A stretch of 64,000 nt of DNA from positions 62,001 to 126,000 of the forward strand of contig NZ_CP013015.1 in assembly GCF_001577525.1 (NCBI RefSeq). Direction: 5' to 3'. Positions 1 through 64,000 of this stretch are shown here, piece by piece. Origin of the DNA: Candidatus Desulfofervidus auxilii (GTDB lineage Bacteria > Desulfobacterota > Desulfofervidia > Desulfofervidales > Desulfofervidaceae). The first letter of the stretch is position 1; each line of letters opens with the position of its first letter. Position numbers and translations under genes: made by a program. Under the pieces are notes generated by a model that was given only the letters and a program-made list of their open reading frames with translations, was not told where the DNA came from and did no database searches.

Positions 1-153
1 ATTTTATTTCAATTTGGCACCGGTCCTATAAGAGGATTCGCTGTTACCTTGAGTTTGGGTATTATAGCTAATATGTTTACTGCTATTTTTATGTGTAAGG
101 TGATTTTTGATTATTTATTTTATGTCCTCAACTTGAAGCGCTTGAGCATTTAG
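1..153 (+). CDS. secD: SecD C-terminal end (partial)
   Basis: The first 50 codons, in frame from base 1, give the end of the protein-export membrane protein SecD. They carry the family motif FGTGPIRGFAVTLSLG followed by IIANMFTA at residues 5-28 of the fragment. SecD works with SecF and YajC beside SecYEG and uses the proton motive force to help pull secreted proteins across the inner membrane. The gene starts outside the window. Its stop overlaps the ribosome binding site of secF nine bases downstream, so the two are co-transcribed. Confidence 0.95.
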   Translation: MLFQFGTGPIRGFAVTLSLGIIANMFTAIFMCKVIFDYLFYVLNLKRLSI

Positions 154-162
154 GAGGAAAGG

Positions 163-1236
163 ATGTGGGAAATAATTAAGCCAGGTGTTAATATTGACTT
201 TATCAGATTAAGGAAATGGGCCTTAAGTCTCTCCGGACTTTTAATTTTATTGGGTTTGATTTCTCTTATCATGAAAGGTGGCCCTCAGTATGGCATTGAT
301 TTTGCTGGGGGCACTATTATTCAGATAAAATTTAACAAACCTGTAACTGCTGATGACATCAGAGGGGCTATAAAAAAGACTAACCTTAAAGGCGTGACCA
401 TTCAACAGTTTGGCTCAACACAAAGCCATGAATATTTGGTTCGTACCCAAACTACTTCAGGTGCTTTACAACGAATTTCAGAATTGTTAAAAAAAACGTT
501 GGAAGAGAAACTAGGGAAGGGTGTGGTGAAAATTCGTAGAGTGGAAATGGTTGGACCCAAAGTAGGTAAGGATTTGAGAGAAAAGGCCCTTTTAGCTCTT
601 TTTTATGCTATTTTGCTTATTGGGATCTATATCTCGGGACGGTTTGAAATGAAATGGGGTACCAGTGCTATTATGGCTACTTGCCTTTTAGCTATATTGT
701 ATATTTTTTCTTTACTTAAAGTTTCTCTTTCTTTCTTAGTGGTCATTGCCTTTATAGCTACTCTCATATTATATGCTCTTTTAAGATTACGTTTTGCCTT
801 AGGAGCAGTTTTGGCCATTATCCATGATGTGTTTATCACAGTGGGTGTTTTTTCTCTATGCAATAAAGAGATAGATTTATTAATTATAGCTGCTTTGCTT
901 ACCATTATGGGTTATTCTCTTAATGACACCATAGTGGTATTTGACCGTATTAGAGAAAATATAAGAAAAGCAACCAAAGAGGGTTTAGCTTCTATAATTA
1001 ACCGCAGTATTAATGAGACTTTAAGTAGAACTATTCTTACCTCAGGCACTACATTTTTCCCTTTACTGGCTTTTTATTTTTTGGGAGGAGGTGTCATCCA
1101 TAACTTTGCCTTTGCACTCCTAATAGGTATAACTGTAGGCACTTATTCTTCAATTTTTATTGCCTCTCCAGTGCTTACTGCACTTGAAAAGAAACAACTC
1201 TTTGCTAGGATGTATAAAAAAATAAAGGTGAGGTAA
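163..1236 (+). CDS. secF: Protein translocase subunit SecF
   Basis: This 357-residue inner-membrane protein is the partner of SecD in the SecDF export complex. Residues 18-37 form the first membrane segment, YGIDFAGG (43-50) is the start of the periplasmic domain and VGPKVGKDLR (130-139) is the family hallmark before the five-helix bundle. HDVF (221-224) and LNDTIVVFDRIREN (253-266) are the conserved motifs of the RND-like permease half. Length is slightly above the usual 300-320. An AGGAGG ribosome site lies just ahead of the ATG, immediately after the secD stop. The next gene follows after three bases. Confidence 0.97.
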   Translation: MWEIIKPGVNIDFIRLRKWALSLSGLLILLGLISLIMKGGPQYGIDFAGGTIIQIKFNKPVTADDIRGAIKKTNLKGVTIQQFGSTQSHEYLVRTQTTSGALQRISELLKKTLEEKLGKGVVKIRRVEMVGPKVGKDLREKALLALFYAILLIGIYISGRFEMKWGTSAIMATCLLAILYIFSLLKVSLSFLVVIAFIATLILYALLRLRFALGAVLAIIHDVFITVGVFSLCNKEIDLLIIAALLTIMGYSLNDTIVVFDRIRENIRKATKEGLASIINRSINETLSRTILTSGTTFFPLLAFYFLGGGVIHNFAFALLIGITVGTYSSIFIASPVLTALEKKQLFARMYKKIKVR

Positions 1237-1239
1237 AAA

Positions 1240-2172
1240 ATGAGATGGATTATTTGTGTATTGGTTTTGGTATCAGGTATTCAGGTATGGGCAGATGAAC
1301 TTCATGTGGTAAAAAAGGGAGATACACTTTGGGATATTTGTGACCATTATTATCATAATCCCTACTTATGGCCTAAACTATGGCAGATCAATCCTCATGT
1401 GACTAACCCTCATTGGATATATCCGGGTGATGTTTTGTGTTTAAAGGAAACCCCTGAAGAACTGGTTAAGGCAGCAAAAGAGATAAAAAAAGAAGTAAAA
1501 CTGAAAAAAAGAAAAAAATTTCTCTTGGATTGGCGCTATCGTGAGGCGGCTGGTTATCTTTCACTTTCCCCTGAGAAACATAGTGGTGAGATTATAAAGG
1601 CAATAGGAGAAGATAAAGTTGTGTTGGGTGAAGGAGATGTAATTTATGTCAAATTCCAATCAGCATCTAAACCAAAAGTAGGGTCGGTTTGGACTATCTT
1701 TCGTATTTCACCGCCAATTCTTCATCCTATTACCAAGCAGCAGATTGGCTATCTTCATGAAATATTAGGAGCTGTTAAGGTTACTAAGATTTATCCTCAG
1801 GTAGCTGAGGCAAAAATTATTCGTTCTTATGACGTTATCTATGTTGGCGATTTTCTTAAACCATATCAACCTCCCAAGCCATTTTCTCTTTGTAAAGAAA
1901 AACCACCATCTTTAAAGGCCTGGGTGGTTGCTACTAAAGGTGAAATTTCAGAGATAGCGTGGCCTGATGTTCTTTATATAGATGCTGGAGAAAATCAGGG
2001 TCTTAAGATAGGACAAACATTAGATGTCTTTCGTAAAGAGGCAGAAAACCTGCCTCCTCTTTTTATAGGAAAGATATTGATTATTCACACTACACCCCAA
2101 ACAGCCACGGCCATGATTTTGGAATCAAAAAGACCATTTCATACAGGAGATATAGTAGGAGTGGCAAAATAG
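1240..2172 (+). CDS. LysM domain protein, probably periplasmic
   Basis: 310 residues. An N-terminal signal peptide (about 1-18, ending near VWA-DE) is followed directly by one LysM peptidoglycan-binding domain (about 22-68, with VKKGDTLWDICDHYY and IYPGDVLCL). A Lys/Glu-rich linker (about 75-98) leads to a 200-residue C-terminal region I cannot assign to a named enzyme family. Proteins of this shape are common beside secDF and dprA in deltaproteobacteria. It probably sits in the periplasm attached to the cell wall, but no catalytic motif is visible. It lies three bases after secF and four before dprA, so it is part of the same transcription unit. Confidence 0.8.
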   Translation: MRWIICVLVLVSGIQVWADELHVVKKGDTLWDICDHYYHNPYLWPKLWQINPHVTNPHWIYPGDVLCLKETPEELVKAAKEIKKEVKLKKRKKFLLDWRYREAAGYLSLSPEKHSGEIIKAIGEDKVVLGEGDVIYVKFQSASKPKVGSVWTIFRISPPILHPITKQQIGYLHEILGAVKVTKIYPQVAEAKIIRSYDVIYVGDFLKPYQPPKPFSLCKEKPPSLKAWVVATKGEISEIAWPDVLYIDAGENQGLKIGQTLDVFRKEAENLPPLFIGKILIIHTTPQTATAMILESKRPFHTGDIVGVAK

Positions 2173-2176
2173 TCTT

Positions 2177-3256
2177 ATGGAATCAATCATTTACTGGCTG
2201 GCCTTGCACTACCTTCCAGGATTAGGTCATCGCCGTAGTAAGAAATTACTTGATTTTTTTGGTGAACCTAAAGGACTTTTTTCTGCTTCTCAAAAAACTA
2301 TGCAAGAATTAGGATTAAAGGCAGAAACCATTCAGGCTATTTTATCAAAAAAATGGATAAAAGAAGCAGAGGAAGAACTTAAAAAAATTAAGACAATGGG
2401 AATCGAGATCATTACCTATTCTGACCAGCGCTATCCTGCCTTGTTAAAACAAATTGCTGACCCTCCACCTTTTATTTATTTAAAAGGAGAAGCCCAGTTG
2501 TTAAATACTCCTTCTATTGCTATAGTAGGTGCCAGAAGAGCCAGTTTTTATGGTTCAAAAACAGCTACTAATTTGGCTACTAATCTAGCTGAATTGGGAA
2601 TTACTGTTGTTAGTGGACTAGCTAGGGGTATTGATGCTGCTGCCCACCAAGGAGCTTTACAAGCAGGGGGGAATACCATAGCCGTATTAGGTTGTGGTTT
2701 AGATATAGTTTATCCTCTTGAAAATAAAAAACTTTATGCAGAAATAAAAAAACAAGGTGCCATTATTTCAGAATTTCCATTGGGTACTCCTCCCCTCTCC
2801 CAAAACTTTCCTGTGCGCAATCGTCTTATTAGCGGTTTATCTTTAGGAGTAGTAGTGGTAGAAGCGGCCTTTAGAAGTGGTTCTTTAATTACGGCTAGAT
2901 TGGCCTTAGAACAGGGAAGAGAGGTATTTGCTGTGCCTGGTTCTATAAGTAGTTTTTATAGTAGAGGGACACATGCCCTTATCAAACAAGGTGCGAAATT
3001 AGTTGAAAATGTAATGGATATAGTGGAAGAATTAAACTTATCGGTGCCAAAAGAGACTTCAGAACATTACAATATTAAGCTAGACCCTTTTAGTGAGCGT
3101 ATTATTTCTCTTCTCCATACACCAAAAAACTTAGAAGAAATTGCCTTAAGCTTAAAGGAAAGCGTGGTTGACGTTTCTAGTATCTTGACTTTATTAGAGG
3201 TTCAGGGATTGGTAAAACAATTACCTGGCAAACAATACATAAGGTTAGATGTATGA
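2177..3256 (+). CDS. dprA: DNA processing protein DprA/Smf
   Basis: DprA loads RecA onto incoming single-stranded DNA in natural transformation. The 359 residues show an N-terminal helix-hairpin-helix/SAM-like part (about 1-70) and a Rossmann-like core with IAIVGARRASFYG (115-126), VSGLARGIDAAAHQGAL (145-161), LGCGLDIVYP (171-180) and FPVRNRLISGLS (211-222). The C-terminal winged-helix DML1-like domain occupies about 300-355. It overlaps topA by four bases (ATGA), which implies translational coupling. Transformation has not been shown for such organisms; the gene is nearly universal and may serve recombination generally. Confidence 0.95.
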   Translation: MESIIYWLALHYLPGLGHRRSKKLLDFFGEPKGLFSASQKTMQELGLKAETIQAILSKKWIKEAEEELKKIKTMGIEIITYSDQRYPALLKQIADPPPFIYLKGEAQLLNTPSIAIVGARRASFYGSKTATNLATNLAELGITVVSGLARGIDAAAHQGALQAGGNTIAVLGCGLDIVYPLENKKLYAEIKKQGAIISEFPLGTPPLSQNFPVRNRLISGLSLGVVVVEAAFRSGSLITARLALEQGREVFAVPGSISSFYSRGTHALIKQGAKLVENVMDIVEELNLSVPKETSEHYNIKLDPFSERIISLLHTPKNLEEIALSLKESVVDVSSILTLLEVQGLVKQLPGKQYIRLDV

Positions 3257-5496
3257 AACTTCTAATTGTGGAATCTCCAGCCAAGGCAAGAACATTAAAA
3301 AAATTGTTAAAGGGTTTTGTCGTAGAATCTACCTTGGGACATATAAAAGACCTGCCTAAGAACAAACTTGGTGTGGATATTGAGCACGATTTTAAACCCA
3401 GTTACGTAATTTTACCTAGGAAACAAAAAACCATTCAAAGGCTTAAGAAAATGGCCAAATTAGCTGAAGAAATCTATTTGGCTTCTGACCCTGATAGAGA
3501 AGGTGAAGCTATTGCTTGGCATGTGGCAGAGGAAATAGATAAAAATGGAGAAAAGCCTATTAAAAGAGTGCTTTTCCATGAAATTACACCTGCAGCAGTC
3601 AAGACTGCCTTAAAACAACCTTTCTCCCTTGATACCAATAAATATCTCTCACAACAAACACGACGTATTTTAGATAGGTTAGTGGGTTATAAGATTTCCC
3701 CTATTCTTTGGCAAAAAGTAAAGATGGGGCTTTCAGCAGGTAGAGTGCAATCGGCTGCTCTATATCTGATATGTGAAAGAGAGCGAGCTATCCAAAATTT
3801 TGTTCCTCAGGAATACTGGGAAATTGCGGCTCTTTTAGAAGGGGAACAATGTCCCTGTTTTGAGGCTAAACTGGCTCAAATTAAAGGGAAAAAAGCTTGT
3901 TTAAAAAATCAAGCCCAGGTTGAGGCTATTCTTAAAACTCTTAAAGAAAAATCATTTTTGGTAAAAAGAGTTATTCACCAAAAAAAACATCGTTATCCCT
4001 TTCCTCCATTCATTACCAGCACCTTACAACAGGAGGCAGCAAAAAAACTTGGTTTTTCTGCTCAGAAGACTATGGTTTTGGCTCAACAGCTTTATGAAGG
4101 AATAGATTTGGGAAAAGAAGGTAGGGTAGGGCTTATTACCTATATGCGCACAGACTCAGTAAGGACAGCTGATATAGCTATTGAAGAAGCCAGAAAATTC
4201 ATTAAAGGACAATGGGGAAAGGATTATTTACCTGCTAGGAGATATTATTATAAAAATAAACGTCAGGCCCAAGATGCCCATGAGGCCATCCGTCCTACTT
4301 CGGTTTATCGATTTCCAGAAAGTGTTGCCCCTTATCTTTCTCCAGAACAGCGTGCTCTTTATGAACTTATCTGGAGGAGATTTGTGGCCTCTCAGATGGC
4401 CCCAGCTATTTATGACCAGACTACAGTAGAAATTGAAGCTGGGGAGTATTTATTCAGGACTACAGGTAGTATTTTGAAAAAAGAAGGTTTTAAAAAGATT
4501 TATGATTTGAAAGAAAAAGAAGAAGTTTATATTCCTGATTTAGAAAATGGGCAGCTTCTAAATTTAAAGGAACTTATTCCTAGTCAACATTTTACTAAAC
4601 CACCTGCTCGGTATACAGAAGCCAGTCTGATTAAAGAGCTGGAAGATAAAGGCATCGGACGTCCTAGCACCTATGCCACTATTTTGACTACTATTCAAGA
4701 AAGAAATTATGTAGAAAAAGAAAAAGGGCATTTTCGTCCAACTGAATTGGGTCTTTTAGTCAATGATTTGCTTACTACTAATTTCCCTGAGATTATTAAT
4801 GTTTCTTTCACTGCGCAGATGGAGGCAGAGTTAGATGAAATTGAGGAAGGAGTAAAATCGTCCATCAATACCTTAAAAGAATTTTATCAGGTTTTTAGGA
4901 AGGCATTAGAAAAGGCTCAAAAACACATGGCAGATATAAAAAAACATGGAGTAAAGACAGAAATTACTTGTGAAAAGTGTGGAGCCCCCATGGTGATCAA
5001 ATATGGTAAAAATGGTGCCTTTCTTGCCTGTTCTCGGTATCCAGCCTGTGAAAATACCAAAGAGTTTAGACGGAATGAAAAAGGGGAAATAGTAATAATT
5101 TCAAAGACAGCGGCCGAAAATTGTCCTGAATGTGGAAAACCTTTGTCTTTAAAACACGGTCGGTATGGACCATTTTTGGCTTGCTCTGGGTATCCAGAAT
5201 GCCATTATACCGCTCCATTAAGTTTAGGGGTTAAATGTCCTAAGTGTGAGGAGGGAGAGATAATACAACGTGTCTCCAAGAAAGGAAGGGTATTTTATGG
5301 GTGTAGTCGCTATCCTGATTGTCAATTTGCCATGTGGGAACGACCTATTGTTCATACTTGCCCTCGATGTGGAGCTAGCTTTATGATATGTAAGGGCAAT
5401 AGTTTGGTGTGTATTAAATGTAGGTATAAAGAAAGACTTGAAAAGGAGGAAGTAGATGAGAATTTATATGATGCAACACGGACAAGCTCTTCCTAA
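3253..5496 (+). CDS. topA: DNA topoisomerase I (type IA)
   Basis: This 747-residue enzyme relaxes negative supercoils by cutting one strand. It has an N-terminal Toprim domain (about 1-115, with LIVESPAKARTL and the acidic DPDREGEAIAWH), the core GLSAGRVQSAAL, and the active-site tyrosine in ITYMRTDSVR (Tyr near 297). The C terminus carries four Cys4 zinc-ribbon repeats starting near residues 574, 624, 662 and 702, more than in many short TopA proteins. It starts inside the dprA stop (ATGA overlap), and its end overlaps sixA by 41 bases. Confidence 0.97.
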   Translation: MKLLIVESPAKARTLKKLLKGFVVESTLGHIKDLPKNKLGVDIEHDFKPSYVILPRKQKTIQRLKKMAKLAEEIYLASDPDREGEAIAWHVAEEIDKNGEKPIKRVLFHEITPAAVKTALKQPFSLDTNKYLSQQTRRILDRLVGYKISPILWQKVKMGLSAGRVQSAALYLICERERAIQNFVPQEYWEIAALLEGEQCPCFEAKLAQIKGKKACLKNQAQVEAILKTLKEKSFLVKRVIHQKKHRYPFPPFITSTLQQEAAKKLGFSAQKTMVLAQQLYEGIDLGKEGRVGLITYMRTDSVRTADIAIEEARKFIKGQWGKDYLPARRYYYKNKRQAQDAHEAIRPTSVYRFPESVAPYLSPEQRALYELIWRRFVASQMAPAIYDQTTVEIEAGEYLFRTTGSILKKEGFKKIYDLKEKEEVYIPDLENGQLLNLKELIPSQHFTKPPARYTEASLIKELEDKGIGRPSTYATILTTIQERNYVEKEKGHFRPTELGLLVNDLLTTNFPEIINVSFTAQMEAELDEIEEGVKSSINTLKEFYQVFRKALEKAQKHMADIKKHGVKTEITCEKCGAPMVIKYGKNGAFLACSRYPACENTKEFRRNEKGEIVIISKTAAENCPECGKPLSLKHGRYGPFLACSGYPECHYTAPLSLGVKCPKCEEGEIIQRVSKKGRVFYGCSRYPDCQFAMWERPIVHTCPRCGASFMICKGNSLVCIKCRYKERLEKEEVDENLYDATRTSSS

Positions 5497-5941
5497 AGAG
5501 AAAGACCCTGAAAGGGGACTTTCAGAAGAAGGGATGAGGCAAATTAATTTAAGTGCTAAGGCAATTCACAATATGGGAGTGAAAATAGATGTTATTTGTT
5601 CTAGTCCTAAAAAACGTGCCAGGCAAACGGCTGAAATAGTAGCTAAAGAGCTAAATTATCCCATAGAAAAAATTGAGATTAGTTCAGTATTTAAGCCCCT
5701 TTCACCCCCTGCTGATGCTATTTCCTATCTGCAGTCCTTTACAGATAAAACATCTATTTTTATTGCAGGGCATTTACCCTCTCTGGCAGAAATAGCCTCA
5801 GAACTTTTGAGTGAGGGACCTATTTTTATTCAGTTTCAGATGGGTGGTCTCTGTGAGATAGAAGTAGAGGAACTACCCACCCATCAAGGGAAATTAATAA
5901 GTTTTTTAACTCCTGAACAACTGGCTTTAATAGCAAAATAG
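5456..5941 (+). CDS. sixA: SixA-type phosphohistidine phosphatase
   Basis: 161 residues of the histidine phosphatase superfamily. The catalytic motif at the N terminus reads QHG (7-9) in place of the usual RHG, and the second conserved histidine lies in IAGHLPSL (near 105-110). SSPKKRARQTAEI (about 50-62) matches the family. SixA proteins remove phosphate from phosphohistidine in phosphorelays or phosphotransferase carriers; the partner here is unknown. The chosen ATG has a strong AAAGGAGG-type ribosome site (GAAAAGGAGGAAGTAG). The gene overlaps the end of topA by 41 bases in another frame. Confidence 0.85.
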   Translation: MRIYMMQHGQALPKEKDPERGLSEEGMRQINLSAKAIHNMGVKIDVICSSPKKRARQTAEIVAKELNYPIEKIEISSVFKPLSPPADAISYLQSFTDKTSIFIAGHLPSLAEIASELLSEGPIFIQFQMGGLCEIEVEELPTHQGKLISFLTPEQLALIAK

Positions 5942-5945
5942 GCTA

Positions 5946-6224
5946 TTATGTGATTAACTTATCAAATTCCGCTACCGTTATAGCTGGGGATGTTCTGAAC
6001 GAAATACCTGACATTTTGCTTAAGGCCACAGAAGCCCGCATAGCCTGTTCAATTCCTGGTAATTCTACAATAAATACCAAATCGTAATCCCCAAGTAAGG
6101 CATACATGGATTTTACTTCACCGCCTAGATTTTTAAATATCTCCATTGCCTTCTCTGTCCGTTCTGCACTAATTTCCTTTAATGCCTCTGACGAGTATTT
6201 GCCGAACATAAAAAAAGTGGCCAT
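5946..6224 (-). CDS. GYD domain protein
   Basis: A 92-residue protein of the GYD domain family (named for the Gly-Tyr-Asp motif; here LLGDYDLVFIVE). The ferredoxin-like fold resembles Lrp/AsnC sensory domains, but no DNA-binding part is present. Function is unknown. I place the start at the ATG at 6224 because a perfect TAAAGGAGGGA site lies just before it; a longer reading starting at 6254 is less likely. It is convergent with sixA, with only four bases between the two stops and no visible terminator. Confidence 0.8.
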   Translation of the reverse strand: MATFFMFGKYSSEALKEISAERTEKAMEIFKNLGGEVKSMYALLGDYDLVFIVELPGIEQAMRASVALSKMSGISFRTSPAITVAEFDKLIT

Positions 6225-6421
6225 AACTATCCCTCCTTTATTAAAAATATCCATTTTGTCTCATTATTAAAAGTAGATGTCAAGGGTATTTTTATAAATA
6301 ATCACGGAATTCTTGCCGGGGGCAGGACTAAAAAATCATTTACAAATTTTAATGGTTATGATAGTGGTTTAAAATAATGAACCTTCTTGGCAAAAAGTGT
6401 AAAGTGTTATAAAAAGATAGT

Positions 6422-8125
6422 ATGAATCAGCAACCATTTAATGAATATCTTCTTTCTCATTTAAAAATAAGCTCAGAAGAAAAAGCCAGGCTTTTAGCTG
6501 AAGTTCAGCAGGCAAAGTTATCTCTTCCTAGAATTTTACAAAAAGAAGGTTTAGCAGAAGAAAGACAATTATCACGATTAATGGCTGATTATTTTGGTTT
6601 GCCTTTTCTTGAAAGAAAGGATTATCCTCAGAAACCTTTAATCCTGGAAAAAATCTCTATTGGATTTTTAAAAAGGCACTGTATTTTGCCCTTAGAACAG
6701 AATAAAGATGAAGTAATAATAGTGATTAGTGACCCTTTTGACCTTTCTCTCATGAATACCATCAAGCAATATTTCAATTCTGCCAAAGTAAAATTTTGTA
6801 TAGGTTTGCCCAGTGAGATAAAAGACGCCATTGACCGTTTATATGGTGATCAAACTGAGGAAATTCAAAACGCCATGGGAGAAGCTGAAGCGGAGACATT
6901 TGAATTAGAAGAAGAAAATCTACGGGATATGGCCCTTGAAGCCCCTATTGTGCGGTTAGTGAATATGATAATCAACCGGGCAGTGGAAATGCGTTCTTCG
7001 GATGTTCATTTTGAGCCTTTTGAGAAAGAATTCAAGGTGCGTTATAGAATTGATGGCATCTTGCACGAGATGGAAACCCCACCCAAGCGATTACAACCGG
7101 CTATTATTTCTAGGGTAAAGCTGATGGCTGGTATGAATATTGCGGAAAGGCGTCTTCCCCAAGATGGACGAATAAAATTACGTTTGGGGGGAAAGGAGGT
7201 AGACATTCGTGTTTCCACCTTACCTACAATTTTTGGTGAAAGTGTAGTGTTAAGGTTACTTTACCAAGAGACAGAAGAATTAGAATTAGAATCTTTGGGC
7301 CTGACTGAACGTGATATGAACCTTTTACAGGAAAAGATTTATTATCCCAATGGTATCATTTTAGTCACCGGACCTACAGGTTCTGGGAAAACTACTACTT
7401 TGTATGCGGTTTTAAAAAAGATTAAGTCTCCAGAAAAGAAAATTATCACCGTGGAAGACCCAGTAGAATATCAAATTGAAGGTATTAATCAAATTCAAGT
7501 TAGGGCTGATTTAGATTTGACTTTTGCCAAGGCTTTAAGGTCTATTGTTAGGCAAGACCCAGATGTAATTCTTATTGGAGAAATCAGAGATTTAGAAACA
7601 GCGGAAATTGCTATTCAATCTGCCCTTACGGGACATTTGGTTTTTTCTACCCTTCACACCAATGATGCTCCTACAGCTATTACCCGTTTGATAGACCTTC
7701 AAGTAGAACCTTATCTGATATCTGCTTCTTTGCTTTTAGTAGTGGCTCAAAGATTGGTGAGAGTGCTCTGTCCTCACTGTAAAGTCCCATTTAAACCAGA
7801 TAAGGCCATTATTAAACGCATAAAGACTTATTTTTCCTCAGAAGCTGCTGAAATGATAGAATTAGACAGAAAAGATATAACATTCTATAAGAGTGTAGGA
7901 TGTCCTGAATGTGGACATACTGGTTACTTGGGTAGGGCTGGTTTATTTGAAATTATGGAGGTAACAGATAGTATTCGCTCTTTAATCATTGAAGGGGCAG
8001 ACACGGACCATATCAGAAAAGAAGCCATAAAGGAAGGTATGGCCACCATGCGGTTAGATGGCTTAAATAAGGTGATTAGTGGTATTACTACTATAGAAGA
8101 GGTTCTTAGAGTAACAAAACTATAA
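6422..8125 (+). CDS. gspE: Type II secretion ATPase GspE
   Basis: This 567-residue cytoplasmic hexameric ATPase powers pseudopilus assembly. It has an N-terminal MshEN/T2SSE-N domain (about 1-150), then the secretion ATPase core with Walker A GPTGSGKTTT (about 316-325), Walker B ILIGEIRD (about 383-390) and a zinc tetracysteine (CPHC near 450, CPEC near 494). This fold also fits PilB, but the following genes are pseudopilins, GspL/M and a secretin, so I call it GspE. It is the first gene of the operon. The ribosome site is weak; 197 bases of leader (6225-6421) separate it from the divergent GYD gene. Confidence 0.93.
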   Translation: MNQQPFNEYLLSHLKISSEEKARLLAEVQQAKLSLPRILQKEGLAEERQLSRLMADYFGLPFLERKDYPQKPLILEKISIGFLKRHCILPLEQNKDEVIIVISDPFDLSLMNTIKQYFNSAKVKFCIGLPSEIKDAIDRLYGDQTEEIQNAMGEAEAETFELEEENLRDMALEAPIVRLVNMIINRAVEMRSSDVHFEPFEKEFKVRYRIDGILHEMETPPKRLQPAIISRVKLMAGMNIAERRLPQDGRIKLRLGGKEVDIRVSTLPTIFGESVVLRLLYQETEELELESLGLTERDMNLLQEKIYYPNGIILVTGPTGSGKTTTLYAVLKKIKSPEKKIITVEDPVEYQIEGINQIQVRADLDLTFAKALRSIVRQDPDVILIGEIRDLETAEIAIQSALTGHLVFSTLHTNDAPTAITRLIDLQVEPYLISASLLLVVAQRLVRVLCPHCKVPFKPDKAIIKRIKTYFSSEAAEMIELDRKDITFYKSVGCPECGHTGYLGRAGLFEIMEVTDSIRSLIIEGADTDHIRKEAIKEGMATMRLDGLNKVISGITTIEEVLRVTKL

Positions 8126-9306
8126 TGGCTACTTTTAAATATCAAGCTAAGTCCCTAACAGGTCAACTTATTAAAGGTTTTCTTGAGGCTAAAGAACAAA
8201 AAGAAGCCATTCGAAAATTGAGAGAGCGTCAGCTCATTCCCATTAAACTAGATATTGTTAAGAAGAAAAAAACCCGCATTAAATTGACAAAAATAATTGA
8301 TTTTACCAGAGACTTGTGCGAATTACTGGAGGGTGGGCTACCTCTTGATCGTGCCTTAGAAATGTTGGCTCTCTCTGAAGAGAAGCTAGAACTGAAAAAC
8401 CTTATTATGGAGTTAGTAGAGGCCATAAAAGGAGGTAAGAGTTTTTCTGAGGCATTAAGTGACTATCAATATGTGTTTGGTCGTTTTTACATCCAGATGA
8501 TTAGGGTAGGGGAGGCCGCTGGCACTTTACCTACCACACTTAATTTAATTGTGCACTATCTGGAAATGCAACAACAGTTAAAGGAGCAAATAATCTCTGC
8601 CTCCATTTATCCTTCTATTTTACTCACAGTGGGTATCATTTCATTACTGGTCTTATTAGGTTATGTTGTACCTCGTTTTTCTCAGATTTTTCTAGAGCTA
8701 CATCAGGAAGTTCCTGTTTTTATGAAATTTCTTTTAGCTATTGGTTATTTCTTAAACCACTATGGATGGATTTTTCCTGTGCTTCTTATTTTTATTTTAT
8801 TAGGGTTTAGACAATGGACTAGTAAACCTGAGGGAAGGTATAAATGGCATGAGACCCTTTTGAAGATAGGTTATTTAAAAAATATTCTGGTTAAGATAGA
8901 GATGATAAAGTTTACTAGAACTATGGGGATTTTGCTTAAAGCAGGAGTAGGAATTCTGGAGGCCTTAGACACAGCTAAAGAAGTAATGGGTAATGAAGTG
9001 CTCAGAAAAATAACAGGTCAACTTAAACAAGAAATCCGCCGAGGGAAAACATTGAGTTTTTGTTTTAGACGTCCTCCCTTTCCAGCCAAAATGGCTACTA
9101 TTTTAACAGTGGCTGAAGAGACAGGTGACTTAGGGCAGGGATTTCTCAATATAAATCGCATTTTTGAAGAAGAATTAGGACGTATTTTTAAACGGGTGCT
9201 AAGTCTCATAGAGCCGGTGATTATTGTGAGTATGGGTGTTATTATTGGTAGCATTATTTTTACTATGTTTTCAGCTATTATGGGTATTAATGAGATTAAA
9301 TTCTAA
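8125..9306 (+). CDS. gspF: Type II secretion inner-membrane platform GspF
   Basis: 393 residues with the duplicated T2SSF domain (about 60-185 and 260-385) and three membrane segments (about 165-190, 210-230 and 362-385). The N terminus MATFKYQAKSLTGQLIKG is typical of GspF/PilC. It forms the membrane platform on which GspE acts. Its ATG shares one base with the gspE stop, so translation is coupled. The end overlaps the start of the next pseudopilin gene by 17 bases. Confidence 0.94.
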   Translation: MATFKYQAKSLTGQLIKGFLEAKEQKEAIRKLRERQLIPIKLDIVKKKKTRIKLTKIIDFTRDLCELLEGGLPLDRALEMLALSEEKLELKNLIMELVEAIKGGKSFSEALSDYQYVFGRFYIQMIRVGEAAGTLPTTLNLIVHYLEMQQQLKEQIISASIYPSILLTVGIISLLVLLGYVVPRFSQIFLELHQEVPVFMKFLLAIGYFLNHYGWIFPVLLIFILLGFRQWTSKPEGRYKWHETLLKIGYLKNILVKIEMIKFTRTMGILLKAGVGILEALDTAKEVMGNEVLRKITGQLKQEIRRGKTLSFCFRRPPFPAKMATILTVAEETGDLGQGFLNINRIFEEELGRIFKRVLSLIEPVIIVSMGVIIGSIIFTMFSAIMGINEIKF

Positions 9307-9724
9307 GGCATTTACTTTATTAGAACTAATTGTGGTCCTGTTTATCATTTCATTGCTAGTTACCTTTACTCTTCCCCGTTTTTCTAAATTACTTTTAAAG
9401 TTAGAACAGAAGCGTTTTATCTATCATTTTGTGGACACACTTTCCCTAACAGCATCCAATGCCCTTGGTACGCATCAACTTTGTATTTTTTTCATTGATG
9501 GAGATAAAAGAACTTATGGTTTTGGAAAGAAAGAATATCCTATTCCAGAAACAGCAGAAATTTATGCTAGGGGAATGAGAGAAGATAAAGGGGGAAAATA
9601 TTACATATACTTTTTCCCAGATGGGACAGCCAATCAAACAGATATTGATATTATTTACAATAGAAAAAAATATAATATTACCATTAATCCTTTAATATCT
9701 ACTATTAAATGGAAGGAAGTTTAA
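9290..9724 (+). CDS. gspH: Type II secretion minor pseudopilin GspH-like
   Basis: 144 residues with a prepilin leader MRLNSKA, then FTLLELIVVLF and a hydrophobic helix. Position -1 of the cleavage site is alanine rather than the usual glycine, which prepilin peptidases tolerate less well. The soluble part (residues 30-144) matches the GspH/FimT type loosely, and length suits GspH. The start is set by the leader; an upstream reading from 9236 would bury the leader inside a longer hydrophobic stretch. It overlaps gspF by 17 bases. GspG is an alternative but lacks support. Confidence 0.75.
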   Translation: MRLNSKAFTLLELIVVLFIISLLVTFTLPRFSKLLLKLEQKRFIYHFVDTLSLTASNALGTHQLCIFFIDGDKRTYGFGKKEYPIPETAEIYARGMREDKGGKYYIYFFPDGTANQTDIDIIYNRKKYNITINPLISTIKWKEV

Positions 9725-10104
9725 TGGTTTTTAAAAATAAAGGTTTCACCTTGCTGGAGGTTTTAGTAGCTGTATTCATTATGGTTACAGTGCTGGGAGT
9801 GCTTATGGGTGTGATAGGACAGAATTTTAGACTTTTAGATAAAGCCTTAACGGCATTAAGAGAAACTCACATTTTAAACCAGGTAGCCCACCAAATTATT
9901 CAAACTGGAGACATAGAAGAAGGTGAAACTACTAGAGAATGGGACAAAAAGGAGTGTAAGGTAGTTACCACCAGAATAGAAGAATATAGAGATATTTCCC
10001 TTTATAAAGTTTGCATTACCTTAAATCAACGTATCCTTTGTTTTCTTCACTATCCAGGTAGCAATTTTGGTGAAAAAAACCCTCTTTTTGAAAGAAATGA
10101 TTAA
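9724..10104 (+). CDS. gspI: Type II secretion minor pseudopilin GspI
   Basis: 126 residues with the leader MVFKNKG followed by FTLLEVLVAVFIMVTVLG, the GspI signature (EVLVA). GspI forms the tip complex of the pseudopilus together with J and K. The ATG overlaps the previous stop by one base. The gene order H-I-J-K strengthens the assignment, since the soluble domain itself is short and poorly conserved. Confidence 0.85.
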   Translation: MVFKNKGFTLLEVLVAVFIMVTVLGVLMGVIGQNFRLLDKALTALRETHILNQVAHQIIQTGDIEEGETTREWDKKECKVVTTRIEEYRDISLYKVCITLNQRILCFLHYPGSNFGEKNPLFERND

Positions 10105-10663
10105 AGAGCAGGGGTTTACTTTATTAGAATTACTTATTTCCTTATTTCTTTCTACTTTAGTAGCTATTACTCTAGCTATGGCTCTACGTTTTAGTTTAGG
10201 AGTGTGGTGGAGAGGAACCGATAAGCAACAGATGGAAATCAATTTTTTTAAATTGACCTATCTGTTAGAAAAACAATTGCGTTATGCGGGTAATATTAAA
10301 TCAACTTTTTTTCATAAAGGGATTTTTAGTGGAGACAAAACAAGTTTAACCTTTACTACCGATTATTCTCTGCTTACCCCAAACAGGGCTAGTCCTGTTT
10401 TGGTAAGATATGCGTGTTTGGAAAATATAATTTCTTATCAAGAAATGCCCTTTACTAATATGGGAGAAATAAATGAGTTTTTGAAGGAAATAGAGGTAAT
10501 TACACCCATTCAATTGGAATTGCCTGTTCAATGTGGTTTTTTTTATATTAAGAATGATGATATTAAAGAAACTTGGTTAAAAGAAAAACAATCCCCAGAT
10601 GCCATCAAGATGGAAGCAGAACTTAGGGGAGAAAAATACCAATTTATCTTTTGGTTAAAATGA
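10097..10663 (+). CDS. gspJ: Type II secretion minor pseudopilin GspJ
   Basis: 188 residues with leader MIKEQG then FTLLELLISLFLSTLVAI, typical of GspJ. The soluble domain of about 150 residues has the expected length. GspJ joins I and K at the pseudopilus tip. The start is set by the prepilin leader at 10097 and overlaps gspI by eight bases; an upstream TTG in the same frame is not needed. It overlaps gspK by four bases. Confidence 0.85.
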   Translation: MIKEQGFTLLELLISLFLSTLVAITLAMALRFSLGVWWRGTDKQQMEINFFKLTYLLEKQLRYAGNIKSTFFHKGIFSGDKTSLTFTTDYSLLTPNRASPVLVRYACLENIISYQEMPFTNMGEINEFLKEIEVITPIQLELPVQCGFFYIKNDDIKETWLKEKQSPDAIKMEAELRGEKYQFIFWLK

Positions 10664-11478
10664 TTTTTAAAAATAAACAACAGGGTAGTATTTTAATTTT
10701 TTTATTATGGATAATTGCGGTTATTTCTTTTATTGTTAGCCAATTTGGGCGAGAAGTGCGGCTAAAGGCATTAGAGGCCAGAAATATTATTGAAGCAAGA
10801 AATGCCTATTTTACAGCTTATAGCGCAGTGCAAGAGCTAATGATTAGATTAACTTTACCAGATGAGGATGAAAGAAAGGTTTTTTCTGGAGATGAGATAG
10901 AGCTTGATATTAATAATGAGAAGGTGAAGGTTAAAATCCAAGATGAAGAAAGAAAGATAAATATTAATATGATAGATGCACAGCCACTTATTGATCTTTT
11001 GACCAAACAATTAAAACTTTCTCAAGAGAAAGCAGAGGAGATAGCAGACTGTGTTTTAGATTATAGAGATGGGGATAATATTCCTAAACCTCATGGAGCA
11101 GAAGAAGATTATTATTTAGCATTAAAACCCCCTTATAGACCTGCTAATGCTTCTTTTAAAACCATAAATGAATTATTGTTTGTAAAAGGCATTACCCCAG
11201 AAATTTTTTGGGGAAGAGAGGAAGAAGGAGAAGAAGGGAAAAAATGGATACCAGGTTTATATGATTTTTTGACAGTTTATGGTAAAAGTGTTAATCTCTC
11301 TGCTATATCTTCAGAAGGGGAAAATAAAGAGAAAAAGGAAGAGCTTATTCAAGGTCATTACTATCGTTTTACTTGCCAGATAAGAGGTGTTATTTTTGTG
11401 AGTATTTATAAATATATGGGAAATAGAAAATATTTGTTAGAGTACTGGCATGAATATTATAAACCTAAAATATCCTAA
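10660..11478 (+). CDS. gspK: Type II secretion minor pseudopilin GspK
   Basis: 272 residues. The leader-like start (KNKQQG then SILIFLLWIIAVISF) lacks the Phe-Thr-Leu-Leu-Glu of other pseudopilins, including the usual Glu at +5, which is the known mark of GspK. An acidic calcium/SAM-like domain follows (EKAEEIADCVLDYRDGD, about 130-146), as expected for the tip-capping subunit. The ATG overlaps the gspJ stop (ATGA) and the end overlaps gspL by 29 bases. Confidence 0.88.
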   Translation: MIFKNKQQGSILIFLLWIIAVISFIVSQFGREVRLKALEARNIIEARNAYFTAYSAVQELMIRLTLPDEDERKVFSGDEIELDINNEKVKVKIQDEERKININMIDAQPLIDLLTKQLKLSQEKAEEIADCVLDYRDGDNIPKPHGAEEDYYLALKPPYRPANASFKTINELLFVKGITPEIFWGREEEGEEGKKWIPGLYDFLTVYGKSVNLSAISSEGENKEKKEELIQGHYYRFTCQIRGVIFVSIYKYMGNRKYLLEYWHEYYKPKIS

Positions 11479-12706
11479 ACATATTATTATTGCTCTTTTG
11501 AAAGAAAATTCTACCGAGGTAGTTAGACTTAAAAAGAGACCTTGGCAAAAATGGGAAATTTTTAAAAATGAGACTTTTGAAGCTTCCTGGCCTGAGGTTA
11601 TACCTGAAGTAATAGAGGGGGTTGAGAGAAAAAAAACAGCTATTTTATTACTGGTATTAAGAGACAGATATCAAGCCCATCAAGAAACCTATCCAAAAAC
11701 CGTGGGTGAGCATTTAGAGGATGCCGTCCGGTATGATTTAGATGAGATATTTCTGTCTGGAGAAGATAATACAAATTTTATATTAGGCAAACCTATTGAA
11801 ACACAAGATAACGTAGTAGTGCCCATTTTTTCTCAAACCAAAGAGCAATATCAACTGTTAACCCAAAACTTAGAAGGTTTTTTACAGGTGTGTATTCTGC
11901 CTGCAGCTCAGTTTTATCCTTACTTAGGGGATGAAGTAAAAGATTCTATTGTATTATCTCCCTTGAATCATAAAAGATTTGAAGTAGCAGTTTGCGCTGA
12001 TGGAAGTTTGAGAGATGTATTTATATTGGAAGAAGACAATATAGATTATTTTAAAACTTACATTACTTCCATTGGGATAGAGAATATAGTTTGTATAGGT
12101 TCAAAAGCACCTGATTTTTTAAAAGGCTTAAAAATAAAATTTCTTAGTATAGATAGTGCTTTATTGAAGAAAGTTGGTGATTACATTGCTAAACAAGAAG
12201 TGATAAAGGGATGGCCTCAAGATTTGCGATTGAAACCTAGCAAAATTGTTCTGGGTTACATCCTTTTGGCTATTTTGGTAGGAATTTATGCAATTTATCC
12301 TATTTTCCTATCTTTTGAGCATAAACATTTGATTAAACAATTTCAATTGGTTTCCCAAGAACTTCAAAAGACAGAGAAGGAATGGAGGCCCATAGAACGC
12401 ATCCAAAAAGAAGTAGAGGAATTAAAAGCCTTTAATAATAAATTAGAGCACGTCAAGCAAGAAGTGGTCTCGCCTCTTAAAGTATTAAAAATCTTGACAG
12501 AGACTACACCTAATGATACTTGGATTTCATATTTTGACTTGAAAAAAAAGACTATAATAATTAGGGGAGAATCTGGTTCAGTGGTAAATTTTTTAGAGAC
12601 CATTTCAAAGGTGCCTGCATTTCAAGAGGTGAAGCTCCTGTCTCCAGTGAGAAAAAAGGCCAAAACACAAAAGGAATTATTTAATATTCAAATAAAGTTG
12701 AAATGA
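11450..12706 (+). CDS. gspL: Type II secretion assembly protein GspL
   Basis: 418 residues: an actin-like cytoplasmic domain (about 1-250), one membrane helix (about 263-285, YILLAILVGIYAIYPIFL), a coiled coil (about 288-330) and a C-terminal ferredoxin-like PilN/GspL domain (about 335-418). GspL connects GspE to GspM at the inner membrane. The fold also resembles a PilM-PilN fusion. The short overlap with gspM (ATGA at 12703) and the context favour GspL. Confidence 0.82.
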   Translation: MNIINLKYPKHIIIALLKENSTEVVRLKKRPWQKWEIFKNETFEASWPEVIPEVIEGVERKKTAILLLVLRDRYQAHQETYPKTVGEHLEDAVRYDLDEIFLSGEDNTNFILGKPIETQDNVVVPIFSQTKEQYQLLTQNLEGFLQVCILPAAQFYPYLGDEVKDSIVLSPLNHKRFEVAVCADGSLRDVFILEEDNIDYFKTYITSIGIENIVCIGSKAPDFLKGLKIKFLSIDSALLKKVGDYIAKQEVIKGWPQDLRLKPSKIVLGYILLAILVGIYAIYPIFLSFEHKHLIKQFQLVSQELQKTEKEWRPIERIQKEVEELKAFNNKLEHVKQEVVSPLKVLKILTETTPNDTWISYFDLKKKTIIIRGESGSVVNFLETISKVPAFQEVKLLSPVRKKAKTQKELFNIQIKLK

Positions 12707-13281
12707 AATTAATAACTCAATTTAGATACTTACTTAAAAACAAAGAAAAAAGATATCTAATCATAGTGATTTCTTTGGTTTTTCTGGGAGTAATTATTTT
12801 CCATATCAAATGGGTTTTACCTCTTCAGACAGAAATTAATATTTTAAGAGAAAAAATAAACTCTAAAAAGGCACTCATCCAAAAATATAATGAACAGATT
12901 AGCTATTATAAACCCAAGCTTTCTTCCCTTAAGAAGGAGTTGAGAGAATTAAAAATAGAGAGGGAAAAATGGTTTTCGGCACAGGAACCTTATAAGTTAG
13001 CTGCATCCATTGAACAGAAGTTGAAACCGTTAGCAGAAGAGGGAGAGCTTGAGATAAATAATTATCAGGTTCTTGGTGAAAAAGAAAGAGAGGGATTTAA
13101 AGAGATAAGAATTCGTTTTGACCTTAAGACTCATATTAGAGGGATAACTGAACTCTTAGAGAAAATAGAAGCCCTTAAAGGAATTTACATTAGTGAATTT
13201 AGCATCACAAAGCTCCGTTATGGTATCAAAAAATATGATTTACGGGTGAGGTTAGTATGTGCAAAATTAGTCTATGGTTGA
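12703..13281 (+). CDS. gspM: Type II secretion protein GspM (PilO-like)
   Basis: 192 residues with one N-terminal membrane helix (about 18-36) followed by a coiled coil (about 42-90) and a ferredoxin-like domain similar in layout to GspM and PilO. It is the periplasm-facing partner of GspL. Sequence conservation in this family is low, so the call rests mainly on size, topology and the place between gspL and gspD. The end overlaps gspD by 25 bases. Confidence 0.78.
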   Translation: MKLITQFRYLLKNKEKRYLIIVISLVFLGVIIFHIKWVLPLQTEINILREKINSKKALIQKYNEQISYYKPKLSSLKKELRELKIEREKWFSAQEPYKLAASIEQKLKPLAEEGELEINNYQVLGEKEREGFKEIRIRFDLKTHIRGITELLEKIEALKGIYISEFSITKLRYGIKKYDLRVRLVCAKLVYG

Positions 13282-15290
13282 TAGTATTCATTGTTATAAT
13301 TTTGAGCAATTGTCCTCCTATTGTTTCTGAAGTTATTAATCAAGACCCTCCTTCAAGGCAAATAAGAGTTTCTCCTAAGGAACCCCGTCCAGAAAAAAAG
13401 GTAGAACCTTCACAAGAAAAAAAGATGCCTACAGAAAGGATAAAGAAGAAAGGAGGACCACAAAAGATTGAACTCAATTTTGAGGGAGCTCCTTTGACAG
13501 AAGTCATCCGCGTTATTTTGGGAGATTATTTAAATAAAAATTATACTGTCCAACCCAATTTGAATCCAGGTTTGACCTTGTTTATTAGAGGTAAATATAC
13601 TGACACCGAATTGTTCAATTTCCTACGCCAGGCCTTAAATTTAAATAATATTGACATCATAGAAAAGGAAGGGATGTATTTTCTTGTCCGTAAAGAAAAA
13701 GCTGCTCAATTTGGATTGACTATTGTTAAAGGAAAAGAGCAGTTAGAAAAGATGAAAGAGCCAGCCATTCTTATTTATCGGCTCTCTTATATTGAGCCAG
13801 AAGTAGCTTTAAAAACCATAAAGCCCTTTCTTTCATCCGGGTCCCCTACAGTGGTAAATAAAGCCATTTCTGGAATCATTCTTGCCGATGAGGTAGAAAA
13901 TATTAAGACTGCTTTAAAGCTCCTTCAGACCCTTGATAGTTTCTTATTAAAAGATGTTTATATAGAAACCATTCCCTTAAAAAATATGGATGCTGAGACA
14001 GTAGTAGAAAAGGTCAAAAATGTCTTTTCTGACTTAAGTATTTTAAAAAATAACCCTAAATTGAAGGAAAATACCTTGATTATGCCTATTGAAAAAACTA
14101 ATTATGTTTTGGTGGTAACCCTTAACCCTGAGCTGCTTTCTGAACTGAAGAAATGGATAGAAGTTTTAGATAGCATCAAGATTACCGAAGAACAAAATCT
14201 CTATGTTCGTTTTATTGAAAATGGGTTGGCTAAAGACATTGCCGATATCTTAAATGAAGTTTATGAAACAGGAGTAGCAAAGATCTCTGAGAAAGCCACT
14301 GAGACAACTGCCAAAACTGAAAAGAAAAAGATTGTGGCGGCAAAGCTTCCATCTCAAGGACTACCTAGTGGACAAGTAACTGGAAAAATAAAGATTATTG
14401 CTGACGAAATAAACAATGCCTTGGTCATTTTGGCCACCCCTCAAGATTACAAAATTATAGAGAGGGCCATTAAGGCCTTAGACATTATGCCTAGAGAGGT
14501 ATTGCTTGAAGTATTAGTGGCAGAAGTGAGCTTAAGAGGAAGTATAGAGCAAGGTGTTGAATGGTGGTTGAAAAAAAGGGGAGTGGATGTAGGCAGAATG
14601 GATGTTTCTTTTGGAGGAGAGCCACCTAAACCTGAGGAGTTCAAACCCTCTCAAGCCCTTTCCCTTTATTTTGGCAGTCTTTCAGAAAATGTGCTTTCAC
14701 TTTTAACTTTGCTATCTGATATCTCTGAAGTGAATGTGATTGCCTCCCCTACGGTTTTGGCCATAGACCATAAAGAGGCGAAAATTACAGTAGGCGGAGA
14801 AGTGCCCACTGTTAGTTCAACAATAACTGGTATAGAAGCTACGGCTGGCCAAGTTGCTGCTAGCATCCAATATATGCCTTATGGAACAATCTTGACTGTT
14901 ACTCCCCACATAAGTTCTGCAGGGGTAGTGAGGATGGAGGTAAAACAAGAATTTAGTGATGTGGCTAAGACAAAAGTGGCGGGGCAGGAAACATACGAAA
15001 AATTTACTAGAGAGGTAGAAACCAATTTGGTAGCTAAAGATGGTCAAACAGTAGTTATAGGAGGTCTTATCCGGACCAAGATAGATAAGACTAGATCCGG
15101 GATTCCTATTCTTATGGACATTCCGATTTTAAGATATTTATTTAGTTCAAATACTTACAAAAGAGAAAAAACTGAGGTTTTAATATCTATTACTCCTCAT
15201 GTCATAAAAAGAGGAAAGACTGCTGTTCAAGTAAGCGAGGTATTTTTGGATAAGGTAAAAGGGCTGAAGAAACTGTTAGAAAAAAAATAA
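13257..15290 (+). CDS. gspD: Type II secretion outer-membrane secretin GspD
   Basis: 677 residues. A signal peptide (about 1-25) and a Lys/Pro-rich linker precede the N0 domain, N1-N3 repeats (about 70-420) and the secretin core (about 440-660). The core shows VGGEVPTVSSTITGI and the C-terminal motif LVAKDGQTVVIGGLIRTK. A Thr/Lys-rich insertion near 350-375 interrupts N3, a common site for variable linkers. It builds the outer-membrane channel. It is the last gene of the operon; neither a GspC nor a major pseudopilin GspG is encoded beside it. Confidence 0.92.
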   Translation: MCKISLWLIVFIVIILSNCPPIVSEVINQDPPSRQIRVSPKEPRPEKKVEPSQEKKMPTERIKKKGGPQKIELNFEGAPLTEVIRVILGDYLNKNYTVQPNLNPGLTLFIRGKYTDTELFNFLRQALNLNNIDIIEKEGMYFLVRKEKAAQFGLTIVKGKEQLEKMKEPAILIYRLSYIEPEVALKTIKPFLSSGSPTVVNKAISGIILADEVENIKTALKLLQTLDSFLLKDVYIETIPLKNMDAETVVEKVKNVFSDLSILKNNPKLKENTLIMPIEKTNYVLVVTLNPELLSELKKWIEVLDSIKITEEQNLYVRFIENGLAKDIADILNEVYETGVAKISEKATETTAKTEKKKIVAAKLPSQGLPSGQVTGKIKIIADEINNALVILATPQDYKIIERAIKALDIMPREVLLEVLVAEVSLRGSIEQGVEWWLKKRGVDVGRMDVSFGGEPPKPEEFKPSQALSLYFGSLSENVLSLLTLLSDISEVNVIASPTVLAIDHKEAKITVGGEVPTVSSTITGIEATAGQVAASIQYMPYGTILTVTPHISSAGVVRMEVKQEFSDVAKTKVAGQETYEKFTREVETNLVAKDGQTVVIGGLIRTKIDKTRSGIPILMDIPILRYLFSSNTYKREKTEVLISITPHVIKRGKTAVQVSEVFLDKVKGLKKLLEKK

Positions 15291-15479
15291 AGCTGAATAC
15301 TCCAAAAGAATTTAACTTGAACATTCCCCAAAATTTAGGCGTTAATCTTTAAAAACATTCCTGTCTGCCCTGTCTGCCGACAGGCAGGCGACAGGCAGGG
15401 ATGAATTAAGGATTTTTGGCGTTCCATAAGTGGAATAAGAAAAAAGCACACTTTAACTTCACCAACCTATTTATAGCTT

Positions 15480-15561
15480 AGCAGATTGCTCCGTTAAGCC
15501 ATCAAGACCAAGCCCTTTCAGGGTGGCTTTCGCCAGTCTTGATGGCACTCCGCAATCTGCT
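15480..15561. repeat. Nested inverted repeat inside element copy 1
   Basis: Two perfect 10-bp inverted repeats lie one inside the other: AGCAGATTGC (15480-15489) with GCAATCTGCT (15552-15561), and CCATCAAGAC (15499-15508) with GTCTTGATGG (15536-15545). A related sequence occurs at 61612-61652. The structure could fold as a long hairpin in DNA or RNA. It resembles a small palindromic repeat family carried as cargo. Confidence 0.75.
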
Positions 15562-15618
15562 TTTTAAAAAGTAGATTTGGTTGAAGCAAAAAAGTTTTTT
15601 CTTTAAGGGACTATTTTT

Positions 15619-15736
15619 CTGTCAAGCCTGTCTGCCCCTGCCCGCAGGCAGGCGGGGACAGGCAGGGAGGAGCGCAGCGAGCTGCGGAATGCAGGCGAGC
15701 CTGCCCGACCGCAGGCGGGCGAGCACTCCTTGACAG
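15619..15736. repeat. GC-rich palindromic repeat block
   Basis: A strongly GC-rich island in AT-rich surroundings, built from palindromic units of the type CCTGCCCGCAGGCAGG and GCCTGCCCGACCGCAGGCGGG-like steps. It is closed by an outer inverted repeat, CTGTCAAG (15619-15626) and CTTGACAG (15729-15736). Similar units occur at 15361-15400, 26629-26660 and 48433-48515, so this is a dispersed family of extragenic palindromes. Confidence 0.75.
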
Positions 15737-15763
15737 CCCCAGCTCTAAATAAAATATTTGTAT

Positions 15764-15791
15764 GGTTGCGGTCGGTTTTTTGACCGCAACC
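15764..15791. terminator. Hairpin, terminator-like
   Basis: A perfect 10-bp stem, GGTTGCGGTC (15764-15773) and GACCGCAACC (15782-15791), with an eight-base T-rich loop. An A run and then a T run follow (to about 15815). It lies inside element copy 1 and could end transcription coming from gspD or act as part of the element. Confidence 0.5.
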
Positions 15792-16029
15792 CTTAAAAAA
15801 TGTTTTTTTATAATGTTATGGCTTAAAATTAAAAACAATTTTATACTATGCGTAAGGTCAGTTACTATATTTGACCGTTTTCTTTTAAAGTTATTACTGT
15901 TTTGAAGAACTTACCTTTCTTTTTAGAAAGCCTTTAAAAATTCTGGGGAAAGTCCTAAATTTAACCCCTTGCATTTTAAAAAAGTTTGTGCTAGGGTTAG
16001 GCTGACCTCATAAGAAGATTGAGACAAAG

Positions 16030-16848
16030 TTGATAAGGGATATTGATTATCTTCAAAGATTATCCAAGCAGATTCGGAAAGATATTTTGATAATGCTCCA
16101 TAAGGCTGGGTCAGGGCACACAGGAGGTTCACTTTCTGCTGTAGAATTGTTAATTGCTTTGTTTTGGGGTAAATTAAGGCAAGACCCTAAAAATCCCCAT
16201 TGGTCAGAAAGAGACAGATTCGTTTTATCTAAAGGACACGCAGCTCCTGCCCTTTATGCTATCCTTGCTCATTTGGGTTATTTTCCTAAAGAAGAGTTAT
16301 TTCACTTACGAGAGTTGGGGGCTCGGCTACAAGGTCATCCTGATTGCAAATTTACACCAGGCATAGAGGTACCAACCGGGTCTTTAGGACAGGGTTTATC
16401 TATGGCCAATGGGATGGCTATAGCTACCCGTTTGGATAAACTGTCTACTAGGGTGTATGTCCTTTTGGGTGATGGTGAGGTTCAGGAAGGCCAAGTATGG
16501 GAAGCGGCAATGTCTGCAGCCCATTATAAACTTGATAATTTATGTGCTATATTGGATAACAATGGTCTTCAAATAGATGGTTGGGTAAAAGACGTAATGC
16601 AAATCGAGCCTCTTGCTGCCAAATGGAAGGCTTTTGGTTGGACAGTAATAGAGATTGATGGACATGATTTCAAACAGATTTTTGAAGCTTTAGATAAAGC
16701 GGAAAAGATAAAAGAAAGACCTACAATCATCATTGCTCATACTATAAAAGGGAAGGGAGTATCATTTTTTGAAAATCAGGCCAAATATCATGGTGTAGCA
16801 CCGAATACAGAAGAGTTGGAAATGGCTCTTAAGGAATTGGAGCATTAG
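16030..16848 (+). CDS. Transketolase, N-terminal subunit
   Basis: 272 residues forming the thiamine-diphosphate half of a split transketolase: AGSGHTGGSLSAVELL (about 26-41), LSKGHAAPALYA (about 72-83) and the cofactor-binding GDGEVQEGQVWEAA (about 149-162). The C-terminal half is the next gene, nine bases downstream. Transketolase moves two-carbon units in the pentose phosphate pathway. No ATG precedes the conserved region; the best start is TTG at 16030 with only a weak ribosome site. The gene begins about 70 bases after element copy 1, which may have altered its promoter. Confidence 0.92.
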   Translation: MIRDIDYLQRLSKQIRKDILIMLHKAGSGHTGGSLSAVELLIALFWGKLRQDPKNPHWSERDRFVLSKGHAAPALYAILAHLGYFPKEELFHLRELGARLQGHPDCKFTPGIEVPTGSLGQGLSMANGMAIATRLDKLSTRVYVLLGDGEVQEGQVWEAAMSAAHYKLDNLCAILDNNGLQIDGWVKDVMQIEPLAAKWKAFGWTVIEIDGHDFKQIFEALDKAEKIKERPTIIIAHTIKGKGVSFFENQAKYHGVAPNTEELEMALKELEH

Positions 16849-16857
16849 GGGGAGAAT

Positions 16858-17823
16858 ATGAAAAAGGCAAGTACGCGTGAGGCTTATGGTAAGACCTTAG
16901 TGGAATTAGGAGAAAAAAATAGAGATATTGTAGTGTTGGATGCAGACCTTTCTGGCTCTACTAAAACACAGATGTTTGCTCAGAAATTTCCGGAAAGGTT
17001 TTTTAATATGGGAATTTCCGAACAAGATATGATGGGAACAGCTGCGGGATTAGCTGTTGCAGGTAAAATTCCCTTTGCTAGCACCTTTGCCATCTTTGCC
17101 ACTGGACGAGCTTGGGAACAAATAAGGCAATCCATTGCCTATGCTGGATTAAATGTAAAAATCGTAGCTAGTCATGGTGGAATTACGGTAGGAGATGACG
17201 GTGGTTCACATCAGGCCTTAGAAGATGTAGCTTTGATGCGTATTCTGCCTAATATGACTGTTATTGTTCCAGCAGATGCCATAGAGATGGCTCAGGTAAT
17301 TAGAACTATTACTGAGGAGTATTATGGACCGGTATATGTGAGGAGTTCCCGCATCGCCTTTCCTGTAATTTATGAAAATAAAAATTATTCTTTTAAAATA
17401 GGTAAAGCTGATATTGTTAGAGAAGGAGACGAACTTACTATTATTGCTATGGGGTTAATGGTTCATCATGCCCTCGCTGCTGCTTCTCTTCTTGCCCTTG
17501 AAGGAATAGAAGTTAGGGTAATTAATATGTCTACCATAAAGCCCATTGATGAGGAAATAATTATTGATTCAGCACAAAAGACAGGGCTTATAGTTACAGT
17601 GGAAGAACATTCTATAATAGGTGGTTTAGGGAGTGCAGTGTGTGAGGTGGTTTCGGAAAAATATCCTGTACCAGTGAAAAGAATGGGTATCAAAGACCGT
17701 TTTGGCATCTCAGGAAAGCCTGAAAAATTGCTTTCTTATTTTAAACTTACTCCCCAAGATATTGCTCAGGAAGCCAAGAAGCTGTTAAACAACAAACCTC
17801 GATTATTACGAGCTGCTAATTAA
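16858..17823 (+). CDS. Transketolase, C-terminal subunit
   Basis: 321 residues containing the pyrimidine-binding domain (FFNMGISEQDMMGTAAGLA, about 50-68) and the C-terminal transketolase domain (about 190-310). It pairs with the upstream gene to give one active enzyme. The length and split are typical of archaea and many anaerobic bacteria. A GGGGGA ribosome site precedes the ATG. No clear terminator is seen in the 103 bases before glgC. Confidence 0.93.
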   Translation: MKKASTREAYGKTLVELGEKNRDIVVLDADLSGSTKTQMFAQKFPERFFNMGISEQDMMGTAAGLAVAGKIPFASTFAIFATGRAWEQIRQSIAYAGLNVKIVASHGGITVGDDGGSHQALEDVALMRILPNMTVIVPADAIEMAQVIRTITEEYYGPVYVRSSRIAFPVIYENKNYSFKIGKADIVREGDELTIIAMGLMVHHALAAASLLALEGIEVRVINMSTIKPIDEEIIIDSAQKTGLIVTVEEHSIIGGLGSAVCEVVSEKYPVPVKRMGIKDRFGISGKPEKLLSYFKLTPQDIAQEAKKLLNNKPRLLRAAN

Positions 17824-17926
17824 GGCTATCTTAAGCAGTATAGGAACTTTTTATTCTAGTTACAGATATCTAAGAGGCATTTTTTTTGCTAATTGAAGAA
17901 AATTTTTGTAGGCTTAGAGGATAAAT

Positions 17927-19162
17927 ATGAGGTTTGGAAGCAAAGTTAAAATTTTAGGTATGGTTTTAGCAGGCGGTAAAGGGGAAAGGCTTTATCCACT
18001 TACCCAACATCGGACAAAACCAGCTGTTCACTTTGGGGGCATTTATCGTTTAATAGATTTTGTTTTAAGCAATTTAGTAAATTCAGGTGTTTATTCTGTT
18101 TATGTATTAACTCAATACAAGGCCCAATCCCTCCTTCGTCACCTTCAGCATGGTTGGGTAAGCACCTATCCCATGAATAGTTTTTTTATTTTACCTGTGC
18201 CTGCCCAAATGAGAGTGCGGGAGACCTGGTATTTAGGCACAGCAGATGCAATTTATCAAAATATCTATCTTATTAAACAGTTTAAGCCTGACTTGGTTGC
18301 TATTTTTGGCGCAGACCATGTATACTTTATGGATATTCGTCAAATGATTAATTTTCATTTAGAAAAAAAGGCAGATGTGACTGTGGCTACCATCCCTTAT
18401 CCTATTACTGAATGCCAACGATTTGGAGCAGTAGTGGTAGGAGAAGACTGGCAAGTTAAAGAATTTCAGGAAAAAGTGCCTAATCCCACACCTCTACCAA
18501 GCAATCCTCAAGAAGGGTTAGTATCCATGGGAAATTATATTTTTAATACTGAGGTGCTTTTTGAAGAGTTAGAAGTTGACGCTGAGGACGTAAATAGCTC
18601 CCACGATTTTGGTAGAGATATCCTACCCCGAATTTGCAATACCAGACGTGTTTTTGCCTATGACTTTCGCCAGAATAAAGTTCCTGGGATTCAAGGAAAA
18701 AATGTCTATTGGCGGGATGTAGGGACAATTGCAGCTTATTATGAAGCCAATATGGATTTGAAGAATCCATTACCAAAGTTAAATCTTTATAACCCTCAAT
18801 GGCCGGTACGTTCAGTGAAATACCATGATCCACCGGCAAAGGTAGTGATTGATGCCCATGGACGAATTGGCCATTTAGAAAATAGCCTTATTGCTGGTGG
18901 TTCTATTGTTAGTGGAGGATGGGTGAGAGATTCTATCATTGGACGGAATGTATTTGTCAATAGTCGTGCCCTGATAGAAGAGTCAATTATTATTGGTAAT
19001 GTGACCATTGAAGAAGGAGCCCAGATTAGGCGGGCAATTATAGATGAAGGAAATGTTATTGGGCAGGGAGAACAAGTAGGATATGATTTAAACAAAGATG
19101 CAGAAAGATTTTATCTTGATCCCATTTTAAAAGTTGTAGTAGTTAGGAAAAAAATGGAATAG
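17927..19162 (+). CDS. glgC: Glucose-1-phosphate adenylyltransferase
   Basis: 411 residues of the ADP-glucose pyrophosphorylase family. The nucleotidyltransferase signature LAGGKGERLYPLT (about 13-25) and KPAVHFGGIYRLIDF are clear, and a left-handed beta-helix occupies the last 110 residues (SLIAGGSIVSGG and following hexapeptides). It makes ADP-glucose from glucose-1-phosphate and ATP. ADP-glucose feeds glycogen synthesis, and here it may also feed the adjacent glucosylglycerate genes, whose transferases use NDP-glucose. Confidence 0.93.
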   Translation: MRFGSKVKILGMVLAGGKGERLYPLTQHRTKPAVHFGGIYRLIDFVLSNLVNSGVYSVYVLTQYKAQSLLRHLQHGWVSTYPMNSFFILPVPAQMRVRETWYLGTADAIYQNIYLIKQFKPDLVAIFGADHVYFMDIRQMINFHLEKKADVTVATIPYPITECQRFGAVVVGEDWQVKEFQEKVPNPTPLPSNPQEGLVSMGNYIFNTEVLFEELEVDAEDVNSSHDFGRDILPRICNTRRVFAYDFRQNKVPGIQGKNVYWRDVGTIAAYYEANMDLKNPLPKLNLYNPQWPVRSVKYHDPPAKVVIDAHGRIGHLENSLIAGGSIVSGGWVRDSIIGRNVFVNSRALIEESIIIGNVTIEEGAQIRRAIIDEGNVIGQGEQVGYDLNKDAERFYLDPILKVVVVRKKME

Positions 19163-19225
19163 TAAAAAGGAGTCTTTCAAGTTAGGTTAGCTAGATCAGT
19201 TTTTAAGGTATAAAGGGCAAGTTGT

Positions 19226-20527
19226 CTATGGTGAATCTACAACAATGATTTGGATATCCATTACATTAGTGCCAGTAGGTCCGGTGATGAAAAGTCCTCT
19301 TATTTTTTTAAAAAAGTTATAAGAATCATTGTTTTCTAAAAATCTCTCTGGATCAAGCCCTAAATCTTTAGCTTTATGAACAGTATCTCCATTCACTATT
19401 GCCCCAGCCGCATCAGTGGGGCCATCAGTGCCATCACTTCCTGCTGAAAGTAAAGTAATTCCCTTTTTGCCAGCGATTTCTAAAGCAAAGGCAAGGGCTA
19501 GTTCGGTATTTCTACCCCCTATGCCTGGTCCTTTTACAGTAACTGTAGTCTCTCCTCCGCTGATAAGAAAGAGAGGAAGATTAGGGGATGTTTTTTGGGT
19601 TTTTAATGCCAAATTAGCCAGAAATTTAGCTACTTCCCTAGCTTCACCACTAAGCTCTGCACTAATTATTTGGGCATTAAAACCAAGTTTAACTGCCTGA
19701 TGTTTAATGGCCTGGAGTGCCTTTTTGTTGTTTCCTACGATAATATTGGTTACTTTTTTAAAGACCGGGTTGTCTTTCTTTAAAGTTTCAGGAATTATTC
19801 CTTTTTCACCTTTTCTCAAAAGGTCTAAGACGCTAGGTGGGACTTTTTTAAAAAGATTAAATTTTTTTAAGACTCTCAAGGCATGTTTATAAGTAGTTTC
19901 ATCAGGAGCCGTAGGTCCTGAGGCGATGGTCTCTAAACGATCCCCGATTACATCTGAAAGTATAAAAGAAATAATTCTAGCCGGATAGCAATGTTCAGCC
20001 AATCTTCCTCCTTTGACTCTTGAAATGTGTTTTCTTACAGTATTAAGTTCTTCTATATCAGTTCCTGCTTTAAGCAAAAGTTTTGTTACATCCTTTTTTT
20101 CTTCTAAGGTTATTCCCTTATATGGGGCAACTAGCAAAGCCGAACCACCTCCAGAGATAAGACATAGCACCAGTGTTTTCTCTGTAGCATTTTTTTTCAA
20201 AAGCTCTATCATTCTATTTGTGGCCTTTAGTCCATTTTCATCTGGTATGGGGTGTGCGGCTTCCTCGATTTTTATATTTTTCAATGTTCCACCATGTCCA
20301 TATTTAGTAATTACCAAACCATTAGTAAGCAAATCTCCCAGTGATTCTTCCACTGCTAAAGCCATTTGATAAGCTGCTTTCCCAAAACCAATAGTTAAAA
20401 GTGTTTCATATTTTCCTGTTTTATATTCAGACAAAACTTCACCTATATAGTTCTTCACTCCAGTATGAGGATCTACTGATTTTAATCCAGCAAAAAATAA
20501 ATCTTTTAAGATATGTTTATAATCCAT
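19226..20527 (-). CDS. Glycerate kinase, MOFRL family
   Basis: 433 residues of the GckA/TtuD-type glycerate 2-kinase family. LISGGGSALLVAP (about 123-135) is the nucleotide/substrate loop, and the C-terminal MOFRL domain includes AGSDGTDGPTDAAGA (about 362-376). The reaction phosphorylates D-glycerate, usually to 2-phosphoglycerate. It is the last gene of a tight minus-strand operon with gpgP and gpgS (six bases after gpgS), so it probably manages the glycerate pool for glucosylglycerate synthesis or recycling. Confidence 0.9.
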   Translation of the reverse strand: MDYKHILKDLFFAGLKSVDPHTGVKNYIGEVLSEYKTGKYETLLTIGFGKAAYQMALAVEESLGDLLTNGLVITKYGHGGTLKNIKIEEAAHPIPDENGLKATNRMIELLKKNATEKTLVLCLISGGGSALLVAPYKGITLEEKKDVTKLLLKAGTDIEELNTVRKHISRVKGGRLAEHCYPARIISFILSDVIGDRLETIASGPTAPDETTYKHALRVLKKFNLFKKVPPSVLDLLRKGEKGIIPETLKKDNPVFKKVTNIIVGNNKKALQAIKHQAVKLGFNAQIISAELSGEAREVAKFLANLALKTQKTSPNLPLFLISGGETTVTVKGPGIGGRNTELALAFALEIAGKKGITLLSAGSDGTDGPTDAAGAIVNGDTVHKAKDLGLDPERFLENNDSYNFFKKIRGLFITGPTGTNVMDIQIIVVDSP

Positions 20528-20533
20528 ATAAAA

Positions 20534-21742
20534 TTAATCCTTATTATCTTCTTCTACTGTCTCCAACAATCGGTCAAAAAAGTCAGGAATAGCCGAGACT
20601 ATCCGGCTCCAGTTAGGAATAAGAGGAATGCCTAAGGGGTCTTCCAAAATTTGTTCCCCAGCAATGGTGACACTATTGGCAAATTCTTCAACAGCTAATG
20701 CTTCTCCGTGTCTATCAAAGTAAAGAGAGTTTATCAAGGCATCGTTGTGATATTTTCTCAGGGCAGTTTGTGCTTCTCTTACATAAGTTGCTTTTAGTGT
20801 TTTAAAAAAACCTTCTGAAAAAATTACCCCCTCACTTGCTAAGGTTCTAAATAGGTTTTTGGCAATATCCACAGTCATTTTTAAAAGTCCCCTTGAAGCA
20901 TTTTTAGGAAAGATTTCCTGATGTTTGTGCTCATAAGTGTCAGCCAGGTCTACCTGACAAATGTTTCTTAAAGAGCAATTTCTGTAGACTTCTCCTAAGA
21001 CACCAATCTCTAGTCCCCAATCTCCTGGAATCCTATTTCTCCAGGCTAGACTAGCAGTCATAGCAAATTCGCCTGCTAAAAGATAACGAAAGCTATCCAA
21101 GTAAAGAAGAAAAGGAGTGATTCCCAAGGTTTTCATTAAGGCGCGGATAAGAGGAGTAACAAACAGACGTGTTACTCGCCCATGGAGGCGGTCAGTAACT
21201 CGACTATAATAACCCTTACAAAATTCGAAATTTAAGCTAGGACTGGTCACAGGATAACACAATCTGGTAAGTATTTCTTTATTATAAGTTAAAATATCAC
21301 AGTCATGACAAACAATGATCTGAGATTTCTCAGAAGCTAAAACATAGCCGTAAGCCATCCAAGTACCCAATCCTTTTCCTCTTTCCCAGCAGCAGAATTC
21401 CTCTCCTAATTTTCCATAAAGACTTTGCATTCTTGGTCCATCATTCCAAATAATAGCAGTTTTTTGGGGCAAACGTGAAAAGAATTTTTTGGCAAACAGA
21501 AATTCTTCCTTATTTGCTTGGTCTAAACTGATTATAATTTGTTCTATATAAGGAACTGTGCAAAGTTCATCAATAATTTTAGGTAAGGCATTTCCTTTAA
21601 GCTCACTAAAAAGAGAAGGTAATACCAAGGCAATAGGACGATGCTTTGTATATTCTATTAGCTCATTCTCTAAAATTTTTTCATTATCTCGGTTTAAACG
21701 ATGGAGGGTAGTAATGACCCCATTTTGAAAAAAATCGCCCAT
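20534..21742 (-). CDS. gpgS: Glucosyl-3-phosphoglycerate synthase (GT81-type)
   Basis: 402 residues. The fold is GT-A: LPSLFSEL, a nucleotide-sugar region near 95-130 (NDGPRM, GKGLGTWMAYGY) and the metal-binding motif CHDCDI (Asp147, Asp149). The later GDWGLEIGVLGEVYRN segment also fits glucosyl-3-phosphoglycerate synthases. The known reaction is NDP-glucose plus 3-phosphoglycerate to glucosyl-3-phosphoglycerate. Its neighbour encodes the matching phosphatase three bases upstream, which supports the call. Use of mannose instead of glucose cannot be excluded from sequence. Confidence 0.85.
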   Translation of the reverse strand: MGDFFQNGVITTLHRLNRDNEKILENELIEYTKHRPIALVLPSLFSELKGNALPKIIDELCTVPYIEQIIISLDQANKEEFLFAKKFFSRLPQKTAIIWNDGPRMQSLYGKLGEEFCCWERGKGLGTWMAYGYVLASEKSQIIVCHDCDILTYNKEILTRLCYPVTSPSLNFEFCKGYYSRVTDRLHGRVTRLFVTPLIRALMKTLGITPFLLYLDSFRYLLAGEFAMTASLAWRNRIPGDWGLEIGVLGEVYRNCSLRNICQVDLADTYEHKHQEIFPKNASRGLLKMTVDIAKNLFRTLASEGVIFSEGFFKTLKATYVREAQTALRKYHNDALINSLYFDRHGEALAVEEFANSVTIAGEQILEDPLGIPLIPNWSRIVSAIPDFFDRLLETVEEDNKD

Positions 21743-21744
21743 AT

Positions 21745-22569
21745 CTACCTCCTTAAAATGTTATATATTGCTTCAGACCATCCTCCGGGCCCTATTCTTT
21801 GAGTATAGTAAACATTTTCTAAATCGCACACTTGGTATTTTCCTGATTTTCTTCTTACCACTACTGGAATATCCACTTCTTTTAACATAGGAATATCATT
21901 TGGGCTATCTCCAATGCCAACAGAGATAATCGTCTTATGAAGATAAGTTTGTTGATAAATAGACTTTAAAATTTGAACTGCCTTACCTTTATCACTTCCC
22001 CAGCTAATACTATAAAATCTATTTCCTTTGGTAAGTTTAAGCCCATATTTTTTAATCGCTTCTTCTAGCAAAAAAAATTTATACTTATCGTTTTTGAAAA
22101 TAAATGGTTCTGAATATTCTCGCTGGGCAGCCAATTTTGCTTCTTCTAAAGGTAAGCCACTAAGTTTGGAAATCTCCTTAGCTTCCATTTGAGAAAAACC
22201 TTTTATTTGGAAACCTAATCGGTTCAAGATTTCTTGAAATTTCTTTTTTATAACCTCATGAGGTTTGCCTATTTCAATTACCTGGTATTTATCTATCACT
22301 TTATATTCAAAATCATGAAGATTGAGCTTTGTTTTTGGAATAAATATGGCACCTCCATTTTCAGGAATAAATGGGTAAGTCATAATATCCATTTTTTCTC
22401 TATATAATTCCATTTCAAACCATGTCTTACTAGAACACAAAATGAGGGGAATTTCTTTTTCTTTCAGAAACTCAATAGCCTCAGTGGCTTCTTGGAAACT
22501 ATAAGTATCCTCATCTAGTAAAGTTCCATCTAAATCAGAAAAAATAAGATACATCAATTTTTCTGGCAT
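21745..22569 (-). CDS. gpgP: Glucosyl/mannosyl-3-phosphoglycerate phosphatase (HAD)
   Basis: 274 residues of the HAD superfamily, MPGP/YedP branch: catalytic FSDLDGTLLD (about 10-19), ILCSSKTWFEME (motif II, about 42-53), the MPGP-type cap with PFIPENGGAIF, and GIGDSPNDIPML (motif IV). It would remove the phosphate made by GpgS, giving glucosylglycerate. It is the first gene of the operon gpgP-gpgS-glycerate kinase, divergent from the dehydrogenase gene at 22685. Confidence 0.87.
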   Translation of the reverse strand: MPEKLMYLIFSDLDGTLLDEDTYSFQEATEAIEFLKEKEIPLILCSSKTWFEMELYREKMDIMTYPFIPENGGAIFIPKTKLNLHDFEYKVIDKYQVIEIGKPHEVIKKKFQEILNRLGFQIKGFSQMEAKEISKLSGLPLEEAKLAAQREYSEPFIFKNDKYKFFLLEEAIKKYGLKLTKGNRFYSISWGSDKGKAVQILKSIYQQTYLHKTIISVGIGDSPNDIPMLKEVDIPVVVRRKSGKYQVCDLENVYYTQRIGPGGWSEAIYNILRR

Positions 22570-22684
22570 AAATTGAGTTTTAACCTAGGAAAGGGAAATT
22601 AGCAAGAAAAAATTCTTAGTTGGTTGTCTTTGTTAATAAAACCTTTTATATTAAATTTATCAAAAAAATTAAGAAGGATAATAT

Positions 22685-23641
22685 ATGCTAAAACTTGTTT
22701 TTCTGGATGGAAATACGGTAGGAGATGTAGATTTAAGTGGTTTAAAAAGATTTGGTGATTTAGAAGTATTTCCCTTGACTAAAAGCAATGAAGTATCCTC
22801 TCGGATTAAACAGGCTGATATTGTGATTACTAATAAAGTGAAAATAGACAAAGAAGCAATGAGACAAGCAACTAAACTAAAGCTTATTTGTATTGCCGCT
22901 ACAGGAACAGACCATGTTGATTTAGCTTATGCTAGAAAAAAAGGAATTGTGGTTACTAATGTAGCGGGGTATTCCACTCAAAGTGTAGTCAATGTGACTT
23001 TTGCTATGTTTTTTTATTTGCTTACCCATCTGCGATATTATGATAATTATGTCAAAACCGGAGAATATGCCAAGAGTGACATATTTACTAATTTAGATGA
23101 ACCTTTTTGGGAGCTCCAGGGCAAAAGATGGGGAATTATAGGCCTAGGAAACATAGGCACTGCTGTAGCTAGAGTGGCCCGTTGTTTTGGTTGTGAAGTG
23201 GTTTATTATTCTACTTCAGGAAAACATGTTGATAAAGAATTTAAAAGGGTTTCTCTTGAAGAATTATTAAAATTCGCTGATGTGGTTTCCATTCATGCCC
23301 CTTTAAATACAAATACCAGAGATTTAATCACTTATTATGAATTAAAATTAATGAAAAAAACAGCTATCCTCTTAAACTTAGGTAGAGGGGGAATAGTAAA
23401 CGAAAGAGATTTGGCTAGAGCATTGAACGAAGATTTAATTGCCGCTGCAGGCTTGGATGTTCTTGAAAGGGAGCCTATAGAGAAAAATAGTCCTCTTTTG
23501 AATATAAAAAACAAGGAGAAAATTTTGATAACTCCACATATTGCCTGGGCCAGTTTAGAATCAAGAAAAAGGCTTATAAACCAGATTATATTGAATATCC
23601 AAGCCTTTTTGGAAGGTAAAGAAAGAAATAAAATAATTTAA
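22685..23641 (+). CDS. D-2-hydroxyacid dehydrogenase, glycerate dehydrogenase-like
   Basis: 318 residues of the D-isomer-specific NAD-dependent dehydrogenase family. It shows a catalytic domain, a Rossmann segment GIIGLGNIGTAVA (about 155-167), NLGRGGIVNERDLARAL (about 233-249) and a catalytic histidine in ITPHIAWAS (about 284-292). There is no ACT domain, so it is not a SerA-type phosphoglycerate dehydrogenase. Its place among glycerate-using genes favours hydroxypyruvate reductase/D-glycerate dehydrogenase, giving D-glycerate. It is divergent from gpgP and convergent with the next gene, 10 bases apart. Confidence 0.85.
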   Translation: MLKLVFLDGNTVGDVDLSGLKRFGDLEVFPLTKSNEVSSRIKQADIVITNKVKIDKEAMRQATKLKLICIAATGTDHVDLAYARKKGIVVTNVAGYSTQSVVNVTFAMFFYLLTHLRYYDNYVKTGEYAKSDIFTNLDEPFWELQGKRWGIIGLGNIGTAVARVARCFGCEVVYYSTSGKHVDKEFKRVSLEELLKFADVVSIHAPLNTNTRDLITYYELKLMKKTAILLNLGRGGIVNERDLARALNEDLIAAAGLDVLEREPIEKNSPLLNIKNKEKILITPHIAWASLESRKRLINQIILNIQAFLEGKERNKII

Positions 23642-23651
23642 AATATAAAAC

Positions 23652-24920
23652 TTATTTAATTTTATTAGCAAGTAGTCTAAACTTTTCTTTCTTTGTTTCC
23701 CATATTTTGAGAAGATATTCTTTTTGTTCTTCAAAGATTTGGGCTTGTTTTTCCACTAGTTCTTCGGCCTCCTGATTGCTCATACTCCATGTTTCCACAA
23801 TGAAAGAGGCTACCCGTCCATAATAAAGGGGTTCCATTATATTTATCAAATTATGACGGTTAATTGGCCAGTAATGAAAAGTAGCAGCTAATTCATAAAG
23901 AATTCTGGCCCATATTTCTGTAGGTATATGGAATTTTTTAATGGGCAGTCTGGAGACTGTTTTGATCGTTTCATAAGTATCTGGATCAAGAATTTCTTTC
24001 CATAAAGATTTAAATTGCTTAAAGCCTATTTTAAAATAATATATTAATCTTTTTAAATCTATCTTAATAGGTTCGGGTTCCATAAAACTATAACAACCAA
24101 AGTTCTTCACTGTAACACTGTTTTTGATTTTTTTCCAATATGTTTCATGTTCTTCCATTAAGGAAAATAGAGTCCACATGACTTGGCGAAACATAGGACC
24201 TAAATGAACAGCCGGGTCTTTAGCCTCGTGAACTTTCACTCCCAAACAAGCTTGACAGATTTCAAACTGGTTGAAGATAGCCTCAGTGGTCATCCAAATA
24301 TCTACTCCAAAACGAGCTACATCTGTATCCCATACAGGCTGAGAAATGTAAAAATCAGCTACTTCTTTAGAGAAGGCAAAATCGCCACCAATAGGTTGGC
24401 GAATCCTTTTGCCATATAAAGCCCTGATTAAGTAATATACAATGTTGTTAGTAATAGTGCCATCATATTTATGTCTGATATAGACTGGTGCCACAAACTG
24501 ATAGCCATTTTCCAAAACTGGTTCTATAAGAGATTTTATCCAATTTGAGGTAATGCTACGTATGTCAGCATCCACCACTGCACAGGCCTTTACATCTAAC
24601 CAAACAGCCGCTTCAAAAATAGACCTTAAGGCACTGCCTTTACCTGCTGGTCCCCGATAAATTGAAACAATCTTTTCCTGCCAGGGCTTTAATTGAACAT
24701 CCTTTACTACTTCACGAGTATCGTCAGTAGAACCTCCATCAGCGATAAAAACCACATTCCTCATATGATTAAAGTGTTTATGTAAACCTTCACTCACTGT
24801 TTCAATCACATGAGCGATGGTTTTTTCACTATTATAACAAGGTATGCCCACTAAAATATCACTCTTCTCAATTTGTTCTATTCTCTTTCGGGTATAATCT
24901 CTAAGGGCAGACTTATACAT
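23652..24920 (-). CDS. Glycosyltransferase, GT78/glucosylglycerate synthase-like
   Basis: 422 residues. An N-terminal GT-A domain shows VGIPCYNSEKTIAHVIE (about 24-40), IADGGSTDDT (about 59-68), GKGSALR and the metal site VVDADIRSI, and then RQPIGGDFAFS. An alpha-helical C-terminal half follows. The GKG, DADI-S, Gln-Pro-x-Gly-Gly pattern and the C-terminal helical region resemble mannosylglycerate synthase (GT78) and the glucosylglycerate synthase (GgS) known from Persephonella. That enzyme joins NDP-sugar directly to D-glycerate in one step. The neighbouring glycerate genes support this; exact sugar specificity is inferred only. Confidence 0.65.
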   Translation of the reverse strand: MYKSALRDYTRKRIEQIEKSDILVGIPCYNSEKTIAHVIETVSEGLHKHFNHMRNVVFIADGGSTDDTREVVKDVQLKPWQEKIVSIYRGPAGKGSALRSIFEAAVWLDVKACAVVDADIRSITSNWIKSLIEPVLENGYQFVAPVYIRHKYDGTITNNIVYYLIRALYGKRIRQPIGGDFAFSKEVADFYISQPVWDTDVARFGVDIWMTTEAIFNQFEICQACLGVKVHEAKDPAVHLGPMFRQVMWTLFSLMEEHETYWKKIKNSVTVKNFGCYSFMEPEPIKIDLKRLIYYFKIGFKQFKSLWKEILDPDTYETIKTVSRLPIKKFHIPTEIWARILYELAATFHYWPINRHNLINIMEPLYYGRVASFIVETWSMSNQEAEELVEKQAQIFEEQKEYLLKIWETKKEKFRLLANKIK

Positions 24921-25008
24921 CTTTTATTCTAGTTTAATAAAAAATTAGCTTTTTGTCACTAGTTAAAAGGGATACTTTTTTGATAGTGGATTTGGGGTTA
25001 CTAAACAA

Positions 25009-26340
25009 TTACATTTTTTCTTCAATTTTTTTACATAAATATTTGACTTCGCGGCTTAAAAACTCTCTTTTTTTTATTTCCTTCTCTATTGAATTAAGTG
25101 CATTGAGAATACTACTATGATGGCGACGGAAGTTTTTTCCCAATTCAGTCAAGGAGAGATTCAAATATCGTTTTGCCAAATATATAGCAAGTTTCCGGGG
25201 AATAATGATTTGTTTCTGACGGGATTTAGAAATTAGGTCTTCACAGTTTATCTTGTAATGCTGACAGACCAGTTTTTTTATTTCACTTAAATTAATTTTA
25301 GAAGTTCTGGGAGTAAACATTTCTCTTACTTCTTTAGCTAGGTCTAAATCAATAGCACGTTTTTGAAGAAGAGAACGTGCTTTAATATTATTAATAGCAC
25401 TTTCTAAACGCCTTACATCGCCATCTATATGTTGAGCTAAATACTCAAGTACATTTTCAGGTATCAACACATTTTTTCCCTTGGCCTTCTTTCTCAAAAT
25501 TTCTAACCGCATTTTAAAATCCGGTGGGTCAATAGGGACCATCAAACTACTCTCTATCCGAGATCTTAATTCTTTTTTAAGACCCGGGATATTTTGAGGA
25601 TAAATAAGACTGGTAAAAACCACCTTTTTTCTTCTCTCCCATAGCACATCCAGAGTGTAATTCAACTCTGTCTGAATTTTTTCTTTTCCACTTAAAAAAT
25701 GAATATTTTCCAAAATTAAAACATTGCAGTCTCTGCGGTATTTTTTTTTAAACTCATGTATGCGATGTTCCTTAAGGGCACTTACCATTTCGTTGGTAAA
25801 GTCTTCGGCAGTAATATAAAGAATTTTTGTGTATTTCCCAGAACTTATCATATGGTTGGCAATAGATTGAGAAAGATGGCTTTTTCCTAACCCCGTATCT
25901 GAACAGAAAAATATAGGTTGGTCAAGGTGGTCATTGGCTAAATTATAAGCAGCCGTGTAAGCATATTGATTAGTTCTTCCTACAATAAATTCTTTAAAAG
26001 TGAAATTTTCACAAAGCCGAGGATAAGCTAAAGGCAAAGTAGGTTGGGGAACAGCGATGGAAGTTTTCTTTTTGTTCTTTACTGTTTTGAAAATAACATC
26101 GTTATATTCTGGTGCATATTGCCTCCAGGCTTCCTTAAGGAAATGATAAAAATGTCTCTTTACCCATTGTAAAAAAAAGCTATTGGGACATCCCAAAATA
26201 ATTCGGTCCCCTTCTGTTTTTAACAACACTAAAGGCTGTATCCAGATCTGAAATGAGTTAGGAGGCAAGGTTTGGGCAAGTTTCTCCTTTACTTTTTGCC
26301 AGAGATTATCTAATCCAGCTTGTTTAAAATCCATAGTCAA
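25009..26340 (-). CDS. dnaA: Chromosomal replication initiator DnaA, divergent
   Basis: 443 residues with domain I (about 10-85), a short linker, the AAA+ domain III and the helix-turn-helix domain IV (about 350-443). Walker A is TGLGKSH (149-155). Walker B reads NVLILENIHFLSGKE (207-220), where the usual Asp-Asp is Glu-Asn. The DNA-recognition signature normally GRDHTTVLHA reads RRHHSSILNA. It is not next to dnaN, and I see no cluster of DnaA boxes nearby. The start may be the ATG at 26340 or 26334. It could be the only DnaA or a specialised paralogue. Confidence 0.85.
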   Translation of the reverse strand: MTMDFKQAGLDNLWQKVKEKLAQTLPPNSFQIWIQPLVLLKTEGDRIILGCPNSFFLQWVKRHFYHFLKEAWRQYAPEYNDVIFKTVKNKKKTSIAVPQPTLPLAYPRLCENFTFKEFIVGRTNQYAYTAAYNLANDHLDQPIFFCSDTGLGKSHLSQSIANHMISSGKYTKILYITAEDFTNEMVSALKEHRIHEFKKKYRRDCNVLILENIHFLSGKEKIQTELNYTLDVLWERRKKVVFTSLIYPQNIPGLKKELRSRIESSLMVPIDPPDFKMRLEILRKKAKGKNVLIPENVLEYLAQHIDGDVRRLESAINNIKARSLLQKRAIDLDLAKEVREMFTPRTSKINLSEIKKLVCQHYKINCEDLISKSRQKQIIIPRKLAIYLAKRYLNLSLTELGKNFRRHHSSILNALNSIEKEIKKREFLSREVKYLCKKIEEKM

Positions 26341-26581
26341 AACTTTTATCTTTTTAAAAAAGGAAAGTCAAATAGGCTAATAGAACGGATATCCTACTTG
26401 ACAGATATTTAGGTTTTTTATTTGAGCTTGGAATATCAATCATTTCTTAATTATTGTGGTGGGAGTGCATATTTCAGTCTATTTTTTTTCAAGTTATATA
26501 GGGATGTTAAAAACGATAGTCTATTTTGGGGTAGTCTTAAACTTAAGTAACTCCTGTTTTCTCTTTTTTCTTTTAATTTTA
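26341..26581. other. Non-coding leader upstream of dnaA
   Basis: About 240 bases of AT-rich sequence between dnaA (minus) and element copy 2. It must hold the dnaA promoter. I see no protein, no TTATCCACA boxes and no clear operator. Together with the element it forms a 570-base gap without genes up to tyrS. Confidence 0.6.
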
Positions 26582-26902
26582 CTGAACATTCCCCAAAATT
26601 TAGGCGTTAATCTTTAAAAACATTCCTGTCTGCCCTGTCTGCCGGCAGGCAGGCAGGGATGAATTAAGGATTTTTGGCGTTCAATAAGTGGAATAAGAAA
26701 ATCAAAATCAGGGGTTTGGTCTCCACATTTGACATTAAACTGGTCTGTCTGATTCATATGCGTAAAGCGTGAGGCGTAAGGAGTTTTTTAACACTTTACT
26801 TTTAACGCTTTACTCTTTACGGCTTTTTCTTTTAAAGTTATTACTGTTTTGAGGAGCTTACCTTTCTTTTTAGAAAGCTTTTAAAAATTTTAGGGAAAGT
26901 CC
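26582..26902 (+). mobile_element. Non-autonomous inverted-repeat element, copy 2 (321 bp)
   Basis: The left arm (26582-26700) matches copy 1 almost base for base, apart from an 8-base deletion in a GC-rich palindrome and a few substitutions. The right arm (about 26824-26902) matches at over 90 percent by eye. The interior (26701-26823) is unrelated and contains a CTGTCTG-type dispersed repeat. Ends: left CTGAACATTCCCCAAAATTT, and the right end on the other strand GGACTTTCCCTAAAATTT. An 11-bp direct repeat TTTTAATTTTA flanks it (26571-26581 and 26903-26913), and the right copy overlaps the tyrS stop codon. Confidence 0.82.
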
Positions 26903-26910
26903 TTTTAATT

Positions 26911-28137
26911 TTAAGCTTTATTTTTTGAAAAAATTTTTACCTTTTTGAACTTCTTTTTTCCTAGCTGAATTAGGTAGGTTTTACCACTAGGAATTTCTGT
27001 TTCAGGTGACATTACCTTTTCTTGATTAATTTTTACCCCACCTTGTATGATTAGACGTTTTGCTTCTGAAGTACTGGAGGTAAAATGAGCTAGTTGAAGG
27101 AGTTTAGGAAGCCATATTTTCCCCTCAGGCCAGGAGATGGCTATCTCCTCAATTTTTTTCGGAAGCTTTTTATGTTTAAATACCCTCTCAAATTCTATCT
27201 CTGCCTCTTTTGCTGCCTTTTGCCCATGAAAACGAGTTACAATTTCTAAGGCCAATTGTTTTTTTACCTCTTTGGGATGTAAACTTCCTTTTTGGACTTT
27301 CTCTTTCAATTCAGAAATTTCTTTTAGAGAAGAATCACTGAGAAGTTCATAATACCGCCACATTAACTGGTCAGAAATAGACATGATCTTACCAAACATT
27401 TCCTGTGGAGGTTCGGTAATTCCAATATAATTTCCCAAACTTTTGCTCATTTTTTGCACACCATCTAAGCCTTCTAACAGGGGAAGTGTCATTACAACCT
27501 GAGGTTCTTGACCAAAGTCCCGTTGGAGTTCTCTGCCTACCAAAAGATTAAATTTTTGGTCAGTGCCCCCAACTTCTACATCGGCTTGTAAAGCAATAGA
27601 ATCATATCCTTGAAGAAGAGGGTAGATAAACTCATGGATACTAATTGGCTGTTCATTCAAAAATCGCTTATGAAAATCATCTCTCTCCAACATTCGGGCT
27701 ACAGTGTAATGAGAACAGAGTTTTACCACATCAATAGCTGACATTTTACTCAACCAGCTACTGTTGAAAACAACTTTAGTCCTAGTTGGTTCCAAAATCT
27801 TAAAAATTTGTTCTTCATAGGTTTGGGCATTAATTAAAACCTCTTCCCTGGTCAGGGCCGGCCTTGTTTCTGATTTACCAGAAGGATCACCAATCATAGC
27901 TGTAAAATCACCAATAAGAAAATAGACATCATGTCCTAATTCTTGGAAATGCTTTAGTTTCTGAAGTAAGACAGTATGTCCCAGATGAATGTCTGGGGCA
28001 GTAGGGTCAAAACCTGCTTTCACCTTTAAAGTTCGCTTTTTAGTATGAGCAGATATCAATTTTTGCTTTAATTCTTTTTCAGAGATAACTTCTACTACAC
28101 CTCTTAAAAGCAGGTTTAACTCTTCCTCAATGCTCAT
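26911..28137 (-). CDS. tyrS: Tyrosyl-tRNA synthetase
   Basis: 408 residues of the class I synthetase that charges tRNA-Tyr. The HIGH-type motif is HLGH within [18 protein letters not shown] (about 45-62), and KMSKSLGN (about 233-240) is the KMSKS loop. A C-terminal S4 RNA-binding domain occupies about 345-405. It overlaps ymdB by 11 bases at its 5' end. The stop codon (26911-26913) lies in the target duplication of element copy 2, so the element inserted exactly at the end of this gene. Confidence 0.97.
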
Positions 28138-28936
28138 TTGTAACCTCTATAATTCGTTTTACGGATTGTGTTTTACCAGATGAGGTATCTATGGTAACAA
28201 CCACTCCTTGTAAAGAACAAGGACCTTTTTCTGGTTTAAATCTCTGTGGTAATTGAGTCAAAAACTTTTTTAGTGCTGTTTCTATTTTCATACCGATAAC
28301 TGAGTATAGAGCTCCTGTCATTCCCACATCAGTGATATAACCAGTCCCTTGGGGAAGAATAGTTTCATCGGCTGTTTGAACATGGGTATGTGTTCCTAAA
28401 ACAGCACTTATTTTCCCATCCAAAAACCAACCCATAGCCTTTTTTTCTGAAGTAGCTTCAGCATGAAAATCTAATAAAATAATAGGTGTAATTGGCCTCA
28501 TATTTTCTATAATGGTTTCTGCCACGCGAAAGGGACAATCTAAATTTTGCATAAATACCCGTCCTTCTAAATTTATTATACCTAATTTTAAACCTGAATG
28601 TAATGTGAATATAGTCCAACCTTTACCTGGAACACCAGGAGGATAATTAGCAGGTCTAAGAAGCCTGTTAGTCTGTTCTAAATAAGGTAAAATTTCCTTT
28701 TTTTTCCAAACATGGTTTCCAGAAGTAATTATATTAATTCCATTATCAAATAATTCCTCAGCAATTTTAGGTGTGATGCCCAAACCTCCTGCTGCATTCT
28801 CACCATTGGCAATAATACAATCTAATTTGTATTTTTCCCGAAGTTCCGGTAGCTTCTGATAAACTATTTTCCTTCCTGACTTTCCCACAATGTCCCCAAT
28901 AAAAAAAATTTTAACTTCATCATTTGGCATAAGCAA
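28127..28936 (-). CDS. ymdB: YmdB-family metallophosphoesterase
   Basis: 269 residues. Metal-binding motifs are [10 protein letters not shown] (about 11-20), [19 protein letters not shown] (about 71-78), [10 protein letters not shown] and [10 protein letters not shown]. The family hydrolyses 2',3'-cyclic nucleotides and is commonly found next to rny, as here. It overlaps rny by 17 bases and tyrS by 11. The start may be the ATG at 28930 (MPNDE) rather than 28936. Confidence 0.92.
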
Positions 28937-30476
28937 CGGCTCTTTTTTCTCTGATTACAAACACTTTAATCTGTCCAGGATAACGCACCTCCTGTTCTAT
29001 CCGTTTGGCCACATCATGAGCCAATAGGGTAATGTCTTCGTCACTTAAAAGCTCACTTTCAACTATAATTCTTACCTCACGCCCGGCCTGAATAGCATAG
29101 GCTTTACATACCCCATCAAAACTCTGGGCAATTTTTTCTAGATTTTCTATCCTTTTTATGTAAGATTCTAAGGTTTCTTTTCTCGCTCCTGGTCTAGCAC
29201 CAGAAAGTGTGTCAGCGGCTGAGACTAGAATAGCTAAAACAGTTTCAGGGGGAACGTCTTCATGATGAGCAGCTATGGCATGAACAATTGCCTCTGTCTC
29301 TCCATATTTTTTAGCTAACTCAGCTCCGATCAAGGCATGTGGCCCTTCCACTTCATGATCCACAGCCTTTCCTATATCATGAAGTAACCCCGCCCTTTTG
29401 GCCTCCTTAGGGTCAAGACCTAATTCTGAAGCCATAATTCCTGCCATAAAGGCCACTTCCATGGAGTGTTGTAATACATTTTGACCATAACTGGTGCGAT
29501 ATTTAAGTTTTCCTAAAAGTTTTACTATTTCAGGATGGAAGCCATGAATTCCCACATCAAAACAGACTTGTTCTCCTGTTTCACGAATAGCTGTTTCCAC
29601 CTCTTGAGTTGTTTTGTTGACTACTTCCTCAATCCTTGCAGGATGAATTCTCCCATCAGCCACCAATCGTTCTAATGAAAGCCTGGCAATTTCTCGACGA
29701 ATGGGATTAAAGCCCGAGAGGACTACTACCTCTGGTGTATCATCAATAATTACGTCAATACCGGTAGCTGCTTCTAAGGCCCGAATGTTTCTCCCCTCTC
29801 TCCCAATAATCCGTCCCTTCATTTCTTCACTGGGGAGAGGAACTACAGATACTGTCTTTTCAGCTACAAATTCACCCGCATAACGATTAATCGCCAAGGC
29901 TAAAATCTCCTTAGCCTTTTTATTGGCTTCCTCTTTTGCTTCATTTTCAATCTGACGTATTAATTTTGCTGCTTCATGTCTGGTTTCTTCTTCTACTTGC
30001 TTTAAAAGTAGTTGTTTGGCTTCTTCACTAGTCATTTGGGCTAAGGCCTCTAATTTTTGTCTTTCCTCTTGTAGCAACTTTTCATAAATAATCTTTCTTT
30101 CCTCAATATCCTTTTCTTTATTTTCTAATTCCTTTTCACGATGGTTTAAAGCATCCTCTTTTCTTTCTAAAATGGCTATTTTTTTCTCAAGTTGTTCTTC
30201 TCTTTTCAGTAATCTGTTTTCTAATCTTTGCAAATCTCTCCGTTTTTCTTTGGTTTCTCTCTCAAATTCACTCCGCATCTGGTAAAGAAGTTCCTTGGCC
30301 TGTCCAGAAGCTTCTCGCTGGATTTGTTTTGCTTCTTGTTTCGCCTCTTGGAGAATTTGCCTTGCTTCTTGTTTTGCTGAAAAAAACTCTTTTTTATAGA
30401 GATATTTTTGGAGAAACCAGATGACCACGCCACCTAAGATAAAGCTGATTAATCCTATTAATAGATATTCCACCAT
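28920..30476 (-). CDS. rny: Ribonuclease Y
   Basis: 518 residues: N-terminal membrane helix (about 3-22), a long coiled coil (about 25-190), a KH RNA-binding domain with [15 protein letters not shown] (about 215-229), and an HD phosphohydrolase domain with [10 protein letters not shown] and [12 protein letters not shown]. RNase Y is an endoribonuclease that starts mRNA decay from the inner membrane. I chose the ATG at 30476, which has an AAAAGGAGTT site at proper spacing; a TTG at 30494 is in frame but lies upstream of that site. Its leader carries a large inverted repeat. Confidence 0.95.
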
Positions 30477-30493
30477 TTCAACTCCTTTTATCA

Positions 30494-30661
30494 ATTACAA
30501 GTAGGACAAAAAGTGGATTAAAATAGGAAGAGATTTAATCTAAATATAGCTATTTAAGAAATCATGAAAAATATATTATAAACCCTCCTTGGGGTTCTTA
30601 AGCATTCCTCCTGTTGAGGAGAGATAAAAATATATATAATCCACTTAGCCCTACTTGTAAT
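30494..30661. repeat. Long inverted repeat in the rny leader
   Basis: Arms at 30494-30520 and 30637-30661 are reverse complements over 22 of about 25 positions: TAATCCACTT and CCTACTTGTAAT match exactly around a short mismatch. About 116 bases lie between them, with two small hairpins (near 30582-30597 and 30607-30621). It sits between the 3' end of the 6S RNA and the rny start. It may be a folded 5' leader of rny or a small 168-bp TIR element; no convincing target duplication is seen. Confidence 0.6.
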
Positions 30662-30669
30662 GTTTTATA

Positions 30670-30846
30670 TTTATCCCGCAGTGCCGTGTTGGTAGAGTCT
30701 TTTGAACCTGTCTTCCGACAGGTGGGTACTCCATTACTCCTTTTGGCTTTTTCCTAAAAGGAAAGGCCATCCAGAGCAAGCGGGAGTTCCCAAGGTAATT
30801 AACGTCGGCCCAAAATCATCTACCTAATCACGCACACCGCAGGAAT
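30670..30846 (-). ncRNA. ssrS: 6S RNA
   Basis: Read on the minus strand, CCTGCGGTGTGC (30832-30843) pairs along its whole length with GGCACTGCGGG (30675-30685) to form the closing stem, allowing G-U pairs. The inner arms and a large unpaired middle (around TTGGGCCGACG ... ACCTTGGGAACTCCCGCTTG) match the 6S layout. The position directly after zapA is the usual home of ssrS in proteobacteria. 6S RNA mimics an open promoter and sequesters sigma-70 RNA polymerase. Its 5' end overlaps the zapA stop. Exact ends are estimated. Confidence 0.82.
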
Positions 30847-31132
30847 TTTTATCCCAAAAGTTATCAATTAAATTTATTAAATATGTAATTTTATGGTCTA
30901 ATTTTTTAGTCAAATTTTCATAATTTTCTTTCAAATCCGAATACTCAAGAGCTATATTAAATGTAGCTAACAAACTTAAACTCAATCTATCTTTAAAGTG
31001 TTTTTGTCTTTGAATATCTGATAGATATTCGTTGACAAAATTAGTTATTTTCTCAATTTTCTCCGCAGGTTCTTTGGTCTTTACTAAAAATTCTCTTTCA
31101 AACAATCTAACTGGAATTATATTTTCCTTCAT
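30824..31132 (-). CDS. zapA: Cell division protein ZapA
   Basis: 102 residues with the ZapA pattern: an N-terminal VRLFEREFLVKT strand region, KIEKITNFVNEYLSDIQ helix (about 25-41) and a C-terminal coiled coil. ZapA crosslinks FtsZ filaments at the division ring. It overlaps the upstream coiled-coil gene by four bases (ATGA) and is followed by the 6S RNA, the order seen widely in proteobacteria. Confidence 0.85.
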   Translation of the reverse strand: MKENIIPVRLFEREFLVKTKEPAEKIEKITNFVNEYLSDIQRQKHFKDRLSLSLLATFNIALEYSDLKENYENLTKKLDHKITYLINLIDNFWDKNSCGVRD

Positions 31133-31350
31133 AAGCTTTCAATTTCTTCAATTTTTTCTATCAATGCCTGAATCTTTTGAGCCATCATTGTTTTTTCTTC
31201 TTGTATATCCTTCAATCTTTGTTCAAAATTTTTAACCTTTTCCTGAGCGTTTTTTAATTCCTCTAAAGTTTGAGCATGCAATTCCTTTAATTCTTTAAAT
31301 TTTTGTAAAACTACTATGATTTTCTGCTCTAAAATTTCAAGATTATCCAT
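31129..31350 (-). CDS. zapB: Coiled-coil protein, ZapB-like
   Basis: 73 residues predicted to be one continuous coiled coil (heptads from about 5 to 70, rich in Glu, Lys, Leu). Small all-coil proteins directly upstream of zapA are usually ZapB-like division-ring partners. The sequence alone is low in specific signal; the call rests on coil nature and the overlap with zapA. Confidence 0.65.
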   Translation of the reverse strand: MDNLEILEQKIIVVLQKFKELKELHAQTLEELKNAQEKVKNFEQRLKDIQEEKTMMAQKIQALIEKIEEIESL

Positions 31351-31432
31351 TCCTTTTTTATAATAACCTGAATGGTAAGAAAGTCAAGTTGGGATAAAAA
31401 AACATATCAATCTTTACAGAATAATATAAAAA

Positions 31433-33400
31433 GTGTTAGAAAAAACAGATCAAGTGACTGAGGATATTGGACAGGTTATGCCTAATCGTCGAATTTATCT
31501 CAAAATGAAATCACTAAAAGAAGCACAAAGTATATTTTTTTCGGCTTTTAATTTTACAAATTTTTTGAAAACAGAAGTTATTTCTACTACTGAGTCTTTA
31601 AATCGGGTGACAGCTAAACCTATTTTTGCTAGGTTTTCCTCCCCTAATTTTCACTGTGCAGCCATGGATGGTTATGCAGTAAACGCAGAATTGACTTTTG
31701 GAGTAACTTTAGACCAGCCAAAGGAACTCACTATTGGAAAGGAGGTATTTGCCATAAATACTGGCTATCCTTTGCCTGATAATACCAATGCTGTAATTAT
31801 GATAGAGAATGTAGTAGAAAAGGAAGGTAAAATAGAGATTAATAAAGCCGTTTATCCGTGGCAAAATGTGCGAAAAGTAGGTGAAGATATTGTGGCCACG
31901 GAATTGATCTTGCCACCCAATCATCGCATCACACCCTATGATATTGGTGCACTTTTAGAAGGTGGCATCTTTGAGGTTGAAGTGAAGGAAAAACCAAAAG
32001 TTATTATCATTCCTACCGGCAATGAGGTTGTCCCTATTGAAATAGCTCAAGATAGAGGGATTGAGAAGGGTCAGGTGATAGAATCCAATTCATGGATGCT
32101 TAGCTCTCTATTAAACACTACCAATGCCATTTGTGAAAAATGGCCAGTAGTGCCAGATGAGTTTAGACAATTAAAAACCACCATTCAGAAGGCAGTGGAA
32201 TCTGATGCCCATTTGGTAATTATTCTTGCGGGTTCATCTGCTGGGAGTAAAGATTATACAGTCTTGGCTCTAGAAGAATTGGGCGAAGTTTTAGTCCATG
32301 GTGTAACTATTATGCCTGGTAAGCCTACCATTTTAGCAAAGGTAAATAACAAGCCTGTTATTGGTAATCCGGGTTATCCTGTATCATCAGTAATATCCTT
32401 TGAACAGTTTGTCCTTCCTATCCTTTCTCAGATGCAGGGTTTTGTCTATGAAGAAAGACCAAAACTAAAGGTCTTTTTGTCCTGCCCTGTTCCATCAAAG
32501 TTAGGTATAGAAGAGTTTCTCAGGGTCAAATTGGGACAAGTGGGGAAAAATATTGTTGCTACACCTATGCCCCGAACTGCTGGTTCTATAACCACATTGA
32601 CCAAGGCACATGGAATAATTCGTATTCCTGCCCAAAGGGAAGGTATTGAGGAAGATGAACAGGTGGAGGCAGAACTCCTTGTTCCTCAGGCAGAAATTTT
32701 TAATACCATTGTTATCATTGGCAGTCATGATTTAACCATAGATTTGTTGACTTCAGAGTTGAAAAAAATAGACCCGTTTCTGAATATTTCTTCCAGTAAT
32801 GTGGGTAGTTTGAGTGGATTAATGGCTATCAAAAAGGGTAGGGCACATCTAGCCGGAACTCACCTTTTTGACCCTGAGACAGGTATCTATAATCTCACTT
32901 ATATTGATAGATATTTACCAGAAATACCTGTAAAGGTAGTAAATTTGGTTATTCGTCATCAAGGTCTAATTGTTCCTAAAGGTAACCCCAAAAAAATAAA
33001 GAGTATTGAGGATTTAACCCGTTCAGATGTCCTTTTTGTTAATCGGCAAAGAGGGGCAGGCACCAGGATTTTACTTGATTATAAATTAAAACAACTTAAT
33101 ATTAACTCTTCTCAAATTAAGGGCTATGACTGCGAAGAAATTTCACATATGGCGGTGGCGGTGGATGTATTAAGTGGCAGAGCAGATGTGGGTTTGGGAA
33201 TTTATGCTGCTGCTAAGGCGCTGAATTTAGATTTTATTCCCATAGCTGTAGAAGAATATGATCTGGTAGTTCCTGAAACCCTTTGGGAAACAAAAAAGAT
33301 TCAAACCATTTTACAATTAATTAATTCCCATAAATTTAAACAAGCAGTTGAGAAAATGGGTGGATATGAAACTAGTAAAACAGGTATGGTAAAACGATAA
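31433..33400 (+). CDS. moeA: MoeA fused to a periplasmic-binding-like domain
   Basis: 655 residues. Residues about 25-410 are MoeA, which inserts molybdate into molybdopterin: AMDGYAV, TGNEV, the MoCF-binding core with AGSSAGSKDYT and MPGKPTILA. Residues about 430-645 form a type 2 periplasmic-binding-like domain (TIVIIGSHDLTIDLL, RGAGTRILLDY, GRADVGLGIYAAAKAL) related to LysR/ModA-like ligand binding, but without a signal peptide. It probably senses molybdate or a cofactor intermediate. The start is either GTG at 31433 or, more likely, the ATG at 31478. smc follows after two bases. Confidence 0.88.
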   Translation: MLEKTDQVTEDIGQVMPNRRIYLKMKSLKEAQSIFFSAFNFTNFLKTEVISTTESLNRVTAKPIFARFSSPNFHCAAMDGYAVNAELTFGVTLDQPKELTIGKEVFAINTGYPLPDNTNAVIMIENVVEKEGKIEINKAVYPWQNVRKVGEDIVATELILPPNHRITPYDIGALLEGGIFEVEVKEKPKVIIIPTGNEVVPIEIAQDRGIEKGQVIESNSWMLSSLLNTTNAICEKWPVVPDEFRQLKTTIQKAVESDAHLVIILAGSSAGSKDYTVLALEELGEVLVHGVTIMPGKPTILAKVNNKPVIGNPGYPVSSVISFEQFVLPILSQMQGFVYEERPKLKVFLSCPVPSKLGIEEFLRVKLGQVGKNIVATPMPRTAGSITTLTKAHGIIRIPAQREGIEEDEQVEAELLVPQAEIFNTIVIIGSHDLTIDLLTSELKKIDPFLNISSSNVGSLSGLMAIKKGRAHLAGTHLFDPETGIYNLTYIDRYLPEIPVKVVNLVIRHQGLIVPKGNPKKIKSIEDLTRSDVLFVNRQRGAGTRILLDYKLKQLNINSSQIKGYDCEEISHMAVAVDVLSGRADVGLGIYAAAKALNLDFIPIAVEEYDLVVPETLWETKKIQTILQLINSHKFKQAVEKMGGYETSKTGMVKR

Positions 33401-33402
33401 TA

Positions 33403-36400
33403 ATGCTTGAAGAGCATAAACCTTGTGCATTCCTAAAGACTTTCAAGTTAAAAGGATTTAAATCCTTTGCCCGACTTACTACTTTGCATTTCTCTCCTGG
33501 CATTTCAGTGATTGTAGGTCCAAATGGTTGTGGAAAGAGTAATTTGGTAGATGCCCTTAAGTGGGTATTGGGAGAACAGAGTTTTAAGTCCTTGCGCAGT
33601 AAAAGCTCAGAAGACCTTATTTTTAGTGGCAGTGAAAAAGCACCTCCTTTAAATATGGCAGAAGTCTCAGTGGTCTTAGAGCAGCATAATGCTTCAGAAA
33701 TAATGCTTACTAGATGTGTATTTCGCTCAGGTGAAAATAGATACCTGCTAAACAAAAAACACTGCCGCTTAAAGGATATTAAAGATGTCCTATTAAATAT
33801 GGGCTTTGGTTTGAAAAATTATGCTATCGTTGACCAAGGACAAATAGCTTATCTTTTAGAAATTTCACCTTTGGAAAAACGCCGTCTGTTAGAGGAAGCA
33901 GCAGGGGTCACTAAATATCGCGAAAAAAAAGAAGAAACTTTACACAAAATACAAGAGACAAAACAAAACTTGCTGCGTATAGAAGATATCCTGGGAGAAG
34001 TGGAAAAACAGGTAAAAAAATTAAGCACCCAGTCCAAAAAAGCTAAAAAATATTTGGAGCTTAAAAAAAATTTAGAAAAAGTGCATCTTTCTCTATTACT
34101 CAAGAGTTATCAGATAAAGACAGACAATATCTGTGAGAAACAAAAACAAATTGAGGTATGGAAAAGAGAAAGGAAGGAGATAGAAAGAGAATATAAACTT
34201 CTTTTGAAACAAGCAGAGACTTTAAGGACCTCCATATCTACAGGAGAACAAACCTTAGGAAAATATGAACAGAGCTATTGGGAAATTAAAAATGAGATAA
34301 ATCAGATAAAGAGTGTTTTAATTAGTTTAGACCGACAAAAAGACATTCTTAACCAGCAAAAGCAGACCATCAGAAAAAGGGAAGCGGATTTACACTTGGC
34401 CATTAATCAAATTAAGGAAAGCTGCAAAGAAATAGAAGCAGAGACAGCTACACTTGCTAATAAAATAGAGAAGACAGAGGTATTAATAAACACCATAAAT
34501 AATGAGATAGCACACTTAGACCAGGAGAATAGTAAAAAGATGCCGGGGCTCAGGAGTAAAAGCAAGATTTTGGAAAGAAATAAAGCAGAAATGATTAAGT
34601 TTAAAGCAGAAATAGAACATCTTTTAGGGAGGAGGGATTCCTTAATTCAAGAAAAACAAAGAGTGGAAAAACGGCAAATGCAGTTAGAAAATGACCAAAA
34701 ACAATGTCTTAAAGAATTAGAAGAAATTGAGCACAAACTAGGAGTATTAAAAAATAAAATTATTGATATTAAACAAGTTCAAGAACAGGTAGCCCAGCGA
34801 TGTCAAAAAATTAGACAAAAAAAATACCAGTGGCAAAAGGTCATCATAAAGATGGAAGAAAACCTCATTCGTTCTCAATCACGATTAAAGAGCATCAAGT
34901 TATGGTTAGAAAGTCATCTGCCTAGACAAAAAATGCCTGCTGATAAAGATATTTCTTCTATTATGGACATTATTATAAATGCAAATGGTTTTGAAGATGC
35001 AGTAGAGGCCGTATTAAGATTAAAGACGGGAAATGGATGGCTCATAAAAGATTTTTCTAACGCACTCAAAATTTTAAGACAATCTTTTCTAAAAGAGCCA
35101 TTTTCTTTAGTATTACGTGATTTACCAGATCCACAATCTTCTTTACCTCAAGACCCTAAGAAATATCTTTTATCTTTGATCCAAATTAGGGAAGGATGTC
35201 TCCCTTTAGGGAAAAGATTGTTTGGTAATGTGATTGTGGTCCAAACTTTAACTCAAGATTTATTAAACCTCCATCCAAACATTATATTTGTTACACCTAA
35301 GGGTGAGATTTTGACCAGTGAGGGAGTGATTCATAAAGGTTATTCTCAAGGGATACTGAAAGAATATCTATCTCAAAAAAAACTTTATATTCACCTTCAG
35401 AAAAAAGTTGGTATACTAAAAAGACATCTATCCCAGGTAAGGACTAGGTTTAAAACTTTAAAAATAGAATTAACTCAATTAGAGAAGTTATTAAAAGAGA
35501 ATGAAATAGAAGTAGAGAAGTATAAAAAACAACAAGATGGAATAAAAGAAGAAGAGATCAAACAAAAGGAATTTTTAAAATACACCTTTTTACAAAAAGA
35601 AGAAAACCAAAAAAGGATAAATGAAATTCTAAAAAATTTAGAAAGTATCCAAACCACCATTCAACAGAGAGAACGGCGTTTTAAAAAAGCAGAAAAAAGT
35701 AGGGATGCTTTAGAAGAAGAACTCAGGCGTTTGAGAAAGGAGGTAGAAGAGATTAAAATGTTGAAGGAAAAAAAGACACAACGTTTAAATGAATATATTT
35801 TACAGAACAGAGAGATGGAAAGTAAAAAAAGATTCTTTCTTCAAGAGAGGAAAAGGCTAATTATGGAGCAAGAAAATTTGATTACTCGACAGAGAGAACT
35901 GAGAGAGGAGCTAAAGGGTATTGAAAATCAAGAGATGATGCTTAAGAAAGAACAAAAAGAGAAAAAACAGCGAGTTATTGAGGCTGATAAGAAAGAAAAA
36001 GAACTTTTAGCAAATATAAATGCCTTAAAAAAGGAGATAAAATGGCTTTCACAGAAAGAAAGAGCAATTACAGAAAAAATTTCTTTATTTCAGTCTAAAA
36101 GGCAAGAATTATCTCAAAAAATTAACCTTTATGAGTTAGAAGTTTCCAAGTTAACAGGAGAAATAAATATTTTAGGTGATAGGCTTCAGAAAGAATATGG
36201 GATTTTATTTTCAGAAGATGGGTTATGCCCTCCATTGGAACTGAGTGTGGAAGATTTAGAAGATAAAAGGATAGAATTAGAGGGTAAACTTCAGGCCATG
36301 TCTAACATTAACCTGGGTGCCATTGAGGAATACAAAGAAGTAAGTGAAAGATATAACTTTCTTAAAAATCAAAGGAAAGACCTAAAGAGTTCTCTCAAAG

Positions 36401-36915
36401 ATTTAGAGAAGGCAATCAAGACCATTGATAGGACTTCCGTTAATTTATTTCTTACTACTTTGCAAAAGGTAAATGAAAAGTTTTGTTCTATTTTGCAATT
36501 TGTGTTTAGGGGAGCTAAGGGAGAAATCACTCTTTTGGAACCAGCACATCCTTTGTCTTCTGGTGTAGATTTTAAGGTACGGCTACCTGGAAAGAAGGTA
36601 ACTCATCATTTGTTATCTATGGGAGAAAGATGTCTCATTTCTCTTATCTTTCTTTTCAGCCTTTATTCTGTTAGACCAAGCCCTTTTTGCATTCTGGATG
36701 AGGTTGATGCTGGATTAGATTCACAAAACTTGCGCTGTTTTTGCGATTTACTATTACAGTTGAAAAATCAGATGCAGCTAATTGTTATTACTCATAATCG
36801 TATGACTATGCAAATAGCCAATGCTATTATTGGAGTAACTATGGAAGAAAAAGGCATTTCCCAAGTCTTTTCCCTTTCTTTAGATAAGGAGGTAAGGCAT
36901 GCTCAAATGGTTTAA
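33403..36915 (+). CDS. smc: Chromosome partition protein SMC
   Basis: 1170 residues. An N-terminal ATPase half carries FKLKGFKSFA and Walker A GPNGCGKSNLVDALKW (about 45-60). Two long coiled coils flank a hinge (about 520-650). The C-terminal half has the ABC signature and Walker B FCILDEVDAGLD (about 1103-1114). The signature reads LLSMGERCLISL, where LSGGE is usual. SMC with ScpA/B compacts and segregates chromosomes. It overlaps ftsY by 17 bases, a frequent gene pair. Confidence 0.95.
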   Translation: MLEEHKPCAFLKTFKLKGFKSFARLTTLHFSPGISVIVGPNGCGKSNLVDALKWVLGEQSFKSLRSKSSEDLIFSGSEKAPPLNMAEVSVVLEQHNASEIMLTRCVFRSGENRYLLNKKHCRLKDIKDVLLNMGFGLKNYAIVDQGQIAYLLEISPLEKRRLLEEAAGVTKYREKKEETLHKIQETKQNLLRIEDILGEVEKQVKKLSTQSKKAKKYLELKKNLEKVHLSLLLKSYQIKTDNICEKQKQIEVWKRERKEIEREYKLLLKQAETLRTSISTGEQTLGKYEQSYWEIKNEINQIKSVLISLDRQKDILNQQKQTIRKREADLHLAINQIKESCKEIEAETATLANKIEKTEVLINTINNEIAHLDQENSKKMPGLRSKSKILERNKAEMIKFKAEIEHLLGRRDSLIQEKQRVEKRQMQLENDQKQCLKELEEIEHKLGVLKNKIIDIKQVQEQVAQRCQKIRQKKYQWQKVIIKMEENLIRSQSRLKSIKLWLESHLPRQKMPADKDISSIMDIIINANGFEDAVEAVLRLKTGNGWLIKDFSNALKILRQSFLKEPFSLVLRDLPDPQSSLPQDPKKYLLSLIQIREGCLPLGKRLFGNVIVVQTLTQDLLNLHPNIIFVTPKGEILTSEGVIHKGYSQGILKEYLSQKKLYIHLQKKVGILKRHLSQVRTRFKTLKIELTQLEKLLKENEIEVEKYKKQQDGIKEEEIKQKEFLKYTFLQKEENQKRINEILKNLESIQTTIQQRERRFKKAEKSRDALEEELRRLRKEVEEIKMLKEKKTQRLNEYILQNREMESKKRFFLQERKRLIMEQENLITRQRELREELKGIENQEMMLKKEQKEKKQRVIEADKKEKELLANINALKKEIKWLSQKERAITEKISLFQSKRQELSQKINLYELEVSKLTGEINILGDRLQKEYGILFSEDGLCPPLELSVEDLEDKRIELEGKLQAMSNINLGAIEEYKEVSERYNFLKNQRKDLKSSLKDLEKAIKTIDRTSVNLFLTTLQKVNEKFCSILQFVFRGAKGEITLLEPAHPLSSGVDFKVRLPGKKVTHHLLSMGERCLISLIFLFSLYSVRPSPFCILDEVDAGLDSQNLRCFCDLLLQLKNQMQLIVITHNRMTMQIANAIIGVTMEEKGISQVFSLSLDKEVRHAQMV

Positions 36916-37855
36916 AAAGAAAAAAGAACAAGCACTTGAAAAAAAACCTAGCCGTCTTTCACGTCTTAAAGATAAACTTTTAAAAACCCGTCAGAACTTT
37001 AGTGAGCGTATCAATCATCTTTTCTTGGGGAAAAAAGAAATTGATGAACATATTCTGGAAGAGTTAGAGGAGATTTTGATTATGGCTGATTTAGGTGTAG
37101 AGGCCACACAAAAGTTAATTCAAAATTTAACCCAAAAAACTAGCCAGAAGGAAATAAATAGTATAGACCAATTAAAACAAGATTTAAAACAAGAAATTCT
37201 TAATTTTCTTCAAATAGAAGCTCCTCCTTTAGATATAGAAAAGGCAAAGCCTTTTGTAATCATGTTAGTAGGTGTGAATGGAGTTGGAAAAACCACTGCT
37301 ATTGCCAAGTTAGCTAAATATTACAAAGATCAAGGTAAAAGAAGTCTTTTAATCGCAGCCGATACCTTTAGAGCAGCAGCTATTGAACAATTAGAAATTT
37401 GGGCTGAAAGAGTGGGAGCAGAGATTTATAAACAACAGCCTGGGGCTGACCCAGCAGCAGTGGTGTTTGATGGCTTGCAAGTGGCCAAAAAACAGGAAAT
37501 AGATATTGTTTTTGTAGATACTGCTGGTAGGCTTCATACTAAGATAAATCTTATGGAGGAACTAAAGAAGATAAAGAAGGTAATAGAGAAAAGCATACCC
37601 TTGGCTCCACATGAAATATGGCTAGTTTTAGATGCTACTACTGGCCAAAATGTCATATCCCAAGTAAAAATGTTTCATGAGGCCCTAGGAGTTACAGGAT
37701 TGATTTTAACAAAATTAGATGGCACAGCTAAAGGAGGTATTGTAGTAAGCACTTGTTACACCTTTAAAATCCCCCTCCGCTTTATTGGAATAGGAGAACA
37801 CCTACCAGACTTACATCCCTTTGATGCCCAGGAGTTTGTAGAAGCTCTTCTTTAA
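36899..37855 (+). CDS. ftsY: Signal recognition particle receptor FtsY
   Basis: 318 residues of the SRP GTPase family. A short basic N-terminal region (1-40) replaces the long acidic A domain of enterobacteria. The NG domain has GVNGVGKTTAIAKLA (G1), DTFRAAAIEQLEIW, DTAGRLHTKINLMEEL (G3), TKLDGTAKGG (G4) and the GIGEHLPDLHPF closing motif. It docks ribosome-SRP complexes at the membrane. A bidirectional terminator follows directly. Confidence 0.96.
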   Translation: MLKWFKKKKEQALEKKPSRLSRLKDKLLKTRQNFSERINHLFLGKKEIDEHILEELEEILIMADLGVEATQKLIQNLTQKTSQKEINSIDQLKQDLKQEILNFLQIEAPPLDIEKAKPFVIMLVGVNGVGKTTAIAKLAKYYKDQGKRSLLIAADTFRAAAIEQLEIWAERVGAEIYKQQPGADPAAVVFDGLQVAKKQEIDIVFVDTAGRLHTKINLMEELKKIKKVIEKSIPLAPHEIWLVLDATTGQNVISQVKMFHEALGVTGLILTKLDGTAKGGIVVSTCYTFKIPLRFIGIGEHLPDLHPFDAQEFVEALL

Positions 37856-37883
37856 CCCCTACCCTTAGTTATGGGCAGGGGTT
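37854..37883. terminator. Bidirectional terminator between ftsY and dsrC
   Basis: Stem AACCCCTACCC (37854-37864) and GGGCAGGGGTT (37873-37883) with one mismatch and an eight-base loop. It overlaps the ftsY stop. The genes on both sides converge on it, so it can serve both. Confidence 0.65.
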
Positions 37884-37899
37884 AAAGTGTGGTTTTCTA

Positions 37900-38220
37900 C
37901 TATACACAACCTGTTGGTTTAGGCAAACCTGCCATCTTACAAGCACCTTTAGCTGGGCCAGAAGGAAATAGCTCATAAATCTTTTTCAGTTTAAAACCAG
38001 TCTTTTTGCAAAGCACTCTGATCATAGGAGCAATACCATTTTGTTTATAGTAGTCCTGTAAGAAATGGATTACTTTCCAGTGTTCATCAGTTACTTCTTT
38101 GATTCCTTCTAATTCCTTTATGTACTCTATCCATTCTGGGCACCAAACATCAATACCACCTGCCAAAAATCCATCCTCATCTACTTCAAATTTCGTTCCT
38201 TTGTACTCTACTACCGGCAT
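37900..38220 (-). CDS. dsrC: Sulfur carrier DsrC (TusE family)
   Basis: 106 residues. The C terminus has two conserved cysteines, Cys94 and Cys105, separated by ten residues (CKMAGLPKPTGC), which is the hallmark of true DsrC acting with dissimilatory sulfite reductase; TusE-only proteins keep one cysteine. DsrC takes sulfur from sulfite reduction as a trisulfide that membrane complexes such as DsrMKJOP then reduce. PSGPAKGACKMAGLPKP is the expected tail. A strong AAAGGAGGT site precedes the ATG, fitting a highly expressed gene. It stands alone, away from dsrAB. Confidence 0.95.
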   Translation of the reverse strand: MPVVEYKGTKFEVDEDGFLAGGIDVWCPEWIEYIKELEGIKEVTDEHWKVIHFLQDYYKQNGIAPMIRVLCKKTGFKLKKIYELFPSGPAKGACKMAGLPKPTGCV

Positions 38221-38252
38221 TTACCTTACCTCCTTTCAAAATTTTCTGGGCG

Positions 38253-38315
38253 AGTTTAGCACAACACAATGAGCTTTGTCAATAGTTTAATCACTAAATT
38301 TTCCAAAATTTAATG
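38253..38315 (-). promoter_or_regulatory. Likely dsrC promoter with adjacent palindrome
   Basis: On the minus strand TTGACA (38277-38282) and TAAACT (38253-38258) are spaced 18 bases and lie 33 bases before the dsrC ATG. Just upstream of the -35 box is a near-perfect inverted repeat CATTAAATTTT-GG-AAAATTTAGTG (38292-38315, 10 of 11 pairs), which could be an activator or repressor site. Confidence 0.5.
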
Positions 38316-38406
38316 TCTTATTTTTCAAAAGGCCCATAAATTGAGGATTTTAGAAAATATCTTTTCTATTTTACTATTCAAATTGAGTTAAAAATGAGTA
38401 AATTGT

Positions 38407-39144
38407 TTATTTTCTATTTTTTATTGAGGCAAACCAATCTATTTGATGACAGATGCCTCTAATTACTTTCACATCACTCACTGTAAGTGGGACTTTACCA
38501 AAAAGACGTTTCATGACTTGATAAGTATGGGCTTTTTCCCCTCCAAGAACAAAGCCTATTTTAGATAGGGAATTTATCAAATGTTTATACATTTCCTCTA
38601 ATTCTTCGGTTTTAGCCAGAAGAGGTAAGGCCTGTGATACCTTTCCTTCTATTTGATGGTAATACAATTCATATAAAACTACACCTACTGCCTGTGCCAA
38701 ATTCAAAGAAGAATGCTTGGAAGATGTGGGAATAGTTATTATACTGTGACATAAATCCAATGCTTCGTTTGTTAATCCTGTTCTTTCAGGTCCAAAAACC
38801 AGGGCAATTTCATTTTTCTGTGACAAAGAGGTTAAAAAAGGAAGGATTTCTCTAAGAAATAGTGCAGGTCTTTTATATCTAGTTCTAGCAGTAGTTCCTA
38901 TAATATAGTGAAACGAAGCTATTGCATCTCTTAAATTTTGAAAAACTAAGGCCTGGTAGAGAACATCCTTTGCTCCCTTAGCACGGCTTAGGGCTTCAGG
39001 ATGTAATGGAGAAACCAGAGGATTGACTAACACAAGAGATTTAATATTAAAATTTTTTAAAATCCGTGCAGTTGCTCCAATATTGCCTGCAATAGCTGGA
39101 GCAACTAAAACTACATGAAGCCTATCCAGCTTAAGGGAATACAT
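38407..39144 (-). CDS. trmJ: tRNA (Cm32/Um32) methyltransferase TrmJ-type
   Basis: 245 residues of the SPOUT class with the SpoU motifs NIGATARILKNF (about 22-33), LVFGPERTGLTNEAL (about 106-120) and IPTSSKHSSLNLAQAVGVVLYEL (about 133-155). The C-terminal extension of about 80 residues suits TrmJ. It would methylate the 2'-OH of position 32 in tRNAs. It overlaps the upstream small gene by one base (TAATG). Confidence 0.85.
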   Translation of the reverse strand: MYSLKLDRLHVVLVAPAIAGNIGATARILKNFNIKSLVLVNPLVSPLHPEALSRAKGAKDVLYQALVFQNLRDAIASFHYIIGTTARTRYKRPALFLREILPFLTSLSQKNEIALVFGPERTGLTNEALDLCHSIITIPTSSKHSSLNLAQAVGVVLYELYYHQIEGKVSQALPLLAKTEELEEMYKHLINSLSKIGFVLGGEKAHTYQVMKRLFGKVPLTVSDVKVIRGICHQIDWFASIKNRK

Positions 39145-39314
39145 TAATCCTGTTTTGGCTGTTTTTCTCTTCCTTCTTTTACGGTGTCTTTAATGCTTTG
39201 ATATATTTCTTTAAAATATTTAGAAAAACCAGAGGGAGAGATTCTTCCTGTTTCAATAAATTTTATCACCACTTCTTTCACTACCTTTAAAATTTTTTCT
39301 TCATCTGATGTCAT
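39144..39314 (-). CDS. Small conserved-looking protein upstream of trmJ
   Basis: 56 residues, MTSDEEKILKVVKEVVIKFIETG and onward, with a mixed helical, charged composition and no motif I recognise. The start at 39314 is supported by a TAGAGGAG ribosome site; a longer reading from 39365 has none. It overlaps trmJ by one base and is surely co-translated. Function unknown. Confidence 0.6.
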   Translation of the reverse strand: MTSDEEKILKVVKEVVIKFIETGRISPSGFSKYFKEIYQSIKDTVKEGREKQPKQD

Positions 39315-39329
39315 TTTTTTCTCCTCTAG

Positions 39330-39383
39330 AAAGCCTCTGCTGAAAAACGGAAGAAGGCCATACAAAATTCAGCAGAGGCCTTT
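39330..39383. repeat. Inverted repeat between divergent genes
   Basis: AAAGCCTCTGCTGAA (39330-39344) faces TTCAGCAGAGGCCTTT (39368-39383), an 11-bp perfect stem plus a bulged extension around a 23-base loop. It sits in the leader of the minus-strand small gene. It may be a regulatory hairpin or a divergent operator. Confidence 0.5.
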
Positions 39384-39460
39384 GTGAAGAGATACCCCTG
39401 AAGGCACCCCTTCTCAAAAATACTTATATAAATTAAAATTAACCAAGTCAAGGAGGGGAA

Positions 39461-40384
39461 ATGACTACAGGATATATTCCAAGTTATATAAAAGCTAGTT
39501 CTACTGGGGAATTAAAACAAAAAATTAAATTAGCTTATGAAATATTAAAAAAATGCACTTTATGTCCGCGTGAATGTAAGGTCAATCGGTTACAAGGAGA
39601 AACAGGAATATGTAAGACAGGAAAATTGCCGGTTATCTCTAGTTATTTTCCTCATTTTGGAGAAGAAACACCTTTAGTAGGAAGATATGGTTCTGGCACC
39701 ATTTTTATTTCATACTGTAATTTGCTATGTATTTATTGTCAAAATTATGAAATCAGCCATTTGGGTGAGGGTAGGGAGGTCTCTTTGGAAGAATTTGCCC
39801 AAATGATGCTTTCGCTTCAATATGTGGGTTGCCATAATATCAATATTGTCACTCCTACTCATGTAGTGCCTCAGATTTTAGCAGCTTTGGAGATGGCGGT
39901 AGAAGGTGGGTTAAATATTCCATTGGTTTATAATACCAGTGGTTATGAGAAGGTAGAAACTTTAAGGCTCTTAGACGGGATTGTGGATATTTACATGCCT
40001 GATTTTAAATATTGGGATTCACAAGTAGCAAAAAAATATTCCCATGCTCCAGATTATCCAGAAGTGGCTCGCAAGGCGTTAAAAGAAATGCATCGCCAAG
40101 TGGGGAACTTGAAACTCAATTCTAATGGAATAGCCGAAAAAGGTCTTTTAGTGCGGCATTTAGTTCTCCCTCATGGATTGGCAGGCACCAAAGAAATTAT
40201 GGAATTTATTGCTAATGAAATTTCCCCTAACACTTATGTGAATATCATGCCTCAGTATAGACCATGCGGTAAGGCCTATCAGGATTCTCTTATAAATAGA
40301 CCTATTACCATGACAGAATATAGAGAGGCTATAAGAATAGCTTTAAAAGCAGGTCTCACCAGATTAGATAAAAGGCATTTTTAA
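39461..40384 (+). CDS. Radical SAM protein, PflA/PflX-like
   Basis: 307 residues. The radical SAM cluster motif is CNLLCIYCQN (Cys-x3-Cys-x2-Cys, about 87-96). An N-terminal cysteine set (CTLCPRECKVNR, about 32-43, plus GICKTGK) suggests a second cluster or zinc. The pattern matches uncharacterised relatives of pyruvate formate-lyase activating enzyme, often named PflX. Substrate unknown. An AAGGAGGGG ribosome site precedes the ATG. Its stop overlaps the convergent PilZ stop by four bases. Confidence 0.82.
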   Translation: MTTGYIPSYIKASSTGELKQKIKLAYEILKKCTLCPRECKVNRLQGETGICKTGKLPVISSYFPHFGEETPLVGRYGSGTIFISYCNLLCIYCQNYEISHLGEGREVSLEEFAQMMLSLQYVGCHNINIVTPTHVVPQILAALEMAVEGGLNIPLVYNTSGYEKVETLRLLDGIVDIYMPDFKYWDSQVAKKYSHAPDYPEVARKALKEMHRQVGNLKLNSNGIAEKGLLVRHLVLPHGLAGTKEIMEFIANEISPNTYVNIMPQYRPCGKAYQDSLINRPITMTEYREAIRIALKAGLTRLDKRHF

Positions 40385-40689
40385 ATGGGAAAATCTTGGG
40401 GTGTTTCAAATTCAATACCTACCTGATAACTATCTTTTGATTTTTGTCTCATCCAAACTACTTTGCCTTTTAAGTGAAAAATTTTTTCCTTAATTGCTAT
40501 ATCCATTTCAATGGGAGTAGAAGGTTCTATTTTATTAACTATTTCTATTAATGCTCCCTTTTTGCTCAAATTCAAAGTTTTACCCATACCTTCTGTAGCA
40601 TTCTTTGGAGATAAACTCATATAAAAGATTAAATTTATACTTTCTTTGCGTTTAGCCTGTCTTCTTTCTTTAAAATTGTTCTTTTCCAT
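40381..40689 (-). CDS. PilZ domain protein
   Basis: 102 residues forming a single PilZ domain: the arginine patch RRQAKR (about 9-14) and the second motif LNLSKKGALIEI (about 42-53). Such domains bind cyclic di-GMP. No effector domain is attached, so it probably acts on a partner, perhaps motility, pili or polysaccharide. It overlaps tail to tail with the radical SAM gene. Confidence 0.82.
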   Translation of the reverse strand: MEKNNFKERRQAKRKESINLIFYMSLSPKNATEGMGKTLNLSKKGALIEIVNKIEPSTPIEMDIAIKEKIFHLKGKVVWMRQKSKDSYQVGIEFETPQDFPI

Positions 40690-40782
40690 TACTCCATTAT
40701 TACTTTTTTTAAAGACAAAGTCAAATTTTTATGAGTGTATATTACCTTTTCCTGAAGATCGTAAGTTCATAAATTTTGTCTA

Positions 40783-42000
40783 TTATTGTCTAAGTGCTTT
40801 TAAGGGGGGTGAAGAGGCGGCTAAGAACGCAGGATAACTTCCAGCCATAATCCCTAAGGCTAAACTGATACCCATGGCCAAAATAAGATAAATAACATTA
40901 AAGATTATGGGTAAATTAGCAACTAAACTCACGATCAAAGCAATTATTAAACCCAAACCTATTCCCCCCATTCCTCCTAAAAGAGAAATAAATGCTGCTT
41001 CTCCTAAAAACTGCCATAAAATATGTATTCTTTTGGCTCCTACCGCACGGCGAATGCCAATTTCTCTCTGTCTTTCGGTTACTGATAAAAGCATTACCGC
41101 AAATATGCCCAGTCCTCCAACAGTGAATGAAATAATAGCTGCCATTTTGCTTAATACAGAAACAAGGTCAAGCCCCTTTTGTTTAGTTTTGGCAATATCT
41201 TCTAGCGAGTAAATGCTAAAATCGTCCTTTTCCATACTGGTAAGTCCATGCTGTTTGCGCAACAGCTTTTTGATTTCTTCTTTCAAGGCCTCCAGGTTTA
41301 TACCCTCTTTGGCCTGTAAGTAAAGGGCAGAAATATAATCTTGATTCAAAAGACGTCTTAGGACTGTTTTTAAAGGGAGATAAACCACTTGGTCTAGGTT
41401 ATCTCCAGCCAAGTCTGTACCCTTTTCTGCTAATACCCCGATGACTTGACAGGGTACACGCCGGATAAGGATTGTCTTTCCAAATGCATTCTTGCCTTCA
41501 AATAAGGTTTTCCATGCCTCATATCCCAAAACTACCTTTTTACTTAAGTATTTTTCTTCCTTTGAGCCATAAAAATGTCCTTCTAACAATTTAAGGTTTC
41601 TTACCTTGGCAATATTACTGGTGGCCCCTACAATTTTCATGGTTGTAATTTGCTGTTTATAACGTAAGGGGTAATTAATTTCCACAATGGGTACAATTTC
41701 TTTTATTCCTTTTATAAATTGTTTGATAGCTATAGCATCCCTTAATTTTAAAGTCTGCGCGGTACTGAATTGTCTTACACCTCTTCCTGTGACATGCACT
41801 TCTCCTGCTCGAATAATAAGGAGATTAGGGCCAAACTTATCCAATGTTTCTTTTACCTTTTGGTTCATAGCAGAAGAGATGTTTCCTACCGCAACCAAGG
41901 AGAAAATTCCAAATAATACCCCAAGCATGGAAAGAATAGTGCGTTTTTTATAGGTCTTAAGAAACTGAAATACGCTTTTTAAAAAGAAAAGACGTGTCAT
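40783..42000 (-). CDS. ABC transporter permease, MacB type
   Basis: 405 residues. One N-terminal membrane helix (about 20-42), a large periplasmic MacB-PCD domain (about 45-255) and three C-terminal helices with the FtsX-domain motif REIGIRRAVGAKRIHILWQF. It is the last gene of a five-gene export operon with a second MacB-like permease, an ATPase, an adaptor and a TolC-type protein. It overlaps the upstream permease by four bases. Confidence 0.88.
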   Translation of the reverse strand: MTRLFFLKSVFQFLKTYKKRTILSMLGVLFGIFSLVAVGNISSAMNQKVKETLDKFGPNLLIIRAGEVHVTGRGVRQFSTAQTLKLRDAIAIKQFIKGIKEIVPIVEINYPLRYKQQITTMKIVGATSNIAKVRNLKLLEGHFYGSKEEKYLSKKVVLGYEAWKTLFEGKNAFGKTILIRRVPCQVIGVLAEKGTDLAGDNLDQVVYLPLKTVLRRLLNQDYISALYLQAKEGINLEALKEEIKKLLRKQHGLTSMEKDDFSIYSLEDIAKTKQKGLDLVSVLSKMAAIISFTVGGLGIFAVMLLSVTERQREIGIRRAVGAKRIHILWQFLGEAAFISLLGGMGGIGLGLIIALIVSLVANLPIIFNVIYLILAMGISLALGIMAGSYPAFLAASSPPLKALRQ

Positions 42001-43235
42001 CCTCTTATAGCTTCTATGGGATTAATGCGAGCAGCATTTAAGGCAGGACGTAGGCCAAAAGCAATCCCTACACCCAAACTTAAGCTAAAAGCCACTAGCC
42101 ATATTTTTGCCGAAAAGACCATAGGGATTTCACCAAATTTTTCCAAGACAATACCGCCAATAAGGGTTACCCCTATTCCTGCAAATCCTCCTAATATGGT
42201 GGTAAAAATAATTTCCAGTAAAAATAATAGGGCAATATCCTTTTGCCTTGCTCCATAGGCCCTTCTGATACCAATTTCTTTAATCCTTTGTTTAATGCTT
42301 AAATAAGCTAAGTTGGCCAGAATAAAACCTCCTACAATCAAGGCAATAATGCCTGCACTTCCCAAAAATAGCACTAAACTGCCAGAAATTACTTGTAAAA
42401 TCTTTCTGACCTCAGCCGAAGTGAACAGAGAAAAATCATCTTTTGCCGAAGCTCCAAGTTTATGATTGTGCCTGAGCAACATCCTGATATTTTCTTTTGT
42501 CTGTTCCAAATCAAGGTGTGTTCTAAGACGCAGGGCAGCGATATATCTATCTTCGTTTAAGATCCGTCGCATTAAGGTAGTAATGGGTAAAATAATTCTA
42601 TCGTCTATGTGCTTGCGTCCAATTGCTCCTCCTCTGGCTTCCATTACCCCAATGACTTTTAAAGGCAATTTTTTGACCAAAATAAATTTGCCTAGAGGAT
42701 TTTCATCTGGAAATAGCTCTTCTTTTATCTTTGCGCCAATAAGACATACTGCCCTTTTTTGGGCCACATCATTTTTACTAAAAATAACACCATCTGCAGG
42801 ATACCACTGCCAGCTAGAAAAATAGAGGGGAGTAGTTCCTACAATAAATGTTGACCACTTTTTATTTTTATATTTTACAATGTCTCGGGTAAAATGCATG
42901 GGTATTACTTCATATATACCAGGGATATTTTCTTTAATGTCGTTTACATCCTTCCAGGTTAAGGTTTGGGTGCGCATTCTAATAGTTACTCTTTCTCCAC
43001 CAGGGACGATTAAAATAGCATCAGGACCAAACATTTCAAAGATTTCATTTACCTTTTTATTAGCTCCATCTATACCACCAATAATCAGGGCAATGGCTCC
43101 AATACCTAGGGCGATACTTGAAACAGAAAACAACAAACGTAATCTATAAAAGGAAATGGCAGATAAGAGCTGTTTAAGGGTGAAAAATATGCGATATGCC
43201 AGTAATGAATAGGTCTGTTTCACTTTAATCCACAA
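41997..43235 (-). CDS. ABC transporter permease, MacB type
   Basis: 412 residues with the same topology as its neighbour (N-terminal helix near 28-50, periplasmic domain, three C-terminal helices) and the motif IKEIGIRRAYGARQKDIALLF. The two permeases probably form a heterodimer, unlike the classic MacB homodimer. It overlaps the ATPase gene by 11 bases. Confidence 0.88.
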   Translation of the reverse strand: MWIKVKQTYSLLAYRIFFTLKQLLSAISFYRLRLLFSVSSIALGIGAIALIIGGIDGANKKVNEIFEMFGPDAILIVPGGERVTIRMRTQTLTWKDVNDIKENIPGIYEVIPMHFTRDIVKYKNKKWSTFIVGTTPLYFSSWQWYPADGVIFSKNDVAQKRAVCLIGAKIKEELFPDENPLGKFILVKKLPLKVIGVMEARGGAIGRKHIDDRIILPITTLMRRILNEDRYIAALRLRTHLDLEQTKENIRMLLRHNHKLGASAKDDFSLFTSAEVRKILQVISGSLVLFLGSAGIIALIVGGFILANLAYLSIKQRIKEIGIRRAYGARQKDIALLFLLEIIFTTILGGFAGIGVTLIGGIVLEKFGEIPMVFSAKIWLVAFSLSLGVGIAFGLRPALNAARINPIEAIRG

Positions 43236-43902
43236 TACGTCCGTCTTTCATTTTGGTAATTCTTTTTGCCTTGGCTGCCATATTGGGGTCATGAGTAACC
43301 ATAACTACTGTTTTTCCTTCTGCATTGAGCTTACTAAAAATATCCATGATTTCTAATGCTGTCTCTGTGTCTAACTGCCCAGTAGGTTCATCAGCAAGGA
43401 TGATTTCTGGCTCATTTATCAAGGCCCTGGCAATGGCCACCCTTTGCTGTTCTCCACCTGAAAGTTGAGAAGGCTTACTTTTATATCGCTCCTTTAATCC
43501 CACCTTTTCTAAAAGATTTAATGCCTTCTTCTGAAGATGGCTTACAGACTTGTGACTGTAAAGTAAAGGTAAAACCACATTTTCTAAGGCATTTAGGTAT
43601 TCAATCAGATAAAATTGTTGAAAAACAAAACCAACATAGGCATTCCGTAGCTCAGAAAGGTGGTCATCGTCCAGATGGGCAATCTTTCTTCCCATAAGAA
43701 AATATTCCCCTTCAGTAGGTTTATCCATCAAACCAATAATGTTTAAAAGGGTGCTTTTACCTGAACCTGAGACGCCCATAATGGCTAAAAATTCTCCCTT
43801 TTCCACCTCTAAATTTATATCTTTAAGCACCTCAATTTCTCTTTCTCCAAGCTTATATATCTTTTTTATTTTTCTTAGAGAAATTATAGAAGTTTTAGAC
43901 AT
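43225..43902 (-). CDS. ABC transporter ATPase, MacB/LolD type
   Basis: 225 residues from the ATG at 43902; a longer reading starts at a TTG at 43932. Walker A is [12 protein letters not shown], signature [15 protein letters not shown] and Walker [10 protein letters not shown]. MacB/LolD family ATPases power mechanotransmission rather than classic transport. It pairs with the two permeases downstream and the adaptor upstream. Confidence 0.92.
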
Positions 43903-43915
43903 ATTTAACAGGTTT

Positions 43916-45118
43916 TTAAGGTGATAAAACAAATTTTAAGGCTACCTTTTCTCCTTCTTTCAGACCCGAGAGTATCTCTATTTCATTTTCTCCTCTTAAC
44001 CCAATCTTCACTTTAGTAAGAATAAGCTTATTATCCTTTACCTTATATACCACAGGAATACCTTTCTCAAATTTAAGGGCTGCATTAGGAATGAGTAATG
44101 CATTTTGTTTTTTCTTCGTGATAATCCGGGCATGAACTGTCATTTCAGGTCTAATAAGCCGAGCATCTTCTGGAGAAACCTTGACAATGGCCAGGTAATA
44201 CACAATATTTTCTTTTACTTCAGGCTCAGGGTAAATAGTAAGAATCTTTCCGTGAAACCATTTGTCAGGATAGGCATCCACATAATAAAGCACTTCCTTG
44301 CCTGGACTAACAGTGCCTATATCTGTCTCGTCTACATAAAGCCAAACTTCCAGTTTGGTAGGGTCAATTAAGCTAATCAAGTTAGGTGCAGAAAGACCTG
44401 CTACCACTGTTTCACCCTGTTGAGTGGTTACTTGAGATACATAGCCAGAAATAGGGGCATATATCTTGGTATAAGAAAGCTCTACCTCCAGGCTTTTAGT
44501 TTTTTCTCTTTGAGCATTGATTTTTGCCAATAAGCTATGGCGTTTTTGTTTATATTCTTCCTTTAAGCGATTGAGTGTTTCTAATGCTACCTGATAATCT
44601 GCCCACTTCACATCTCTTTCTTTTCTGGCCTGGTCTACACTATCCTGAGTAGTAAATTCTTGTTTTAAAAGGATTTCTTCACGGGAAAGATTAAGGACGG
44701 CATAATCATACCGAGCCTTGGCTGCCTGGACTTTAGCTTCTTGCTCTTTGATTTGCAATGGATAAGTAGCATCAATTAATTGTAATTCAGCCTGCAGACT
44801 TTTTAAAGTAGCTTTGGCACTATTTAAATTAGCTAATATTTCTCTATCATCAATCAAGGCAAGAAGTTCGCCCTTTTTCACAAAATCTCCTACCTGGTAA
44901 GGCAGATAAGTTAAGAGACCGGTAGCCCGTGTGCCTACCTTAATTAATGCCCCCACTTGGGGCTTAACAATACCTGTTTCTTCTACAAAGGCAGTTATAG
45001 GGCCCCGCCATACCCTAGCAGTCTTTAAAATCTTCGGTTTAGAGGATTTAGGAAATAAAATGTAAATAATAACACTGCTTAATATAACTATTAAGATACC
45101 CATAAAGATTTTTTTCAT
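43916..45118 (-). CDS. Periplasmic adaptor (HlyD/MacA-like)
   Basis: 400 residues with an N-terminal membrane anchor (about 5-22), a barrel-sandwich domain (GTRATGLLTYLPYQVGDFVKKGELLALI), a coiled-coil hairpin (about 100-210), and beta-barrel and membrane-proximal domains. It bridges the inner-membrane ABC complex to the TolC-like channel encoded just upstream. The gap to the TolC gene is 10 bases. Confidence 0.9.
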   Translation of the reverse strand: MKKIFMGILIVILSSVIIYILFPKSSKPKILKTARVWRGPITAFVEETGIVKPQVGALIKVGTRATGLLTYLPYQVGDFVKKGELLALIDDREILANLNSAKATLKSLQAELQLIDATYPLQIKEQEAKVQAAKARYDYAVLNLSREEILLKQEFTTQDSVDQARKERDVKWADYQVALETLNRLKEEYKQKRHSLLAKINAQREKTKSLEVELSYTKIYAPISGYVSQVTTQQGETVVAGLSAPNLISLIDPTKLEVWLYVDETDIGTVSPGKEVLYYVDAYPDKWFHGKILTIYPEPEVKENIVYYLAIVKVSPEDARLIRPEMTVHARIITKKKQNALLIPNAALKFEKGIPVVYKVKDNKLILTKVKIGLRGENEIEILSGLKEGEKVALKFVLSP

Positions 45119-45128
45119 CAGAACTCCA

Positions 45129-46406
45129 TTACTCTGTAAGGTTAGTAAAAATGGCTCTTTCTAAAGCACTTATGGCAATGTTGTAATTCAACAGTTGTTG
45201 TGCCCAGTCTACTTTACTTTGGACTAAATTCAATTCAGACTGAATTAAAGATATAATATCCCCTTTGCCTACCTTGTATTCTCCATAGGCCTGGTCATAA
45301 TTTACCTGTGCCTCTTTTACCAACTCTGAGGCTATTTGATAATTGGAGAAGGCCAGCTCCAGGTCCTTATAGGCCTGATACACTTCCAGACGAATTTGCC
45401 TTTTTATTTCTGCCAGTTGTGCTTTGGCTGCCTGAAGGGCTTGTCTTTGAGCAGTAACTTTATGATATCGCCCAAATCCATCAAATATATCATAGGAAAG
45501 AGTAACGGAAACTACTGCTTCTTTTTCATTAAACTTGGGGTCGTTATCATACCGATAATAACTCAGTTGAGTATCCAGCTTGGGATAATAATTACTTTTA
45601 TATTCTCTGATAGCTTCTTTAGCCTTTTTGGTTTCTAGGGCCTGCCTTTCTATCTCTGGTCTCCTTTGAGAAGCTAATTCTTCTAATACAGATAAGTTAG
45701 CATTAATCCACGAAGCTTTAAGTTTTCCTTCTAACTTTGTTTTTTTATCTAGAGACCAGCCTATTAAACTATTCAATTCAGCAATAGCCTTTTCTAATGC
45801 CTTTTTCGCTGTTATTGTTTCCATGCGCGCATTGGTATATCTCACTTGGGCCTGGGTCACATCAGATAACATAGCCAGACCGGCTTTCCTTTTAGCTAAG
45901 GCTAATTCATAATTTTTCTTAGCGATTTCTTCAGCTTCTTTTCTAATCTGCAAAATTTTCTCTTTGACTAAGGCAGTATAAAAGGCTTCTTTTACCATAT
46001 AGTTTAAATCATTCTCTATTATCTTAATATCTGTTTGGGCTTGATCAAAAGTATGGAGGGTTTGTTCTTTTATACTATAGCGATAACCACCATCAAACAG
46101 CCGATAATTGAGGGTCAACCCCAGAGTGCATTGGTTATCCCATAATCTTCCAATGGAATTTACAGAAGACTCAAATGTCCTTTGGTAAGAAAGGTCAGAG
46201 GAAAGTGTGGGGAAATAAGGGTCAAAACTGGCTTTATAAAGAAAACGGTTTTGTTCATATAAATGACGTTTTTCCTTTAAAGGTGGATATACTTTTTTGG
46301 CCAAAGAAATAGCCTCTTTTAAAGTTAGTGCCTCAACAGTAAAACAAAGACCGATAGCCAGAATAAGCGTAATAGATAATATCTTTAGAAGATTTATCCC
46401 TCGCAT
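45129..46406 (-). CDS. TolC-family outer-membrane channel
   Basis: 425 residues from the ATG at 46406, which has a GGGTGGGGAG-type site before it. A signal peptide (about 1-26, ending near FTVEA) is followed by two OEP repeats of long helices and strands (TLKEAISLAKKVYPPLKEK; the Ala-Arg-x4-Ala-type segments typical of TolC). It is the first gene of the export operon. The substrate is unknown; macrolides, peptides or lipids are possible. Confidence 0.88.
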   Translation of the reverse strand: MRGINLLKILSITLILAIGLCFTVEALTLKEAISLAKKVYPPLKEKRHLYEQNRFLYKASFDPYFPTLSSDLSYQRTFESSVNSIGRLWDNQCTLGLTLNYRLFDGGYRYSIKEQTLHTFDQAQTDIKIIENDLNYMVKEAFYTALVKEKILQIRKEAEEIAKKNYELALAKRKAGLAMLSDVTQAQVRYTNARMETITAKKALEKAIAELNSLIGWSLDKKTKLEGKLKASWINANLSVLEELASQRRPEIERQALETKKAKEAIREYKSNYYPKLDTQLSYYRYDNDPKFNEKEAVVSVTLSYDIFDGFGRYHKVTAQRQALQAAKAQLAEIKRQIRLEVYQAYKDLELAFSNYQIASELVKEAQVNYDQAYGEYKVGKGDIISLIQSELNLVQSKVDWAQQLLNYNIAISALERAIFTNLTE

Positions 46407-46461
46407 TTTCACTCCCCACCCCAAAAAGAATGGCCGATATGTTGTTGTTCTGCACCCAAGG

Positions 46462-46857
46462 CTATATTCTCATCCTCAATGAAAAATCAGATAGTAAATT
46501 TTTCTCTGGATAATGCTTTACATTGCGGGTGATTATTTTTAAGTTCTTTTCCTTTGCAGTTGCCATTATAAGACAGTCAATATCCGAGAGTGTTATACCC
46601 CTTTTTCTATAATCTCTGTAAAATTCAGCTCCCATTTTTATAATTTTCCCGTCTAAATTCAATATCTCAATAGAACTAGCGAAGACTTCCACAGATTTAT
46701 ATTGCTTTTTAGAATAACTCCCTTTCAACAGCTCATAGTATGTAAGAATGCTTATAAAATACCTGTCCTTTTCTGAAATTTTTTCAAATAATTCTACGGC
46801 AAACTCTCTATTCTTCAAAAAATCAACGCATACATCAGTGTCGATTATGTATCCCAA
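46462..46857 (-). CDS. vapC: VapC-type PIN domain toxin
   Basis: 131 residues with PIN ribonuclease acidic residues in IIDTDVCVDFLK (Asp6, Asp8), YYELLKG and LSDIDCLIMATA, followed by IITRNVKHY. VapC toxins cleave RNA when the antitoxin is lost. It overlaps the upstream antitoxin gene by 13 bases. It lies just outside the TolC operon and marks the start of an accessory region. Confidence 0.88.
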   Translation of the reverse strand: MGYIIDTDVCVDFLKNREFAVELFEKISEKDRYFISILTYYELLKGSYSKKQYKSVEVFASSIEILNLDGKIIKMGAEFYRDYRKRGITLSDIDCLIMATAKEKNLKIITRNVKHYPEKNLLSDFSLRMRI

Positions 46858-47096
46858 TTTTTCATTCTCCTCGCGCTTGCCTTTTTGTTTTCTTCTCTGA
46901 TCCTGTTTACGAACTCTACGCCGTCTTCCTCAAAGTCTTCCCACGAACCTGCAAGAGATAAAAGTTTCTCTCTTTTTTTCTTTTTTATGAACTCCTTTAA
47001 GGCCTGGTTTATTGTTTGACTAAAGTTTTTTGAAAAGCCTACAGCCTCTCTATATATATCCTCAGATATAGAAACCGTCTTTTTCACAACAGCCAT
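46845..47096 (-). CDS. vapB: VapB-type antitoxin
   Basis: 83 residues from the ATG at 47096. The N-terminal VKKTVSISEDIYREAVGFS looks like a ribbon-helix-helix DNA-binding strand, and the charged C-terminal tail would bind the toxin. Antitoxin first and overlapping the toxin gene is the usual order, suggesting autoregulation of a shared promoter. Confidence 0.8.
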   Translation of the reverse strand: MAVVKKTVSISEDIYREAVGFSKNFSQTINQALKEFIKKKKREKLLSLAGSWEDFEEDGVEFVNRIREENKKASARRMKNWDT

Positions 47097-47343
47097 TTTA
47101 TACCCCCTGCTTTTTAGCATAGTAATACTTATTAGTAATCCTGTCAAGTAAGGCAATAAGGTGAGAACAAAAAGAAATATAAATATGAGGAGGCTATAAA
47201 GAAGGAAGGGGAGGAAGGCTTGACAGGGTGTTGAAGGCTAACAAGAACAAAATATTATCCACTGGTATTTTTTGTCAGAAAATAAAAAGGCCAGGTAAGC
47301 CTGGATTCAAGATTCAAAACTGCTCCTTTTAATTTATTTACCT

Positions 47344-47475
47344 TTAGAACTCATAGGAATAATAAACCCGTTTTATGCCTTTTCTATGGGCATATTCTTC
47401 CACATCGGGCTGGGTAAGGTAATCATGTGTGTTACTAAAATGGGAAAAATTTCTTCCTTGAATACTTCTTCGAGC
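47344..47475 (-). pseudogene. Remnant of an unidentified gene
   Basis: An open stretch of 44 codons on the minus strand, without a start codon, ends in HDYLTQPDVEEYAHRKGIKR and a tyrosine-rich tail. Composition looks like real protein, but no family is recognised. It lies in a 588-base gap (47097-47684) between two toxin-antitoxin pairs, which otherwise shows only scattered AT-rich sequence. Confidence 0.35.
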
Positions 47476-47684
47476 CTATTAAGTTTTTTTCTTCTTTAAC
47501 TGAGGTTCAAGCCCTTCCAGTTTTTTGATTAAGGCAATGTTTATCGGCATAATTTATGTTAAAAATTTTCACGGCTTAAGTCAATAGTGACCTGACCCCT
47601 CTAGGCAAGATAGAGGAATATGAGATAGGTAAATTTTGAACAGGACATGGCTTAAACTTTAATTGGAAAATAAAGGAAACACAA

Positions 47685-48077
47685 TTACCATATTATCCTC
47701 ACACCTTTAAACTCTTGTATTCTCCTCTCCGCTGATATAAGGGGAAGTGAAAGGACACGAGAAGTAGCTACAATAAGCTGGTCAACAGGGTCCTGATGAA
47801 AGCCTTGCAAGGAACAACTTTCTACACATATCTCTGGTTCAAGGTGAGCCACCAGTATTTCACATTCAAACAAGGAACGCTTTATCCAACTTATTAGGGG
47901 GATAGAAAACGCTATTCTATTCTTCTCTACTAGCTTAGCCAGCTCCCACATAGAAATAGCAGAGATCCATTTTCTTTTTGCCTGCTTCACTGCCTCTTTA
48001 GCCTTCTTTGAAAGGTTTTCATATTGCTCTATGCTTATCCATATCCAGATATGGGTATCAAGAAGGATGTCTCTCAC
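47685..48077 (-). CDS. PIN domain toxin
   Basis: 130 residues. The conserved acidic positions lie in ILLDTHIWIW, ISMWELAKLV and DPVDQLIVATS. The GTG start at 48077 overlaps the antitoxin stop (GTGA), which decides the start over an upstream TTG. The DTHIWIW subtype pairs with Phd/YefM antitoxins, as here. Confidence 0.87.
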   Translation of the reverse strand: MRDILLDTHIWIWISIEQYENLSKKAKEAVKQAKRKWISAISMWELAKLVEKNRIAFSIPLISWIKRSLFECEILVAHLEPEICVESCSLQGFHQDPVDQLIVATSRVLSLPLISAERRIQEFKGVRIIW

Positions 48078-48301
48078 TTTAAAACCTCCCAATCACCTTC
48101 AGCCACAGGAGAAATAATATCACCAATAAATATGACACTCTCTCTAAGAGGAACTTCTTTTTCTTTTGAAGACTCTATCGCTCTTATTTCAGCAATAGGA
48201 ACACCCCTTTTTGTTATTATCACCCTCTTCTTCTGTCTATGGATTTCCTCAAGTATTCCCAAACATTTGGCCTTAAATTTAGAAATAGCAATGGTCTCCA
48301 T
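48074..48301 (-). CDS. Phd/YefM-type antitoxin
   Basis: 75 residues: METIAISKFKAKCLGILEEI is the Phd N-terminal DNA-binding pattern, followed by VIITKRGVPIAEIRAI. The acidic C-terminal end neutralises the downstream PIN toxin. A small inverted repeat near 48318-48340 (TAATTTAACCATGG-type) upstream could be its operator. Confidence 0.85.
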   Translation of the reverse strand: METIAISKFKAKCLGILEEIHRQKKRVIITKRGVPIAEIRAIESSKEKEVPLRESVIFIGDIISPVAEGDWEVLK

Positions 48302-48432
48302 TACAGTTTCCTTCTTAATTTAACTATGGTAATTTAACCATGGTCAAATATTACAGTAGTTAATTTGAATATACAAGACTTTTGGTGTCAAAAATAATAG
48401 GTGGTATTTGTCAAATCTCTCCTAATTTTTCC

Positions 48433-48515
48433 TCCCTGCCTGTTCCCTGCCCGACGGCAGGCGGGCCTGCCCGACGGCCGTGTCTGCCGACAGGCAGGCA
48501 GGTGGGGGGGCAGAC
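48433..48515. repeat. GC-rich palindromic repeat block
   Basis: A GC-rich island with units CCCTGCCCGACGGCAGGCGGG-like and TGTCTGCCGACAGGCAGGCA, the same palindromic family seen in the two non-coding elements (15361-15400, 26629-26660) and at 15619-15736. It lies between a toxin-antitoxin pair and a broken hicB gene. Confidence 0.7.
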
Positions 48516-48644
48516 AGGATTGCCTTGTTAAAAATACCCTTCTCCAAAAATCAATCGCGGATGTTGGATTGCATAAAGGTTTCATCTCTGACAAACTTTA
48601 CAATATATCATGGAAGATAATTAAAGAAATTGGGGGATAGAGGG

Positions 48645-48934
48645 GGTAAAGATTATCATTTTACTGTCATTATAGAAAAAGAAGAAGGTGGATTTCATGT
48701 CTCCTGCTCCCAGGATGTCACACTCAAGGGGAGACATTTGAAGAAGCAATGAATAACATAAAGGATGCAGTTAAATTATATTTAGAGAGCCTGTTAGCTC
48801 ATGATGAATCAATACCTGAAGAGGACATAACGATAAAACCATTAAAGGTGATCTCCTATAATTTCTGTAAAAAGAGGGTGGCCTTGGGATGCCCCCAAAT
48901 TTTGGACACTGTTAGTGTTAGGGGGTCGTTATAA
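48645..48934 (+). pseudogene. hicB antitoxin remnant, frameshifted
   Basis: The first part reads YHFTVIIEKEEGGFHVSC in one frame, and then the family motif LPGCHTQGETFEEAM continues in another frame to NIKDAVKLYLESLLAHDE. A small deletion at about 48706-48714 explains the shift. HicB neutralises HicA mRNA interferases; no intact hicA is beside it, though the preceding codons ending in SWKIIKEIGG may be a trace. The 3' end runs into insertion-sequence DNA. Confidence 0.75.
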
Positions 48935-48946
48935 CGACCCCCTAAC
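48902..48946. repeat. Perfect 30-bp palindrome beside the IS end
   Basis: GTTAGGGGGTCGTTA (48917-48931) and its exact reverse complement (48932-48946) abut each other with no loop. They sit between a second IS-like end, TTGGACACTGTTAGT (48902-48916), and the true IS end starting TTGGACAT at 48947. There is no T run, so it is not a simple terminator. Confidence 0.8.
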
Positions 48947-48980
48947 TTGGACATCACCAATGTTAGGGTTAAAGAATCTT

Positions 48981-49811
48981 TTATTCTCTGCCTTTTTCCC
49001 ATATTTCCTTTGGTGTTTTGTATCCAAGTGCACTGTGTAATCTGCAAGTGTTGTAATCCTCTATCCAGTTGTTTATCTTTTCCCTTGCCTCAAAAATATC
49101 ACTAAATATCTCTCTATTCAAGCATTCAAGGCGCAAAAGCTTGTGAAAGCTTTCCATATGACCATTATTAAATGGCTGTCCAGGTGGTATCACTTCCTCT
49201 TCTATATTCCATCTATGTATAAGTGCCTTGAAATGTTTTGATTTAAATTCAGGCCCATCGTCACGTCTTATCATTTTGGGAGGCCCGTATAGTCTAAAAA
49301 GTTCTTCAAGATGCTCAGATACAACTTTACCACTAATACTAAAGCCAACCACAGGCTCAAATGCCCTCCTGGAATAAACATCTATTACATTGAACACTCT
49401 AAAAGCCCTTCCATTTTCGAGACTGTCATGGATAAAATCCATTGCCAAAATTTCTCCGGCATAGGTAGCAGGAGCAGGATTGAATTCTTTTTGCCTTGTC
49501 TTATGCCGCCTCTTGCTCTTAAAGAAACCATATCTATTAAATCCCTCTTCTTTCCAAATCCGATAAACCTTTTTGTGATTTACATTAAAACCCTCTTTCT
49601 TAAGAAGCACAGTAATTTTTTTGTAACCATAAGTTTTATAAATCATGGCTAATTGCCTTATCCTTTCCCGTAAAATCTTATCTTTAGAAAATTTAGTTGT
49701 TTTATAATAAAAGGTTGAACGAGAAATCTCTAATCTCTTAAGTATCACACTTAAAGAAATACCTTTAGGAGAAATCTGTTTACTTATGCTATGTATTCTT
49801 TTAGCTAACAT
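48981..49811 (-). CDS. IS3-family transposase OrfB
   Basis: 276 residues with an HTH_21 region and the rve integrase core. The catalytic triad is visible: LAMDFIHD, IRRDDGPEF and NGHMESFHK (D, D, E with the usual 35-residue spacing). YNTCRLHSALGYKTP is the closing IS3 motif. It appears intact. Its frame is -1 relative to orfA and stays open through an A8 run, so an OrfAB fusion by frameshifting is likely. Confidence 0.93.
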   Translation of the reverse strand: MLAKRIHSISKQISPKGISLSVILKRLEISRSTFYYKTTKFSKDKILRERIRQLAMIYKTYGYKKITVLLKKEGFNVNHKKVYRIWKEEGFNRYGFFKSKRRHKTRQKEFNPAPATYAGEILAMDFIHDSLENGRAFRVFNVIDVYSRRAFEPVVGFSISGKVVSEHLEELFRLYGPPKMIRRDDGPEFKSKHFKALIHRWNIEEEVIPPGQPFNNGHMESFHKLLRLECLNREIFSDIFEAREKINNWIEDYNTCRLHSALGYKTPKEIWEKGRE

Positions 49812-49827
49812 GTGTTTTTCCTCTAGG

Positions 49828-50097
49828 TTAGAAGTTTTTTTTAATAAGTTCTGTTAGTGTTTGTATTTCTAATTCTTTTTCAGCTAAAAGTCTTTTAAGT
49901 CTTGCATTTTCTTCCTCAAGAGCTTTGAGTCGTTTGGCTTCAGAAGCAGAAAAACCCTTGTATTTTTGTCTCCAGCGATAGATAGTTTGTTCTACTATTC
50001 CATATTTTCTAGCGACAAACGCCACAGAGTTACCTGGAGTTTCAGCTTCAGCCAAGATACGAATGATTTGGTCAATACTAAATCTATTTTTCTTCAT
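49828..50097 (-). CDS. IS3-family OrfA (HTH protein)
   Basis: 89 residues from the ATG at 50097 (MKKNRFSIDQIIRILAEAE), with a helix-turn-helix of the HTH_Tnp_1 type (about 20-48) and a leucine-zipper-like tail (LKALEEENARLKRLLAEKE). The last codons ATT AAA AAA AAC contain an A8 slippery run at which a -1 shift would enter the orfB frame. Confidence 0.9.
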   Translation of the reverse strand: MKKNRFSIDQIIRILAEAETPGNSVAFVARKYGIVEQTIYRWRQKYKGFSASEAKRLKALEEENARLKRLLAEKELEIQTLTELIKKNF

Positions 50098-50392
50098 AGC
50101 CGCTCCCCTTAATCCTAACATTTTACATGTCCAAAAAATGGGGAGCAATCCAGCCTGGGTTATAATAGATAAATTTGAGAAAAAGGAGGCCACCTATGAA
50201 AAGGAGGCCACCAGGTCAAAAGATGCGCAAAGCTGGAAGCATTGTTAATTTGTATTTGGCTACCTTTTTACAGGAAATTTGGGATTTGATCAGAAAATAA
50301 TATAGCTCCGCCTATCTTTTCATCTCCTTGTTGAAGAAATCAATCGTGGATTTTGGGTTATCTTAGGCTTTGACTAATTTAATTATTTCCCC

Positions 50393-50478
50393 AATCCAAT
50401 AATAGCTACCCCACAGGCGATTAAAATCATCCCTATAATCTGGGCAATGCTCAAGCTTTCACCCAGAAAAAAGGGGGC
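50393..50478 (-). pseudogene. EamA/DMT transporter C-terminal remnant
   Basis: The last 28 codons read FFLGESLSIAQIIGMILIA and then CGVAIIGLGK before a stop, the typical end of an EamA-family transporter. Nothing upstream continues the gene. The 480-base gap 50194-50671 otherwise holds a short direct repeat (AGGAGGCCACC, at 50185 and 50201) and AT-rich sequence. Confidence 0.65.
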
Positions 50479-50580
50479 AGTTTTAAGTGGGAATTAATAC
50501 TTGCGAAGTGGAAATGCAATCATTCATAGAAATTTTCTTTTTTAATCATAGGATAATGTTTCTTATTGAGTGTCCACAGT

Positions 50581-50692
50581 TTAAAATTGTTGACTATGGA
50601 AGCAGCAGGACATTGCTTTTATCAATTTATTCTTAATCTCTTTGTTTTTTCTTAAAACCCAAATGAGAATATCAGTATCTAAAATTATCAAG
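50581..50692 (-). pseudogene. Truncated PIN toxin
   Basis: A short frame starting with a TTG that overlaps the end of the antitoxin gene reads LIILDTDILIWVLRKN, the start of a PIN domain, and stops after about 36 codons. The remaining catalytic residues are missing. The toxin is therefore dead while the antitoxin remains. Confidence 0.7.
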
Positions 50693-50914
50693 TCTTGTGC
50701 CCTTTCTTATGTTTCTAATGTAAGTTTCTGTATCAAATTTCCTATCCTGCCACAAACCGAATGCCTCATCAATAGATGATAAAATTTTTTCTTTCTTATT
50801 TGGCATTAGATTTTCTCTCAAAATTTGCCTTATAGTTTCTGATATGCTTCTTTTGCTTCTATTTTTAAGTTCAAAATACAGGTCATCACTTAAATAAATT
50901 TGAGTTCTTTTCAT
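50672..50914 (-). CDS. Ribbon-helix-helix antitoxin
   Basis: 80 residues: MKRTQIYLSDDLYFELKNRS is a ribbon-helix-helix DNA-binding pattern (RTQIYL strand, then SISETIRQILREN). The tail would bind a PIN toxin. The partner downstream is truncated, so this is an orphan antitoxin. Confidence 0.75.
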   Translation of the reverse strand: MKRTQIYLSDDLYFELKNRSKRSISETIRQILRENLMPNKKEKILSSIDEAFGLWQDRKFDTETYIRNIRKGTRLDNFRY

Positions 50915-51143
50915 TGCCTATATCTCCTAACACATATATACATCGTTATAATACATTTTGCAAGAAAATAAACAATTCCTAGTAAATTTTGACAAATGTG
51001 AAAATGCGAATCTTATTGTTGTTGTAAAAGCAGGTATTCATGTATGATGAAGCTGTATAGATAGGCTATAATATAACAGAAACAATATTAAAATTAGAAA
51101 AAGTATGTATTGCCATCACTCCATAGGTCAGGAATAATTTTCT

Positions 51144-51245
51144 GTTAAGGCATTAAAGAGTCTGATTGAAAAATACCAACCAGACGAACCAGCCATTTTC
51201 ATAGATGACCCCAATGATTGTTTCAGTGATTTATTTATTCCATAA
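51144..51245 (+). pseudogene. Gene-end remnant
   Basis: 33 codons, in frame to a stop but with an in-frame stop just upstream and no start. They read VKALKSLIEKYQPDE and FIDDPNDCFSDLFIP. It looks like the C terminus of a lost gene of unknown family. It lies in the 342-base gap between the orphan antitoxin and cysC. Confidence 0.35.
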
Positions 51246-51256
51246 CCTCACAGACC

Positions 51257-51889
51257 TTATAAACTAATATTCTCTAACCATCCTCTTTGTTTTAAAAGCT
51301 TAAGAACTTGTTTGATTGTGCTTTTTACACTCAATTTTTCGGTATTAAGGATTATATCAGGGTTTTCTGGCTCTTCGTAGGGAGAGGAAATGCCTGTATA
51401 GTTTTTTATTATTCCTCTCATAGCCTTCTGATAGTTGCCCTTTGGGTCCCTTGCAATACATTCCTCCACTGAACATTTTACATATATTTCTATAAAATTA
51501 TCGTTTTTAAAACGCCTTTTAATATATTCTCTGTCTTTTTTAAAAGGAGAGACAAAGGCAGTAAGCACTATGAGACCTGCATCTACCATCAACTTTGAGA
51601 GTTCGACAATCCTGCGGATATTTTCTCTTCTATCCTCCTCGCTGAACCCAAGGTCTGCATTCAGGCCATAGCGGACATTGTCACCATCAAGCACATAACA
51701 CTTAACTCCTTTATCAAAAAGGACTTTTTCCACTCCATGGGCTATAGTGGACTTCCCAGAAGATGGGAGCCCTGTAAACCATACAAGACCACTCTGATGC
51801 CCATAGAAAGTGTTCCTGTCTGCTCTTGTTACAAATCCCTTCTGCCATACGATGTTGTTTCCCTTAATTTTGTTATATAGGCTATCCAT
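51257..51889 (-). CDS. cysC: Adenylylsulfate kinase
   Basis: 210 residues. P-loop GLPSSGKSTIAHG (about 38-50), VLDGDNVRYGLNADLGFS (APS-binding, about 65-82) and RRENIRRI. It phosphorylates APS to PAPS. Dissimilatory sulfate reduction uses APS directly, so a CysC here points to PAPS for sulfation. A sulfotransferase gene lies 760 bases away (52653). Confidence 0.93.
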   Translation of the reverse strand: MDSLYNKIKGNNIVWQKGFVTRADRNTFYGHQSGLVWFTGLPSSGKSTIAHGVEKVLFDKGVKCYVLDGDNVRYGLNADLGFSEEDRRENIRRIVELSKLMVDAGLIVLTAFVSPFKKDREYIKRRFKNDNFIEIYVKCSVEECIARDPKGNYQKAMRGIIKNYTGISSPYEEPENPDIILNTEKLSVKSTIKQVLKLLKQRGWLENISL

Positions 51890-51969
51890 TATGGAGCTCT
51901 ATTACTATCTGGTATATTTGTTCTGTCTGGTCTATATGCGTGAGGTGTGAAGTATAAAATGGGAAAAGT

Positions 51970-52221
51970 TCATTTATTCCTCCTTTGCCCTTGTTTTTCA
52001 AACGGATTTATGATTTTTAATTTAAGGAAGTTAAGGATTTCTTTTGTTTTATCTACCGAAAAATTGAATTTTCTAAGAAGTACATTTATAACTTCATTGA
52101 CAACCTGGATGGTTATTAATGGTCTTTTTCTAATTAAATCTTTTGCTATTTCTTTTTCATGTCCTTTTTCACCAAAGGCATATAAAATTATGTTACTATC
52201 CAAAAATAATTTATCTTTCAT
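51970..52221 (-). CDS. Shortened PIN domain toxin
   Basis: 83 residues: KLFLDSNIILYAFGEKG (first acidic residue) and VVNEVINVLLRKF (the Glu motif) match PIN domains, but the protein ends in a charged tail before the third acidic motif. The usual length is 125-140, so it is truncated and probably inactive. It overlaps its antitoxin by 11 bases. Confidence 0.6.
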   Translation of the reverse strand: MKDKLFLDSNIILYAFGEKGHEKEIAKDLIRKRPLITIQVVNEVINVLLRKFNFSVDKTKEILNFLKLKIINPFEKQGQRRNK

Positions 52222-52414
52222 GTATTTCTTCCCTATTAAACTTAAATAGACTTAAGTCCAGGCTGTATTTGTCAAAAAATTTGTCTACCTCATCCACAAA
52301 TTTAATTTTTACCTTGTATTTTTTCAGGATTGATTTATAGAAATCTAATAGCTCTTTCCTTGCTTCTTCAGGCAATATTTCAAGGTCAAGATATTTTTGG
52401 TTTACTATTTGCAT
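52211..52414 (-). CDS. Small antitoxin-like protein
   Basis: 67 residues with EILPEEARKELLDFYKSIL, a pattern of DUF2281-like antitoxins that pair with PIN proteins. The partial gene at the window end (from 63828) shows the same LPEEA-x-KEL-x2-FY motif. It precedes the shortened PIN gene with an 11-base overlap. Confidence 0.6.
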   Translation of the reverse strand: MQIVNQKYLDLEILPEEARKELLDFYKSILKKYKVKIKFVDEVDKFFDKYSLDLSLFKFNREEIHER

Positions 52415-52486
52415 TTTAACCTCCCATACCAGTTTTTATATTATCTTTTTAAACTAAACACCTTCTTTAGTAAAGCCTTTTGGTTG

Positions 52487-52525
52487 ATCTGTCTGGTTCA
52501 TAGGTGTGAGGTGTAAAGCGGAAGG
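52487..52525. repeat. Dispersed CTGTCTGGTTCATA-type repeat
   Basis: The sequence CTGTCTGGTTCATAGGTGTG and a following GTAAAGCG-rich tail recur with changes at 26744-26783 (inside element copy 2) and 51922-51955. A related reverse-strand form is at 63661-63720. No coding capacity. Confidence 0.55.
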
Positions 52526-52652
52526 AATTGGGGTCAGATACTGTGGTGAAAGTCAAGCCCAAAATTTCTCCCCTTTGGGAATTTTAAATGACCAATGACA
52601 AACTATAGAAAAAGTATTGAAAAAATATTAAAATGTTTAAAATTAGAAAATT

Positions 52653-53573
52653 ATGAAAAACAATAAAAAACTACCAAATTTTTTAATTGTAGGTGCTGCA
52701 AAAGCGGGAACAACAAGTTTATATTATTACTTAAAGGAGCATCCAGAAATATATATGAGCCCGATAAAAGAGCCTAAATTTATCACATCTAATTTTTTAA
52801 AATTCCCTTTTAAAGGGAGAGGTGATGAGTTAATAGAAAGAAATATTGTTAAGATATGGGAGGAATATTGTTCTTTATTTAGAGAGGTTAATGATGAAAA
52901 AGCTATTGGTGAGGCAAGTGCTGATAATCTTTATTACTATGAGCAAAGCATACATTATATAAAAAAATTTTTAGGAGACGTAAAAATAATAATTATTCTT
53001 CGCAATCCTATTGAAAGAGCTTTTTCTGCATATATGCATCTGGTAAGAGACAACAGAGAATTTTTAACTTTAGAAGAGGCATTGGATCAAGAGGAAAATA
53101 GAAAAAGACAAAATTGGGAGTTTATTTGGTACTACAAAGATGTAGGGTTTTATTACAATCAGGTTAAAGCTTATCTTGAAAGCTATTCTAAAGTAAAAAT
53201 TTATCTTTTTGATGATTTGAAGAGAAATCCTTTAGACTTGGTACAAGATATATATAGATTTTTAGAAGTCGATGATTTATTTGTTCCCTCAAATATTGGA
53301 GAGAAATTTAATATTTCAGGAGTTCCTAAAAATAAATTGATTAATGAATTTTTAACAAGACCAAATCCTTTAAAATCTGCTATCAAACCGTTAGTTAAGC
53401 TGTTTTTATCGGAACATAATATTCAAAGATTGTATAATGAACTTTTGCAGAGAAATCTCAAAAAGCCTCAAATGAAGCCCAAGACACGAGAATATCTTAA
53501 GAATCTTTATAAGAAAGATATATTAAAATTGCAAGATTTAATAAATAGAGATTTAACCCATTGGCTTAGCTAA
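52653..53573 (+). CDS. Sulfotransferase
   Basis: 306 residues of the PAPS-dependent sulfotransferase family. The 5'-phosphosulfate loop is VGAAKAGTTSLYYYL (about 12-26), and the 3'-phosphate motif is IIILRNPIERAFSAYMH (about 110-126). No signal peptide. It probably sulfates a sugar of a surface polysaccharide or glycan made by the locus that follows. The codon use is more AT-rich than neighbours, suggesting transfer. Confidence 0.88.
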   Translation: MKNNKKLPNFLIVGAAKAGTTSLYYYLKEHPEIYMSPIKEPKFITSNFLKFPFKGRGDELIERNIVKIWEEYCSLFREVNDEKAIGEASADNLYYYEQSIHYIKKFLGDVKIIIILRNPIERAFSAYMHLVRDNREFLTLEEALDQEENRKRQNWEFIWYYKDVGFYYNQVKAYLESYSKVKIYLFDDLKRNPLDLVQDIYRFLEVDDLFVPSNIGEKFNISGVPKNKLINEFLTRPNPLKSAIKPLVKLFLSEHNIQRLYNELLQRNLKKPQMKPKTREYLKNLYKKDILKLQDLINRDLTHWLS

Positions 53574-53577
53574 TAAA

Positions 53578-53709
53578 ATGCTTAACTACATAATAGTAGG
53601 TGCAAAATTTGTGGGTCCGGTAATACCAGAGAGAATAGCGAATAAGTTCTGCTTCCCGCATTCATTTTTTGAAGTTAAAAGAGCCATTACCAGCCTATTG
53701 TCAATATGA
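53578..53709 (+). pseudogene. glf N-terminal remnant
   Basis: 43 codons reading MLNYIIVGAKFVGPVIPERI and AN, clearly the degenerate FAD-binding start of UDP-galactopyranose mutase (the Gly-x-Gly-x2-Gly is broken to GAKFVG), followed by unrelated residues and a stop. An intact glf lies 170 bases away on the other strand. The rest of 53574-53879 shows no gene. Confidence 0.6.
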
Positions 53710-53879
53710 GAATATGAGTAAGAAATTTATAGTTTCATCCGTATGCTTGCAAGTGATAGAGACATTAGAGCTCAAGGAATCCATGTGAGCAGAGTATTAA
53801 AAGAATATAATGAAGATGCCTATTAAGGGCCATCTGGTGAATGACAGAACCTAGAAAGTTGTCTTGTGCGTAAGCTCAG

Positions 53880-54974
53880 TTAAATCATTTTAATGCTTTC
53901 CATTCCCCTTTTTACACACACATCCATATTTAAATATTTATATTCTGCCAATCTGCCTATAAAAAACACCGTTTTCAATTTTTTAGCCCGATTTTTATAT
54001 TTTTCATACATCTCCTGAGTTTCTTTTTTAGGAATAGGATAACAGGGAACATTTTTATCTATAACATGGTCTTGAGGATATTCATAGCAAATGCTGGTTT
54101 GGGAGTGTTTTTGACCGGTTATGTGTTTAAACTCTGTAATGCGTGTAAAATCAAACTCATTTGGGTAATTCACTACTGCTACAGGTTGAAACCATTCCTG
54201 GTTTAAAGTCTTGAAAGCAAAATTCAGGCTGCGATAGGGTAGGGGACCAAATTGATAGTCAAAGAAATAATCAATGGGACCTGTATAAACCATTTTGTTA
54301 AATTTAATATCATTGATAACATTTTTGTAATCGGTATTCAAAACCAATTCAATGTTTTTATGGTTCAACATCCTTTCAAACATCTTTGTATACCCATCTT
54401 TGGGTATGCCTTGATAAGGGTCAGTAAAATATCTATCATCACGATTAAAACGGATAGGAATGCGCGCCGTTACATCTGGACTCAATTTTTTTGCTTCTAT
54501 CCCCCATTGTTTCAAAGTATAATTCTTAAAAAATGTTTCATAAAGAAACCTACCCATTCTCGCAACAACCATATCTTCAGCATTTTTAGGCTTCTCTATA
54601 GGCACTCTATTCTTCTCAACCCAACTTTGCATTTCTCCCTCCGTAAAATGGCGTTCAAGAAGTTGCTCCAATGTTTTAATATTTACAGGAAAGGAAACAA
54701 GCTTTCCATCTACAAAAGCCAAAACCTTGTGAGTATAAGGCAACCATTTGGTAAAATTAGAAAGATAATCCCACACTTTTTTATATTTTGTGTGGAAAAT
54801 ATGAGGACCATATTTATGGACTAAAATCCCCACTCCATTATAATAATCATAGCAATTTCCACCGATGTGCTCTCTTTTTTCTACTATTATGACCCTTTTG
54901 TTCATCTCCCTAGCCAAAACTGCGGCTGCCGTAATTCCTGTTATTCCAGCTCCAACAATACAAACGTCATACAT
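53880..54974 (-). CDS. glf: UDP-galactopyranose mutase
   Basis: 364 residues. The FAD loop is CIVGAGITGITAAAVLA (about 5-21), and HIGGNCYDYYNGVGILVHKYGPHIFHT (in two parts, about 36-62) is the family core. PYRSLNFAF and the FTRITEFKH segment carry flavin and substrate residues. It converts UDP-galactopyranose to UDP-galactofuranose, so the organism makes a galactofuranose glycan. It overlaps the glycosyltransferase gene by eight bases and is the last gene of the operon. Confidence 0.96.
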   Translation of the reverse strand: MYDVCIVGAGITGITAAAVLAREMNKRVIIVEKREHIGGNCYDYYNGVGILVHKYGPHIFHTKYKKVWDYLSNFTKWLPYTHKVLAFVDGKLVSFPVNIKTLEQLLERHFTEGEMQSWVEKNRVPIEKPKNAEDMVVARMGRFLYETFFKNYTLKQWGIEAKKLSPDVTARIPIRFNRDDRYFTDPYQGIPKDGYTKMFERMLNHKNIELVLNTDYKNVINDIKFNKMVYTGPIDYFFDYQFGPLPYRSLNFAFKTLNQEWFQPVAVVNYPNEFDFTRITEFKHITGQKHSQTSICYEYPQDHVIDKNVPCYPIPKKETQEMYEKYKNRAKKLKTVFFIGRLAEYKYLNMDVCVKRGMESIKMI

Positions 54975-55851
54975 AGCTCACTTTCTCTTTTTTACACAGG
55001 CCTTTTAAAAAACCAAATATAAATCCAACAGAAAACTTTGCCATATTAATATTTTTAAAAGTTGGATAGATTATTCGACATAACCATCTAGCCCCATTTA
55101 TGACTAAAAGGATTTTTAAATAAAAAGGATATTTTGATTGAGCAAAAGAATAACCCACAGCTTGTGGTTTTTTTAAATCTTTTACAATAAATGGTGGATG
55201 GTAATATTGAATTGCATCAGTCTTAATATATTTATAACCTTTTGCTAAAAATCTTATGGCAAATTCTACATCTTCCTGGCCAATAAAATTATTATCAAAT
55301 CCTTTTAATTCTATCAGACACTTTCGCCTATAGGCCATACAGCGGTTTGTGAAAAAGTATGGGTCATGATAGCTATATTTAGGTTTGATTAAACAAAAAG
55401 AAGCATTGCCTTTTGGGATGACAGCCATAAGAGATGCATCTATTTTAAAATAATTATAAAGATTACTTAAAAATTGAGGTTCTAAAATAACTGTATCATC
55501 ATCCAAAAAAAGAACAATTTCCCCTCTAGCTTTAGAAATTCCATAATTACGCATATAACCCATTTTACCATGATTAGTTGAAGGAGCGAAATAAGAAATA
55601 TTTAATGAATAAAATTCATCCTTTAAATTTCTGCCTAATTCTGTGCCACCTTTGTCTTCAATAAGGATTACTTCAAAGTTTTTTTTATTAAATTTCTGCC
55701 ATAAAAGACAATTTAATATGCTTTTTATTAATGAAATTCGTTTCCAAAAGACAAAAACACAGCTTATTTTATAACAGTCTTCTTTTTCCCATTCCCATAA
55801 ATCGCCTTTTGGAGGATTTTTTAATAGGGTTTTGAGAATTTTCTCTCTCAT
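54967..55851 (-). CDS. Glycosyltransferase family 2
   Basis: 294 residues with a GT-A fold: SCVFVFWKRISLIKSIL, VILIEDKGG and LFLDDDTVILEPQFL (the DxD-type metal site, about 115-129), then GQEDVEFAIRF near 190. No membrane segments apart from a C-terminal hydrophobic patch. It may transfer galactofuranose or another sugar made by the adjacent enzymes. Confidence 0.82.
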   Translation of the reverse strand: MREKILKTLLKNPPKGDLWEWEKEDCYKISCVFVFWKRISLIKSILNCLLWQKFNKKNFEVILIEDKGGTELGRNLKDEFYSLNISYFAPSTNHGKMGYMRNYGISKARGEIVLFLDDDTVILEPQFLSNLYNYFKIDASLMAVIPKGNASFCLIKPKYSYHDPYFFTNRCMAYRRKCLIELKGFDNNFIGQEDVEFAIRFLAKGYKYIKTDAIQYYHPPFIVKDLKKPQAVGYSFAQSKYPFYLKILLVINGARWLCRIIYPTFKNINMAKFSVGFIFGFLKGLCKKEKVSYV

Positions 55852-55879
55852 CGGTCATGCAGATTTTTTATATTCATAA

Positions 55880-56719
55880 TTAATAAATTGCCAGAGCAAT
55901 TCCAGCCAAAAAAAGAACAACAGCCATCCACAAATGATGGTCTTTGATAAGGGTTTCTATGGGGTCTCCTCCTTTTCCTACTAAAACTAGTTTAAGATAA
56001 CGCAAAATTCCATAGGCAGCAGGAATGGCAGTATAAATTAAATGATTTCCCTTTTCCACTGCATAAATTACATACATCACTAAAGAGGAAGCCCCGGTAG
56101 TAACAAGACATAGATTTAAATACTCTAGGTCATAATCTGATAATACCGCACGGTGTTTTTGAGCCTGCTCTTTAAGTAGGACTATTTCTGCCCGTCTTTT
56201 CCCAAAGAAAATAAGCAGAGATATAAGAAAGGTTCCCATAAATAGCCAGGAGGAAACTGTTATTTTAGTAGCTATCCCTCCTCCTGTTATTCTTAATAGA
56301 TAACCAAAAGACACAATAAATATCTCTAAAAGGGGAATGCGTTTTAAAAAAACAGAATAAGAAATATTTAATAATATATAAATGCCTATAACTATAAAAA
56401 AATCTCTACCTAGATTATAAGAGAAACAAAAAACCACAATTAAACATATTACCGCTAAAATAATTGCTTGAAAGACGGAAATATCCCCTCTAGCTAAAGG
56501 ACGATTTTTTTTAATTGGATGATTGCGGTCAGCATGAAGGTCTAAGATATCATTAACAATATATAAACTACTGGCACAGAAACAAAAACTAAAAAACGCC
56601 CATAGACTTAGCAAAAAAATCTGTTTTTCTAAAATCTTTCCAGCAAAAAAGACAGGGGCAAAAACCAGTAAGTTTTTCACCCAGTGCTTAATCCGTATTA
56701 ATTTTACCCAGGAGCGCAT
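55880..56719 (-). CDS. Polyprenyl-phosphate phosphoribosyltransferase-like UbiA protein
   Basis: 279 residues with about nine membrane helices. The UbiA metal motif NDILDLHAD (about 56-64) and the following HPIKKNRPLARGDIS are characteristic of decaprenyl-phosphate 5-phosphoribosyltransferase (DPPR synthase). In actinobacteria that is the first step to the arabinofuranose donor. Its place beside glf suggests furanose-sugar donors for one glycan. It overlaps the upstream gene by 32 bases. Other prenyl acceptors are possible. Confidence 0.82.
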   Translation of the reverse strand: MRSWVKLIRIKHWVKNLLVFAPVFFAGKILEKQIFLLSLWAFFSFCFCASSLYIVNDILDLHADRNHPIKKNRPLARGDISVFQAIILAVICLIVVFCFSYNLGRDFFIVIGIYILLNISYSVFLKRIPLLEIFIVSFGYLLRITGGGIATKITVSSWLFMGTFLISLLIFFGKRRAEIVLLKEQAQKHRAVLSDYDLEYLNLCLVTTGASSLVMYVIYAVEKGNHLIYTAIPAAYGILRYLKLVLVGKGGDPIETLIKDHHLWMAVVLFLAGIALAIY

Positions 56720-57773
56720 TAATAGCCTCTTTTACTTCATTTACACTGATTTCCTGCATACATCTGGCATCATAAGGGCATGGGGGTGTGTAACCAAACT
56801 TGGTGCAGGGACTACAGGGAAGATGTTTATTTATAATAATGCTTTTACCGTCCCTTGGTGCCCATTTTTCTTCTATACCTGGCCCAAACAAGGCCACAAC
56901 AGGTGTCCCAACAGCTATAGAGAGGTGCATAATTCCAGAATCAGTGGTCAAAAGCAACTTTGTCTGTGAAAGTATCTGAGCAGTTTCTAAAATAGACACC
57001 TTTCCAGCCCGATTTATATGCCCTTTTAAACCTTCAATAATATAATCGGCTGTTTTTTTATCTTGTTTACCCCCAACAACTACCACTTTTATTCCATTTT
57101 TATTCAGCCATCTTGCAATTTCCCTAAATCTTTCTTTAGACCACTTTCTCTCTTCAATACTTGCTCCAGGAAAAATAGCCACCCATTGTGTATCTTTTTC
57201 CAATTTTATTGAGCTATTTTTAATAGAAAAAAACGGCCTTTTTATATTAATTTCAATTTTTCCCATTATGGGTTCAAGTAATCTTAAAAAACTAAAGATT
57301 TCATAATCTTTATGACTGTAAGAAATGGGGTGAGTAAAAAGCCTTGTTCTTTCATTGGTAGAAAATCCTATCCTTACAGGTGCTCTGGTAAGATAAGCCA
57401 CCACTGCTGAAAGACGGTGCCATTGCTCGGTGTCTATAACCAAATCATATTTTTTCTTCATGGCCAAAAACAGTTCTAAATTTCTATCATAAAGAAAGAC
57501 CTTTTTAAGGTAAGAAATTCCCTCAAAGATGCCAGCATTCCTTCTTTCAGCTAGGATGTAAATCTCAGTTTGAGAAAAATAATTATGCAATACATTCAAA
57601 GCAGGTAAAAGCAAAACTGCATCTCCAATACCTCCTGGGCGAATGACCAGGATTTTTTTGGGTGGAAAACGGCTCTTTAAATCCTGTTTACCAAAAATGG
57701 CACAGAGTTTAACTGCCAGAGGACCAAAAAAACTATCCAATTTTTTCAGTCCATAAATATGTCCCCATGACAT
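56688..57773 (-). CDS. Glycosyltransferase family 9 (heptosyltransferase-like)
   Basis: 361 residues of the GT-B heptosyltransferase fold: ILVIRPGGIGDAVLLLPAL (about 40-58), IFPGASIEERKWSKERF and TDSGIMHLSIAVGTPVVALFG (about 285-305), plus a Cys-rich segment near 325-340 (CSPCTKFGYTPPCPYDARC). It may add a sugar to lipopolysaccharide core or to the glycan of this locus. Three bases separate it from the upstream TPR gene. Confidence 0.83.
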   Translation of the reverse strand: MSWGHIYGLKKLDSFFGPLAVKLCAIFGKQDLKSRFPPKKILVIRPGGIGDAVLLLPALNVLHNYFSQTEIYILAERRNAGIFEGISYLKKVFLYDRNLELFLAMKKKYDLVIDTEQWHRLSAVVAYLTRAPVRIGFSTNERTRLFTHPISYSHKDYEIFSFLRLLEPIMGKIEINIKRPFFSIKNSSIKLEKDTQWVAIFPGASIEERKWSKERFREIARWLNKNGIKVVVVGGKQDKKTADYIIEGLKGHINRAGKVSILETAQILSQTKLLLTTDSGIMHLSIAVGTPVVALFGPGIEEKWAPRDGKSIIINKHLPCSPCTKFGYTPPCPYDARCMQEISVNEVKEAINALLGKINTD

Positions 57774-57776
57774 GTT

Positions 57777-59534
57777 TTAAAGAATACCTTCATGAGTTTT
57801 CTTTCTAATTTTCTCTAACCATTCTGCAGCATGACCAGCCAGTTCGGTCCCAGGATTGCTCTCAATCACTTTTATGAAATATTTTTTTGCTCTGGGATAA
57901 TCTGCGGTTATCCAACAAATTATTCCCATCTGATAATAAGCAGGTTGATACTTTTTATTGAGTTTTAAGGCCATCTGAAAATTATGCCTTGCCTTTTTCA
58001 ATAACTTATCATCAAATATTATTTCATTGTGGGATATAATCTTTTTAGCTCGCTCAAAATACCAGACTCCAAGACCATAATAAGCCTGATAGTAGGGATA
58101 ATATTCAATGGCCTTTTCATACCACTCCTTAGCAAGCTCAGGCCTTGTTTTAAAATAAGTCTTAATATAAATACTTCCTAAACCTGTAGCCACAATGGCC
58201 TTATATAATTTTATTTTATCTTCATTGATAGATACTTCCTTTCCTAGAAAAAATGGCATATTCAGACTTTCTTTAAACTGCTTAATGGCCTCTGTTACCT
58301 TTCCTTCTTTATAGAGAGAAATCCCATACCAATGTCGGGGTAGTCCAAATTCAGGGGATTTTTTCACTGTATCTTCCCATAATTTAACATTATCTGTCCA
58401 GATTAAATGGCGTTTATATGTAGTCCAACCAAAGGACAACAAAATAGCCAGAACAAGAACACTGACTAATTTGGGTTTCCTTAAAAACGCTTTTTGCATT
58501 ATATAACCCAGAAAAAGACAAAAACCCATTGAAGGTATGTATAAATACCTTTCAGCGACCGGTGTTGCACCCAAACCACCCCAAACCACACATACTGCAG
58601 GAGCCAGAGTTAACAACCACCAAAAAATGGTTAGCCCCAGATTTGTTTTTCTTTTAAAAAAGGCATAAATGCCTAAATAAAGAATTAAAGCCATGGTGAT
58701 TATAGAAAAAAAATTAAATAAAATATTATCAGGTAGCTTCCCGATGAAAAAATTCAATCTAAATGGGAACAAAGTTTTATACATATAAAACCCATAGGCC
58801 TTTATTGCCAAAAAAATAGAATTGGTTAGACCATGATGTTTTATAGCAGGCAAAATGATTGTGGTGATAGCAGATTGACGCAAATACAAATAAACAATCC
58901 CTAAAATGAGAAACACAAAAAGGCTATAAAGATAAATTTTCCTTTTTTCTGTCAAAAAGGCATATAATGGACATAAAATAAATAAAGTCATACCTATCTC
59001 TTTAGCCCCAGCAGAAAAGACAGCAAACAAAAAAGCCATTAAAAAGGCCCTTTTGTCTTTGTATTTCAGGTAATAAACGAAATTGATAAAACTAAGCAAG
59101 AAAAACAAACCACAAATCAAATCAGTGCGACCAGCAATCCAGCTGACTGATTCGGTATGCACAGGGTAAAGGGCAAAAAAAATCCCAGCCATTAAAGCAA
59201 GTGTTTTATTTTCCCATAGTAATTGAGCAAGCACAAAGAGCAAAATACAGTTACAGAAATGTAAAAGGACGTTTGTCAGGTGATAACCTAAAGGATTATA
59301 ATGCCACATAAACTGGTCTATTAGGAAAAACAAGCTGACTACTGGACGATAGTACTTTCCACCCCACCGGGTAAAAAAACTATAATTTCTTACGGCGTTT
59401 ATTTCTTGAGTAATGATTTTTTCATCATCCCAGACAAGAGGGGCCTTGAGTAAGGGGAGATAAATATATAAGATTGCCAGGAATATAAGCCCAAGGAGAA
59501 ATATGTTTCTCTTTTTAGATAGATTAATCAACAC
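57777..59534 (-). CDS. TMTC-like membrane glycosyltransferase with TPR repeats
   Basis: 585 residues. The first ~370 residues hold about nine to eleven membrane helices with the early acidic motif WDDEK (about 36-40), YYRPVVSLFF, YPVHTESVSWIAGRTDL and ERYLYIPSMGF, the pattern of TMTC-type O-mannosyltransferases (GT-C). About four TPR units follow (about 400-580). In this layout the TPRs bind a protein acceptor. It is the first gene after the pilin terminator, suggesting pilin O-glycosylation. Confidence 0.75.
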   Translation of the reverse strand: MLINLSKKRNIFLLGLIFLAILYIYLPLLKAPLVWDDEKIITQEINAVRNYSFFTRWGGKYYRPVVSLFFLIDQFMWHYNPLGYHLTNVLLHFCNCILLFVLAQLLWENKTLALMAGIFFALYPVHTESVSWIAGRTDLICGLFFLLSFINFVYYLKYKDKRAFLMAFLFAVFSAGAKEIGMTLFILCPLYAFLTEKRKIYLYSLFVFLILGIVYLYLRQSAITTIILPAIKHHGLTNSIFLAIKAYGFYMYKTLFPFRLNFFIGKLPDNILFNFFSIITMALILYLGIYAFFKRKTNLGLTIFWWLLTLAPAVCVVWGGLGATPVAERYLYIPSMGFCLFLGYIMQKAFLRKPKLVSVLVLAILLSFGWTTYKRHLIWTDNVKLWEDTVKKSPEFGLPRHWYGISLYKEGKVTEAIKQFKESLNMPFFLGKEVSINEDKIKLYKAIVATGLGSIYIKTYFKTRPELAKEWYEKAIEYYPYYQAYYGLGVWYFERAKKIISHNEIIFDDKLLKKARHNFQMALKLNKKYQPAYYQMGIICWITADYPRAKKYFIKVIESNPGTELAGHAAEWLEKIRKKTHEGIL

Positions 59535-59623
59535 TTTATCTCTACTCAGATATTACCACAAACCGAAAAAACTGGCAAAATCATCTCTGGCCTCCTCAAA
59601 TGCAAAGATGCAACCCCTGTTTA

Positions 59624-59651
59624 AAAAAGGCCAGGTGGACCTGGCCTTTTT
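59624..59651 (-). terminator. Rho-independent terminator of the pilin gene
   Basis: Stem AAAAAGGCCAGGT (59624-59636) and ACCTGGCCTTTTT (59639-59651) pairs perfectly with a two-base centre. On the minus strand it follows the pilin stop by about 20 bases and ends in a T run. It ends pilin transcripts ahead of the glycosylation genes. Confidence 0.85.
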
Positions 59652-59671
59652 GAGTCTGAATTAACTAACTA

Positions 59672-60322
59672 TTACTTAGCAGTCCAAGTAGTAGTTGGTG
59701 AACCACCACCATTAGCGCCAGCAAATTCGTCAGTCGCGGTTGTCACAGTAGGAATAGTCAAACCACTAGGAAAGGTGCCTGTGCCACCAGCGGCAATTGT
59801 TCCAGTCCCTGGCCAATTGGGATTTCTCACCCAGTAAATAGTGGCATCATTATCTCCATCCACACCATAGGCAGTATCACCATCTATATGGATGGCCACA
59901 CATTGATAAGTCATATTATTTGTACCTTCGGTACTGCACCGAACAATGCAACCAGCAGCCACTTCATAAGGTTGAGTACCAACAGCACTTGTTACCGCAT
60001 TTGTACCGGTAATCACTCCACCAGCGGATGAGACTGAGGCTGGGGCAAGAGGACCACCTAATATGGTTCCACCTCCACTACCGCCAGTAGTACTAGTAAG
60101 GGTTAAGTTATTAGTAACACCATAACAATCAATCTGTTCCTGCACACTTGCTTCTGCATTCCTGCCCAATTGAACCTGGGCAATGGCCTTTTTGTTTCTG
60201 GCCTTCATGACATACGCCTTGTACTGAGGCACCGCAATAGCTGCTAAAATAGCAATAATGGCCACCACAATCATCAACTCAATCAGGGTAAAACCTTTTC
60301 TGTTTTTCATCTTTGTCAACAT
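59672..60322 (-). CDS. pilA: Type IV pilin (PilA-like)
   Basis: 216 residues from the ATG at 60322, which sits eight bases after AAAGGAGG. The short leader ends RKG and mature FTLIELMIVVAIIAILAAIA has Glu at +5, the class IVa pilin signature. The C-terminal domain (about 75-216) is rich in Gly, Thr, Ser and Asn with four cysteines, which suits O-glycosylation. It stands alone between a sigma-54 promoter and a terminator. The length is longer than the short electron-conductive pilins of Geobacter. Confidence 0.92.
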   Translation of the reverse strand: MLTKMKNRKGFTLIELMIVVAIIAILAAIAVPQYKAYVMKARNKKAIAQVQLGRNAEASVQEQIDCYGVTNNLTLTSTTGGSGGGTILGGPLAPASVSSAGGVITGTNAVTSAVGTQPYEVAAGCIVRCSTEGTNNMTYQCVAIHIDGDTAYGVDGDNDATIYWVRNPNWPGTGTIAAGGTGTFPSGLTIPTVTTATDEFAGANGGGSPTTTWTAK

Positions 60323-60346
60323 TTTTTTCACCTCCTTTCTTTCTTA

Positions 60347-60414
60347 ATAACCATTTACTATTTACTAATCACTATTTACTAATTACTGCCTTTCCATCAC
60401 CTCCTTTCTTTAAA
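60347..60414. repeat. Short tandem-like repeat and duplicated pilin leader
   Basis: The run ACCATTTACTATTTACTAATC and its variants (60350-60385) is a degenerate tandem of TTACTA(A/T)T units. On its far side the pilin leader sequence TCACCTCCTTTCTTT (60328-60342) is repeated at 60398-60412, so the ribosome-site region is duplicated about 70 bases apart. Confidence 0.65.
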
Positions 60415-60446
60415 ATTTAACTGCTTCTTTTGGCTGTAATAATATA

Positions 60447-60464
60447 AAGCAAATCTCATGCCAA
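60447..60464 (-). promoter_or_regulatory. Sigma-54 promoter of pilA
   Basis: Read on the minus strand TTGGCATGAGATTTGCTT fits the -24/-12 consensus (TGGCA-N6-TTGC) at nearly every position. It lies about 125 bases upstream of the pilin ATG. This suggests RpoN and a PilR-like activator control pilin expression, as in many proteobacteria. Confidence 0.75.
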
Positions 60465-60714
60465 GATAAAATGTGCTATTTTAAAAGGTTTTTGTTTTTT
60501 AAAGGGGTTTAAAGGTGACTATTTTTGTCTATAAAATGACAATTTTAGGCATTAATGCCACCCAAAACTTTACACTATAATAATGCCTGCATTTTTAACC
60601 CGCTCAAGGACATTTTTTTTGGCAAAATGAGTAATAATGATGGGGATTACTGTTTTACTAATTGTACCTTTTTTAACCTGAGACTAACGAAAAATAATTA
60701 AATATGGTCTAAAA

Positions 60715-61560
60715 AATCCAAATTTCAAAATCCAAATGCCAAATGAAATCCAAATGTCTAAATGCCAAAACATTAAATCAGTGAGTAGTGAAATAGTGAG
60801 GGAATGAAATAGTCAAATGTAGTGGAATTGGGGTCTAACCTACAAAATACAGTTAAGAAAATAGAAAACGGAAAACAGAAATTCCCAGTTTCCATTTCCA
60901 ACGTGTAAACTTGCCAACTTTCCAACTTGCAAACTTTGTTCTTGTTTAAATTTTAAAATTAAACTATAATTAAGCAAAAGTGAATACAGGAGATAAATAT
61001 GAATAAAAAGGCCATATTTTTTTAATTATCTCTTTTACTTTTTTATCCGCCTCAGCCCTCCTTGCTCAAGATGGCTTTACTCAAAAAGACAGAGAATTAT
61101 TGATTGAGTTAAAAGTAAAAATGGGAGAGATTGATAAAAGATTTGAGCAAATGATGGATTTTTTAAAAATATTGTCAGCTATCTTTACTAGTTTAGTCAT
61201 AGCAGTAATTGGTTTTGCTTATTGGGATAGGCGCACAATCATTAAGAACGTTCAAACGTGCTAACGTGTAAACGTGCATAAAGAAGGAAAAGAGGAAATG
61301 GGAAAAGGAAAACAGAAAATAGAAATTCCCATTTCCCAATTCCCATTTCCAACGTGTAAACTTGCCAACTTTCCAACTTGCAACTTTGTAATGCCTCAAT
61401 CAAAATGACTAAGGACTAAGCACCAAGGACTAAGGACTAGGAACTAAGCACTACGCACTAAGGACGTCTCATCGTGCAAACGTGTAAACGTGCTAACGTT
61501 CCAATTTGACAGAAGACGATTTTGCATTTTTCAATTTGCATTCTGCATTGAGCCATTGCG
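60715..61560. repeat. Patchwork of degenerate short-repeat families
   Basis: Several unrelated low-complexity quasi-repeats follow each other: AAATCCAAATGCCAAATG (60722-60775), TAGTGAAATAGTGAGGGAA (60783-60820), AATTCCCATTTCC and TTGCCAACTTTCCAACTTGC (60874-60939 and again 61317-61389), AACGTGTAAACGTGCTAACG (61246-61278, 61471-61500), GACTAAGGACTAAGCAC (61404-61465) and TTTGCATTTTTCAATTTGC (61521-61556). The 60874 and 61317 copies are near-identical direct repeats of about 65 bases flanking the broken gene at 60999-61264. Confidence 0.75.
60999..61264 (+). pseudogene. Small membrane protein gene with a homopolymer frameshift
   Basis: An ATG with a good AGGAGA ribosome site starts MNKKAIFF, but a run of seven T (61017-61023) makes a stop. 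Adding one T would continue to a signal-peptide-like SFTFLSASALLAQDGFTQKD, then RELLIELKVKMGEIDKRF (coil) and SAIFTSLVIAVIGFAYWDRRT (membrane helix). It resembles small, uncharacterised membrane-anchored proteins ending in WDRRT. Either a pseudogene, a phase-variable gene or a sequencing error. Confidence 0.7.
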
Positions 61561-61611
61561 CTTAACATTTGGATCTCCGTTAAAATTACTTTGACGAAGT
61601 CCTAGGATATA

Positions 61612-61652
61612 GGCTTAACGAAGCAATCTGCTAAGCCATTGTCTTGGTGTCT
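61612..61652. repeat. Dispersed palindromic repeat, related to element copy 1 interior
   Basis: GGCTTAACGAAGCAATCTGC followed by TAAGCC matches, in reverse orientation, the left side of the nested hairpin at 15476-15512 at 24 of 26 positions. It is followed by CATTGTCTTGG, similar to the inner stem there. It lies just upstream of the GTPase gene. Confidence 0.65.
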
Positions 61653-61674
61653 ATTTTTTGATATTTTTTAAACT

Positions 61675-62643
61675 ATGCCTGCTAATTTACCCCCTCAATA
61701 TTTTAGTGCAGAGAAAAAATACCGAGAGGCCAAAACCCCTCAGGAAAAGATTTCTGCCTTAGAAGAGATGCTTACCATCATGCCCAAACACAAAGGCACA
61801 GATAAACTGCGTGCGGCTTTGAGGAGAAAACTGGCTCAGTTTAAAAATGCCTTGGAGGCAAAGCGAAAGACCAAAAAAGGTCTTAGTTATGTGATAGAAA
61901 AACAAGGGGCAGGTCAAGTAGCCATGGTGGGTCTGCCTAATTCAGGAAAGTCTTCATTGGTGAAAAATCTAACCAAGGCCACACCCGAAGTAGCTGATTA
62001 TCCCTATACTACCCGTATTCCTGTGCCTGGAATGATGGATTATGAGGATGTTCAAATTCAGCTTATAGATTTGCCTCCATTAAGTGAAGATTATATGCAG
62101 CCCTGGCTGGGTGATATTTTAAAAAGGGCAGATTTATTATTAATTATACTTGATTTGACTCATGACCCTTTAAACCAATGGCAGAGAGTATCAAAACTTT
62201 TAGGTAAGTTTAAAATTACGGTTTCAGAAAGAAACAGGGGTGCTGGTTTTTTTATAAAAAAGGCAGTGGTAATAGCCAATAAATTAGATATACCTGAAAC
62301 TCAAGAAATCTTTAAGATTTTTAAGTCATTCTGGGAGGAAAACCTGCCTTTAATCCCTGTTTCTGTGAAAGAAGAAAAAAACCTGGATTTGGTTTCTAAA
62401 GTTCTTTTTGAAAGATTGGAGGTAATAAGGGTTTATTCAAAAGCACCAGGGAAAAAACCTGATTTAACACAACCTTTTATTTTAAAAAAGGGAAGCACAG
62501 TTTATGAATTTGCAGATAAGGTTCACCACCATATAGCCGCTAATTTGAAGTTTGCCCGTATTTGGAATACTCAATTAAAAGGTCTCAGGGTAGAAAGAGA
62601 ATATGTGCTTAAAGACAAAGACATTGTGGAATTGAGGACATGA
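61675..62643 (+). CDS. TGS-domain GTPase (DRG/Obg-like)
   Basis: 322 residues. After an N-terminal helical domain (1-75), the G domain shows G1 GLPNSGKSS (86-94), DYPYTTRIPVPG (switch I, about 107-118), LIDLPPL (G3) and ANKLD (G4). A C-terminal TGS domain (about 245-322) binds RNA. This architecture is that of DRG/Rbg GTPases of archaea and eukaryotes, found in some thermophilic bacteria; they act on ribosomes. It overlaps rtcA by four bases. Confidence 0.87.
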   Translation: MPANLPPQYFSAEKKYREAKTPQEKISALEEMLTIMPKHKGTDKLRAALRRKLAQFKNALEAKRKTKKGLSYVIEKQGAGQVAMVGLPNSGKSSLVKNLTKATPEVADYPYTTRIPVPGMMDYEDVQIQLIDLPPLSEDYMQPWLGDILKRADLLLIILDLTHDPLNQWQRVSKLLGKFKITVSERNRGAGFFIKKAVVIANKLDIPETQEIFKIFKSFWEENLPLIPVSVKEEKNLDLVSKVLFERLEVIRVYSKAPGKKPDLTQPFILKKGSTVYEFADKVHHHIAANLKFARIWNTQLKGLRVEREYVLKDKDIVELRT

Positions 62644-63656
62644 TTAAAATAGATGGAAGTTTTGGAGAAGGTGGGGGGCAGATTTTGAGGACTTCTCTGG
62701 GTTTAGCAGCATTATTACAAAAGCCTGTGCATATTTTTAATATCCGCGCCAAAAGAACAAAGCCTGGATTACGCCCACAACATCTGGCCTGTGTAAAGGC
62801 TATTCAAAAAATTACTAAAGCAGAAATTAAAGGGGCAGAGGTTGGTAGTAAGGAACTGGTTTTTATCCCTGAGGGTATTTACCCTAGAGAATATGTGTTT
62901 GATATAGGCACGGCTGGTTCTACCAGTTTGGTGTTTCAAAGTATGCTTTTGCCTCTGATGATAGCTCAAAATTGTTCATTAATCAGGATAAAAGGAGGAA
63001 CACATGTGCCCTGGAGTCCTCCCTTTCACTATTTAAGATATGTGTTTGCACCCACATTGGCTGATTTGGGTGTGAAAATAAAATTAAATATAAATAAATG
63101 GGGTTTTTATCCTGAAGGAGGGGGAGAAATAGAAGGAAAAATTTATCCATCTCAAACATTGAAGGCAAAAAATTGGTTAAAACCTCCTGTATTTTCTCAG
63201 TTAAAGGCCATTTCTGCCTGTTTAAATCTAGCTGAGCATATTAAAAAAAGGCAGGCAAATACCTTAATAAATCAATTAGAAAAGATAGGGTTGAAAGCAG
63301 AGCTTAGAGAAGAAGAGGCAAAAGGAAGAGGGAAGGGGAGTTTTTTATTCTTATGGATTGATGAACACATAAAAGCAGGTTTTTCTGCCTTAGGAGCTAG
63401 AGGAAAGGCTGCAGAAAAGGTGGCAGAAGAGGTCTTTAATAACTTTCTTTCATATTATAAAAAAAAGGTGACTTTGGACCCTCATCTTTCTGACCAGATA
63501 GTCCCTTATCTCAGTCTGGCTCAAGGTAAATCGGAATTTACTACCATTGTTTCTTCTCACTTACTCACCAATATCTGGGTAATAAATCAATTTTTAAAAA
63601 GAAAAATAACATGTAGTGGTAAAATAGGGCAGGTGGGGAAGGTGGAAATTGTTTAA
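62640..63656 (+). CDS. rtcA: RNA 3'-terminal phosphate cyclase
   Basis: 338 residues, standard length. GSFGEGGGQILRTSLGLA (6-23) and TKPGLRPQHLACV (about 41-53) are family motifs, as is GTAGSTSLVFQ. The adenylylation histidine lies in SHLLTNIW (near 308). RtcA converts RNA 3'-phosphate ends to 2',3'-cyclic phosphates with ATP. No rtcB or rtcR is beside it. The ATGA overlap with the GTPase gene ties the two functionally. Confidence 0.95.
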   Translation: MIKIDGSFGEGGGQILRTSLGLAALLQKPVHIFNIRAKRTKPGLRPQHLACVKAIQKITKAEIKGAEVGSKELVFIPEGIYPREYVFDIGTAGSTSLVFQSMLLPLMIAQNCSLIRIKGGTHVPWSPPFHYLRYVFAPTLADLGVKIKLNINKWGFYPEGGGEIEGKIYPSQTLKAKNWLKPPVFSQLKAISACLNLAEHIKKRQANTLINQLEKIGLKAELREEEAKGRGKGSFLFLWIDEHIKAGFSALGARGKAAEKVAEEVFNNFLSYYKKKVTLDPHLSDQIVPYLSLAQGKSEFTTIVSSHLLTNIWVINQFLKRKITCSGKIGQVGKVEIV

Positions 63657-63827
63657 AAAAGACACCTCACGCATTACAGACCGTAAATCGTAAAGTGTTA
63701 AAAATAACGCCTTACACTTCACGGATTTATAAATATTGGATTAGACCCCAAAGTTGTGCTAAAAAGCTTTACTGGAGAAAGTATTTAGTTTATAAAAACG
63801 ATATAAAAGCAATTTTGGAGGGTAAAA

Positions 63828-64000
63828 GTGTATTATAAAACAAAAAAGCTTGATATTGACTTTGAAAACTTACCTGAAGAGGCAATAAAGGAGCTGTATA
63901 ATTTTTACGAATACATAATTTACAAATATGGTAGGAAGAAAAAAGTAAATTTAAATGAAATAATGAAAAATATTGATAAATTAAGTTGGCAAATGGGAGA
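63828..64000 (+). CDS. Small antitoxin-like protein (partial)
   Basis: A GTG start with a TTGGAGGG ribosome site opens a frame running off the window end. It reads MYYKTKKLDIDFENLPEEAI and KELYNFYEYII, the same LPEEA-x-KEL pattern as the antitoxin at 52211-52414. A PIN toxin would be expected downstream. The 171-base gap after rtcA holds only GTAAAGTG-type dispersed repeat. Confidence 0.6.
   Translation, partial: MYYKTKKLDIDFENLPEEAIKELYNFYEYIIYKYGRKKKVNLNEIMKNIDKLSWQMG

Follow-up and report, generated by a model that had tools for sequence, protein, structure and literature searches.

Two segments of the window, the 64,000-nt stretch of Candidatus Desulfofervidus auxilii DNA analysed here, are very probably MITEs of an IS4/Tn5-type IS and insert non-randomly, lying upstream of promoters at a fixed distance. 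This constant spacing to the -35/-10 boxes is the unusual part of the finding and was missed by a first-pass annotation of the window, in which the segments had been described as non-coding transposable elements with conserved ends and a swappable interior. The first segment (element 1) and its immediate surroundings were resolved into the following features:

15317-15957, plus strand: element 1, a 637-bp miniature element (core 15319-15955, GAACATTCCCC...GGGGAAAGTCC)
15309-15316: left target duplication, 8 bp, AATTTAAC, identical to 15958-15965
15319-15443, plus strand: left arm, 125 bp, with the terminal repeat GAACATTCCCCAAAATTT
15442-15879, plus strand: long interior form, about 440 bp, with nested GC-rich palindromes inside
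15360-15400 and 15625-15725: nested GC-rich palindromes
15878-15955, plus strand: right arm, 78 bp, with the terminal repeat (reverse complement GGACTTTCCCCAGAATTT)
15958-15965: right target duplication, AATTTAAC
15969-15974, plus strand: presumed -35 box TTGCAT, a weak match at offset 13 from the end of the element core
15992-15997, plus strand: presumed -10 box TAGGGT, proposed from sequence, after a 17-nt spacer from TTGCAT

The second segment (element 2) was made up as follows:

26582-26904, plus strand: element 2, a 319-bp miniature element (core 26584-26902)
26573-26581: left target duplication, 9 bp, TTAATTTTA, 9/9 match
26584-26701, plus strand: left arm, 93% identical to the left arm of element 1
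26625-26662: nested GC-rich palindrome
26702-26824, plus strand: short interior form, a core of about 125 bp
26825-26902, plus strand: right arm, 94% identical to the right arm of element 1
26905-26913: right target duplication, TTAATTTTA, overlapping the end of a tyrS-like ORF (26911-28137, minus strand)

The shared arms reported in the first pass were present at the identities listed. The core of element 1 was bordered by TT on the left and TA on the right, and that of element 2 by CT and TT, respectively, followed in both cases by the duplication. Target duplications had been proposed for both elements and were recovered for both (8 and 9 bp), but not in the form of the 11-bp TTTTAATTTTA suggested for element 2, which takes in 2 bp that belong, on the right side, to the outer pair of the element itself. 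Both window copies displayed the features by which MITEs are recognised: terminal inverted repeats, no transposase gene, a length below approximately 700 bp, target duplications (8 and 9 bp) and a parental IS sharing their ends. The weak putative promoter next to element 1 (TTGCAT-17-TAGGGT) precedes a transketolase-like ORF (16030-16848), and the position of its TTGCAT agrees with the family-wide spacing between element ends and -35 boxes, while no clear promoter was seen at the usual offset on either side of element 2. Within the long core of element 1, CTGTCAAG and CTTGACAG flank a palindrome block (15600-15745); this arrangement may stem from an earlier nested insertion in which TTGACA likewise faces outward.

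Arm searches of the genome to which the window belongs (G000; 2,540,211 bases in one contig) returned 55 left-arm and 40 right-arm matches, weak fragments included. Merging of the stronger matches yielded about 49 places, of which 15 carried both arms, 18 the left arm only and 16 the right arm only; weak left-arm matches representing mere pieces of nested palindromes were excluded from this count. An 18-bp end pattern allowing up to three mismatches was matched 74 times (50 of these with two mismatches or fewer), compared to 15 times for a control pattern, and the element ends therefore cannot be attributed to chance. A genome search with both arms, as recommended in the first pass, thus found many copies, bearing out its view of non-coding transposable elements with conserved ends and inverted repeats; the family was neither confined to two copies nor limited to arms without paired ends and target duplications.

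The interiors were a different matter. They had been taken for unrelated and swappable cargo, which would have made the elements more than simple MITEs. Two distinct cores did indeed exist, but both recurred elsewhere in the genome, and what looked like exchange was mainly a deletion series combined with nested palindromes. The core of element 1 was found near-complete in two more full copies, with 92% identity at 1981 kb and 79% at 590 kb. Fragments of it, in the same order, were seen at 489, 1552, 1623, 1891 and 1463 kb, among other places. The core of element 2 was present in three copies, the other two being located at 1546 kb (98%) and 2038 kb (89%). Nearly coreless copies also exist, for instance one of about 125 bp in total at 1863 kb. 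GC-rich palindromes of the CTGTCTGCC/GGCAGACAGG type were nested in many copies and also occurred as a separate family elsewhere in the genome. Judging from these alignments, the interiors largely trace back to a single long form shortened in a series of deletions, with nested palindromes or insertions, alongside one alternative short core. Deletion series with nested insertions are the usual look of decaying miniature elements.

A copy of 2.48 kb (2280711-2283193; loci L051 and L005) was considered as a candidate autonomous element and dropped, its extra length being accounted for by an IS110-type gene, partly masked with N, which splits the copy. The IS110 assignment was made by eye on the unmasked N-terminal residues, and this MITE copy would accordingly host a nested element of the bridge-RNA type. 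Two arm hairpins highlighted in the first pass (CTTTC/GAAAG and TTCCA/TGGAA) were not conserved as pairs among copies: others read GTTCAATAAGTGGAAT instead of TTCCA/TGGAA, and the CTTTC side of the former hairpin varied without compensation. An Rfam search of the window gave no match on the elements, the only hit being a 6S RNA elsewhere (30669-30848, minus strand; RF00013, 86.6 bits). Further features of the window recognised by eye were two adjoining frames with the look of an IS3-type transposase pair (48981-50193, minus strand) and small PIN-domain toxin-like frames (46462-47156 and 47685-48092, minus strand), the first of which is preceded by an antitoxin-like frame.

In the end alignment, left ends read YTGRACATTCCCCARAATTT and right ends CAGGACTTTCCCCAGAATTT; the outermost dinucleotide of the element proper is TG at the right end, and TT or CT/CA at most left ends. 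When a 9-bp duplication was scored in fixed register, 3 of 10 end pairs matched in G000 (element 2, 9/9; 1981 kb, 9/9; 248 kb, 8/9), two of the ten pairs resting on weak ends with three mismatches; the duplication of element 1 is shifted by one base from this register and matches over 8 bp. In a second genome, G277, 13 of 24 end pairs reached at least 8/9. None of the mismatched control pairs reached 8/9 in either genome.

The first pass had also predicted an autonomous element with the same ends. Intact relatives with similar ends were found in two other genomes, measuring 1482 bp between their outer ends in G015 (423 aa) and 1477 bp in G271 (420 aa); in G000 itself, two broken copies were found. 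The first, running from 1958772 down to approximately 1958138, consists of a left arm, about 92 + 44 N-terminal residues of the transposase and the right end GGGGAAAGTCC, the remainder of the gene having been deleted between its start and the right end; the left arm of element 1 is the same left non-coding end as in this remnant. In the second (214461-214822), a C-terminal transposase fragment with 65% identity to the enzyme of G340 adjoins the right end. As an intact transposase of the parent IS was not found in G000, we only infer from the sequence that its MITEs have been mobilised there. In another genome, G001, a 105-bp element comprises the left end with the beginning of the transposase region, fused to the right end, and here the birth of a MITE through internal deletion can be seen directly.

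Enzymes of the G015/G271 type matched NCBIfam IS4 models (4.5e-11 and 1.4e-08), with a best score of 42 bits lying below the naming cut-off of 160, and Pfam DDE_Tnp_1 (1.4e-4 and 4e-5), with the cut-off of 23 passed in one protein only (23.9). Their DDE spacings (86/130 and 86/124) fall inside the IS4 range D(60-110)D(100-150)E, the YREK signature Y(2)R(3)E(6)K is perfect (YVTRWKVEETIRFIK and YLTRWTVEETIRFVK), and a profile match to Tn5 transposase was obtained (E = 0.004). A structure model of moderate confidence (pLDDT 55), built from eleven relatives, displayed a beta-strand insertion between the second D and the E; all six of its significant Foldseek matches in the PDB were Tn5 transposase (E = 2e-7 to 1.5e-6), at low TM-scores of 0.3-0.4. 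The 9-bp duplication also agrees with the IS4 trait of about one helix turn. Given that the NCBIfam score was under the cut-off and the Pfam threshold was passed by one protein, the parent is best called IS4-type and not assigned to any named IS4 model, and its enzyme possibly represents a new subgroup. ISL3, IS256 and Mutator parentage, suggested by the end sequence, were dropped after the IS4/Tn5-type enzyme was found.

Among known groups, the IS4Sa subgroup of the IS4 family (De Palmenaer 2008, PMC2266710), characterised by duplications of 8-10 bp and a length of 1150-1750 bp, is the one that the parent resembles. Common to both are the YREK signature, a DDE spacing in range, 5'-CA ends with T at position 9, a size of about 1.5 kb and a 9-bp duplication, the likeness to IS4Sa being one of ends, size and duplication length only. 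Unlike the members named by the IS4 family models, the parent has NCBIfam IS4 scores under the naming cut-offs.

Flanks of the elements carried TTGACA on the right and its reverse complement on the left, at a near-constant distance. The resulting geometry consists of the TG end, the nine duplicated bases, 3-4 bp, a -35 box and, about 17 nt on, a -10-like box. Statistics were calculated on non-redundant ends read outward, listed by mismatch cut-offs with hand exclusion of a few chance matches. The best -35/-10 pair started 12-16 nt from the GTCC end at 27 of 53 ends in G000 (5.5 expected), the corresponding figures being 25 of 57 for G277 and 20 of 51 for the other genomes together (about 5-6 expected), for an offset window picked after viewing the own-genome flanks and with some flanks of the other genomes inspected by eye ahead of the statistics. 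With promoter weights set to E. coli-type values, 20 (G000), 24 (G277) and 15 (others) ends scored at least 6 bits at this offset, compared to means of 1.2-1.3 and a maximum of 5 in mononucleotide shuffles; when the G000 flanks were read backwards as a control, 2 ends did so. Per-position enrichment of TTGACA (one mismatch allowed) at offsets 12-16 was 13.9-fold in G000, 27.5-fold in both G277 and G060, and 55-fold in G282 (9 ends only). The peak was approximately 3 nt wide, at offset 13-15, in four genomes from at least two phyla, with neighbouring offsets near background.

Both end types faced promoters in G000 (11/27 and 11/24) and in G277 (7/12 and 18/45). In G060, where the two ends are more unlike, only the GGAGTTTCCCC type did so (5/8 vs 0/6). 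About half of all ends lacked a promoter, and some elements, element 2 among them, had none on either side; a promoterless end is expected in paired elements, since one side alone need face the promoter. A downstream reading-frame comparison of promoter and non-promoter ends gave no significant difference (15/23 vs 14/27).

Relatives of the elements were sought among 85,000 species genomes using a 19-bp left-end pattern, which matched an Omnitrophota MAG, a Saganbacteria MAG, a Desulfofervidaceae MAG and Nitrosomonas Nm51. For the Omnitrophota and Saganbacteria matches, a paired second end lay at a distance of 170-210 bp, and copies were numerous in G060, the Saganbacteria genome. No paired second end was visible near the Nitrosomonas Nm51 and Desulfofervidaceae matches, which may be remnants or chance. 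G004, which comes from the same family as the window's genome, also carries the exact stretch matched in the Desulfofervidaceae MAG, and the window's genome can accordingly be placed in the Desulfofervidaceae. Short elements of Omnitrophota and Saganbacteria (L072 and L075; L077-L098 in G060) combine near-identical ends with other palindromes inside, which suggests either that they have spread between phyla or that their ends are strongly conserved. The 18-bp end pattern was present in 8 of 395 own-phylum genomes, G000 included, and in several of these the end borders a transposase frame; exact copies numbered 19 in G277 and 8 in G282.

Viral contigs yielded one unrelated end-pattern match and no transposase relative, and plasmids gave no match to the C-terminal part of the transposase. 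With the full protein, the plasmid search recovered a Thermus IS of 1314 bp with a transposase 32% identical, ends CAGGACTTTACCC/CAGGGCTTTACCC and a duplication, at two loci:

L240: Thermus IS on a Thermus parvatiensis plasmid
L241: Thermus IS on a Thermus aquaticus plasmid

Only one insertion of this IS had TTGACA at offset 13, immediately behind the duplication; in the others it was not clearly present. The promoter-upstream habit may therefore be limited to a sub-clade.

To account for these observations, we propose that an IS4-type transposase acting in trans would bind the inverted repeats, cut out the element and insert it at another site through a join staggered by 9 bp (cut-and-paste), and that the cores would afterwards decay through deletion and nested insertion. 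The complex of transposase and ends might be guided by promoter-bound RNA polymerase or by DNA shape upstream of the -35 box (the UP-element position), which would provide a safe landing place between genes, as an insertion just upstream of a promoter leaves the promoter whole. The many single-armed copies speak against this explanation. It is a narrower question whether targeting of the RNA polymerase bound at promoters, or of the proximal UP-element position, arose independently in a Tn5/IS4-type lineage whose elements occur in at least two phyla, and here we lean slightly towards the negative. A variant of the guidance step, in which the transposase reads TTGACA (or TGTCAA) as plain sequence and not as part of a promoter or polymerase complex, seems rather doubtful to us: TTGACA is the strongest common feature besides the duplication, yet several sites paired a poor -35 with a good -10 box at the right spacing (TTGAAT-16-TATAAT, TTGTCA-17-TATAAT, TTTACC-17-TACAAT), and promoter recognition is favoured over hexamer recognition for this reason. 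The -10 boxes behind element hexamers were also better than those behind all window TTGAC sites (P = 1e-4 in the own genome, 1e-3 in the others). Survivor bias could equally yield both this difference and the sites with a poor -35 but a good -10 box. Insertion points avoided reading frames, with 8 of 50 lying inside compared to 85% of random positions. This strong depletion would fit random insertion followed by selection, whereby only harmless insertions upstream of promoters survive, as would the AT-richness of the duplications. AT-rich duplications are common among many IS. Selection of this kind predicts a broad spread of distances, against the narrow peak recorded in four genomes, and we regard it as improbable.

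Two further readings concern the nature of the elements themselves. The first pass had favoured a dedicated capture element, in which arms are retained around an actively exchanged cargo. The presence of two different cores within near-identical arms, the copy with an IS110-type insertion and the relatives in other phyla with other palindromes between similar ends could all be accommodated in this way, but the long core is common to many copies, in order, as a deletion series, no gene cargo besides the nested IS was found, and the insertions resemble ordinary nested elements, making active exchange very unlikely. Extremely unlikely is a role as host regulatory or RNA elements (similar to BOX, REP or Correia-type repeats) retained for their function upstream of genes: the location just upstream of promoters, the conserved arms and the nested palindromes are what such elements would show, whereas the target duplications, the IS4-type parent with the same ends, the near-equal orientation of end types towards promoters in G000, the decaying cores, the unconserved hairpins and the absence of an Rfam match in the window are not.

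Insertion at a fixed distance upstream of promoters has been described for other transposases. TnGBS/ISLre2 (p-MULT 3) and the ISKra4 group (p-MULT 4) insert 13-17 bp upstream of the -35 box (Guerillot 2014, PMC3942029), and contact with the RNA polymerase initiation complex was proposed for TnGBS in the same study. The elements described here share this fixed spacing, with an offset of 13-15 from the GTCC end, or 11-13 from the terminal CA/TG, the latter being slightly shorter than 13-17. A further likeness is that orientation follows the similarity of the terminal repeats: in the Mutator-type elements of that study, alike repeats are associated with both orientations and differing repeats with one (PMC3942029), comparable to both orientations in G000 and G277 and a single one in G060. 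The enzymes, however, differ, p-MULT 3/4 transposases being Mutator-type, with a C/D(2)H motif after the second D and a helical insertion, whereas the enzyme here is Tn5/IS4-type, with no C/D(2)H visible after the second D and a beta-strand insertion. MITEAba12 of ISAba12 (PMC6382973) is similarly short and non-coding, with inverted repeats and a 9-bp duplication in common with its parental IS; its outward promoters lie inside the element, in contrast to the outside promoter at fixed spacing here, and its duplications are without a sequence trend, unlike the fixed promoter spacing here.

MITEs and promoter-upstream targeting are thus already known. Promoter-upstream targeting by an IS4/Tn5-type element was not found in a search of openly accessible journal papers, and the text of De Palmenaer 2008 (PMC2266710) does not describe promoter-upstream insertion for the IS4 family, the word promoter being absent from it. 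The IS4 review describes strong target-arm conservation in some IS4 elements and in one IS4Sa element, and part of the promoter-upstream targeting may be implicit in that conservation.

Safe-site targeting upstream of promoters had previously been tied to one transposase superfamily and to a motif proposed within it. Tn5-type enzymes are among those whose chemistry and structure are best known, and with the same geometry in a Tn5-type enzyme, the question of how a transposase finds promoters becomes directly testable. The spacing could also serve the annotation of uncultured lineages, as an inexpensive means of pinpointing genuine -35 boxes by position. If true, promoter targeting by this family would represent a further independent origin of a bacterial counterpart to Ty3-style promoter integration. 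Dozens of promoters in the genome of this organism may also be directly preceded by a transposon, in the region normally occupied by activator and UP-element sites.
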